DNA of 42,079 bases from an uncultured SAR86 cluster bacterium (GTDB taxonomy: Bacteria; Pseudomonadota; Gammaproteobacteria; Magnimaribacterales; D2472), in the NCBI GenBank assembly GCA_902622845.1, contig CACNRI010000003.1:1-42079 (forward strand). Reading direction: 5' to 3'. Every line of letters starts with the position of its first letter. Positions within the stretch are counted from its first letter, which is position 1. Shown piece after piece: positions 1 through 42,079 of this stretch. Below the pieces are notes generated by a model. That model did no database searches and had not been told where the DNA came from. It saw nothing but the letters and a program-made list of their open reading frames with translations. The translations under genes were made by a program, and so were the position numbers.

Positions 1-45
1 ATATAAGCAATAGGTTTTTATAAAAAAAGTTAAAAAGTTTCAATT

Positions 46-95
46 TTGTTACATTAATCTTTATGAATAATGTTTTTTTATTCTTGTTACATTAA
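46..95. repeat. 12-bp direct repeat upstream of the SDR gene
   Basis: The 12-mer TTGTTACATTAA occurs at 46-57 and again at 84-95. Similarity continues beyond each copy, with TATGAA 6 to 8 bases downstream of both. The two copies start 38 bp apart, between the window edge and the SDR start. They could be tandem regulator sites or duplicated promoter elements: TTGTTA at 84-89 is 17 bases from TATTTT at 107-112. The repeat is read directly; the regulatory role is inferred. Confidence 0.45.
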
Positions 96-126
96 AATAT
101 ATGAAATATTTTTTTGGAGAACACTT

Positions 127-897
127 ATGGATCTTAATGGAAAAGTTGCTTTGGTTACAGGTGGTGCTTCTGGTTTAGGGCAAGCAACTGTTGAAAACTT
201 TGTTGCTGCTGGGGCAAAAGTCGTAATCCTTGATATTAATGAAGATAATGCGAACAAGATAATAGAAAATCTTGGTGCTGATAAGGTTTCCTTTATTTCA
301 ACAAATATTATGGAAGAAGATCCAGTTGTATCAGCTATCAATAAAATCAAAAATGAGCATGGTGCACTTCATATTGCAGTTAACTGTGCTGGGACAGGTT
401 ACCCAGGAAGGATTTTAGGTAAAGAGGCGCCACATCCTTTGGATGCCTTTCAGTTCATTATTAATCTAAACCTTGTTGGAACATTCAATGTAATGAGAAT
501 TGCAGCTGAACTAATGGATAAAAATGAGGCTGATGAAGGTGGAGAAAAAGGAGTTATTATTAATACTGCCTCAGTTGCTGGTTATGAAGGCCAAATAGGT
601 CAATCCGCATACAGTGCCTCTAAGGCAGGAGTTATTGGATTAACTATAACCGCGGCTAGAGACTTAGCAAGACATTCAATTAGAGTTTGTACAATTGCGC
701 CCGGTATATTTGACACACCATTAATGCAGCTTGCGCCTGACAAGGTTCGTGATCCTCTACTGGAGTCAACTCAGTTTCCTCACAGATTTGGCCAACCAAG
801 TGAATTTGGCCAATTAGCTGCACATATAGTTGAAAACCCTTATCTTAATGGAGAAACTATAAGACTAGATTCCGGTATGAGAATGAAGCCAAGATAA
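127..897 (+). CDS. 3-hydroxyacyl-CoA dehydrogenase-like SDR (HSD17B10 type)
   Basis: This 256-residue protein is a classical short-chain dehydrogenase. It has the N-terminal NAD-binding TGGASGLG motif near residues 10-17, an NCAG motif mid-protein, and the catalytic Ser and YSASK. Length and sequence pattern fit the type II 3-hydroxyacyl-CoA dehydrogenase group, which oxidises short and branched 3-hydroxyacyl-CoAs with NAD+ in the cytoplasm. The ATG at 127 is chosen over an upstream ATG at 70 because GGAGA at 116-120 sits six bases before it and the SDR fold starts there. The stop overlaps the next start by one base (TAATG), so the two genes are probably translationally coupled. Their pairing suggests short acyl-CoA metabolism. 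The exact substrate is not determined. Confidence 0.88.
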   Translation: MDLNGKVALVTGGASGLGQATVENFVAAGAKVVILDINEDNANKIIENLGADKVSFISTNIMEEDPVVSAINKIKNEHGALHIAVNCAGTGYPGRILGKEAPHPLDAFQFIINLNLVGTFNVMRIAAELMDKNEADEGGEKGVIINTASVAGYEGQIGQSAYSASKAGVIGLTITAARDLARHSIRVCTIAPGIFDTPLMQLAPDKVRDPLLESTQFPHRFGQPSEFGQLAAHIVENPYLNGETIRLDSGMRMKPR

Positions 898-1880
898 TGG
901 AATATAAAGCCTACTATGTTGAAGAAAGAGATGGAGTTTTTTCATCATCTATTCAAAGTCTTGAAATACCTGAACCGCATGATGGTGAGTTGTTAATAAG
1001 TGTTTCTTACTCATCTCTAAATTATAAAGATGCTCTTTGTGCAACTGGTGTCAAAGGTGTAGCTGCATCTTATCCATTTGTGCCCGGCATTGATGCTGTT
1101 GGGACTGTAGCCAAATCTAATTCAGATGCATTCCATGAGGGAGATAAAGTTATTTGTTCAGGTTATAAGCTTGGAATGAGTGCTAATGGAGGATTTGGTA
1201 GCTTGATTTGTGTTCCTGCAGATTGGGTTGTCCATCTTCCAAGTGCTATGTCAGATTTTGAGGCTATGTCATATGGTGTAGCTGGATTAACATCAGCAGC
1301 ATGTGTTAAATCTATTTTAGATAAAGGGGTCATTGATACTTTACCAATTGCTGTATCAGGAGCAACCGGTGGAGTTGGCTCAGTTGCTGCTGGAATCTTG
1401 AGTAAAATTGGTTTTTCTGTAACTGCTATAACCGGAAAATCATCTGAAGAGGGCTTTTTAAAGAATATTGGATGTGATCATTTTATAAATAGAGATGACT
1501 TTCTTGAGGGCGGTGTTCGTCCATTAGATAAAACTGCATTTGGAGGAGGTGTTGATGCAGTTGGTGGAGAAATCCTTGCAAAAATGCTTTCTCAAACAGC
1601 TCAAAAGGGATCAATTGCATGTTGTGGGAATGTTGCTGGCGCATCATTTCAATCTTCAGTTTTTCCATTTATTTTAAGAGGTATTTCTCTAATAGGTATT
1701 GACTCAGCGGAATCATCAATTGAGCTTAAAAAACATCTTTGGGAAAAATTAGCAGATGATTGGAAATTAGATTTATCAGAACAAACAAAGACTATACAAT
1801 TGGATGAATTAGATTCTGAGATTGAAAAAATTTTAAATGGATTACAACTCGGTAGAGTGGTTATTAAACACGGAGATTAA
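897..1880 (+). CDS. acuI: AcuI/YhdH-family acrylyl-CoA reductase (quinone oxidoreductase-like)
   Basis: This is a zinc-free medium-chain dehydrogenase of 327 residues. The N-terminal SSLNYKDAL and PFVPGIDAVG segments and the nucleotide-binding SGATGGVGS (about residues 154-162) are hallmarks of the YhdH/AcuI branch. Members reduce acryloyl-CoA to propionyl-CoA with NADPH. In marine bacteria that role is linked to 3-hydroxypropionate and DMSP breakdown. It is coupled by a one-base overlap to the SDR upstream. No DMSP lyase or demethylase is visible nearby, so a general acrylate-detoxifying role is as likely as DMSP catabolism. The family is secure; the physiological substrate is inferred. Confidence 0.85.
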   Translation: MEYKAYYVEERDGVFSSSIQSLEIPEPHDGELLISVSYSSLNYKDALCATGVKGVAASYPFVPGIDAVGTVAKSNSDAFHEGDKVICSGYKLGMSANGGFGSLICVPADWVVHLPSAMSDFEAMSYGVAGLTSAACVKSILDKGVIDTLPIAVSGATGGVGSVAAGILSKIGFSVTAITGKSSEEGFLKNIGCDHFINRDDFLEGGVRPLDKTAFGGGVDAVGGEILAKMLSQTAQKGSIACCGNVAGASFQSSVFPFILRGISLIGIDSAESSIELKKHLWEKLADDWKLDLSEQTKTIQLDELDSEIEKILNGLQLGRVVIKHGD

Positions 1881-1881
1881 T

Positions 1882-2013
1882 ATGTCAGATGATTTTGAAA
1901 AATTTTACGAAAATAAAGAATCTAATGAAGACTCAAAATCAGATGCTAGAGTCGCTTTAGTTTTGGTAATTTGTTTTGTAGCTGCAGCTCTTTTTTGGGT
2001 TTCAGGACAGTAA
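1882..2013 (+). CDS. 43-residue single-pass membrane protein
   Basis: A small gene starts with ATG one base after the acuI stop and ends one base before the convergent trxB stop. The first 22 residues are acidic and polar. They are followed by one hydrophobic helix (about residues 24-41, starting RVALVLVICF) and a three-residue tail. The preceding gene end supplies CGGAG about six bases upstream of the ATG as a ribosome binding site. No function is recognised. Support comes from its snug fit between neighbours and the clean charged-then-hydrophobic layout. Confidence 0.6.
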   Translation: MSDDFEKFYENKESNEDSKSDARVALVLVICFVAAALFWVSGQ

Positions 2014-2014
2014 T

Positions 2015-2950
<936 letters not shown>

Positions 2951-3007
2951 TTAAGAAGTAAAATTATAGTTCAATTATGAAGAAATTATATTAAAGAACT
3001 AATATAA

Positions 3008-5347
3008 TTGATATTTAGGAGAATAATAATTGCTATCAAAAAAGTAAAAACTGATAAACAATTCAAGACCTTTTCCACCAGTTTCCTTGGTTTTGGTCTT
3101 CTGGGCCTTTCAATTTATATACTTATTTCTCTTCTTTCCTATAATGCTGCAGATTCCGGTTTTTATTATCAAACCAGTGACCCAGTTATCTTGAATCTTG
3201 GAGGACCGCTTGGGGCAGTAATATCCGATTTCTTGTTGTCTACAATGGGAATTGGTTCCTATCTTTTACTTGCTTTAATTTCTCTGTGGTCCTTTGAATC
3301 TATTGCAAAATCACTATTGTCATTTGCTGGACCATTAAGATTAATTGGGGGATTAATTTCTCTAATTTGCTTCATGGCTCTGAGCGAATTTTATATTTCT
3401 GGTGAGTCATTTCCTCAAGATTCATCCGGAGGAATTATAGGGAAGTTTATTTTTTTAAATTTTGTAAAAGTTTTTGGATTAATAGGCAGTCTTTTATTTT
3501 TAGTGATTTTTATGATTCCGTCATTAACGCTAGCATTAAATATTTCATGGCCATCTCTATTTACATATATTGGGAAATTAATTATCAAGTTAACCTCGTT
3601 TCTTAAATTAATACTCATAAATGTTTTTAAGCTAATAGAAAATTTCATCTCAGTATTTTTTATGGGTGTAAAAAATTTATTAAAAAAAATAAAGGATATT
3701 AAAAAAGATAAGCAGATGGAGTCTTCAGCGGTAAAATCTGTAAAAACTTCTTCAAAAAAATCTCCTGAGATAAAAGTTGTTCCTAAAACTCAAAGCGTAA
3801 TAAATCTTAAAAACGATAAACCTGAAGAAAATCTTGATTTACCCCAATCGGACATGGACGAAGATAAGGAACCTGTTACAAAAATGCCAAGCACTGAGCT
3901 TTTAGATAGGGCATTAGATGATGGTGAATCTCTAAGTAAGGAGGATCTGGAATCTCTATCAGAGCTTCTTGAAATCAAGTTAGATGAATTTGGAATTGAA
4001 GCAGAGGTTGTCTCAGTTTTACCAGGTCCAGTTGTAACTAGATTTGAGATTCAACCAGCTCCTGGCACAAAAGCAAACAAAATTACGAACATTGCTCAAG
4101 ATATTGCTAGATCTCTTGCAGTTAGCAGTGTAAGAGTCGTTGAAGTTATTGAAGGTAAATCTGTTGTCGGCATTGAGATACCAAATACAAATAGAAAGAT
4201 GGTACGGTTGAAAGAGATTCTTGCATCTTCGGCTTTTGAGAATTCAAAATCACACTTATCTCTTGCTCTTGGGAAAGATATTGCTGGTAAAGCAGTTGTC
4301 GTTAATTTAGAAAAGATGCCTCATCTACTTGTTGCAGGAACAACAGGTTCAGGAAAATCGGTTGGGATCAATGCAATGTTACTTAGTTTGTTATTTAAAT
4401 CTGATCCCGAGGATGTGAGATTGATATTAATTGATCCAAAAATGTTAGAGCTTTCTGTATATGACGGAATCCCACATCTCCTGACGCCAGTAATAACAGA
4501 TATGTCTGACGCAGCAAATGGATTACGATGGTGTGTTGCTGAGATGGATAGAAGATATAAATTAATGTCTGCAATGGGAGTAAGAAATTTATCAAGCTTT
4601 AACTCAGCCGTTAAAGAAGCTTCCGAAAAAGGAGAGTCAATTCAGAATCCTTTAAAAGAAGATGAAGAAGAATTCCTAGAGGAACTCCCATCAATCGTGG
4701 TGGTTGTCGATGAGTTTGCAGATATGATGATGCTGGTTGGAAAAAAAGTTGAACATCTTATTGCTAGAATTGCCCAAAAAGCAAGGGCTGCTGGAATTCA
4801 TTTAATCCTAGCTACACAAAGACCTTCAGTGGATGTAATCACTGGATTAATTAAAGCTAATATCCCTACAAGAATTTCTTTTCAAGTTTCAACTAAAATA
4901 GACTCTAGAACAGTCTTAGATCAAGGAGGAGCTGAACAGCTTTTAGGATTCGGCGACATGTTATATCTTCCCGCAGGTCAAGGTGTTCCTGCAAGAGTTC
5001 ATGGTGCTTTCGTTGGTGATGATGAGGTACATAGAGTTGTTGATGATTGGAAAAAAAGAGGTACTCCAGACTTTGTTGATGAGATTACATCAGATCTCCA
5101 GGATACTGGCCCAATACCTGGATGGTCTAATGCATCTGGATCTGGTGAGGAGGATGATGAGCTCTATGATGAGGCTGTTAATTTTGTTATTGAATCCAGA
5201 AGAGCCTCCATTTCTGCTGTTCAAAGAAAGCTAAGAATTGGTTATAACAGGGCAGCAAGACTAATTGAATCCATGGAAGCAGCCGGATTAGTTTCCGAAA
5301 TGAGCTCAAATGGGTCAAGAGAAGTTTTAGTTCCAAAAAGAAATTAG
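3008..5347 (+). CDS. ftsK: DNA translocase FtsK
   Basis: FtsK is a hexameric DNA pump that clears chromosome termini at the division septum. Four hydrophobic helices fill roughly residues 20-190. A short basic/acidic linker (about 230-300) follows, then the motor with Walker A TTGSGKS (about 445-451) and Walker B ending VVVVDEF (about 563-570). A winged-helix gamma domain occupies the last 65 residues. At 779 residues the linker is much shorter than in E. coli. The coordinate given uses the first permitted start, TTG at 3008. However, AGGAG at 3017-3021 lies inside that reading. It is correctly spaced for an ATT codon at 3029, which would give 772 residues. lolA begins on the next base. Confidence 0.95.
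3017..3021 (+). promoter_or_regulatory. Ribosome binding site pointing to an ATT start for ftsK
   Basis: AGGAG lies seven bases before an in-frame ATT codon at 3029-3031. No ATG, GTG or TTG occurs in frame within the usual distance, and the TTG at 3008 lacks a purine-rich site upstream. ATT is a known rare initiation codon, as in infC of E. coli. The alternative is a TTG start with the motif present by chance. Confidence 0.5.
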
Positions 5348-5842
5348 ATGTATTTGAAGGCTTTACTTTTCTATTTTCTTTGTTTTAATATTTTTGCAAA
5401 TTCTCAGATTGATAATATCAATAATTTTCTCGATGCAAACAGATTCTCATATGAGCAAGTTACAGAAAATTCAAATGATGTAATTTCAGGCAAATTAATT
5501 TTAGATACACTACAAATTTACTTAGAAATTATTTCTCCATATAAGGAAAGCTATCTTATTAGTAAGAACTTTATTACCTATAACGATATTGATTTCTCGC
5601 AACAAAGAACATTTGAGTACTCTAAAAAAGATTTTCCAATAATCAGCATTATTTCTAAAAAGAAAATACCGCAAGATGATGATTCTCTCAATATACTCAC
5701 ACTTGAAGATTCTGTGTATGTTACAGATAAATTGACTAAGCAGATTTTCAAATTCTCTTTAAGAGAGGAAGAGACTTTAATTATCCAATTTAAAGATAGC
5801 TTTGGGGTTGGTAACTCAATATATCTTAATAAACTATCATGA
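5348..5842 (+). CDS. lolA: Outer-membrane lipoprotein carrier LolA
   Basis: A 164-residue protein with an N-terminal signal sequence (hydrophobic residues 4-17, cleavage likely near Ala-Asn-Ser). It is followed by a beta-rich domain with the LolA-like pattern of a short helix (NNFLDANRF) and alternating strands. LolA ferries lipoproteins across the periplasm from LolCDE to LolB. Sequence similarity alone is weak. The call leans on position: lolA follows ftsK and precedes serS in many gammaproteobacteria. It starts directly after the ftsK stop and overlaps crcB by four bases. The protein is shorter than E. coli LolA (about 200 residues). Confidence 0.75.
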   Translation: MYLKALLFYFLCFNIFANSQIDNINNFLDANRFSYEQVTENSNDVISGKLILDTLQIYLEIISPYKESYLISKNFITYNDIDFSQQRTFEYSKKDFPIISIISKKKIPQDDDSLNILTLEDSVYVTDKLTKQIFKFSLREEETLIIQFKDSFGVGNSIYLNKLS

Positions 5843-6195
5843 GTATTGTATTTATTGCGTTAGGGGGAGGGCTTGGAGCAGTATTAAGATTTTTGTTGAC
5901 TGAGTTCGTAAATAATAATGTTTCAAACTTAATACCCTTCGGAACACTCTCTGTAAATGTTCTAGGATGCTTTTTTATAGGGTGTGTTGCAGGTTTTTTT
6001 GCTAGCAAGTCATCGCCCATGTATTTCTTCTTTATTGTTGGGTTTCTTGGATCTTTTACAACTATGTCGGCATTTTCAATGCAAACAATTGATTTATTTA
6101 ATTCAAATGCTTTGAGCGCAATAACCTATGTTATTTTAACTTTTAGTTTTACAATAATTGCTACCTATATAGGTCTTACAATTTTTTCAAAATGA
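5839..6195 (+). CDS. crcB: Fluoride ion channel CrcB/Fluc
   Basis: This 118-residue protein has four hydrophobic helices and the family signatures: GGGLGAVLRF at the N-terminus, GTLSVNVLGCF around residues 35-45, and GFLGSFTTMSAFS around 70-82. Fluc channels are dual-topology dimers that export fluoride across the inner membrane. The start overlaps the lolA stop (ATGA), and its own stop overlaps serS by four bases. It is therefore translated as part of the ftsK-lolA-crcB-serS run. There is no room for a fluoride riboswitch directly upstream. Confidence 0.93.
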   Translation: MSIVFIALGGGLGAVLRFLLTEFVNNNVSNLIPFGTLSVNVLGCFFIGCVAGFFASKSSPMYFFFIVGFLGSFTTMSAFSMQTIDLFNSNALSAITYVILTFSFTIIATYIGLTIFSK

Positions 6196-7439
6196 TTGAT
6201 ATAAATCTACTTAGAACAGATCCTGAAAAGGTAAAGAATAATCTCAAAACCAAAAACTATGACTTAGATACTGAGTTGTTTGGTGAAATAGAATCTAAAA
6301 GAAAAACTCTGCAAACAGAAGTTGAAGATTTGAAAGGTCTCAAGAATAAGTTATCTAAAGATTTTGGGGAGCTCAAAAAAAATAATCAAGACACAGCTGA
6401 ATTATCCAACCAATTAGAAGAAATTAAAGAAAATCTTCTTAAAAAGGAAGAATTACTAGATAAAACATTTATTGATTTAAATGATTTTCTATTGGATATC
6501 CCAAATATTCCTCATGAAGATGTTCAGCCGGGAAATAGTGAAGAGGACAATAAAGTTATTAAAACCCATGGAGAAGTACTCAAGAGAGATTCCATTGATC
6601 ATCTTGAGATAGCATCTGATATAGACACAGAATCTGCTGTTAAACTTGTTGGTGCAAGATTTACAGTTTTAAAGAATGACATAGCCAAACTTCATAGAGC
6701 GCTTATTTCGTTTATGCTTGATGTTGCTGAAAAAAATGGTTATGAGGAGCGATATGTTCCCTACATTGCAAATTCTCAAAGTCTTACCGGGACAGGTCAA
6801 CTTCCAAAATTTGAAGAAGATCTTTTCAAAGTATCTGAAGATTTATTTCTTATTCCAACAGCTGAGGTTCCATTAACAAACCTTTTTGCTGATTCAATAC
6901 TTCAGGATGATGAACTGCCAATTAAGGTAACATCCCATACACCTTGCTTTAGGTCAGAAGCTGGAAGTTATGGAAAAGATACTAAAGGTTTAATTAGACA
7001 GCATCAATTTGAAAAAGTAGAAATAGTTCAAGTTGTCCATCCAAATGATTCTGATGCCGCGCTTGAGAGTTTATTAGAAAACGCTGAGGAAATACTCCAG
7101 TTACTAGATCTGCCTTATCAAGTTGTTCAATTATGCGGAGGTGACTTAGGCTTTTCATCAGCAAAAACATATGACATAGAAGTTTGGATACCTAGTCAAA
7201 ACAAGTATAGAGAAATATCTTCATGTTCCAATTTTTCTGACTTCCAATCGAGAAGGTCTAAAATTAGATTAAATATTGGAGGAGAGAAAACTCTACCACA
7301 CACTTTAAATGGGTCAGCATTGGCAGTAGGCAGAACATTAGTGGCAATAATTGAAAATTTTTATGATGGAAAAAACTCTATTATCATTCCAAATGTCCTT
7401 CAAAAGTACCTAAATAAGGACCTTATTAGGACTAATTAG
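6192..7439 (+). CDS. serS: Seryl-tRNA synthetase
   Basis: This class II synthetase of 415 residues charges tRNA-Ser and tRNA-Sec. The N-terminal arm (about residues 30-105) is a charged coiled coil. Motif 2 appears as the FRSEAGSYGKDTKGLIRQHQ region (about 252-271) and motif 3 as NGSALAVGRTLVAIIEN near the C-terminus. Its length is close to the family norm, and the start overlaps the crcB stop. It ends the run of housekeeping genes. No clear hairpin terminator follows before the TBDR promoter. Confidence 0.97.
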   Translation: MIDINLLRTDPEKVKNNLKTKNYDLDTELFGEIESKRKTLQTEVEDLKGLKNKLSKDFGELKKNNQDTAELSNQLEEIKENLLKKEELLDKTFIDLNDFLLDIPNIPHEDVQPGNSEEDNKVIKTHGEVLKRDSIDHLEIASDIDTESAVKLVGARFTVLKNDIAKLHRALISFMLDVAEKNGYEERYVPYIANSQSLTGTGQLPKFEEDLFKVSEDLFLIPTAEVPLTNLFADSILQDDELPIKVTSHTPCFRSEAGSYGKDTKGLIRQHQFEKVEIVQVVHPNDSDAALESLLENAEEILQLLDLPYQVVQLCGGDLGFSSAKTYDIEVWIPSQNKYREISSCSNFSDFQSRRSKIRLNIGGEKTLPHTLNGSALAVGRTLVAIIENFYDGKNSIIIPNVLQKYLNKDLIRTN

Positions 7440-7470
7440 TTATTTGTCACAATATTGTTGAATTTTCTTG

Positions 7471-7498
7471 TTGAAGCAATCTGAAATAGGCGTAGAAT
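7471..7498 (+). promoter_or_regulatory. Candidate sigma70 promoter for the Oar-like TBDR
   Basis: TTGAAG at 7471-7476 and TAGAAT at 7493-7498 are separated by 16 bases, in the 95-base gap after serS. The predicted transcript would have a leader of about 30 bases ending in AAGAGGAG before the ATG at 7535. A match by eye in AT-rich DNA is weak evidence. Confidence 0.4.
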
Positions 7499-7534
7499 AA
7501 TAGTAACCCCTAAACGGATATTAAGAGGAGTATT

Positions 7535-10500
7535 ATGAAAAAAATATTAATTTCTTTATCAGTTTTCTTTATCGGCTTTTCTTTTGCTGCGAATGACACG
7601 TCTTCTTCTATTTCTGGTTCTGTTAATGTTCCAGGAGCTACAATTACAGTAGAACACGTACCAACTGGCAGTACTAAGTCTTCTACCGCTAATGACTCTG
7701 GTAACTTTAACTTTTCCGGTTTAAGACCGGGTGGCCCATATGTTGTTACTGCAAGCGCTGCAGGTTTCAATTCGGAAAGGGTCGACAATGTTTATCTCAC
7801 CCTAGCTGAATCAAATTCTTTTGACGTTGTGCTTGTTAGCTCATCTGCAATTGAGGATGTGGTAGTTACAGGTGTTAGATCTGGTATCGTATCTTCTGGT
7901 CCTGGATCAACCATTACTGAGGAAGACATTGCATTAACTGCATCCATCGACAAAGGTCTTGGTGATTTCTTGAAGCGTGATTCAAGATTTGCTGTACAAG
8001 GTTCTTTCAGAGACGTGCAAATCTCTGCTCTTGGAGCAAATAATAGATACAACAACTTTACTATTGATGGAGTTGCTGCAAATGATCCACTAGGCTTGAA
8101 CGCTAATGGATTTGCATCTGTTAGAAACCCTATTAGTGTTGAAACATTGGCTCAGATTAGAGTTGATTTTGCTCCATACAGTGTTACAAAAGGTAACTTT
8201 GGTGGTGCAAATATTAATGCCGTAACTAAGTCAGGAACAAATGAGTTCTCTGGTAAAGTTTATGGTTATGAAACTGATCAAGACAATGTTGGTGACGTTA
8301 ATGGAGAGCCTATTAATCAGTTTGCTGATGAAACAAAAGGTTTTGTTTTTGGTGGGCCAATAATTGAAGATAAAATGTTCTTTTTTGTCGGTTATGAGGA
8401 GTCTGAAAGATTTTCACCTAGTAACTCACAGCCAATAGCTGCAGAGGATGAAGCTGAACTTCTTCAAATCAAAGATTTCCTTATGCAGAGATATAACTAT
8501 GATGCTGGATGGCCTATATTTAATGCGCCACCTGAGTCACAAGAACAGACATTGGTTAAGCTTGACTATAACGTCAATGATAATCATAGATTAGAGTTTA
8601 TTTATCAGGATACTCAAGATATAAATATAAGAGAGTATGATAGACCTAATTTAAACTATGTCTTTTCTTCTCATTACTACGTTTACCCAATTGATAGACA
8701 AAAAGAAACTATTTCTTATATTGGTGACTTAAGTGATGATCTGTCAGTAGAAGCTAAATATACAGGTATTAGTTACAAGAATGACCAAGATTCACTTGGT
8801 GGTGAAAACTTTGGACATCACAGGATAACTCTCCAAAGCGGTGAGTATGTTTATCCAACAAGTGAGCAGTACAGAAGTGCTAACGAAACAAATATCGACG
8901 AAGATATCTTAAATTTAAAAGCTACACTTCTTAGAGGTAATCATACAATCTCAGTTGGTTATGACTATCATGAGAAATTTGTTTCGAATCTATTTATTGC
9001 ATTTGAAAACGGTAGATGGAGATGGGATAGCGTTGATGATTTTGTTAACGGTAACCTCGATGGTTTAAATACCTTATTAGTTATTAAGCCTGTTGATGGT
9101 AATTTAATGACTGGTGCTGCGATAGTAGATATTGAGATGTCAACCTTCTATATTGAGGACGTTGTTGATGTGAGTGATATTTTAACTCTTAACTTTGGTG
9201 TAAGAGTGGATTCAATTGATCAGCCAAGGAATGTAGGAAGTGAAAATGCCGCTTTTGAAGCTCTTGCTGGTTTCTCAAATACAACTCCTCTGGATTCTCA
9301 AGTTATCCAACCACGTTTTGGATACAAGCTTGATATTTCTGACACAAAACTAATTAGTGGAATGGATAGAATTGAAGGAGCCGAACTCTCCGGTGGTATT
9401 GGAATATTTTCAGGTAGAGTTCCTCAAGTGTGGATGACGAACCCTGCTGCTAATACTGGTGTTGCTACCGTATTTGCAGGCAGCTGGATGATGGACTTTG
9501 ATGGAATAGACATTAGAGATTATTATGATGGTCTAAATTTGCAAGCATTACTTCCAGACTCTGCAGCAAATGAATATGGACCTAATTCCGATCTTTCTGC
9601 ATATGCAGGTGCTGGACCCGCAGTAGCAAACCATCCTGACTTTAATGTTCCATCTGATCTTAAAATGTCTATTGATCTAGACCTTTATCTAAGAGGCGGA
9701 GCAAGATTATCCATGAACTACATTAAGAGTGAAGTTCAAGATGCAGTTAACTTTACGGATCTAGGTGTTGAAAATAGTGATGTTGTTCAGGTTGCTGCAG
9801 ATGGAAGAACTATTTATTCTGAAGAATATACTCAAAATATTGTCATGAGTAATACTAGCAAAGGTGGAATGGAAGCATTCACAATGTCTATTGACAAACA
9901 ATTTGATAATGGAATTAATGCTTTTGCAAGTTACACAAATACTGACTCTGATTCACTATGGGACGGATCACAAGCCAGAGCTCAATCTCTTTATAGAGGT
10001 ACCGCAAGAGCTGATGCTTTAACTCCAAGTCTTGGTGAATCTGCTTGGAATACTGATCATAGATTAATTGCAGGTCTTGATTATGTTATGAATGAAGGCT
10101 CAAATAGAGCAACAACATTCTCACTATTCTGGAATGCTCAATCTGGTAGACCATACAGTTATACTTGGAGAAGATATTCTTTATTTGACTATGATGATAA
10201 TGTTCTAGCATATATCCCTGGTGCAAATGATCCAAATGTCGTTTATAGCGGCATTAGTGAGGCAGCAGTACTTAGTCATATTGAGAAGCTTGGATTATCT
10301 GATAGAGCAGGGTCTATAGCTCCAAGAAATATCGGTAATGGTGACTACTATAGATCACTTGATATGAGAATTGCTCAAGAGATTCCTGGCTTTATGGATG
10401 ATGATAAATTCGTACTTTACTTTGATGCTGTTAATGTACTTAACTTCTTCAATGATTCTGATGGTGTAAGATACTTTAAAGGTAGCACTCAAGAGATTCT

Positions 10501-10624
10501 AGAAACAGATGGTCTTGATGCTGAAGGTAGATGGATCATTACTGGAGTGAGGGATGAAACATCTTTTGTAGATTTTAATTCATCTTCTTACAGGTTCCAG
10601 TTAGGATTTTCTTACGAATTCTAA
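7535..10624 (+). CDS. Oar-like TonB-dependent receptor with N-terminal carboxypeptidase-regulatory-like domain
   Basis: A 1029-residue outer-membrane protein. The signal peptide covers about residues 1-18. A CarboxypepD_reg-like beta domain occupies about 24-105, shown by the SGSVNVPGATITV and SGLRPGGPYVV patterns. A TonB-box-like EDVVVTG and plug follow at about 110-240, with the typical FGGANINAVTKSGTN element. The remainder is a long 22-strand-type barrel ending in an aromatic residue (SYEF). These receptors import bulky nutrients using TonB and the proton gradient. Some Oar-type members act in protein or peptide uptake or in surface functions. AAGAGGAG precedes the ATG by four bases. It has its own terminator and appears monocistronic. 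Substrate unknown. Confidence 0.9.
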   Translation: MKKILISLSVFFIGFSFAANDTSSSISGSVNVPGATITVEHVPTGSTKSSTANDSGNFNFSGLRPGGPYVVTASAAGFNSERVDNVYLTLAESNSFDVVLVSSSAIEDVVVTGVRSGIVSSGPGSTITEEDIALTASIDKGLGDFLKRDSRFAVQGSFRDVQISALGANNRYNNFTIDGVAANDPLGLNANGFASVRNPISVETLAQIRVDFAPYSVTKGNFGGANINAVTKSGTNEFSGKVYGYETDQDNVGDVNGEPINQFADETKGFVFGGPIIEDKMFFFVGYEESERFSPSNSQPIAAEDEAELLQIKDFLMQRYNYDAGWPIFNAPPESQEQTLVKLDYNVNDNHRLEFIYQDTQDINIREYDRPNLNYVFSSHYYVYPIDRQKETISYIGDLSDDLSVEAKYTGISYKNDQDSLGGENFGHHRITLQSGEYVYPTSEQYRSANETNIDEDILNLKATLLRGNHTISVGYDYHEKFVSNLFIAFENGRWRWDSVDDFVNGNLDGLNTLLVIKPVDGNLMTGAAIVDIEMSTFYIEDVVDVSDILTLNFGVRVDSIDQPRNVGSENAAFEALAGFSNTTPLDSQVIQPRFGYKLDISDTKLISGMDRIEGAELSGGIGIFSGRVPQVWMTNPAANTGVATVFAGSWMMDFDGIDIRDYYDGLNLQALLPDSAANEYGPNSDLSAYAGAGPAVANHPDFNVPSDLKMSIDLDLYLRGGARLSMNYIKSEVQDAVNFTDLGVENSDVVQVAADGRTIYSEEYTQNIVMSNTSKGGMEAFTMSIDKQFDNGINAFASYTNTDSDSLWDGSQARAQSLYRGTARADALTPSLGESAWNTDHRLIAGLDYVMNEGSNRATTFSLFWNAQSGRPYSYTWRRYSLFDYDDNVLAYIPGANDPNVVYSGISEAAVLSHIEKLGLSDRAGSIAPRNIGNGDYYRSLDMRIAQEIPGFMDDDKFVLYFDAVNVLNFFNDSDGVRYFKGSTQEILETDGLDAEGRWIITGVRDETSFVDFNSSSYRFQLGFSYEF

Positions 10625-10640
10625 TAGAAATTGTATTATT

Positions 10641-10670
10641 AAAAAGGGCGGTTTTTCCGCCCTTTTTTTT
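10641..10670 (+). terminator. Rho-independent terminator after the Oar-like TBDR
   Basis: GGGCGG at 10646-10651 pairs perfectly with CCGCCC at 10657-10662 around a five-T loop. The stem extends through A5/T5 into a run of eight T. This is the strongest GC hairpin in the region and ends TBDR transcription before the oxygenase gene at 10685. Confidence 0.92.
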
Positions 10671-10684
10671 GATAGAATAAAAGT

Positions 10685-11587
10685 ATGGACACTATAATCC
10701 CTGAGATATCTCTTGTATCTTTACAAAATCAAAGTGAATCAGATCTGAGAACTTTAAAAGAGGCTTTAAATACTCATGGATTTTTTACAATAATTGATCA
10801 CGATATTGATGACTTGCTTCTTGATGAGAGTTATACATATGCAAAAGAGTTTTTTGATTTACCAGAAGAAATTAAGACACAATATGCAAGGCCAGAAATT
10901 GGCGGTGCTAGAGGTTATACTCCCTTTGGTAAAGAGACTGCTCTTGGCGAAAATGTTGCTGATTTAAAAGAATTTTGGCACCTTGGCCCTGAAGTCAACT
11001 CGAATTTTGATTCAAGAATACATGAAAATATCCACGTAGATGAATTGTCAAATTTCAATACTCACTTCAATAGTCTCTTTACATCGCTTAATGATCTTGG
11101 AGTAAAAGTTCTTGAGTCAATTGCTCTTGTTTTGGATCTTCCCAAAAATTTTTTTGAAGAAAAAGTTATACGAGGTAATTCAACACTAAGACTTCTTCAT
11201 TATCCTCCAATTGAATCAAATGAAAATGTTCTAAGAGCAAGAGCCCATGCAGATATCAATCTTATTACTCTTCTTGTTGGAGCAGAGGAGGGAGGTCTTG
11301 AGGTTCAAAATAAAGATAATGAGTGGATACCAATTAAACCAAATTCAAAAAGCATCGTTTGTAATATAGGAGACATGATGCAACTAATAACTGAAGGAAA
11401 TCTCAAAAGCACTCCTCACAGAGTAGTTGAGTATAGTGCCAATGATTCTAAATCAAGATATAGCATGCCATTCTTTCTGCACCCATCACCTGAAGTGGTA
11501 TTAAAATCAGTTTTCAACAAGAATGATAAAGGTGTATTAGCTCATGATTTTCTTGAGGAAAGAATAAAAGCAATAAAACTTTACTGA
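10685..11587 (+). CDS. 2-oxoglutarate/Fe(II) oxygenase, isopenicillin-N-synthase-like family
   Basis: This 300-residue enzyme has the DIOX_N-type start (PEISL, then HGFFTIIDHDI) and the jelly-roll core. Iron ligands are H188 and D190 in HADINL, and H245 in STPHRVV. R258-x-S260 (RYSMPFF) is the usual 2-oxoglutarate anchor. Such enzymes hydroxylate or ring-modify small molecules in the cytoplasm. Members include plant hormone oxygenases, flavone enzymes and fungal thymine/nucleoside hydroxylases. It sits between a terminator and nupC, with only four bases before nupC, so the two are probably co-transcribed. This hints at a nucleoside or nucleobase substrate, which is an inference from context only. 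Confidence 0.85.
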   Translation: MDTIIPEISLVSLQNQSESDLRTLKEALNTHGFFTIIDHDIDDLLLDESYTYAKEFFDLPEEIKTQYARPEIGGARGYTPFGKETALGENVADLKEFWHLGPEVNSNFDSRIHENIHVDELSNFNTHFNSLFTSLNDLGVKVLESIALVLDLPKNFFEEKVIRGNSTLRLLHYPPIESNENVLRARAHADINLITLLVGAEEGGLEVQNKDNEWIPIKPNSKSIVCNIGDMMQLITEGNLKSTPHRVVEYSANDSKSRYSMPFFLHPSPEVVLKSVFNKNDKGVLAHDFLEERIKAIKLY

Positions 11588-11591
11588 TAAT

Positions 11592-12851
11592 ATGGACCTA
11601 TATTTTTTACAACTGATAATTGGATTCATTGGTTTAACTGCACTAGCTATTCCTTTTTCTTCAAACATCAGAGAAATAAATTATAAAAATATAATTGTAG
11701 GCATCCTCTTCCAGATTTTTTTAGCTTTAATCCTTATTAAAATTCCAATTATTGTTAATTTTTTTAAATCTTTAGGTGACGGAGTTATTGCCCTTCAAAA
11801 TGCAACTCAACAGGGAACATCATTTCTATTTGGTTTTCTGTCAAGTCCAGGTTTGCCTTTTGTCCAGTCTGATCCCTCAGCACAAGTTCAATCTGCTTAT
11901 TTCGCCTTTGGTATATTGCCTTTTATTCTTGTAATGTCTGCTTTAACTGCATGGTTATGGCATATAAAAGTTTTGAAACTTATAGTTGATGCTTTCTCTA
12001 AAGTGTGTCAAAAACTTTTTAATATTGGAGGACCAATCGGTCTTGGGGCAGCAGCAAATGTATTTGTTGGACAAGTTGAAGCTCCGCTTTTGATAAGGCC
12101 ATACTTATCAAAACTAACCAATAAGGAGCTTTTGATTCTTCTTACTGCAGGCATGTCAACTGTTGCCGGATCAATCATGGTTGCTTTAGTCACAATTCTT
12201 AATGGTCAGTTTCCGGATATCAATTTAATACAACACCTTATTACAGCTTCCGTGATATCGGTTCCTGCTGCCATAATTTACTCAAATATTATGATGCCAT
12301 CTAATGTGATCACTACATTTGATGAATCTAAACTTCCAAAACTTTACAACAGTTCAATGGATGCAATAACAAAGGGTACAAGAGATGGCTTAGAGATTGC
12401 TTTAAGTGTGGGTGCAATATTAATAGTTTTTATTACACTTGTTGCTCTTGCAGATTCTTTACTTGGATTAATTAATGAAAACTTATCATTACAGGCTATT
12501 CTTGGATTTATCTTTGCACCAATATGCTGGTTAATGGGCATACCATGGGAAGAGGCCGTTGTTGCTGGACAATTATTAGGAATAAAGACTGCGCTGAATG
12601 AATTTGTAGCCTATGCAGGACTAGCAAATCTAGAACCAGGCCTTCTTTCAGAACAATCAAAACTTATTACTCTCTATGCGCTGTGTGGATTTGCTAACTT
12701 CTCCTCAGTTGGTATTCTTGTTGCAGGTGTTGGAGCAATGGCTCCAGAAAGAAAAAATGACCTTGTAAGTGTTTCTTTTAAAGCCTTAATAGGAGCAACT
12801 TTAGCATCTTGTATGACGGGCTTGGTAATAGGGCTTGTTAATTATTTATAA
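11592..12851 (+). CDS. nupC: NupC-family concentrative nucleoside transporter
   Basis: A 419-residue inner-membrane carrier with about ten hydrophobic helices. Family signatures are clear: AAANVFVGQVEAPLLI (about residues 154-169), the GxKTALNEFVAY segment (about 331-342) and GFANFSSVGI near the C-terminus. CNT carriers take up nucleosides with H+ or Na+. It follows the 2OG oxygenase by four bases and converges on tspO with a 14-base overlap. Substrate preference (pyrimidine or purine) cannot be read from sequence alone. Confidence 0.93.
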   Translation: MDLYFLQLIIGFIGLTALAIPFSSNIREINYKNIIVGILFQIFLALILIKIPIIVNFFKSLGDGVIALQNATQQGTSFLFGFLSSPGLPFVQSDPSAQVQSAYFAFGILPFILVMSALTAWLWHIKVLKLIVDAFSKVCQKLFNIGGPIGLGAAANVFVGQVEAPLLIRPYLSKLTNKELLILLTAGMSTVAGSIMVALVTILNGQFPDINLIQHLITASVISVPAAIIYSNIMMPSNVITTFDESKLPKLYNSSMDAITKGTRDGLEIALSVGAILIVFITLVALADSLLGLINENLSLQAILGFIFAPICWLMGIPWEEAVVAGQLLGIKTALNEFVAYAGLANLEPGLLSEQSKLITLYALCGFANFSSVGILVAGVGAMAPERKNDLVSVSFKALIGATLASCMTGLVIGLVNYL

Positions 12852-13296
12852 CAATAAATAAATTAAGATAACTCGCAAAAGATATCCATAAAACATAAGG
12901 AATAAATAAGAGAAAGCCAATCTTGCTTTCTTTATACATTAAATATAATAAATAGATATTGATGATTATTAAAATATAAATATCAAACAAGGCGACTAAA
13001 GGCATTTGAAATCTAAAAAATAACCAGGACCATGCTACATTAAAAATCAATTGAATAAGGAAAACTGAAAAAACTTTTCTATAAGTTAAGAATGCAGAAA
13101 CTATCATTAGGATATAAAGTATTGGCCACACTAAACCAAAGATATAACTTGGCGGATTTAACTGACTTTTATTCAATGTTAAATACCAAGCATCAGTTCC
13201 AGCAGTAGCAGATGCCATACTTCCTATAAATGCAGCAAGAATAACAGAGGATATAAGAGTAAGCCTTCTTACTCTACATGAACTAAAAGAAAACAT
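12838..13296 (-). CDS. tspO: TspO/MBR family membrane protein
   Basis: A 152-residue protein with five predicted helices. It has the TspO pattern: an aromatic-rich loop, then NPPSYIFGLVWPILYILM (about residues 47-64) and FNVAWSWLFF (about 85-94). TspO proteins bind porphyrins, heme intermediates and sterols. In Rhodobacter TspO modulates pigment gene expression, and in others it acts in oxidative stress. The start overlaps the stop of the 45-residue gene upstream by one base. That gene lies two bases after a ketosynthase gene, so tspO is probably the third gene of an operon. Its 3' end overlaps nupC by 14 bases. Confidence 0.9.
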   Translation of the reverse strand: MFSFSSCRVRRLTLISSVILAAFIGSMASATAGTDAWYLTLNKSQLNPPSYIFGLVWPILYILMIVSAFLTYRKVFSVFLIQLIFNVAWSWLFFRFQMPLVALFDIYILIIINIYLLYLMYKESKIGFLLFIPYVLWISFASYLNLFIVINN

Positions 13297-13433
13297 TATC
13301 TTTTTCTAAAAAACCTTTTTAAGGTATCTTTGATAGTTTCAGAGAATTTAGACCCCTGAGGTCTAGCTTCATTAAATATATAAAAGCTCATGAAAATAAG
13401 AGTTATGATAAAAATTATTATCGATGTATCCAT
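13296..13433 (-). CDS. 45-residue membrane protein between ketosynthase and tspO
   Basis: The short gene begins MDTSIIIFIITL, with one membrane helix (about residues 3-20) and a basic C-terminal tail ending FFRKR. An earlier in-frame ATG exists, but this ATG is chosen because it falls two bases after the ketosynthase stop. The stop overlaps the tspO start (TAATG), typical of coupled genes. No family is recognised. The positive tail predicts an N-out or peripheral cytoplasmic tail arrangement. Confidence 0.6.
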   Translation of the reverse strand: MDTSIIIFIITLIFMSFYIFNEARPQGSKFSETIKDTLKRFFRKR

Positions 13434-13435
13434 TT

Positions 13436-14554
13436 TTAAATCTTCTCCACAACAAGCGAGCATATTGAGTAACCTGCACCAAAAGAACAAATCACTCCCA
13501 TTTCTCCAGGTTCAAAATCATCTTTTGTTTCATGAAATGCTATTACAGAACCAGCTGAAGCAACATTACCATATTTCTCTAATACCATTGGTGCTACATT
13601 AGGAGCATAGTTATCACCCTTAAGTTTCTTTGCGACAAAATTTATCATATTCCCATTTGCCTGATGCAGCCAGAATCTTTTAATATCATCGGGATTAAAT
13701 TTAAGTTTTGTAAGCTGATTGGTAATCATTTCTACAACCATAGGACATACTTCTTTAAAGACACTTCTACCATTTTGTCTAAACATCACTTCATCACCTC
13801 TGTTTAAATCATCAGTTCTATTCATATAGCTAAAATCACTTCTTATATTATTTGAAAATTGAGTAACAAGTTCTCTATCTTTAATTTGAAATACATCTTT
13901 TGGGTTATCAAGATTTCCCTGAACAATAGTTGCCACACAAGCGTCCCCAAAAATAAAATGACTATCTCTGATTTTGAAATCATTTCCTGGAGATGTTAAT
14001 TCTGGATTAATGACAAGAATTGTTGAGGCTAAACCAGAAGCTATATCACTATAAGCATTACTGATAGCAAAAGTAGTCGAGGAGCAACCAACCAACATAT
14101 CATAAGCATATCCATCAACACCAAGAGCTTCTTGGATTTCAATTGCAATAGCTGGATAATTTCTGGCTGAATGAGATGTACCCAAAATAATCCCGTCTAT
14201 ATCATCTGCAGTAATGCCAGCATTTGCAATAGCTTTCTTTGCCGATTCAATTCCCATTTCTGCAAGAATTGAGGTATTGTCAGATAACTCCGCTCTAGTC
14301 CTTGGTTTCATTCTATTTGGATCTAAACAATTATCTTTATCATATAAGTACCTCGTTTTAATACCAGATGCTTTTTCAATAAATTCTGAGCTTGAGGGAG
14401 CTAAAGCTTCCAAAGATCCAGCAGAAATAGCTTCTGCATTTTCTGAGTTATAGTTATCAACATAGGTGTTATATGAGTTAACAACCTCATCATTGGTAGT
14501 TAAACCATCTTCAGGTATCCAAAATCCAGTACCGGTAATATATATATTTTGCAT
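13436..14554 (-). CDS. FabH-like 3-oxoacyl-ACP synthase III (Pseudomonas PA3286-like)
   Basis: A thiolase-fold ketosynthase of 372 residues. The active-site Cys is C157 in LVGCSST, with H297 in WLHQANGNMI and N330 in KYGNVASAG forming the KAS III Cys-His-Asn triad. The long N-terminal insertion (about residues 25-60, FIEKASGIKTRY after it) matches the larger FabH relatives typified by P. aeruginosa PA3286. From memory, that enzyme condenses medium-chain acyl-CoA with malonyl-ACP, so beta-oxidation products enter fatty acid synthesis. TAGGAAAA precedes the ATG. It heads the ketosynthase, small protein, tspO operon. The subfamily call is from recalled sequence and could be checked by tree. Confidence 0.85.
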   Translation of the reverse strand: MQNIYITGTGFWIPEDGLTTNDEVVNSYNTYVDNYNSENAEAISAGSLEALAPSSSEFIEKASGIKTRYLYDKDNCLDPNRMKPRTRAELSDNTSILAEMGIESAKKAIANAGITADDIDGIILGTSHSARNYPAIAIEIQEALGVDGYAYDMLVGCSSTTFAISNAYSDIASGLASTILVINPELTSPGNDFKIRDSHFIFGDACVATIVQGNLDNPKDVFQIKDRELVTQFSNNIRSDFSYMNRTDDLNRGDEVMFRQNGRSVFKEVCPMVVEMITNQLTKLKFNPDDIKRFWLHQANGNMINFVAKKLKGDNYAPNVAPMVLEKYGNVASAGSVIAFHETKDDFEPGEMGVICSFGAGYSICSLVVEKI

Positions 14555-14590
14555 TTTTCCTATAAAAAAGTGATTATATTTTATAACTTT

Positions 14591-15490
14591 ATGGAAAAAA
14601 TATCAGTCAAAATTGATCACAAAGAATTATCTGTCAATTTTTGGAAAACCTCTCATGAAAATCTAAGAGGTATTTTTTTTATCCATCACGGCATGGCAGA
14701 GCATATTGACAGATATAAATCATTTGCTGAAAAACTAAACTCTTTCGGATTCCATGTTGTTGGACATAATCATCTGGGTCATGGAAATAACAAGGAAAAT
14801 GGCGAAGGAGTCTTTGCAGAATCCAGCGGCTGGAAGAAAGTTTGCAATGAAGCTTGCATGGTGAATGAATATTTTCACGATCTTTATCCAGATATTCCTG
14901 CATTTGTATTTGGACATAGCATGGGAGCTTTTATAACTATTTCTTCATTAAGAAGGATAAAAAATTTAAAAGGTATTTTCCTAACAGGAACTTTTCTTCC
15001 ATCAAAAGGTCAAATGTTTTTTATGAAAATACTTTTATATTTAGAAAAAATACTTTTTAAAACTAACGAAAATAGCAAGGTACATAAAATAAATTTTCAA
15101 AGGTTGAATTCTTTTTTTAAAAATCCCAGAACTGATTTTGATTGGCTTGCCAAAGATATAAATGTTGTTAATAAGTATATTGATGATCCTAATTGCGGAT
15201 TTAATTGCTCAAACTCTCTTTGGTTGGACTTTGTTTACGGCGGAGAATTAGTTTTGATGGATGATACTTTTCTTAATCTTAATGATGATATCAAGGTTTT
15301 CTTGGCTGGAGGTGCTGATGATCCATGTATTGTTAATGGAAGTGGTATTGATGGTTTATATGATCATTTGCAAAAAAGATTTAACAATGTTTCTATTAAA
15401 AAATTTAAAGGGATGAGACATGAGATACAAAATGAGCAATGTAAAGATGAATTACTTTCATTAATGGAAAGCTTTATAAGTAATGAATAG
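14591..15490 (+). CDS. Alpha/beta hydrolase, monoacylglycerol-lipase/lysophospholipase-like (Hydrolase_4)
   Basis: This 299-residue protein has the family's IHHGMAEHIDRY opening (about residues 31-42), a nucleophile elbow GHSMGA with S110, a late acid in AGGADDP and a final His in GMRHE. These enzymes hydrolyse monoacylglycerols, lysophospholipids or other carboxyl esters. No signal peptide is visible, so it is likely cytoplasmic. The ATG at 14591 is used because the conserved fold starts there. An in-frame ATG at 14549 would overlap the divergent ketosynthase start, and neither start has a good ribosome binding site. The stop overlaps the following lipoprotein gene by eight bases. Confidence 0.82.
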   Translation: MEKISVKIDHKELSVNFWKTSHENLRGIFFIHHGMAEHIDRYKSFAEKLNSFGFHVVGHNHLGHGNNKENGEGVFAESSGWKKVCNEACMVNEYFHDLYPDIPAFVFGHSMGAFITISSLRRIKNLKGIFLTGTFLPSKGQMFFMKILLYLEKILFKTNENSKVHKINFQRLNSFFKNPRTDFDWLAKDINVVNKYIDDPNCGFNCSNSLWLDFVYGGELVLMDDTFLNLNDDIKVFLAGGADDPCIVNGSGIDGLYDHLQKRFNNVSIKKFKGMRHEIQNEQCKDELLSLMESFISNE

Positions 15491-16409
15491 ATCTATACTT
15501 TTATCAACTTTCTTTCTTTTTAGTTGTTCACCAAATGATAATTCTATACAAGAACATAGTATTCTTCATGACGACACAATGCGAACTTTTTATACTTATG
15601 TTCCTTCAAATATAGATAAAGAGATGACTCTGGTTGTAGGCCTGCATGGATATTCAGGTAACGCTAAAACTTTTATAAGAAAGGGTGATGCAGATTTTAA
15701 TAATTTCTTAGAAATTAATAATTTCATTGGTGCTTATCCTGAAGGTAAATCTTTCTATGCTAATGGCAGGAGATTTAGTTCATGGAATGATTTAGCTGGA
15801 TCAATTGGTCAAGGTCCTAAGGGTGATATTTGTGACATTGATAGAGATTACTATCCATATCCTCCCGACTGCGTTAATCCGCATAGATGTTCATGGGCAA
15901 GTTGTGGAGACGATATCGGCTTTGTAGAAAAAGTTATAGATTATCATAAGAATCAATATGACATTAAATCAGTTATTGTTATTGGCATGAGTAATGGTGG
16001 GATGCTTGCTCAAGCAATTGGATGCAAGCTTACTGATAAAGTTGATGCAATTATTAACATTGAAGGAATGCAAGCTTTAGGAATGAGTTGTATCCCAAAA
16101 AAACCCTTAACAATGGTTATCTATGGTGCAAAAAACGATACTACAGTGCCACCTGAGGATATTTTAGCCTCCGATGGTTATTTCTATGAACCAATGAAAA
16201 ATACAGTAAATGATTGGAAAAATGCTTTTAATTGTTCTGATTCAACAAAAAAACAAATATCAAACCCGACTGAAATTTCTGAGGAGCATTTTTATAATTG
16301 TGATGGTGGAGTGACCATCACTTCTATTCTGGATCATAATAATGATCATGACTGGCCTAAACCTTATAAATGGGGCATAAATCTTTTATTTGCTCCCTTA
16401 CTTAACTAA
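15483..16409 (+). CDS. Secreted PHB-depolymerase/feruloyl-esterase-like lipoprotein
   Basis: A 308-residue serine esterase. The first 15 residues form a lipoprotein signal with lipobox LFSC (Cys15), so the protein should be lipid-anchored and face the periplasm or surface. The oxyanion-hole HG lies in VVGLHGYSGN (about residues 52-60) and the nucleophile is S170 in GMSNGGM. A final HDWP His motif resembles the LpqC/PHB depolymerase group of CE1. A cysteine-rich insert (C117, C130, C136, C141) probably carries disulfides, which fits export. It overlaps the cytoplasmic hydrolase upstream by eight bases and is followed by a promoter and a TBDR. Polyester, phenolic ester or acyl ester substrates are all possible. 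Confidence 0.82.
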   Translation: MNRSILLSTFFLFSCSPNDNSIQEHSILHDDTMRTFYTYVPSNIDKEMTLVVGLHGYSGNAKTFIRKGDADFNNFLEINNFIGAYPEGKSFYANGRRFSSWNDLAGSIGQGPKGDICDIDRDYYPYPPDCVNPHRCSWASCGDDIGFVEKVIDYHKNQYDIKSVIVIGMSNGGMLAQAIGCKLTDKVDAIINIEGMQALGMSCIPKKPLTMVIYGAKNDTTVPPEDILASDGYFYEPMKNTVNDWKNAFNCSDSTKKQISNPTEISEEHFYNCDGGVTITSILDHNNDHDWPKPYKWGINLLFAPLLN

Positions 16410-16431
16410 TTTAACCCTTTGATGCTATAAT
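16402..16431 (+). promoter_or_regulatory. Candidate promoter with extended -10 for TBDR
   Basis: A TGCTATAAT extended -10 spans 16423-16431, with a weak -35 TTAACT at 16402-16407 and an 18-base spacer. It lies in the short gap between the lipoprotein gene and the TBDR. A full-consensus TATAAT with an upstream TG is a good match. Confidence 0.55.
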
Positions 16432-16481
16432 TTTTGTGTGTTTATTTAGTTTTTTGCATATTTCGCAAAGGGGGGGAAGTT

Positions 16482-18845
16482 ATGAACACAAACAAAGTCA
16501 TTCTTAAACCGCTTTTTCAAAAAAAAGCTGATCCATTAACACTGCTTTTGAAAGATATCTTTAAAGATAATCGTAACGCAATGTCCTATTTAGGAGCTTT
16601 ATCTATTGGTCTTGGGTTTTCTCAAACTGATTCAGCTTTTGCAGAAGAGGATGTTGAAGAAGTAGTTGTTACTGCCTCGAAAAGAGAAGCAAATCTTCAG
16701 GATTTACCTATGGCAGTTCAGGCAATTACATCTGAAGAGCTAGAAGCAAAAAACATATCTGATTTTAACGACATTGCTAATCTTGTTCCAAGTATTACCG
16801 TGGATGATAGCGGAAGTGGTAATTCATATTTTTATATTCGTGGTGTTTCAGATGGCGGCTTTGGAAACAGAGCAGGTGCTCAAGCGTCAACAGCTTTATA
16901 TATAGATGAGCAACCTTTATCAACAATTGGAGGTAACCCCGACCTTCATGTATACGATATAGAGAGAGTTGAAATATTAACTGGTCCTCAAGGAACACTT
17001 TATGGTTCATCTTCACAAGCAGGTACAGTAAGAATTATTACAAAGAAACCTAATCCAGATGAGATTGATGTTGGTTTTGATTTGGAATATGGCGATGTTC
17101 ATGATGGAACTCCAGATAGATCTTTAGAAGCATTTGTAAACATTCCCCTTGGATTTATTGATGAATCAATGAGTTCTGCTGCATTGAGAGTTAGCATGTA
17201 TGATCTCCATGGTGGTGGATGGCTTGATAATGTTGAAACAACTCAAACATTTACTTATTTAGGTACTCATTCAAACTCAGATTATATCGATCTTAAAAAA
17301 GACTATAACTCAAGTGATAAAAAAGGACATCGTGTTAGATTTTCTAATGAATTTGATAGTGGCTTAAATCTAGACATATCATTTTTAAAACAAGAGTATT
17401 TTAATAATGGATCATGGGAGTCAGATGTAGCAGAAGGAGCTAGAAAAGTTTCAAGATATACTCCAGAAACTTTTGAAGACAATTTTGAGCAAGCCTCTCT
17501 TACTCTTTCAGGCGCATTAACAGATAATATTGATTTTACTTTTACAAGCTCAATGTTCGACAGAGATATTGCTTACACTTATGACTATACACAGTATGTT
17601 TACTACTATGGTTATGACTATTATGCTGCATATTATTATGACTATGATTATTATGCATCAACTGACCCAAGAGTTTTTTATACTCAGTTTGACGAGTTTG
17701 AAAGATCTTCAAATGAATTTAGAATTCAATCTGTAACAGATTCTGGTTATCAGTGGATTTTAGGAGCATTCCATGAAGAAAATGATCATGAGTATCAAAC
17801 TTATTATGATTGGACTGGACAATTATCACCATCATTAACAGTTGTTGATAATAGATGGTGGGCTCAAGATAATGTTAGATCTGACAAACAGAAAGCTGTA
17901 TTTGGTGAGGTAACTGTTCCAGTTTCTGATAAAACTGATTTAACAGTAGGCTTTAGAAAATATGAAACAGAAAACGTTTTTGATGCACAAGATGGATATT
18001 TTGGCTATTACGAACCAGAACCAAATCTAGGATTTGTGGGAAGAACAAATGTTTATGAGTTCGAAGACAGTGGTGTAGCGCCGAAATTTAATTTATCTCA
18101 TAAGCCTAATGATGATCTATTAGTTTATGCAACTTATTCAGAAGGATTTAGACCAAGTGGGATTAACAGGACTACAGGAAGGACTGCTGAACTAGTTCCA
18201 GATACTTACAGTTCAGACCTTTTGAGAAATTTGGAATTTGGTTGGAAATCTTCTCTTGCTGATGGAAAAGTTACACTTAATGGACTTGTTTACCATATGA
18301 ATTGGGAGGACTATCAGTCTACGAGATATGTTTACAATCTTCTAACAGTTGCTTATGTTGATAATGTTGGTATGGCAACTGTTCAAGGAGCTGAAGTGGC
18401 ATCTTATTTCAATATTTCAGACTCTTTCTCAATGTCACTTATGGCAAATTTCAATGATCCAACTATGGATGATGATATAGTCGATGCTGGAGGAACAGTT
18501 CTTGGTAATAAAGGAAATACTCTCGCATATGTTCCTGAGAAAAGATTTATTCTTACAATGGATAAAGACTTTACACTCGCTGGGAAACCCGCTTACTTTA
18601 GCTTAGATTCCTCTTATACAGGAAGAAGATGGGCAGATGAAACCAATACCACACCTATGCAATCATACTCGATGATGAATGTCAGAACAGGTATGGATTT
18701 TGGTGGTGGAGTTTCAGGAGAGTTGTTTATAAATAATGCCAATGATACAAGGCCTGTACTTGGACTTTATGATGATTTTGGTGATCAGAGACTAACAAGC
18801 TCTCAACCAAGAGTTATTGGTATAAGAATTAGATATAAGTATTAA
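16482..18845 (+). CDS. TonB-dependent receptor with long signal peptide and tyrosine-rich segment
   Basis: A 787-residue outer-membrane receptor. The ATG at 16482 follows a run of seven G (16470-16476) and is preferred to the ATG at 16434. About 33 polar or charged residues precede the hydrophobic core, and cleavage probably follows AFA at residue 54, so the signal peptide is unusually long. The TonB-box-like EEVVVTAS is at about 59-66, the plug extends to about 200 (GPQGTLYGSS), and then a barrel ends in RIRYKY. Residues 365-391 are strongly tyrosine-rich. The plug resembles siderophore/vitamin-type marine receptors of unknown substrate. It follows an esterase lipoprotein gene and overlaps a convergent hydrolase gene by 17 bases. 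Confidence 0.9.
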   Translation: MNTNKVILKPLFQKKADPLTLLLKDIFKDNRNAMSYLGALSIGLGFSQTDSAFAEEDVEEVVVTASKREANLQDLPMAVQAITSEELEAKNISDFNDIANLVPSITVDDSGSGNSYFYIRGVSDGGFGNRAGAQASTALYIDEQPLSTIGGNPDLHVYDIERVEILTGPQGTLYGSSSQAGTVRIITKKPNPDEIDVGFDLEYGDVHDGTPDRSLEAFVNIPLGFIDESMSSAALRVSMYDLHGGGWLDNVETTQTFTYLGTHSNSDYIDLKKDYNSSDKKGHRVRFSNEFDSGLNLDISFLKQEYFNNGSWESDVAEGARKVSRYTPETFEDNFEQASLTLSGALTDNIDFTFTSSMFDRDIAYTYDYTQYVYYYGYDYYAAYYYDYDYYASTDPRVFYTQFDEFERSSNEFRIQSVTDSGYQWILGAFHEENDHEYQTYYDWTGQLSPSLTVVDNRWWAQDNVRSDKQKAVFGEVTVPVSDKTDLTVGFRKYETENVFDAQDGYFGYYEPEPNLGFVGRTNVYEFEDSGVAPKFNLSHKPNDDLLVYATYSEGFRPSGINRTTGRTAELVPDTYSSDLLRNLEFGWKSSLADGKVTLNGLVYHMNWEDYQSTRYVYNLLTVAYVDNVGMATVQGAEVASYFNISDSFSMSLMANFNDPTMDDDIVDAGGTVLGNKGNTLAYVPEKRFILTMDKDFTLAGKPAYFSLDSSYTGRRWADETNTTPMQSYSMMNVRTGMDFGGGVSGELFINNANDTRPVLGLYDDFGDQRLTSSQPRVIGIRIRYKY
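17574..17654 (+). repeat. Tyrosine-codon low-complexity repeat inside the TBDR
   Basis: Twenty-seven codons contain 16 tyrosines, mixed with Asp, Gly, Ala and Thr. TATGACTATTATG-like units recur imperfectly, which suggests expansion by slippage. It falls in the barrel region, probably an extracellular loop. Confidence 0.75.
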
Positions 18846-19707
18846 ATATATCTTCTAGAGATTCGTTAAGAATCTTTGGATCTTCAAAAAATGGAAAGTG
18901 TGCAACACCTTCCATTTTTTTTAGATGAGCACTGCCAAACATATTTATCATCTCATCTATCTTCTTTTCTGATACAAGTTTATCCATTTCACCAATAAGT
19001 ATATTGATATTTTTTATAGACTTGATATTAGTATCATCCATTCTATAGTTCATACAGGCATTCATATCAACTGATAAGATGTCTTTAGAAACTTGATTGA
19101 AGAGTTTCTTCAATCCAAAAAGAGCTATCTCTCTATCTGGATCATTTATCTCTTTAGAGCCATAAGGACTGTTTACTTTCCCATCTGTTTTTTTATAAAA
19201 ACTACTTCCCATGGCCCCGAAAGTCTTTTTGGGCTTTTCAGTCTCTGGTAGTTTATGTATTCCATACTTTGTAAGAAAATCTGCTGCGCCATCTAAATTT
19301 CTAGATGAACCATCTAGCAGAGCCGAGCCAACAAAGAGAGGATATTGACAATTAATTAAGGTAACACTTTTTAAAATCCCGCTTATAGAAACAGCTAATT
19401 CCATTGCTACAAGTCCACCCATGCTATGTCCACATAAATGGATACCTGATATGTCAATCTCGCTAATGCAGTTGGAAATGAAATTTGCATACTCCTCTAT
19501 ACTTTTTGCACCAGTTGGTGTCGATCCTCCATGCCCTGGTAAATCAATTGATAATACTTTGTTATAAATTTTGGGATTTGGTGTTATTAAATCTGCTACT
19601 CTATGATCCATTCCTGCACCAGGTATAAATATAACTATTTCTTTCTCTAAATTAAGAGAGTCTAAATTATGAATATAGGCTGTACCTGAATTAGTTTTTA
19701 AAAACAT
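18829..19707 (-). CDS. Alpha/beta hydrolase
   Basis: A 292-residue hydrolase with oxyanion region IPGAGMDHR (about residues 28-36), the DLPGHGGS motif (55-62), nucleophile S95 in GHSMGG, an acid in GEMD and the final His in VAHFPFFE. No signal peptide is seen, so a cytoplasmic location is likely. Its start overlaps the 3' end of the BCCT transporter gene by 17 bases. The two are therefore likely co-expressed, and an imported ester is a plausible substrate. The 3' end overlaps the convergent TBDR by 17 bases. Substrate unknown. Confidence 0.82.
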   Translation of the reverse strand: MFLKTNSGTAYIHNLDSLNLEKEIVIFIPGAGMDHRVADLITPNPKIYNKVLSIDLPGHGGSTPTGAKSIEEYANFISNCISEIDISGIHLCGHSMGGLVAMELAVSISGILKSVTLINCQYPLFVGSALLDGSSRNLDGAADFLTKYGIHKLPETEKPKKTFGAMGSSFYKKTDGKVNSPYGSKEINDPDREIALFGLKKLFNQVSKDILSVDMNACMNYRMDDTNIKSIKNINILIGEMDKLVSEKKIDEMINMFGSAHLKKMEGVAHFPFFEDPKILNESLEDIFNTYI

Positions 19708-21181
19708 TTTTAGAGATATAGATAATCATAAGAATATAAATTACTATCAAAGGAACAGATGATAGAACTAAAATATATTTGATACTATCAATTCCTTCAA
19801 GTGACATTATTAAAATTGGTTGAACTATCAACAAAAAAGCAAAAATAATTCTTAGTATTTTGGTAGGACGTTTTGAAGCATGCTTCATTGCTGTTGAAGC
19901 TAAAACATATGAACATGAATCATAAGTTGTACAGAGAAATATAGTAGCTATGAAAGCATATAAAATAATTAAAAAATATCCTCCTGGAAGAGTTAACAAC
20001 GCTTCAAGAGCAATTCTTCCACTTGGAATAGTCTTCACCATTTCTGGAATATCCATAATTCCTCTTTCATATAGATTCAATGTCAGTCCACCCAGTACAT
20101 AAAAATGAATAAAAGTTGCAAATGAGCCTATAAATATTGTTCCAAGTATCATCTGTCTTATAGTTTTACCATTTGAAATTTGCAGTATGAAAGTTCCAAC
20201 AAATGGAGCTAAAGCCATCCACCAAGCCCAATAAAATACTGTCCAACTTTGGGCAAATGAACTTTCAGAAAAAAAACTCATCTGTAGATATTTTTCTAAC
20301 ATAAAACCTGTTGATTCAATTGTGTTAGTTAATATGTATTTTGTTGGCCCAAGCACGATTACTATTAAAAGTAATATAAGAACTAAAATGACATTTAAGT
20401 TACTTAGTCTTTTTATACCACCCTCAAGACCCTTATAAACACTAGTTCCAAAAATACTAAGACAAATAAGTAAAACAATAATTTGAAAGGAGAACGAGTT
20501 TTCAATACCTATCAAATATGAGGTCATCTCAGCAATTACAGGAAAAGATACTCCCATTCCAACACCGGCACCTGCAAGAATTGCTAAAATAAAGACAATA
20601 TCAAAAATATTTTTGATAATTTGTTTAAGAAAACTGTTGCCACTCACCAAAATACCACCAAAGGATAGTTGAACTTGAGGATTGTTTAATATTGCAAGAG
20701 TAAAAGCAACTCCTGGAAGAGCATATAATGCCCAACCTACAAAACCCCAATGAAATAAAGGATAAGCTTGACTATATTCAATAATTTCTGGTGACGAAAG
20801 ATTAAGACCAAATGGTCTAGAGTTCATGGTTTGCGCCCACTCAACAGGTGATGCCCACAAGATAGATGCACCCATTCCGGCAACAAACATCATTGCTCCC
20901 CATGAAAGGTTGTTAAAAATTGGACGTTCACTCAATAAAATTCTCTTTGATCCTATTGGAAGAATACATAATATAAATAAAAAAATTACTACAGCAAAAG
21001 CACCTAGTTCATATATATTTTCAAGTTTAATACTTGCTGATTGATATAAATATCCCAGCGTGTCTGTTGATTGATCAACATCGATTAGAACATACAAAGA
21101 GATAAGAAATGAGAGTAAAATAGGAATAATTATTAGTGAAGGATTCCAATCTTTATTTTTTAGAAAATTTCTTTTAATCAT
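19691..21181 (-). CDS. BCCT-family (betaine/carnitine/choline-type) transporter
   Basis: A 496-residue carrier with about twelve hydrophobic helices. The BCCT glycine-rich stretch appears as FVAGMGASILWASP (about residues 97-110). The tryptophan signature WTVFYWAWWMALAPFVG is at about 312-328. BCCT carriers import quaternary ammonium compounds with Na+ or H+, or by exchange. The final residue of the GMGxx motif is Ser here, where betaine and choline carriers usually have Gly or Asp, so the substrate or coupling ion may differ. It is followed by an overlapping hydrolase gene. Its ATG abuts the divergent sulfotransferase start codon. Confidence 0.9.
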   Translation of the reverse strand: MIKRNFLKNKDWNPSLIIIPILLSFLISLYVLIDVDQSTDTLGYLYQSASIKLENIYELGAFAVVIFLFILCILPIGSKRILLSERPIFNNLSWGAMMFVAGMGASILWASPVEWAQTMNSRPFGLNLSSPEIIEYSQAYPLFHWGFVGWALYALPGVAFTLAILNNPQVQLSFGGILVSGNSFLKQIIKNIFDIVFILAILAGAGVGMGVSFPVIAEMTSYLIGIENSFSFQIIVLLICLSIFGTSVYKGLEGGIKRLSNLNVILVLILLLIVIVLGPTKYILTNTIESTGFMLEKYLQMSFFSESSFAQSWTVFYWAWWMALAPFVGTFILQISNGKTIRQMILGTIFIGSFATFIHFYVLGGLTLNLYERGIMDIPEMVKTIPSGRIALEALLTLPGGYFLIILYAFIATIFLCTTYDSCSYVLASTAMKHASKRPTKILRIIFAFLLIVQPILIMSLEGIDSIKYILVLSSVPLIVIYILMIIYISKNVFKN

Positions 21182-21184
21182 ATG
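21179..21184. other. Back-to-back divergent start codons (CATATG)
   Basis: The BCCT start on the minus strand and the TPR-sulfotransferase start on the plus strand are adjacent, with no bases between them. Any promoter or ribosome binding site for either gene must lie within the other's coding sequence, unless one of the assigned starts is wrong. Confidence 0.65.
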
Positions 21185-23143
21185 AATAAAAATAATTCTG
21201 TAGAGATAGCATACCAGAATGCTAAAGACTTAATTGATAAAAAAGATTACATTACGGCTTCTGAACAATTAAATGAGATTTTAAAAGTTTTTCCAAATGA
21301 GCTCAATTCAATATATTTATTAATTGATTGTTATATAAAATTAAGCAATCCACTTAAAGCATTAGAATTTACTCATCTAGCTTTAAATGTAAAGAACAAT
21401 GATAAAAAACTTTTGCAATTAGAGATTAGGTTAAATGAATATCTTGAAAGAGATTCAGAATCTATACACCTTTTGAAGATCTTTATTGATAAGTTTTCTG
21501 ATCTAAGTGCTCTAAAGCATTTATCTAATTTGCTTGTGAAGCAAGATAAATCAGATGAAGCTGATGAGTTAATAAAAGATTTCTTCGAGAATAATGAGGA
21601 TTATGGTCTTTTGTACAAAGGAGTAAGGCATCTTCATGCATCAAGATATAGAAAAGCTGAGGATGCATTTAAAAAAGTACTTATGGAGGATGAAAATAAT
21701 ATTGATGCATTGAGGTTTATGGGAATTCTTGCGTTTAAATCTGGAAATCATGATATTGCAGAGGCCGTTCTAACCAAAGCACTTAAATTAGACCCAACTT
21801 ATAGCCTAGTATGGGCAAATCTAGCCCAAGTATTTAGCGTAACTGGTCAACTTGATAAAGCAAAGAAATCATTTAAAAACATTCTAAATATGGACCCAAA
21901 AAATGGATTGATTTGGGCTGAATATGGAACTGTGTTAACCAAGTTAGCTAATTATAGAGAAGGAAGAGATGCTTATTTAAAAGCACTGGAATTCAAGCCC
22001 GACAGTCCCAGGGTTCATTTAAGCTTAGGCCATGTTTATAAAACAATGGGAGAAATAAACGCTTCTATTAATTCATACAAAAATACGATTATTCAGAATA
22101 ATCTATCTGGTGAAGCTTATTGGAGTTTAGCAAATCTAAAGACTTATTCTTTTTCAGAAAATGAAATTAAAGATATGGAAGAAACTTTAAAGGGTGATAT
22201 GTCAGATATAGAAAGATCGCAAATGCATTTTGCCCTTGGAAAAGCTTATGAAGTAAAAAAAGATTTTGATAGATCCTTTAGAAATTATTATGAGGGAAAT
22301 AAATTAAAAAAAGGTCTCATTAAATATTCATCGGATGATACAAGTTACAACACTAAAAGAATATTAGACTTCTTTAGTAAAGAGAATATTAATAATCTTT
22401 CAAAGTCATCAACAAATAATCCAGATCCAATATTTGTTTTAGGTATGCCTAGGTCCGGATCAACATTAGTTGATCAAATTATTTCATCACATAGTAAAGT
22501 GGATGGCACACAAGAATTACCCAATATCATAAAGATTGCAGCTGAATTAAATAATGATAAGCAAAATAGTTATCCAGAAGTGCTCAAAGAGCTAGATGAT
22601 TTAAAGATCAGCAGACTTGGTAAAGACTATATATCAGAAACTACTTGGGCAAGAGATAATGCACCTTTCTTTATTGATAAGATGCCTAATAATTTTATTC
22701 ATATAGGGTTAATTAAAACAATTTTACCTAATGCAAAAATTATTGATACAAGAAGAGATCCAATGGATACATGCTTCAGTTGTTTTAAACAATTTTTTGC
22801 AAGAGGCCAGCTATTTACTTATAGCATGGAAGATTTAGGAAATTATTATACTGATTATATAAGGGCAATGAATCATTGGCATAAGGTTTATGGAAAAGAT
22901 ATTTTCACTGTTCACTACGACGATGTTATCAACAAAACAGAAGAAACTATTCGAGAGCTAATAGATTATTGTAATTTACCATTTGAACAAGAATGCCTAG
23001 AGTTCTATAAATCTTCTAGACCAGTCAAAACTCCAAGCGCTGAGCAAGTTAGACAACCAATATATAAATCTGGTCTTAATTATTGGAAAAACTATGAAAA
23101 ACATCTTTTGCCTCTAAAGAAAATAATAGATGAAATTAATTAA
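21182..23143 (+). CDS. TPR-repeat protein with C-terminal sulfotransferase domain
   Basis: A 653-residue two-part protein. Residues 5-375 are helical with recognisable TPR units (for example DALRFMGILAFKSGNHDIAE around 175-194 and VWANLAQVFSVTGQLDKA around 210-227). Residues 415-640 form a sulfotransferase domain with the PAPS 5'-phosphosulfate loop PRSGSTL (423-429) and a 3'-phosphate element DTRRDPMDTC near 525-535. Such proteins transfer sulfate from PAPS to a hydroxyl or tyrosine. The TPR part probably binds the acceptor. No signal peptide is seen. Its stop overlaps the exonuclease gene by 14 bases. Acceptor unknown. Confidence 0.88.
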   Translation: MNKNNSVEIAYQNAKDLIDKKDYITASEQLNEILKVFPNELNSIYLLIDCYIKLSNPLKALEFTHLALNVKNNDKKLLQLEIRLNEYLERDSESIHLLKIFIDKFSDLSALKHLSNLLVKQDKSDEADELIKDFFENNEDYGLLYKGVRHLHASRYRKAEDAFKKVLMEDENNIDALRFMGILAFKSGNHDIAEAVLTKALKLDPTYSLVWANLAQVFSVTGQLDKAKKSFKNILNMDPKNGLIWAEYGTVLTKLANYREGRDAYLKALEFKPDSPRVHLSLGHVYKTMGEINASINSYKNTIIQNNLSGEAYWSLANLKTYSFSENEIKDMEETLKGDMSDIERSQMHFALGKAYEVKKDFDRSFRNYYEGNKLKKGLIKYSSDDTSYNTKRILDFFSKENINNLSKSSTNNPDPIFVLGMPRSGSTLVDQIISSHSKVDGTQELPNIIKIAAELNNDKQNSYPEVLKELDDLKISRLGKDYISETTWARDNAPFFIDKMPNNFIHIGLIKTILPNAKIIDTRRDPMDTCFSCFKQFFARGQLFTYSMEDLGNYYTDYIRAMNHWHKVYGKDIFTVHYDDVINKTEETIRELIDYCNLPFEQECLEFYKSSRPVKTPSAEQVRQPIYKSGLNYWKNYEKHLLPLKKIIDEIN

Positions 23144-23816
23144 AAATAAATTTAAATATCCTGATCTTCAAAGAGTAGAAAATGAACTTGGAAGGTTTTA
23201 TTTAGATTCAAAAGGTCAAGAAGTTCCATCAGTTACCAATGTCCTGTCTTCAACATCTGATCAGTCTGGTATTGATGAGTGGAAAAGAAGAGTAGGGCAT
23301 GAAGAGGCTGAGAGAATTTTGCATGAGAGCTCATCAATTGGCTCAAATGTTCATAATGCACTTGAAAACTACCTACAGGATAAAGAATGGGAAATAGTTA
23401 ATGATGGCTCTTATATTTCCAAAACTTCAATCCTTATTCTCAAGACTTTTATAAATAATTTAGTAAATGATATTGATGAAGTTTGGGGTCTTGAATCAGG
23501 CTTAATCTTAGATGGGCTTTATGCTGGGACAGCTGACTGTATTGGTGTCTATAATGGGAAAGAATCTTTAATTGATTTTAAAACTGCAAAGAAAGTTAAA
23601 CCTAAAGAATGGATTGAAGACTACTTCTTACAATGTGCTGCATATGCTAATGCACATAATGTAATGTACGATACTAAGATAGAACAAATAGTAATATTGA
23701 TGGTTGATCGTAACCAAGAATATAAAAAGTTTATTGTAAATAATCGTGAATTTGATCATTATACAAATAAGTGGAAACAAAGACTTATAAAATTCCATAA
23801 TGAAGTCTTTAAATAA
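23130..23816 (+). CDS. PD-(D/E)XK exonuclease, MGME1/phage exonuclease-like
   Basis: A 228-residue nuclease with the order of motifs seen in MGME1-like and podovirus exonucleases: PSVTNVLS (about residues 33-40), GSNVHNALE (71-79), E122, GTADCIG with D136, LIDFKT with D149 and K151, and QCAAYA with Q168. These give the metal-binding D-x(n)-D-x-K core. Related enzymes degrade single-stranded DNA ends in mitochondrial and phage DNA maintenance. It overlaps the sulfotransferase gene by 14 bases and precedes the peptidase gene by two. No phage genes flank it. Its role in the host is unknown; repair or end-processing is an inference. Confidence 0.8.
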   Translation: MKLIKNKFKYPDLQRVENELGRFYLDSKGQEVPSVTNVLSSTSDQSGIDEWKRRVGHEEAERILHESSSIGSNVHNALENYLQDKEWEIVNDGSYISKTSILILKTFINNLVNDIDEVWGLESGLILDGLYAGTADCIGVYNGKESLIDFKTAKKVKPKEWIEDYFLQCAAYANAHNVMYDTKIEQIVILMVDRNQEYKKFIVNNREFDHYTNKWKQRLIKFHNEVFK

Positions 23817-23818
23817 AT

Positions 23819-24517
23819 ATGAAAATTGAAAAAAATATAGTTGCCATTGGCGGTGGTGGATTCGGAAGAACAGTAAAAGATTTGAGGATAGAAGAATATA
23901 TTTTAAGTCTATCAAAAAAAGAAAAACCTAATATATGCTTCATACCAACCGCAACTGGCGATAACGATTCCTATAAGGTTAATTATTATGATGTTTTTAC
24001 AAAATTTAATTGTAATCCAACTCATATAGATTTTTTTAAAAGAACAATTGATTTATCGTCCCATATTCCAAAACAAGACATTATTTTTGTAGGTGGTGGC
24101 AATACAAAAAGCATGCTTGCTGTATGGAAAGATTGGGGCCTTGACGAATTATTAAGAAATGCTTATGAAAGTGGCACAGTAATGAGTGGAGTTAGCGCAG
24201 GCGCAATCTGTTGGTTTGAAAAAGGTATAACTGATTCTTGGGCTTATGACTTAGCAGTGATGGATTGTTTAGGTTTTGTCACTGGTGTTTGTTGTCCCCA
24301 TTACGATGAAGAGCCTGCAAGAAGACCTTTTGTGAAAAAAGCTCTTAACGAGAGTCTTATTGACCATTGTTTAAGTGTTGAGGGTAATTGTGCCCTTCAT
24401 TTAAAAGATGATATACCTTTTAGAGCAATAAACTTTGGTAATAATAAAAATGCCTATACAACATCTCTGAAAGATGGAAAGGTTTCTGAAGTTGCATTTA
24501 AGAGAATAGATCTTTAG
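23819..24517 (+). CDS. Peptidase family S51 (peptidase E-like)
   Basis: A 232-residue cytoplasmic serine peptidase with the family layout: an IGGGGFGR start, FVGGGNTKSML (about residues 90-100) and the nucleophile S126 in GVSAGAICWF. H161 in CCPHYDEEP and a Glu in SVEGN follow. S51 enzymes cleave Asp-X dipeptides (PepE) or, in the cyanophycinase branch, beta-aspartyl bonds. The CCPHYDEE and SxEGNCAL segments fit the PepE-like branch better than cyanophycinase. It starts two bases after the exonuclease and overlaps the convergent small gene by four bases. Confidence 0.85.
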   Translation: MKIEKNIVAIGGGGFGRTVKDLRIEEYILSLSKKEKPNICFIPTATGDNDSYKVNYYDVFTKFNCNPTHIDFFKRTIDLSSHIPKQDIIFVGGGNTKSMLAVWKDWGLDELLRNAYESGTVMSGVSAGAICWFEKGITDSWAYDLAVMDCLGFVTGVCCPHYDEEPARRPFVKKALNESLIDHCLSVEGNCALHLKDDIPFRAINFGNNKNAYTTSLKDGKVSEVAFKRIDL

Positions 24518-24891
24518 TTATCTCTAATCTTTATTTGACTTTCAAAATCTATTTGTATTTGTGGCTTATTATTGAAAGTTGTTATTACACCTGAAATACA
24601 TATATTTTTCTTTTTATACTTCTTGTCAGGTCTGCCATCAAAATTATCTTTATTAGATGAATACCATATTAGCCCAGTAAAAGTATGATTTGGATATTCG
24701 CGTCCCATATTAAGGTATATCCTTTGGGAGGATGTATTTGCATTGATATATGTCGATTGAACTTTCCCACATACTGTTCTTAATTTACCAACATTTTGTA
24801 TAGCAGCAGTATGAGGAATTTCGATAAGATCATATGCTAATAGAGAAAAGGGGAGTAGAGAAATTAATAGGTAATTTACATTTTTCATCAT
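24514..24891 (-). CDS. Small secreted OB-fold-like protein
   Basis: A 125-residue protein with a signal peptide (about residues 4-19, cleavage near LLAYD). It starts with two Met codons, so the second (end 24888) is equally possible. The mature part has the periplasmic OB-fold pattern: TVCGKV, then YLNMGREYPNHTFTGLIW and a C-terminal ISGVI strand. Related OB-fold domains occur in DNA-binding and nuclease-associated exported proteins. It lies downstream of the TBDR terminator, so readthrough or its own promoter would be needed. Function unknown. Confidence 0.65.
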   Translation of the reverse strand: MMKNVNYLLISLLPFSLLAYDLIEIPHTAAIQNVGKLRTVCGKVQSTYINANTSSQRIYLNMGREYPNHTFTGLIWYSSNKDNFDGRPDKKYKKKNICISGVITTFNNKPQIQIDFESQIKIRDN

Positions 24892-24900
24892 TTAATTATA

Positions 24901-24933
24901 GATAAAAAAAAGCCCGGTTTGAAACCGGGCTTT
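24901..24933 (-). terminator. Rho-independent terminator of the minus-strand TBDR
   Basis: A perfect 12-bp inverted repeat (AAAGCCCGGTTT at 24909-24920, its complement at 24922-24933) is followed on the minus strand by eight T. It lies 18 bases past the TBDR stop. Confidence 0.92.
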
Positions 24934-24951
24934 AACATTTAGGGTTATAAA

Positions 24952-27828
24952 TTAGAAGTTAATGCCAAAAGAAACTCCATATGTTCTTGGAGCTCCAACC
25001 ATAGCATTTAACACACTTCCTTCTACCTCAGAACCTCTATCAATACTGATGAGATGTCTATCGTTAGCTAGGTTCTTAGCATACATACCTACGTACCAAT
25101 CACCATTATTTGGGCGATAAGTTGTAATTGCGTCAAAGTAGGTTTGCTCAGGAATACTAGCTCTTTCAGAATTGAAGAGGTCTTGATATTGCTGTCCTTT
25201 TCTTGCAAAGGAAACTCTCATATCAAGAGCACCATTGTCAGTCATCATTGTATGATTCAATGCAATGTTGTAATCAAGTTCACTTGTAGAAGGCATTCTG
25301 TTTCCAGTTAAATCCTGTCTTACAACTTGAGCAAATCCAGGATTACCAATAATGGCTGGATTAACCACAAATACACCCTGACATTTAGCAACTAGCCCTT
25401 CAGCAAATAGTCCCCAGTTACAGAATGGTGTTTGAACACCAGCTCCAGCAAGGCCTGCGTATAATGCACCAGCAGTCGGCGCACCAACTAATAGAGCAAG
25501 ATCAGCTTCACTTGTGGCTAGGAAAGATGGATTACCACTTGATAGGTTAAATGGATTAGCTGGGTCATATAGACTTTCATTACCAATTTCCGAATCAAGC
25601 GCAAATACATTGATATCAAGTGAAGTATTTTCACCTAATAAATACTTAGATTGAACTTCAAGTCCAGTATGTGTGTAGTCAATTGTATTAGTTATAGCAC
25701 TAGTTCCATAGATCATTGAGTTATGTGCGTCATCAGAAGTATGCTCAAACAAAGTGGCATTTAATAAAACTCTACCACCGGCAAGAGTGCTTCTTAATCC
25801 AATTTCTATATTAGTAGAATCAGTAGCATTGTAGGGAAGCACATCTCCACTTTCATTTGGAGAGTTACCTCCAGGCTTATTACCTGTAGAAACTAATCCA
25901 TAAACCATCACGTCATCGTTGATAGCTTTTTGAATAGAGATTTTTCCAGTTACAGCATCATTTTCAGCAGTACCACCTGCGAATCCGCAGTCTAATGATT
26001 TTACAAATGCACCACCAGCAGCTCTTGCACAAGCAGCGGATAATGCACCACCAGCAGTAGCATCACCTAATGTATTTAAGAGTTGGAAATAGTTAGAGTT
26101 TTCATCATATCTTAATCCAACTGTTAACTTAGTTGTATCATCTAAATCATAGTAAACTTCACCATACATAGATGAACTTTCTTGATCTCCATGTTCTGAA
26201 TTAATTAAACCTCTTAGCTCTAGAGGTAAAATTGATTGCATGTAACCAGGACCAAAAGGTGATGGTTGTCCTGTTGCAGGATTTATACCACCAGCATTAA
26301 GGGCTGAAATTGTACCGACAATTTGAGCAACCATTTGATCTAAAGATATTGCACCTACTGCAACACTAGGATATAAGCTTGAAACTAAATTACCTAAAGT
26401 AGCCCAGAATGTAACACCACCATATCCATCTAACTGCCCACCAAATATTAAGTCGCTATATGGATGCTGTCTAAAGTCACCATTCATAACATATCCTTCT
26501 GTCATAACTTGATAATCATTAGAATATTTTGAAGTATACATATAAGCACCTAAAGTATAGTTAAGAGGACCATCGTTATCTGAAATCCAGTTAACTTCAA
26601 ATTGCTGTCTGTCCTCATCTGCAGTTGAGCACTCAATATTACTTGGCGCACCTGTAGATTGGACACCTACACAGTCATATTCAAGATCAGCTGTAAATGG
26701 AATATTTAAAGTAGTGTTGAAAGCTGTCTGCGGAGAAACAGATTTATCATTATCATCAACGTGATTGTAATCTCTCATTCCATAAGTATATTTAACTTTC
26801 AAATCACCATTTTCTCTTGAATTGATCCATTCAACAGTGGTATGTGTTAGGTTTTGACTTCTTCTAGGATCGATATCTAAATAGATTTCGTTAAGATCAT
26901 CTGAAGCTAATGCACCAGCATATGTATCTGTCATTTTGCTTGGTTGCATAAATGTTAACGTTGCAAAACCAGCTGCGAGTGTTCCAGCAGGGTGAGCACT
27001 TCGGTTATAGTCTCCTCTAACCGTTGGATCACAACCAAGAAATTCAACTCTTGAGCAATATCTACTTGCCCAATTCAATCTTGAATCCTCAAAATCATGT
27101 TCTTCATGAGTGAACTGGATGGTGTTGGAAGCATCCATATCATAATCTAAAGATATTCTGAAGGAAGTAGCATCTCTATCATCAATATCTGTACCAAGAT
27201 TAAGATTCTTGATTGTACCGTCTTGTGAATATGAACCATAGGCGATCCTTGCTGCAACATTATCTGTTATAGGCATATTTACTGCAGTTGAAATTCTAGT
27301 TTGACCAAGAGTACCGTAGTCCATCTTTGCATAACCTGTAGTATCACCAGTAGGTCTAGCAGTAATAAGATTAATAAGTCCACCAGTTACATTTCTTCCA
27401 TACAATGTACCTTGTGGTCCAGAAAGAATTTCAATCCTTTCAGCGTCTAGAAATCCAATATCACTGAAAGCAGATGGGCTAAGTGTATGGCCATTAATAG
27501 CAGTTTGCACTGAGCTCACACTCGAAGCACCAATTGCTTCTGTTGCACTACCTCTAATACCGATAAAGTAACCAGCACCAATCGTAGGAGCAAATGTCAG
27601 ACCTGGTGTCAATTCACCAAGATCATACATTTCAGTAACCTGTTGAGCTTCCAAATCTTCACTTGTTAAAGCTTGAGCTGAAAGAGCAACATCCTGAAGT
27701 GATTCCTCTCTTCTTGTAGCTGTAACAACAACTTCCTCAACCTCAACTTCTTGAGCAGAAACGTTATTAAAGCTTGTAAATATAGCAGTCGCTAGAAAAG
27801 CGAATGCAATTCTCTTAAAATTATCCAT
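24952..27828 (-). CDS. TonB-dependent receptor
   Basis: A 958-residue outer-membrane receptor. The signal peptide ends near VSAQ (residue 25). The TonB-box-like EEVVVTATRR is at about 31-40, and the plug with GPQGTLYGRNVTGG lies at about 136-149. A long barrel ends in SFGINF. Two large inserted stretches are rich in Gly, Ala and Pro with paired cysteines (for example CSRVEFLGC), which may form extracellular loops. A GGGGGA element six bases before the ATG serves as the ribosome binding site. It is monocistronic up to a strong terminator. Substrate cannot be assigned. Confidence 0.92.
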   Translation of the reverse strand: MDNFKRIAFAFLATAIFTSFNNVSAQEVEVEEVVVTATRREESLQDVALSAQALTSEDLEAQQVTEMYDLGELTPGLTFAPTIGAGYFIGIRGSATEAIGASSVSSVQTAINGHTLSPSAFSDIGFLDAERIEILSGPQGTLYGRNVTGGLINLITARPTGDTTGYAKMDYGTLGQTRISTAVNMPITDNVAARIAYGSYSQDGTIKNLNLGTDIDDRDATSFRISLDYDMDASNTIQFTHEEHDFEDSRLNWASRYCSRVEFLGCDPTVRGDYNRSAHPAGTLAAGFATLTFMQPSKMTDTYAGALASDDLNEIYLDIDPRRSQNLTHTTVEWINSRENGDLKVKYTYGMRDYNHVDDNDKSVSPQTAFNTTLNIPFTADLEYDCVGVQSTGAPSNIECSTADEDRQQFEVNWISDNDGPLNYTLGAYMYTSKYSNDYQVMTEGYVMNGDFRQHPYSDLIFGGQLDGYGGVTFWATLGNLVSSLYPSVAVGAISLDQMVAQIVGTISALNAGGINPATGQPSPFGPGYMQSILPLELRGLINSEHGDQESSSMYGEVYYDLDDTTKLTVGLRYDENSNYFQLLNTLGDATAGGALSAACARAAGGAFVKSLDCGFAGGTAENDAVTGKISIQKAINDDVMVYGLVSTGNKPGGNSPNESGDVLPYNATDSTNIEIGLRSTLAGGRVLLNATLFEHTSDDAHNSMIYGTSAITNTIDYTHTGLEVQSKYLLGENTSLDINVFALDSEIGNESLYDPANPFNLSSGNPSFLATSEADLALLVGAPTAGALYAGLAGAGVQTPFCNWGLFAEGLVAKCQGVFVVNPAIIGNPGFAQVVRQDLTGNRMPSTSELDYNIALNHTMMTDNGALDMRVSFARKGQQYQDLFNSERASIPEQTYFDAITTYRPNNGDWYVGMYAKNLANDRHLISIDRGSEVEGSVLNAMVGAPRTYGVSFGINF

Positions 27829-27880
27829 AATTTATCCCCCTAATGTTTGAAATAAGTAATTAACTATGCGATATATGCAT

Positions 27881-27910
27881 ATAATATATCTATAAATGGC
27901 TAAAAGCCAA
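27881..27910 (-). promoter_or_regulatory. Candidate promoter for the minus-strand TBDR
   Basis: Read on the minus strand, TTGGCT (27905-27910) and TATTAT (27881-27886) are separated by 18 bases. The -35 overlaps an AAAAGCC/GGCTTTT inverted repeat (27902-27908 and 27920-27926). This is a match by eye in very AT-rich DNA. Confidence 0.35.
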
Positions 27911-27961
27911 TAATATGTCGGCTTTTTATTAATAGCTTTGACACAATAAAAAGGGCAAAAA

Positions 27962-28624
27962 ATGAACATTTTAGATGCAATTAGAGATCGTCAATCAATA
28001 AGATCCTTTAAAAAGGAACCAATTGAGAGAGAAATAATTGAAAAAATTCTTAATTTTGCAAAATTTGCTCCCTCAGGCGGTAATACACAGCCTTGGAAAG
28101 TATATGTTTTGAATTCCGAGATTATGGAAAATTTAGAAAAAGCCGTCTTGGATAACATAGATAATGGGGTAAGTGAGAAACCTAATTTTAATATTTACCC
28201 TCAGCCTATGTCTGATCACCTAAAAGAAAGAGTTAAGGAGTGTGGAAAACTTATGTACGGGGCTCTGAAAATTGAAAAAGACGATATTGAGGGAAGATTA
28301 GATCAATTAAAGCGAAATTTTTCTTTTTTTGGAGCACCAATTGGGATGATCATTACTGTAGAAAAAGAAGTTGATCTCAACGGATGGGGCCATGTTGGAC
28401 ATTTTATTCAAAACATTTGTCTAGCATCTATGGAATTTGGCCTTGGAACATGTTTGCAGGAAAGTTGGTCAATGTATCCAGAAACAGTCAAAAATACTTT
28501 GCAATTCAATGATTCTGAGATTTTGTGGTGTGGAATTGCATTAGGATATCCAGATGACACTCATCCTATAAATAATTATCGAACTTCAAGGGAAGAGGTA
28601 AATAAATTTACAAAATTCTTCTAG
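27962..28624 (+). CDS. Nitroreductase-family flavoprotein
   Basis: A 220-residue FMN enzyme. The N-terminal RQSIRSF and FAPSGGNTQPWKVY (about residues 36-49) bind FMN. GLGTCLQESW and WCGIALGYPD in the C-terminal half are typical of the family. These enzymes reduce nitro groups, quinones or flavins using NAD(P)H. It diverges from the TBDR across a 133-base gap and is followed after 173 bases by the rhodopsin gene. No specific substrate is indicated. Confidence 0.9.
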   Translation: MNILDAIRDRQSIRSFKKEPIEREIIEKILNFAKFAPSGGNTQPWKVYVLNSEIMENLEKAVLDNIDNGVSEKPNFNIYPQPMSDHLKERVKECGKLMYGALKIEKDDIEGRLDQLKRNFSFFGAPIGMIITVEKEVDLNGWGHVGHFIQNICLASMEFGLGTCLQESWSMYPETVKNTLQFNDSEILWCGIALGYPDDTHPINNYRTSREEVNKFTKFF

Positions 28625-28676
28625 AGATAGTTTGACGATATTTGTCAAGTATTGAAATAGTAATTTTTAACAAAAT

Positions 28677-28705
28677 TTGAATTTGATATAAGTATTGGCT
28701 ATATT
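28677..28705 (+). promoter_or_regulatory. Candidate promoter for proteorhodopsin
   Basis: TTGAAT (28677-28682) and TATATT (28700-28705) are separated by 17 bases, about 90 bases ahead of the rhodopsin start. A further TTGAC-N7-GTCAA inverted repeat at 28632-28648 could be an operator. Confidence is limited by AT-rich background. Confidence 0.35.
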
Positions 28706-28729
28706 TAATTCGTTATTCTCAAATTGAGT

Positions 28730-28750
28730 CACCTTTTTAGGTGTTTTAAT
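28730..28750 (+). terminator. Small hairpin with T run in the rhodopsin leader
   Basis: CACCT (28730-28734) pairs with AGGTG (28739-28743) around four T, followed by TTTTAAT. The five-pair stem is weak. It could end nitroreductase readthrough or act as an attenuator in the rhodopsin leader. Confidence 0.35.
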
Positions 28751-28759
28751 AGGGGGACA

Positions 28760-28780
28760 ATGTTGAAATTTCAATATTAA
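28760..28780 (+). other. Possible six-codon leader ORF upstream of proteorhodopsin
   Basis: An ATG two bases after AGGGGGA opens a reading frame MLKFQY followed by TAA, 17 bases before the rhodopsin ATG. The G-rich element resembles the one before the TBDR at 27828. It may be chance. Confidence 0.25.
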
Positions 28781-28797
28781 ACTTAGAGGAGGTTTAA

Positions 28798-29466
28798 ATG
28801 GAATACTCACTAGCACAAGACGACTTTGTCGGTATTTCTTTTTGGCTTGCTACAGCAATTATGCTTGCTTCTACTGTTTTCTTTCTTGCTGAAAGAGATA
28901 GTGTAAGAGGTAAGTGGAAAACTTCATTGACTGTTGCTGCTTTAGTTACAGGTGTAGCTTTCTGGCATTATCTCTATATGAGAGGTGTTTGGATTACTAC
29001 TGGAGATTCTCCAACTGTATACAGATATATTGACTGGTTGATTACTGTTCCACTTCAAATAGTGGAGTTCTACCTCATCCTTGCAGCTGTTACTAGCGTA
29101 AGCGCAAGCTTATTCTGGAAACTGCTGGTTGGTTCACTAGTTATGTTAATTGGTGGATACATGGGTGAAGCTGGGTACGTTGAAAAAATGCCTGGATTCA
29201 TAGTCGGTATGATTGGTTGGGCTTATATTATTTACTTGATTTTCTATGGCGAAGCTGCCAACGTAAATGCTTCAAGTGGTAATGCAGCCTCACAAATGGC
29301 TTTTAAATCTATTAGAATGATTGTTCTTGTAGGTTGGGCTATTTATCCTATCGGTTATCTAATGGGTAGTTCTGAAGCTCTGAACATTATTTACAACTTA
29401 GCAGACTTAGTTAATAAGACTGCATTTGGTGTTGTAATTTGGGCAGCAGCAGTATCAGACTCTTAA
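28798..29466 (+). CDS. Proteorhodopsin, blue-absorbing light-driven proton pump
   Basis: A 222-residue seven-helix retinal protein of the inner membrane that pumps protons outward in light. Key positions by alignment to the green eBAC31A08 protein: H57 (H75), proton acceptor D79 (D97), spectral-tuning Q87 (L105, so blue), proton donor E90 (E108) and retinal Lys K207 (K231, six residues lost in a late loop). AGAGGAGG at 28785-28792 is a strong ribosome binding site five bases before the ATG. The cleavable signal peptide of the classic protein is therefore absent. A terminator follows directly, so the gene is expressed alone. Retinal synthesis genes are not in the window. Confidence 0.97.
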   Translation: MEYSLAQDDFVGISFWLATAIMLASTVFFLAERDSVRGKWKTSLTVAALVTGVAFWHYLYMRGVWITTGDSPTVYRYIDWLITVPLQIVEFYLILAAVTSVSASLFWKLLVGSLVMLIGGYMGEAGYVEKMPGFIVGMIGWAYIIYLIFYGEAANVNASSGNAASQMAFKSIRMIVLVGWAIYPIGYLMGSSEALNIIYNLADLVNKTAFGVVIWAAAVSDS

Positions 29467-29480
29467 TTTAAGATTTCTGA

Positions 29481-29510
29481 AAAAAACCCGGGCTTGTCCT
29501 GGGTTTTTTT
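29481..29510. terminator. Bidirectional terminator after proteorhodopsin
   Basis: AAAAAACCCGGG at 29481-29492 pairs with CCTGGGTTTTTT, including one G-T wobble, around CTTGT. The A and T runs on both sides let it serve the rhodopsin (plus) and the flavoprotein gene (minus), whose stop codon overlaps its right edge. Confidence 0.88.
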
Positions 29511-31095
29511 ATGCCTTAAGTATTTCTCTCGATGAATTTTTACCTGGAAGTCCTGTTACACCACCACCAGGATGACTTCCTGAACCACAGATAAAAAGAT
29601 CTTTTACAGGAGTTTTATAATCTCCATAATTGAAAACCGGTCTAGCTGCCCACATTTGATCAAGTGACATTACTCCATGCATTATATCGCCACCCAAGAG
29701 TCCTAGTTTTTCCTCAAGATCTAAAGGAGATAGCATAGACATTCCTAAAATAGAATCTTTAAAATTTGGGGCAAAGCGATTAACAGTTTCGATGATTGTA
29801 TCTGCTGCAGCATGTTTCTTATCATGCCAGGATCTATTGTCAGGAAGTGTTGGTGCAAATTGTTGACAAAATAAAGAGGCAACATGTTTTCCTTCAGGTG
29901 CAAGACTAGAATCAACGGTCGATGGTATTAGCATCTCAACAATTGGATTTTTTGACCATCCATATTGTTTAGCATCAGTGAAAGCCTTATCCATATATGT
30001 TAAGGAAGGTGCAATTATAATTCCAGATTTATGATGCTCACTGACTTCCTTTCCACGAAGGCAATTAAAATCTGGAAGCTCAGAAAGAGCAACATTCATT
30101 CTAAATGTTCCTGAACCGCATTTGTAATTGAGTATTTTTCTGCGATATTCTTGATTAACTTCATCTCTATCAACTAGTTTCTTGAATAGTAGTTTTGGAT
30201 TTAGATTAGAAATAACTTTATCAGCAAATACTTCTGATCCATCCTTAAGCATAACTCCTATTGCTTTATTATTTTTGATAAGAACTTTTTCTACAGCAGC
30301 ATTCGTAGAAATTTCTACCCCTTTTTTTTCACAAATATCTTTCATTAATTGTGTAATAGATCCCATTCCGCCAACAGCATGTCCCCATGCTCCTTTTTCG
30401 CCATCAACTTCTCCAAACACGTGATGCAAAAGAACATATGCAGATCCAGGTGTTTCTGGACTTGCATAATTTCCAACAATTGAATCAAAACCAAAGCACG
30501 CTTTTATATGATCATTTTCGAACCAACCATCTAAAAAATCTTTAGCGCTTTTAGTAAATAGATTAAATAAGTCCTCTTGAAGTTCATTTGTTTTTCTGGC
30601 AATCGGAGCAAGATCAAAAATTGTTTTAGCAATATTTATATATCCGCCTTTTAAATTTAGAGGAGTCTTTGTAGTTAAGTCTCTTAACACATCAGCAACA
30701 TTTTCTATTCGTCTGAAATATTCAGGAAGAATTTCTGCATCATGATTTGAGAACTTACGAAATTGCTTTTGTGTGTTCTCAATCGATCCTCCAACTTTAA
30801 GAAAATTATTGTCATCAACAGGAAGGAAATTTGATATAGGGCGTTTAACTATCTCAAGACCATTTTCTTTAAGACGCATATCTTTAATAACTTCCGGATT
30901 AAGAAGGCTTACTGTGTAACTTGCTGTTGAGTTTCTAAAGCCTGGATGAAATTCCTCTGTGACAGCAGCTCCTCCAACAATATTTCTTCTTTCTAAAACC
31001 TTTACCTTAAGTCCAGCCTTTGCCAAATAGAAAGAACAAACTAACCCATTATGGCCGCCACCAATGATTACAGCATCATAGTTATCTTTCGCCAT
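29509..31095 (-). CDS. PYROXD2/CrtI-like FAD-dependent oxidoreductase
   Basis: A 528-residue flavoprotein with the N-terminal dinucleotide motif IIGGGHNGLVCSFYLAKAG and LERRNIVGGAAVTEE. The C-terminal FICGSGSHPGGGVTGLPG typifies the PYROXD2 branch of the phytoene desaturase superfamily (COG1233). True carotenoid desaturases (CrtI) are relatives, but the C-terminal signature here favours the other branch, whose substrates are mostly unknown. It begins on the base following the serine hydrolase stop, so the two are co-transcribed. Adjacency to proteorhodopsin is tail to tail across a shared terminator and does not by itself imply retinal synthesis. Confidence 0.82.
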   Translation of the reverse strand: MAKDNYDAVIIGGGHNGLVCSFYLAKAGLKVKVLERRNIVGGAAVTEEFHPGFRNSTASYTVSLLNPEVIKDMRLKENGLEIVKRPISNFLPVDDNNFLKVGGSIENTQKQFRKFSNHDAEILPEYFRRIENVADVLRDLTTKTPLNLKGGYINIAKTIFDLAPIARKTNELQEDLFNLFTKSAKDFLDGWFENDHIKACFGFDSIVGNYASPETPGSAYVLLHHVFGEVDGEKGAWGHAVGGMGSITQLMKDICEKKGVEISTNAAVEKVLIKNNKAIGVMLKDGSEVFADKVISNLNPKLLFKKLVDRDEVNQEYRRKILNYKCGSGTFRMNVALSELPDFNCLRGKEVSEHHKSGIIIAPSLTYMDKAFTDAKQYGWSKNPIVEMLIPSTVDSSLAPEGKHVASLFCQQFAPTLPDNRSWHDKKHAAADTIIETVNRFAPNFKDSILGMSMLSPLDLEEKLGLLGGDIMHGVMSLDQMWAARPVFNYGDYKTPVKDLFICGSGSHPGGGVTGLPGKNSSREILKA

Positions 31096-32295
31096 TTAAT
31101 TTTGTGTACTTACATGTTTAGCAATGGATCTAAACATGGCTACATGCATATCTTTAGACATTTGTAGCTCTGATGTATATTTGTAATTCGATGATGTTTT
31201 AGCTATTAACACTTCTGTTAACGGGTCAATATAGATGTACTGATTATAAACACCAGAAGCAGTAAAATCTGTATCAGGGAATCCAGGAACCCACCATTGA
31301 TATCCATAACCCCAAGGATTTGAGGATGTATCTCTTTCTCCAGGAACAAGATGATCGCCATCAGTTGTATGAGAATCGATTATCCATTGTTCAGAGAGTA
31401 TTTGTTTGTCTTCCCATCTTCCTTTTTGAAGATATAAAAGACCAAATTTTGCATAATCTCTCAAAGTTGCATTGAGACCTCCAAGAGCCAGTTCATCACC
31501 AACATCATCTAGAATAAAATATGCGGAGTCTTCCATGCCAAGAGGATTCCAGATTTTTTCATATAGATATTCAGATATGGATTTTTTTGTAACCTCTTGT
31601 AAAAGAAAACCTAAAACTTGGGTATTAATGCTTACATAATGCATAAAGGATCCAGGAGTTTTTTCCCTTGTTAAGGTTTTTGAGAAGTCTCGCATTGAAG
31701 TGCCTGTTGCTATAGCTCTTCCAAAGCGATTTATATCTGAATTAGGATCTGCATAGTCTTCATTAAAAAGAACTCCTGTGGACATTTGAAGAATATCCTT
31801 AATAGATACTCCCTCATAGCCAGTATTCTCAAAATCAGCAAGATATTTTGTAATTGGGTCATTTAACGAATCTATCAATCCTTCTTCATATGCAATACCA
31901 ACAAGCGCCGAGACAAATGATTTTGCAACTGACCATGAAATATGTTTTTTGTTTTCATTATTTCCAAGCCAATATTTTTCATAAACTATCTTATCTTTAT
32001 GAATAACAATCATTCCATCCGACCAAAAGTAATCTAAATATTCTTCAAGATTTTTTTCTTCACCATCAAACAAAAAAGTTTCTGGTAAAGTTTGAATATT
32101 TTTCTCAAAAGGTTTTGGATTTTCTGAGGCATTAATATTTCTTGAGGGAAATATTTTGTCCATATTTACAAAGTTATAAACAATTTTTTCTTTGTCATAT
32201 AAAGTTTTTACTTTATGGACTCTTAAGGCTTTTGGAAAAATAAAAATAGAGACAATTACTACAAGAAAAAGGATTGCGTAGATAAGAATTTTCAT
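31096..32295 (-). CDS. Membrane-anchored serine hydrolase, beta-lactamase/NylB-like fold
   Basis: A 399-residue protein. Residues 2-20 form a single N-terminal membrane anchor, with the domain probably in the periplasm. The SxxK motif is S122-VAK125 and the YxxxN element is HYVSIN (Y220, N224). LGGLNATLRDYAKFGLLYL is typical of class C-like esterases and 6-aminohexanoate-dimer hydrolases. Likely activity is on esters or amides, not beta-lactams. It is the first gene of a two-gene unit with the flavoprotein and diverges from the aminotransferase gene 70 bases away. Confidence 0.83.
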   Translation of the reverse strand: MKILIYAILFLVVIVSIFIFPKALRVHKVKTLYDKEKIVYNFVNMDKIFPSRNINASENPKPFEKNIQTLPETFLFDGEEKNLEEYLDYFWSDGMIVIHKDKIVYEKYWLGNNENKKHISWSVAKSFVSALVGIAYEEGLIDSLNDPITKYLADFENTGYEGVSIKDILQMSTGVLFNEDYADPNSDINRFGRAIATGTSMRDFSKTLTREKTPGSFMHYVSINTQVLGFLLQEVTKKSISEYLYEKIWNPLGMEDSAYFILDDVGDELALGGLNATLRDYAKFGLLYLQKGRWEDKQILSEQWIIDSHTTDGDHLVPGERDTSSNPWGYGYQWWVPGFPDTDFTASGVYNQYIYIDPLTEVLIAKTSSNYKYTSELQMSKDMHVAMFRSIAKHVSTQN

Positions 32296-32330
32296 TATTT
32301 ATTTTGTGTTCTTGATAAGTATAAATTATG

Positions 32331-32336
32331 TATAAT
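32331..32336 (+). promoter_or_regulatory. Candidate -10 element for aminotransferase-ald
   Basis: A consensus TATAAT lies 29 bases ahead of the TTG start. No good -35 is seen; TTCTTG at 32309-32314 is at 16 bases. AAGGA at 32352-32356 is the likely ribosome binding site. Confidence 0.4.
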
Positions 32337-32364
32337 TCACTTACATCATTTAAGGAAAATAAAA

Positions 32365-33759
32365 TTGTCTAGACCAAACAGCTTGACAGAAAAACTATCA
32401 AAGAAAGATAAAGATTTTCTCTTTCATCCAAACACTAATCTTATTGCGCATCAAGATTCAGGACCTTTCATTTTAGAGAAGGGCGAAGGTATTTATGTTT
32501 ATGATACTGACGGTAATAAATATATAGAAGGAATGGCAGGATTATGGTGTAACGCCCTTGGACATGGTAATCAGGAATTAGCTGATGCGGCAATGGAGCA
32601 ATTTAAGAAGTTTCCCTATGGAAACTTATTTGCCTCAAAAAGTCATGAGCCTGCGATTGAGCTTGCTGAGAAATTAGTTGATCTATCACCATTTGATAAG
32701 GCAAAAGTTTTTTTTGGGAGTTCTGGCTCAGATGCCAACGATACCCAGATAAAATTATTTTGGTATATCAATAATGCTCTTGGAAAAACAAAAAGGAAGA
32801 AATTCTTATCTAGAGTTCAGGCATATCATGGAGTTACCCTAGCAACATCCTCTTTAACCGGACTTCCAACTATCCATGGTAATTTTGACTTACCACAAAA
32901 TAATTTTTCACACGCTATGTCCCCAAATTATTTCATTAATAAACATGATGGTGAATCTGAAGAGTCTTTTGTTGAAAGGCTTGGTGAAGATTTAGAGAAT
33001 CACATTATTAAACAAGATCCTGAAACCATTGCAGCAATGTTTGCTGAGCCTTTAATGGGAGCAGGCGGAGTTATTATCCCGCCAAAAAATTACTTCGAAA
33101 CAATACAACCAATTCTTGATAAGTATGAAATACCTTTAATTGATGATGAGGTAATTTGTGGATTTGGACGAACTGGAAATGTATGGGGTGCAGATACCTT
33201 TAACATGAAACCAGTTTCAATAACTGTAGCTAAGGCTCTTTCATCATCATATCTTCCAATCAGTGCAGTCATTATTTCTGATGACTGTTATGACATTGTT
33301 GCAAAGAAAAGTGATGAGCTTGGAATTTTTGGACATGGGTATACATATTCGGGTCATCCCGTTGCATGTGCAGTTGCAGTAAAAACTCTTGAAATTTATG
33401 AAAGAGATAACATGCTTGATCATGTAAATAATGTCAGTCCTACTTTCGTAGAAAGACTAAAAAAATGCGACGAATTTGATATTGTCGGTAATACAAGAGG
33501 AATTGGTCTAATTGGGGCAATGGAATTTGTTTCAGAAAAGAACACAAATAAAGGTTTTGATAAAAAAGGTGTTGCCGGTAAGATTTTTGCTGATCATGCA
33601 AAGGATAATGGGTTAATAGTTAGAGCAATAGGTGATGTTATTGCTTTTTGTCCTCCGTTAATAATAAAAGATTCCCAAATAAATGATATGTTTGATATTG
33701 TTGAGCATTCACTTAAGAAAACTATGGATGATCTTACAGTTCAAGGACTCTTGAAATGA
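32365..33759 (+). CDS. Class III (omega) aminotransferase
   Basis: A 464-residue PLP enzyme beginning with TTG, eight bases after AAGGA. Motifs include GMAGLWCNALGHG (about residues 56-68), FGSSGSDANDTQ for the PLP phosphate, DDEVICGFGRTG and the PLP lysine K290 in TVAKALSS. The pattern matches omega-amino acid or amine:pyruvate aminotransferases (beta-alanine, taurine, putrescine types). Its stop overlaps the alanine dehydrogenase start by four bases. This suggests pyruvate is the acceptor and that the alanine formed is recycled next door. The amine donor is not identifiable. Confidence 0.9.
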   Translation: MSRPNSLTEKLSKKDKDFLFHPNTNLIAHQDSGPFILEKGEGIYVYDTDGNKYIEGMAGLWCNALGHGNQELADAAMEQFKKFPYGNLFASKSHEPAIELAEKLVDLSPFDKAKVFFGSSGSDANDTQIKLFWYINNALGKTKRKKFLSRVQAYHGVTLATSSLTGLPTIHGNFDLPQNNFSHAMSPNYFINKHDGESEESFVERLGEDLENHIIKQDPETIAAMFAEPLMGAGGVIIPPKNYFETIQPILDKYEIPLIDDEVICGFGRTGNVWGADTFNMKPVSITVAKALSSSYLPISAVIISDDCYDIVAKKSDELGIFGHGYTYSGHPVACAVAVKTLEIYERDNMLDHVNNVSPTFVERLKKCDEFDIVGNTRGIGLIGAMEFVSEKNTNKGFDKKGVAGKIFADHAKDNGLIVRAIGDVIAFCPPLIIKDSQINDMFDIVEHSLKKTMDDLTVQGLLK

Positions 33760-34853
33760 TAGTTGGACTACCTAAAGAAATTAAAAATAATGAACATCGC
33801 GTGGGATTAACACCTAGCTCTGTAAAAGAGATTGTTGCAAACGGACATGAGGTTTTTGTTGAAAATAATTGTGGAAAAGAAATTGGTTTTACTAATGAGA
33901 AGTATGAGGAGGCCGGAGCAAAGATTCTCAATTCTCCTTCTGAAATTTATGGAAAGTCAGAGTTGATTGTAAAGGTTAAAGAACCAATGGAGTCAGAAGT
34001 AGGATATCTCAATTCAGATGTTACACTTTTTACATATTTACATTTAGCAGGTAATCCTTCATTAGCAAAAAAACTGATAAACACCGGAGTAAAAGGAATT
34101 GCATATGAGACAGTTACCAGTCCTGAAAATACTTTCCCACTTTTAGCTCCAATGAGTGCCATTGCTGGCCAAATAGCTTTTAACGTTGGAAATTATTTTT
34201 TGTTAAAACAAAATAAAGGTAGAGGAGTTCTCATTGGAACTCTCGATGGAATTAACCTCGGTTTGGTAACAATTATTGGATGTGGCGTTGCAGGAGAAGA
34301 GTCATTACAGAAAGCAATAAATAATGGAGTAGAAGTAAATTTAATTGACCTTTCTGAAGATAGACTTACGCAACTAAAATCAAAATATGGTGAAGACAAT
34401 ATCAACTATATTGTTTCAACTCCTGAATCTATTTCTCAATCTATAAAAGAATCAGATTTAATTTTAGGTTCTGTTTATTCGTTGGGTAAAAATGCACCAA
34501 AAGTTATCTCAGATCAAATGTTAGATTCAGTGAAGCCTGGAACAGTTATGGTAGACATATCTATTGATCAAGGAGGTTGTTTTGAAACATCGTCTCCTAC
34601 AACCCATGATAATCCTACTTTTATTCATAAGGGTATAGTTCATTATTGTGTTACAAATATGCCTGGAGCTGTTCCACTTACAGCAAGTAATGCTCTCAAT
34701 AGAGCCACAATTAGTTATATTCATGAGCTAACAAATAAGGGTATAGATGCTGCTTTAAATGAAAATAAGCATCTAAGAGATGGTTTAAATATAGATAATA
34801 AAGAAGTACCTAATCAATTAGTAAGAGAAGCGCTCGATTCTTTATTGAATTAG
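33756..34853 (+). CDS. ald: Alanine dehydrogenase
   Basis: A 365-residue NAD enzyme that interconverts L-alanine with pyruvate plus ammonium. The N-terminus IVGLPKEIKNNEHRVGLTP carries R15. K75 and H96 (YLHLAGN) fall at the standard catalytic positions, and the NAD motif is GCGVAG (176-181). D267 or D271 in VDISIDQGG is the usual acidic residue. It overlaps the aminotransferase by four bases and converges on the MAPEG gene with a 12-base overlap. In this pairing its likely direction is alanine deamination, releasing ammonium and regenerating pyruvate. Confidence 0.94.
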   Translation: MIVGLPKEIKNNEHRVGLTPSSVKEIVANGHEVFVENNCGKEIGFTNEKYEEAGAKILNSPSEIYGKSELIVKVKEPMESEVGYLNSDVTLFTYLHLAGNPSLAKKLINTGVKGIAYETVTSPENTFPLLAPMSAIAGQIAFNVGNYFLLKQNKGRGVLIGTLDGINLGLVTIIGCGVAGEESLQKAINNGVEVNLIDLSEDRLTQLKSKYGEDNINYIVSTPESISQSIKESDLILGSVYSLGKNAPKVISDQMLDSVKPGTVMVDISIDQGGCFETSSPTTHDNPTFIHKGIVHYCVTNMPGAVPLTASNALNRATISYIHELTNKGIDAALNENKHLRDGLNIDNKEVPNQLVREALDSLLN

Positions 34854-35216
34854 ATTTAAAGCCATTAAAATTAAGCAAACAACTGATCCAAGCCATGCAA
34901 TAGTTCTGTATGGATTGAGTTTATAGGCATATAAAAATAAATATATAACTCTCAATATAATCCATGCCAGTCCGAAAGATGTTGAATCCACATTCGTTAC
35001 TATTGATAGGACAGCACATGCAAAAAACACTGGCAAACTTTCTTGCAGGTTCTTTGTTGCGGAGTGAATTCTTCCAACATAACTAGGAATATTTGGATCT
35101 TTATCAAGGCGAACTTGGATAGGAGAGAAATCACGATGATTTTTGAAGGTTAGTATTTTTGGTAATGCCAAATGTATGAAATACAGCAGCATGGTTGAAA
35201 GAACAATATAAATCAT
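34842..35216 (-). CDS. MAPEG-family membrane protein
   Basis: A 124-residue protein with about four membrane helices. It has the MAPEG pattern of an Arg-x-x-x-Ala-x-x-Asn-x-x-Glu stretch (RIHSATKNLQESLPVFF, about residues 48-64) before the second helix, and an aromatic helix with RVIYLFLYAYKLNPYRT. The superfamily includes glutathione-dependent membrane enzymes. Bacterial members are mostly uncharacterised. It overlaps the ald 3' end by 12 bases. Confidence 0.82.
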   Translation of the reverse strand: MIYIVLSTMLLYFIHLALPKILTFKNHRDFSPIQVRLDKDPNIPSYVGRIHSATKNLQESLPVFFACAVLSIVTNVDSTSFGLAWIILRVIYLFLYAYKLNPYRTIAWLGSVVCLILMALNLIQ

Positions 35217-35299
35217 AGCAAAAATTTTAACATATCTAAGAGAGCAAATTTTTATAAAAAAATTTGATATCTTATTTTCTTATGTGATCTAATAATATT

Positions 35300-35839
35300 A
35301 TGTTTACAAAAATGTCAGAAGGTACCAAGGAAGAGTGGGAGCATATTAGTCAAGAGCATGCTCCGCATATTATGGATATGCCTGCAAGGGTAATTGATAT
35401 GCTAAAGCAACTTGAAAGACTCTCATTGGGTTTTGGCACAAATCAGTTACATCACGCTCTCCAAACTGCAACAATGGCAAAGAGGGCTGGTGCTGACGAT
35501 GAAATGGTTCTCATTAGTCTAATCCACGATATGGGAAAAGTTGTAAATGTTCCTAATCATGGGCAAATCTGTGCTGAAATTATTAAGCCCTACGTAAGTG
35601 ATGATGCTTACAACATAATTCGAACTCATCAAGATTTTCAGGGCGAACACTACTATCATTATCTTGGAAAACCCAGAGATTTAAGAAAAAACTATAAAAA
35701 TGAGTCTTGGTTTGAAAAAGCTAAACAGTTTACCGATGAATGGGATCAAGCTGCATTTGATCCAAACTATGATACCGAACCATTAGAAAGCTTTATTCCT
35801 TTAATTGAAAAGTTCTTTGGTTTCCCAAAAACTATTTAA
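35300..35839 (+). CDS. HD-domain protein with diiron-oxygenase-like ligand set
   Basis: This 179-residue protein has an HD fold with possible metal ligands at H51/H52, H76-D77 (LIHDMGK), H87, H110 (RTHQDF) and D149 (EWDQAAFD). H-HD-H-H-D is the six-ligand order seen in the mixed-valent diiron HD oxygenases PhnZ, TmpB and inositol oxygenase. HD phosphohydrolases can share it too. AGADDEMVLISLIHD closely recalls PhnZ. No SD sequence precedes the ATG. A TTGATA/TCTAAT pair (35264-35269 and 35288-35293) would place transcription onset near the ATG, so the message could be leaderless. Function is unproved; an oxygenase or phosphohydrolase are the options. Confidence 0.75.
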   Translation: MFTKMSEGTKEEWEHISQEHAPHIMDMPARVIDMLKQLERLSLGFGTNQLHHALQTATMAKRAGADDEMVLISLIHDMGKVVNVPNHGQICAEIIKPYVSDDAYNIIRTHQDFQGEHYYHYLGKPRDLRKNYKNESWFEKAKQFTDEWDQAAFDPNYDTEPLESFIPLIEKFFGFPKTI

Positions 35840-35840
35840 T

Positions 35841-36068
35841 TCATACTATATGTTCTTCTCTATCTTGCTTAGCTGTGTAAGTTTTTCCGCTTTTTCCTTT
35901 ATAGGGTTTGGTTATACCTTTTGAACCTGATTGGTTATTAACTAGAGAAAAAAAACTAAATCCCATTACAAAACAACCAAGTCCTAGAAGAAAATACTCA
36001 ATACCAAAATAAAGAAGTGCTAATAATAGGAATATTTGGCATCCTGCGATGAAATAGTTGAAATACAT
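35841..36068 (-). CDS. 75-residue membrane protein
   Basis: The first 45 residues contain two hydrophobic helices. A basic, Gly-rich tail with KPYKGKSGKTYTAKQDREEH follows. The stop is one base from the convergent HD gene stop. No clear ribosome binding site precedes the ATG. The tail composition and helix layout look like a real small membrane protein, but no family is recognised. Confidence 0.45.
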   Translation of the reverse strand: MYFNYFIAGCQIFLLLALLYFGIEYFLLGLGCFVMGFSFFSLVNNQSGSKGITKPYKGKSGKTYTAKQDREEHIV

Positions 36069-36077
36069 GTGGTGATT

Positions 36078-36106
36078 TTGTCATATTTGAAGGAAAATAC
36101 TATAAT
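36078..36106 (+). promoter_or_regulatory. Near-consensus sigma70 promoter for the TBDR operon
   Basis: TTGTCA (36078-36083) and TATAAT (36101-36106) are separated by exactly 17 bases. The transcript would start about 25 bases before the TBDR ATG and include AAAGAGGA as ribosome binding site. This is the best promoter match in the window and would drive at least four genes. Confidence 0.75.
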
Positions 36107-36138
36107 CATCGCAATTTTTTAAACTTAAAGAGGAATTT

Positions 36139-38634
36139 ATGAAAATTTATCATTTTTTACTTTTACCAATATTTTTACTTAATATAACTTTAGTTGCCCA
36201 AGATAACGAGGATGAAGCAGCTAATGACATAGAAGAAGTCGTTGTTACAGCAACCTCCAGAGAAACAACAATTTTTGAAGTTCCATATAACATATCTGCT
36301 GTTTCTGGTTCAGATATTGATTCAAAGGGTATTCAGGATACAGCTGAACTTTTAAGGAGTTTTGCTGGTATAAGCACTATTGATAGGGGATCTAGAAATG
36401 CTGGTACTATTAATAATATAAGAATTAGAGGTTTGAACGTTGATTCAAATGCTTTACAAGATTATCCAGTAAGCGCTGCTGCTTCTGTATCAACTTATGT
36501 TGATAAGACTCCTGTTTTTGCTAATTTTCTTCTTAAAGATCTAAATAGAGTTGAAGTTTTAAGAGGACCACAATCAACACTCTATGGTTCTGGCTCACTT
36601 GGAGGAACTGTTCGTTATATTACTAATAAACCATCTCTTGATGAATTTACATCAACAGTGAACCTAACAGCAACTCAGGTCAAAGGATCTGAAGATGTTG
36701 GTGATAATGTTGATGTAGTATTAAATATCCCAATACTGAGCAACATTGCTTATAGATTTGTATCTTCAAAGGCTGATTATCCCGGAGTAACTGATTATGT
36801 AAATGTACATGAGGTTTCAGATTTACCTGCTTTTGATCCATACCTTTTAGGTGTAATAGATGGTTCTGTTGGAGTTCCAAGTCTAAAAAATGGATTTGGA
36901 ACAGCACTTGATTTTATGACTTCTCCACCAGTTATTAATGGTGTGAAAGATGCTGACAACGTTGATGTGGAGTTTTTCAGACATAAATTTTTAATTGAAC
37001 TTTCGGATAATGCAGAACTACTAATTACTTCAACTACTCAAGATGATTTTGTTGGAGGAAGAAGAGCTCCATCAACAGGAGTAAGGTATGTATTAAATGA
37101 TTCATGTGTAGATTTATTAGCTACCGATTGTTACTCAACATCTTCATATGGAAGTTATGACAATGGAGCAGTAATGCTTGAACCATCAGAAAGAGAAGTA
37201 TCTCTTACAACAGTTGAACTAAATCTAGATGGATCATCTGCTGATCTTGAAATTTCACTTTCTAACTATGAAAGAAGCTCAGAGAGTATTACAGATAATA
37301 CTGGATTTTTTGCAAATGGCGGCTTTTTAACAAGTGCAGCTGCTGGATATTACAACGATTCATTTGCTGTAGGTGGGATTTTTGCAGTACCACCAAGACC
37401 ATATGTTGCTGCAAATAGGCAATATGATAATGATGGAAAAACTTTGGAAGTAAGACTTGTTTCAGAAAAATCTGATGTAGTTGACTATGTGTTTGGATTT
37501 TTTATGCAGAAAGAATCCTTAGAAAGGAAACAACAGACATATATCAAGGGAACCAATGCATGGAATGGATATTATTGGGGCGTAGATTATGTAGTTGATC
37601 CCCTTGAAAAAGATTTTGACTATCGTGTCTCTGAATCAATTAGGCAAAAAGCTGCATATGGTGAATTAACTTTTCATACATCTGAAATGTTTGATGTAAC
37701 TCTTGGTTTTAGACATTTTTCACTTAACGCTAGCGGAAGCTCAGATATGAGTTTTGCTTTATATGGGCTTGGTCCATCAACCGGTCTTCATGATAATGAT
37801 GAATCCGATACTTTATACAAGTTGAATCTTGCTTATATGCCAAAAGAAAACCAGACCTGGTATGCAACAGTATCAGAAGGATTTAGAAGAGGTGGGGTTA
37901 ATGCAGTTCCTACCGAAGGCTCATTTATTGAAGAGGCTGGATGGGTTCCATTCGCTTCCGACTCTGTTCTAAATCTCGAGTTCGGAGCTAAAGGCATAAC
38001 AAAAAGAGACGTTTTTTATAATATGAGTATTTATAGAATTGATTGGAATGATCCACAACTAAACACAGATACTCCAAACTATAGTTTTTATGCTGTGATA
38101 AATGGTGACGAGGCTCAAACTACTGGTTTAGATATAGAACTCAAAGGTTCTGTTGGCCAAATAGATTGGGACCTTGGTTATGCAAGGAATAAATCGGATC
38201 TAAGAGCTGACCTTGTAACTCCTGCATCAGTTCCATCAGTATATGCACCTAAAGGTGCTGGCCTTCCGGGAACTCCTGAAGATATGGTTAATGTTGGCCT
38301 AGCTTACACATCCTATCTTGATAATGGTTGGGGTATTGTTCATAGAGCAAACATGTACTACCAAAGTGATATGAAAAATCATTTAAGTACAAGTCTGGGA
38401 TATTCACAATTGCTCGATTCATTTACGATTGGTGATATATCTTCAACTCTTTTTTCTGATGATATGTACTTAAGTTTCTTTGTTAAAAATTTAATGAATG
38501 AAAGAGGAGTTACTGGTATGTTCAAAAGTGAATCCTTTGGACCGAATCCAGCTGCAGGATTTTATGGAAGTAATGATAGAGAATTCATAGCACTTCCTAG
38601 GACTGTTGGAATTTCTATAGAAAAATCTTTCTAA
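36139..38634 (+). CDS. TonB-dependent receptor heading a hydrolase-transporter operon
   Basis: An 831-residue outer-membrane receptor with signal peptide (cleavage near VAQ, residue 21). The TonB-box-like EEVVVTATSRE lies at about 33-43, the plug with RGPQSTLYGSGSLGG at about 146-160, and the barrel ends SIEKSF. AGAGGA lies six bases before the ATG. The next gene starts four bases after the stop. The receptor should move a specific substrate into the periplasm, where the following secreted hydrolase could act. Substrate unknown. Confidence 0.92.
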   Translation: MKIYHFLLLPIFLLNITLVAQDNEDEAANDIEEVVVTATSRETTIFEVPYNISAVSGSDIDSKGIQDTAELLRSFAGISTIDRGSRNAGTINNIRIRGLNVDSNALQDYPVSAAASVSTYVDKTPVFANFLLKDLNRVEVLRGPQSTLYGSGSLGGTVRYITNKPSLDEFTSTVNLTATQVKGSEDVGDNVDVVLNIPILSNIAYRFVSSKADYPGVTDYVNVHEVSDLPAFDPYLLGVIDGSVGVPSLKNGFGTALDFMTSPPVINGVKDADNVDVEFFRHKFLIELSDNAELLITSTTQDDFVGGRRAPSTGVRYVLNDSCVDLLATDCYSTSSYGSYDNGAVMLEPSEREVSLTTVELNLDGSSADLEISLSNYERSSESITDNTGFFANGGFLTSAAAGYYNDSFAVGGIFAVPPRPYVAANRQYDNDGKTLEVRLVSEKSDVVDYVFGFFMQKESLERKQQTYIKGTNAWNGYYWGVDYVVDPLEKDFDYRVSESIRQKAAYGELTFHTSEMFDVTLGFRHFSLNASGSSDMSFALYGLGPSTGLHDNDESDTLYKLNLAYMPKENQTWYATVSEGFRRGGVNAVPTEGSFIEEAGWVPFASDSVLNLEFGAKGITKRDVFYNMSIYRIDWNDPQLNTDTPNYSFYAVINGDEAQTTGLDIELKGSVGQIDWDLGYARNKSDLRADLVTPASVPSVYAPKGAGLPGTPEDMVNVGLAYTSYLDNGWGIVHRANMYYQSDMKNHLSTSLGYSQLLDSFTIGDISSTLFSDDMYLSFFVKNLMNERGVTGMFKSESFGPNPAAGFYGSNDREFIALPRTVGISIEKSF

Positions 38635-38637
38635 TAC

Positions 38638-40293
38638 TTGTTGTATAGATTATTTTTCTTACTAATTATTTGCCCAGGTCTGTATGCACAAGATCTGGGC
38701 AAAATTTTATGGGGTGAATCTCCTTTATCTTCTCCATTAAATTTTGATTATATTTCCTCAAAATTTAATGATTTAAATACAAAAAGCTTTTCAGGTAGTT
38801 ATTCAATAAACTCTTTCCCTGAAGGAATAGGTTTTGAAGTTCTTAAGGATGAGCAGGCTTTTAAAAATAGAAAAAATGATGAGCTTTTTAAACAATTTCC
38901 TGAATTTAGTATCGAAATATCTGTAGAAGGAAAAAATGTATTAATTAGAAATAAAAATATTATTCAAACCAATAATAACTATTGGGACTTAAGTTTTTCT
39001 GACGGCTCATCATGGTATGAAGACAAACTTCTTTTTATATCAGCTCCGTTCTCTCTTATTCAAAAAAATGCTAACTGTGTTCATAACGGGGTTTTGATTT
39101 TCTCCATCAATAATAAATATGAGATTTCAAAAAGCATATTCCAAATTTCTAGTGAAACATGTGCCTACTTTCAGTTTAACTACATTGCAATATTCAATTC
39201 TTTTTTTTCAATAGACACTAATATTGATTTTGATGAAAGTAAGAATAATGCTTATGAACATTCGTCATTTGAGGGTATATATAAAAAATATCCTAATATT
39301 GTAAAACAGTCTTTTGCTGATTCAGGATCATTTATGGGTGACGAGGTAACGGCATTTGGATTTTTTGATGGTGAAGAGCATTTCATTGGTCCCTGCAAGA
39401 CGAGGTCAGGAAATTATCCCTTTTGTGAGAATATTCTTCTACCCGCATACTCACTGACGAAGACCATAAGCGGTACTTTAGGTATAGCGGCATATGAAAA
39501 AAAATATGGACCAATAAGTAATCTGCTTGTTAGAGACATTGTTCCATCGTGCTCGGATAAGAAATGGAAGGATATAACTATTGAAAACCTTTCTGACATG
39601 ACGACTGGACACTATAAATCAACTATTTATTATGGTGATGAGGATAGTCTCGCATCTGCAAACTTTATCTTTAATGACTTAAGTCACGAGGAAAAGGTAA
39701 ACTTTTCCTGCAATTATTACCCAAGAAAGAAAAAACCTGGCGCAGAATTTGTTTACCATACATCCGATACCTATCTAATAGGGACAACTTTAAATAATTT
39801 ATTATCTGATAAGGAAGAAGATGATTTTTTTGATGATCTGTTAGTACCTATATTTAATTATCATAATTTTAGTGAAAAAATTAAGTTTACTAGAAGAACC
39901 AATGACCCAAGAGAGCAGCCATATACTGGATGGGGAATGTTTCTTAATAGAGATGATTTAATAAAATTAAATTCACTTCTAAATTCTCCAAAAAAATATG
40001 ACTTTTTCTCAAAAGATTTTTTAGATGAAGGTCTTCAGGAAAGTGAAGATAGAGGATTATTAGCTATTAAACAATCAAATATTTTTTACAATAATGGATT
40101 TTGGGCTGCCAAATTTGATAAAAGTATTTTTGGATGTAAGGAAGACCTAATGATTCCCTTTATGTCAGGATACGGTGGAATAACTGTTGTTTTTTTACCA
40201 AATTCCATGCTCTATTACTACTTTAGCGATAATTTCACTTTCTCGTGGTATTCTGCTGTGTATGCAGCCCACAACATTAAGCCATTATGTTAA
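38638..40293 (+). CDS. Secreted serine hydrolase, beta-lactamase-like fold
   Basis: A 551-residue protein translated from TTG, with a signal peptide ending near LYAQ (residue 18). Residues 19-220 form an N-terminal domain I cannot name. The catalytic domain has S272-LTK275 (SxxK) and Y373 in VYHTSD, giving the Ser-Lys-Tyr set of class C-like esterases and amide hydrolases. GWGMFLNRDDLIKL matches the same fold. It lies four bases after the TBDR and overlaps the MFS gene by seven, so it is a periplasmic partner of the receptor. A beta-lactamase role is unlikely. Confidence 0.8.
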   Translation: MLYRLFFLLIICPGLYAQDLGKILWGESPLSSPLNFDYISSKFNDLNTKSFSGSYSINSFPEGIGFEVLKDEQAFKNRKNDELFKQFPEFSIEISVEGKNVLIRNKNIIQTNNNYWDLSFSDGSSWYEDKLLFISAPFSLIQKNANCVHNGVLIFSINNKYEISKSIFQISSETCAYFQFNYIAIFNSFFSIDTNIDFDESKNNAYEHSSFEGIYKKYPNIVKQSFADSGSFMGDEVTAFGFFDGEEHFIGPCKTRSGNYPFCENILLPAYSLTKTISGTLGIAAYEKKYGPISNLLVRDIVPSCSDKKWKDITIENLSDMTTGHYKSTIYYGDEDSLASANFIFNDLSHEEKVNFSCNYYPRKKKPGAEFVYHTSDTYLIGTTLNNLLSDKEEDDFFDDLLVPIFNYHNFSEKIKFTRRTNDPREQPYTGWGMFLNRDDLIKLNSLLNSPKKYDFFSKDFLDEGLQESEDRGLLAIKQSNIFYNNGFWAAKFDKSIFGCKEDLMIPFMSGYGGITVVFLPNSMLYYYFSDNFTFSWYSAVYAAHNIKPLC

Positions 40294-41444
40294 AAAATAT
40301 TCATCAAGATAGTATCCTTAACGCTTTTTTTCTTTCAATCTTTGCAACTGCTGGTCTTTTTTATGTAAATTTAGGAGGCTCATTTTTATCTGCATTTGTT
40401 GACGGTCTAAATATTCAAAGAGATGCGGCTGGTTTCATAGTGAGCGCGAATAAGTACGGGGCGGCTTTTGGTGGCTTATTGGCTGCGATATTCATCAAAA
40501 AACTTGTTTGGAGAAAGTCAGCTTACATACTTTTACTGTTATTAATTTCTATAGACATAATTTCGTCACAAATCTCAAATGCTAATTTATTGATCTTCAT
40601 TAGATTTCTTCATGGTTCAATTGGTGGATTCTTGGTAGGAATTGGCCTGTCTGTAATAGCGAGGACATCATTTCCAGATAAAGTATTCGGCATGCTGATG
40701 GTTGTTCAATATTCTTTTGGTAGTGTTGGGATATTTACAGTACCAAGACTCGTTGATGCATTTGGTTATAGCTCAGTTTTTTTCGTGTTAATAACATTCA
40801 GTATAATGACTCTTTTGATACTTCCAATTATTCCTGATCCAGCAGAAAAAAAAGTTGCTGTAAATAAATCAGGCACATTATCATTTCGTGCAAAAGTTTT
40901 ATTGACTATATGTTTAATGAGTTTGTTTTTATTTCAAGCCTCAAACATGGGAGTTGCAGATTTTGCATTTGAATTAGGCAAGGATATTGATCTAACTAAT
41001 AAAGAAATTAGTAATCTTTTAACTATAGCGAATGTTATCTCAATTTCAGGAGGTGTATTAGCATATTTAATAGCTACTCGGTTTGGCAGGACTTTACCTC
41101 TATTGATCGGCTTTTCTATTGCTTCATTATTTACATACTTATTAAATTTCTCTGAAAATATAACAATTTATTTTATAGCTAATTCCATTACAGGTATTAC
41201 ATGGGGTTTTGTTATCCCATATCTTCTGGGTTTAGCAGCAACTTTTGATAAGTATGGGCAAATGGCAGCATTGGCTGGATTTGTCTCCAAAATAGGTCTT
41301 GCAAGTGGTCCACTAATAGCGTCATTTCTAATAATAGACTTTGGATTTAGTGTAATTATTAATCTCGCCGCTTTTGGTCTTTTGCTTGGATGTATTCTTG
41401 CAGTTTATGCAAGCAAACAATCATCAATTGCAGATAATGAATAA
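40287..41444 (+). CDS. Major facilitator superfamily transporter
   Basis: A 385-residue inner-membrane carrier with about twelve hydrophobic helices. The MFS pattern includes GLNIQRDAAGFIVSANKYGAAFGGLLAA around helix 2 and FIRFLHGSIGGFLVGIGLSVIART around helices 4-5. It overlaps the hydrolase gene upstream by seven bases and the nitrilase-like gene downstream by eight. It would take up (or export) the product of the periplasmic hydrolase. The substrate class is not identifiable. Confidence 0.87.
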   Translation: MLKNIHQDSILNAFFLSIFATAGLFYVNLGGSFLSAFVDGLNIQRDAAGFIVSANKYGAAFGGLLAAIFIKKLVWRKSAYILLLLLISIDIISSQISNANLLIFIRFLHGSIGGFLVGIGLSVIARTSFPDKVFGMLMVVQYSFGSVGIFTVPRLVDAFGYSSVFFVLITFSIMTLLILPIIPDPAEKKVAVNKSGTLSFRAKVLLTICLMSLFLFQASNMGVADFAFELGKDIDLTNKEISNLLTIANVISISGGVLAYLIATRFGRTLPLLIGFSIASLFTYLLNFSENITIYFIANSITGITWGFVIPYLLGLAATFDKYGQMAALAGFVSKIGLASGPLIASFLIIDFGFSVIINLAAFGLLLGCILAVYASKQSSIADNE

Positions 41445-42079
41445 AATAAAACTAGCAGCTCTTCAACTTCAATTAAATAAAACTGATAATCTTGATTTTC
41501 TCCTTTCAAAACTGAATGATTTAGTTAAAAGCAAGGATGACCTCGATATTATTATTCTCAGTGAGCTTGCCGTAGGAGGTGCTGGGGCAAAGAATTGTAA
41601 TCATCCACTAAGTAAGTATGAAAAAATATTTTCTGAGTTTGCAAAAAACAATTCTATTTTTTTGATACCTGGAACTTTTTACGAAGAGGATGTAGACAAA
41701 GTGCTTAATGTTGCGCCAGTTTTTAACAGAGAAGGGAATCTTATAGCTAAGGCTAAAAAGATTTATCCATGGCTTCCATATGAGCTTGATGTAGATTCGA
41801 GTGATGAGATTTGCGTCTTTAATTTTGAAGATAAAGGAAATATTGGTATTCATATTTGCTATGATCTTTGGTTTCCAGAAACGGCTAGAGCTCTTGCAAT
41901 AGCTGGTGCTGAATTGATAATTAATCCGACCATGACACCTACTAAAGATAGAGATATTGAGACAGTCATGGTTCAAGCAACTGCTGCACAACAACAATGC
42001 TATTACGTAGATATCAATGCAAGTGGTGAACAGGGTAACGGCAAATCTCTTATTTGTGATTATGAGGGCTCAGTGATAG
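41437..42079 (+). CDS. Carbon-nitrogen hydrolase (nitrilase superfamily), cut by the window end
   Basis: The first 214 codons are present with no stop before the window edge. Residue 43 (SELAVGG) is the catalytic Glu, the Lys is K108 (or K107) in KAKKIYPW, and C141 in HICYDLWFPE is the nucleophile. This completes the Glu-Lys-Cys triad. The superfamily hydrolyses nitriles, amides and carbamoyl compounds in the cytoplasm. It overlaps the MFS gene by eight bases, as the fourth gene of the TBDR operon. Full length would usually be 260-300 residues, so about 50-90 are missing. Confidence 0.88.
   Translation, partial: MNKIKLAALQLQLNKTDNLDFLLSKLNDLVKSKDDLDIIILSELAVGGAGAKNCNHPLSKYEKIFSEFAKNNSIFLIPGTFYEEDVDKVLNVAPVFNREGNLIAKAKKIYPWLPYELDVDSSDEICVFNFEDKGNIGIHICYDLWFPETARALAIAGAELIINPTMTPTKDRDIETVMVQATAAQQQCYYVDINASGEQGNGKSLICDYEGSVI

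Follow-up and report, generated by a model that had tools for sequence, protein, structure and literature searches.

A four-gene block inherited as one unit in SAR86 and its possible role in scavenging an amide-containing compound

We analysed a stretch of DNA of 42,079 nucleotides (the window) from an uncultured SAR86 cluster bacterium, corresponding to bases 1-42079 of contig 3 in a genome of 1.19 Mb. Near its right end, a sigma-70-like promoter is followed by four closely spaced genes, and two catabolic genes lie upstream. The features are given below.

32365..33759, + strand, class-III omega-aminotransferase (NF004767, 623 bits, cut-off 517)
33756..34853, + strand, alanine dehydrogenase (TIGR00518, 414 bits, cut-off 392)
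36078..36106, + strand, sigma-70-like promoter, TTGTCA-17-TATAAT (11/12 matches)
36139..38634, + strand, TonB-dependent receptor (TBDR), 831 aa (PF07715 and PF00593 above cut-off)
38638..40293, + strand, exported SxxK serine hydrolase, 551 aa, TTG start (N-terminal beta domain and beta-lactamase/NylB-like catalytic domain)
40287..41444, + strand, MFS inner-membrane carrier, 385 aa (PF07690, 66.4 bits, cut-off 33.4)
41437 (ATG)..42273, past the window end at 42079, + strand, nitrilase-superfamily C-N hydrolase, 278 aa (PF00795)
36089..42079, with the right end at 42274 beyond the window, + strand, block present or absent as one unit (alignment to the empty site L092)

The near-consensus promoter and the four genes of the original prediction were all present in the expected order. 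According to the open reading frame calls, the hydrolase and MFS genes overlap by 7 bases and the MFS and nitrilase genes by 8, as predicted, and the gap between receptor and hydrolase is 3 bases rather than 4. Extension past 42079 showed that the next gene (42275-42724), whose small product has a TonB C-terminal match, is convergent, so that the nitrilase, which stops at 42273, is the last gene of the operon. The promoter was the top-scoring site in the region, where promoter-like sites as a class were not enriched (18 found vs 27.8 expected). Its hexamers and spacing were identical in both close relatives checked (L043 and L044), and the best site within 130 bases upstream scored 7 to 10 of 12 at eight more distant loci. 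For the hydrolase gene, the earliest start codon available was TTG in 10/10 loci (window 38638, L043, L045, L046, L048-L051, L067, and L075), each time close to the receptor stop, and is possibly a conserved low-level, coupled start. Base composition was uninformative as to a foreign origin (GC 0.336 in the block vs 0.347 upstream and 0.328 downstream).

We next consider the individual products. The receptor contains both TonB-dependent receptor domains (Plug 62.1 bits, barrel 80.6 bits). It matched 23 NCBIfam models, none at cut-off, and the top partial match was the siderophore-receptor model TIGR01783, at 98 bits against a cut-off of 223.5. Siderophore uptake was set aside on this curated score. 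The receptors of two Porticoccaceae/Cellvibrionales loci (L050 and L075) were 54% similar to that of the window and those of SAR86 family f4 55-57%, and this near-equal similarity hints at a possible transfer between lineages. Another receptor of 958 aa is encoded at 24952-27828 on the - strand of the window, with a Plug domain and no barrel match at E <= 0.001. The carrier matched MFS_1 with 66.4 bits.

The part of the nitrilase inside the window matched CN_hydrolase (PF00795) with 83.6 bits. Searches used the 277 aa after the start Met as query, and residues are numbered accordingly. In the Glu-Lys-Cys triad, E42 and K107 were invariant in 17 homologues, and C140 was conserved in all except one unread residue. 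The protein scored below the curated NCBIfam cut-offs for deaminated-glutathione amidase (66 vs 355), formamidase (65.1 vs 406), AguB (64.6 vs 410), and aliphatic amidase (56.6 vs 427), and no specific curated model was reached. A PDB profile search gave five matches of 79-88 bits and did not discriminate between them. The best single-sequence PDB match was NIT2, an omega-amidase.

The hydrolase has a signal-like N terminus as seen by eye. S272, K275, and Y373, together with eight cysteines, were invariant in 20/20 homologues of alignment A3, which consists of chosen rows and not all homologues; the 16-row alignment A1 omits the cut hydrolases of G150, G185, G072 and G016. At the usual third motif (KTG or HTG), all 20 read M/L-x-G, an equivalence judged from the sequence pattern only. 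The K-T-G of class C beta-lactamases was thus not found in the hydrolase, and a drug-resistance beta-lactamase was rejected, with no KTG motif as aligned and with catabolic neighbour genes. The score against PF00144 was 15.2 (cut-off 27), and homologues from Planctobacterium and Henriciella reached 21.2 (below) and 28.8 (above), respectively. The family is barely covered by Pfam. A second serine hydrolase of PF00144 (121 bits) lies at 31096-32295 on the - strand, divergent from the aminotransferase, which such a gene also adjoins in the same-genus loci L092, L094, and L039.

The predicted model of the hydrolase (pLDDT 79.9) gave 112 PDB matches at E <= 0.001 with the fold of SxxK enzymes. Foldseek ranked Lsa45 first, followed by AmpC beta-lactamases and PIB-1; the first NylB entry appeared at rank 16. 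When VIA-align was run on Foldseek's top 1000, PIB-1 came first for the predicted model (Z 25.2, 3.9 A over 326 residues), and NylB structures were next (Z 23.7-24.2, 3.1-3.2 A, 293-303 residues, identity 10-12%). Lsa45 scored 21.7 and esterases and D-peptidases near 20, so that PIB-1 and NylB stood 2-5 Z units over the other entries listed. A sequence profile search found PIB-1 at E 2.7e-4, and NylB was not listed up to E 10. The catalytic core is predicted to have a NylB-like serine amidase/esterase fold, the shape of the 6-aminohexanoate-dimer (nylon oligomer) hydrolase. The N-terminal domain modelled alone reached pLDDT 82.8 and had no Foldseek match at E <= 0.001. Its VIA-align scores against small outer-membrane barrels were at most Z 8.1, which may reflect only a common arrangement. 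Modelling, proposed earlier as a check for this protein, gave an SxxK-type fold and yielded no confident match for the N-terminal domain. The alignment of that domain used 30 of 32 rows and left out L062 and L074, two homologues with long N-terminal extensions; the extension of L062 contains a HYDIN-type Ig-like domain, and L074 aligns to the same stretch.

The distribution of the four genes was surveyed in 199 genomes of the order, with E cut-offs of 1e-3 for the hydrolase, 1e-30 for the carrier, 1e-150 for the receptor, and 1e-30 for the nitrilase. Matches were found in 20, 11, 11, and 31 genomes, respectively. Any of the receptor, hydrolase, and carrier occurred in 13 genomes of the SAR86 families f1 and f4; G016 was not counted as an operon genome (28% match, E 1.8e-4, other protein). 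The order TBDR-hydrolase-MFS-nitrilase was present on one contig in 9 of these 13. In the other four (G072, G140, G150, and G185), the contig ends within the operon and no gene is missing otherwise; G150 also has an interruption in the hydrolase reading frame close to where its contig stops. Across the class, the hydrolase was detected at E <= 1e-50 in 2/369 genomes sampled, one of them the window's own.

The genome of L092, which belongs to the same genus, has an empty site. The alignment breaks off at 36088 and returns at 42275, with the flanks retained at 93% and 79% protein identity. By eye, the empty-site sequence has the -35 box and lacks the -10, and no repeat or transposase was noticed at the junction. 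Across 20 loci, the protein distances of each gene correlated with those of the other three at r 0.86-0.91 (0/2000 permutations each), to which shared host descent contributes, with two locus pairs being close relatives. Because the genes are conserved together, the empty site lacks exactly these genes, and their divergence is correlated, chance is excluded. These results support the four genes as one unit, gained or lost whole, in line with the original prediction: no gene was absent from the 13 f1/f4 genomes except at contig ends, and a sister genome lacks exactly the block.

Parts of the block without the others in relatives had been named beforehand as evidence against a common system. Such parts, which count in part against it, were found in family f2 and as five lone hydrolases outside SAR86, and none were found in f1 or f4. 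In f2, the nitrilase was present in 17 genomes, with the hydrolase immediately ahead in 6; all 6 hydrolase loci had hydrolase and nitrilase together without this receptor and carrier, and a different TBDR lay upstream. Pyruvate kinase was upstream of the nitrilase, with or without the hydrolase, in 9/14 f2 loci examined (L033-L037, L084, and L086-L088). The nitrilase was the most widespread of the four genes and occurred without the hydrolase in 14/31 genomes. In family f3, it was paired with the omega-aminotransferase in all three nitrilase genomes, and a fourth f3 genome had the aminotransferase only.

The aminotransferase of the window ends 2.4 kb before the receptor. Its orthologue lies directly 3' of the nitrilase in eight SAR86 loci, all from genera other than that of the window, and in two Porticoccaceae/Cellvibrionales loci. 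At E <= 1e-120, the aminotransferase was present in 13/13 operon genomes vs 8/186 others (Fisher p 2e-15, uncorrected for relatedness). Alanine dehydrogenase was found in 9/10 SAR86 operon loci examined, a count outside which L077 falls. It was absent from L051 and from both Porticoccaceae/Cellvibrionales loci. The empty-site genome has both genes without the block, so the aminotransferase and alanine dehydrogenase are not strictly tied to it. Between alanine dehydrogenase and the operon, the window encodes an HD-domain protein (35300-35839) that is conserved in the genus and weakly resembles phosphonate-oxygenase models (35 bits vs cut-off 215).

Acting together, an aminotransferase that uses pyruvate and an alanine dehydrogenase would remove the amino group of an omega-amino compound. 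The original prediction placed the final step of the pathway in the cytoplasm, and this is supported, as amino-acid catabolic genes are linked. Among 16 SAR86 genomes tested, none had an SSADH over cut-off, and none of three aldehyde dehydrogenases beside SAR86 operons passed. A more general aldehyde dehydrogenase was present in 16/16 and lies divergent next to the receptor in three genomes. A GABA catabolic cluster, with GABA transaminase and SSADH over their cut-offs, was found with rearranged versions of the operon in relatives among the Alpha- and Gammaproteobacteria and not in SAR86, and the window's aminotransferase is of the omega class (NF004767), not GabT.

Outside SAR86, a scan of public genomes gave 35 hydrolase loci, 19 of them outside the order; the remaining 16 belong to it, repeat surveyed SAR86 genomes, and are not independent. 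With L097 added, 20 non-SAR86 loci were compared, and within the DNA fetched, 12 had the nitrilase and 12 an MFS orthologue. Seven loci shared the order MocR-type regulator, nitrilase, receptor, TPR-sulfotransferase, hydrolase, and carrier (two Colwellia, Aliiglaciecola L071, Psychrosphaera L073, Henriciella L060, the alphaproteobacterial MAG L076, and L097). The regulator precedes the nitrilase in all seven, and the only one tested (L072) passed the PdxR model and not GabR. In 11 non-SAR86 loci (L056, L059, L060, L064, L069-L073, L076, and L097), the receptor and hydrolase genes are separated by one for a TPR-sulfotransferase, its domains checked in L056 and L060 and assigned by similarity elsewhere.

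Aldehyde dehydrogenase and aminotransferase genes adjoin the cluster in L060, L071, L073, and L076, partly cut by locus ends, and also in Kordiimonas L056 and Henriciella L064, which have other arrangements. Receptor, hydrolase, carrier, and nitrilase were found beside SSADH in Henriciella L060, Kordiimonas L056, Aliiglaciecola L071, and the MAG L076. All five non-SAR86 aldehyde dehydrogenases tested (L056, L060, L068, L071, and L076) passed the SSADH model TIGR01780, and no SSADH tested reached the stricter equivalog NF008415. GABA transaminase (TIGR00700) was passed by 3/4 GabT-like aminotransferases; among the six non-SAR86 aminotransferases tested, those of L060, L071, and L073 passed it, those of L050 and L076 were NF004767, and that of L068 was neither. 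At the Saprospiraceae locus L068, the hydrolase is accompanied by an aminotransferase, SSADH, an amino-acid permease, and a C45 hydrolase, whereas nitrilase, MFS, and this receptor are absent. The hydrolase stood without nitrilase, carrier, and orthologous receptor in Planctobacterium L062, Microbulbifer L063, L066, Bowmanella L065, and the Pseudomonadales MAG L074; in L065, the opposite strand carries a weak match to the receptor. Since the 16 SAR86 genomes tested had no SSADH over cut-off and the window's aminotransferase belongs to the omega class, a GABA end-point finds its support in these relatives, and for SAR86 it would be an extrapolation. The original prediction is supported in part: the four genes form one unit, and the end of the pathway takes a tentative form, with omega-aminotransferase and alanine dehydrogenase linked and relatives pointing to a GABA-type product.

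Taken together, we consider it moderately probable that the block is a scavenging pathway for an amide-containing compound, ending in a GABA-like omega-amino acid and inherited or lost whole. The receptor would bring the compound over the outer membrane, and the exported NylB-like SxxK serine amidase/esterase would cut it in the periplasm. The MFS carrier would then move a fragment into the cytoplasm, where the nitrilase may remove a second amide-type nitrogen and leave a C4-C5 omega-amino acid, e.g. GABA or 5-aminovalerate. The linked omega-aminotransferase would hand the amino group to pyruvate, a use suggested by its family; alanine dehydrogenase would regenerate pyruvate and free ammonium; and an aldehyde dehydrogenase would finish the carbon chain. 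The compartments of the four products are those suggested by protein family and by the signal sequence seen by eye, and the direction of flux, the amide bond, and the product class are likewise putative.

Other readings of the same genes were weighed against this pathway. As an esterase, the hydrolase could act on a lipid or polyester and set free a head group with an amino function, which the nitrilase would then attack. Esterases of the same fold (Est-Y29, EstB, EstG, and EH7, among others) make up many of the structural matches listed, and esterase activity is ascribed to Lsa45, the top Foldseek match. We regard ester chemistry as unlikely, since VIA-align puts NylB and PIB-1 over the esterases and an amide substrate would better fit the nitrilase partner. 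The receptor could instead import a siderophore or another metal chelate, e.g. a hydroxamate built from diamines and succinate, which the hydrolases would dismantle for iron, carbon, and nitrogen. The receptor's top partial match (TIGR01783, 98 bits) and the nitrilase's match to NIT2, an omega-amidase, are consistent with such salvage. A SAR86 paper (PMC11582366) also suggests catechol siderophores as a possible carbon and iron source. However, the siderophore-receptor score is far under the cut-off of 223.5, the block consists of four genes only, without a reductase or ABC importer, and iron release needs no SSADH/GabT linkage as seen in relatives, which makes chelate salvage quite unlikely.

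Scavenging of peptides or peptidoglycan fragments would make the SxxK enzyme a penicillin-binding-protein-type peptidase, with the other products handling freed amino acids and amides. The predicted fold is common to D-peptidases, D-amino acid amidase, and Lsa45, and alanine dehydrogenase is linked. However, alanine dehydrogenase can also be explained as a means of recycling the alanine that a pyruvate-dependent aminotransferase produces, the use of ordinary peptides gives no obvious task to a nitrilase or an omega-aminotransferase, and the third motif, its equivalence read from sequence, lacks the usual Lys/His. We find this explanation decidedly improbable. The hydrolase-nitrilase and nitrilase-aminotransferase pairs found without the rest, and the lone hydrolases, would suit separate activities joined by chance or transfer without a common substrate. 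Such an assembly is highly improbable given the exact inheritance of the block, its joint distribution, and the same partners rearranged in distant lineages.

For the scavenging pathway of an amide-containing compound, the setting is of interest. To our knowledge, the import substrates of most SAR86 outer-membrane receptors are not known. Here, a receptor is tied to a Pfam-poor hydrolase family and to a likely catabolic end, which narrows the search for its substrate to a defined class of compounds. Since named non-SAR86 strains carry the cluster, such as Kordiimonas gwangyangensis DSM 19435 (L056), Aliiglaciecola sp. CAU 1673 (L071), and Psychrosphaera sp. B3R10 (L073), the pathway is testable without growing SAR86, which PMC11582366 places among the most abundant surface-ocean bacteria. 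A search limited to one open-licence collection found no description of this gene set. The parts are of known kinds, and the hydrolase family and the gene combination appear undescribed. A bolder version, which we think doubtful, is that the block is a natural counterpart of nylon-oligomer degradation, in which the hydrolase and its partners feed on seawater oligo-amides of omega-amino acids or on omega-aminoacyl conjugates. If true, NylB-type enzymes would have a role in nature, and dissolved organic nitrogen would include a class not recognised so far.

Several known systems share parts of this layout. The SusCD polysaccharide utilisation loci of Bacteroidetes also combine an outer-membrane receptor, an external enzyme, a carrier, and a cytoplasmic enzyme. 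A glycan locus of this type was rejected, as neither a SusD nor a glycoside hydrolase is among the four genes, just as the original prediction had stated. The microcystin degradation cluster mlr resembles the block in combining an SxxK hydrolase with a carrier, whereas the block has a nitrilase in place of the other mlr enzymes. Similarly, the DavA-DavT-DavD pathway for 5-aminovalerate has a nitrilase-family amidase and a class-III aminotransferase, with a semialdehyde dehydrogenase matched in the relatives of the block, but the block adds a receptor and an exported hydrolase. In nylon-oligomer catabolism, NylD is an aminotransferase and NylE an aldehyde dehydrogenase. The block resembles this system in its SxxK hydrolase with a NylB-like predicted fold (Z about 24), in the linked class-III aminotransferase, and in the aldehyde dehydrogenase of relatives. 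In contrast to that system, its hydrolase is exported, has an extra N-terminal domain and eight cysteines, and shares only 10-12% identity, and the block joins receptor, carrier, and nitrilase in one operon.
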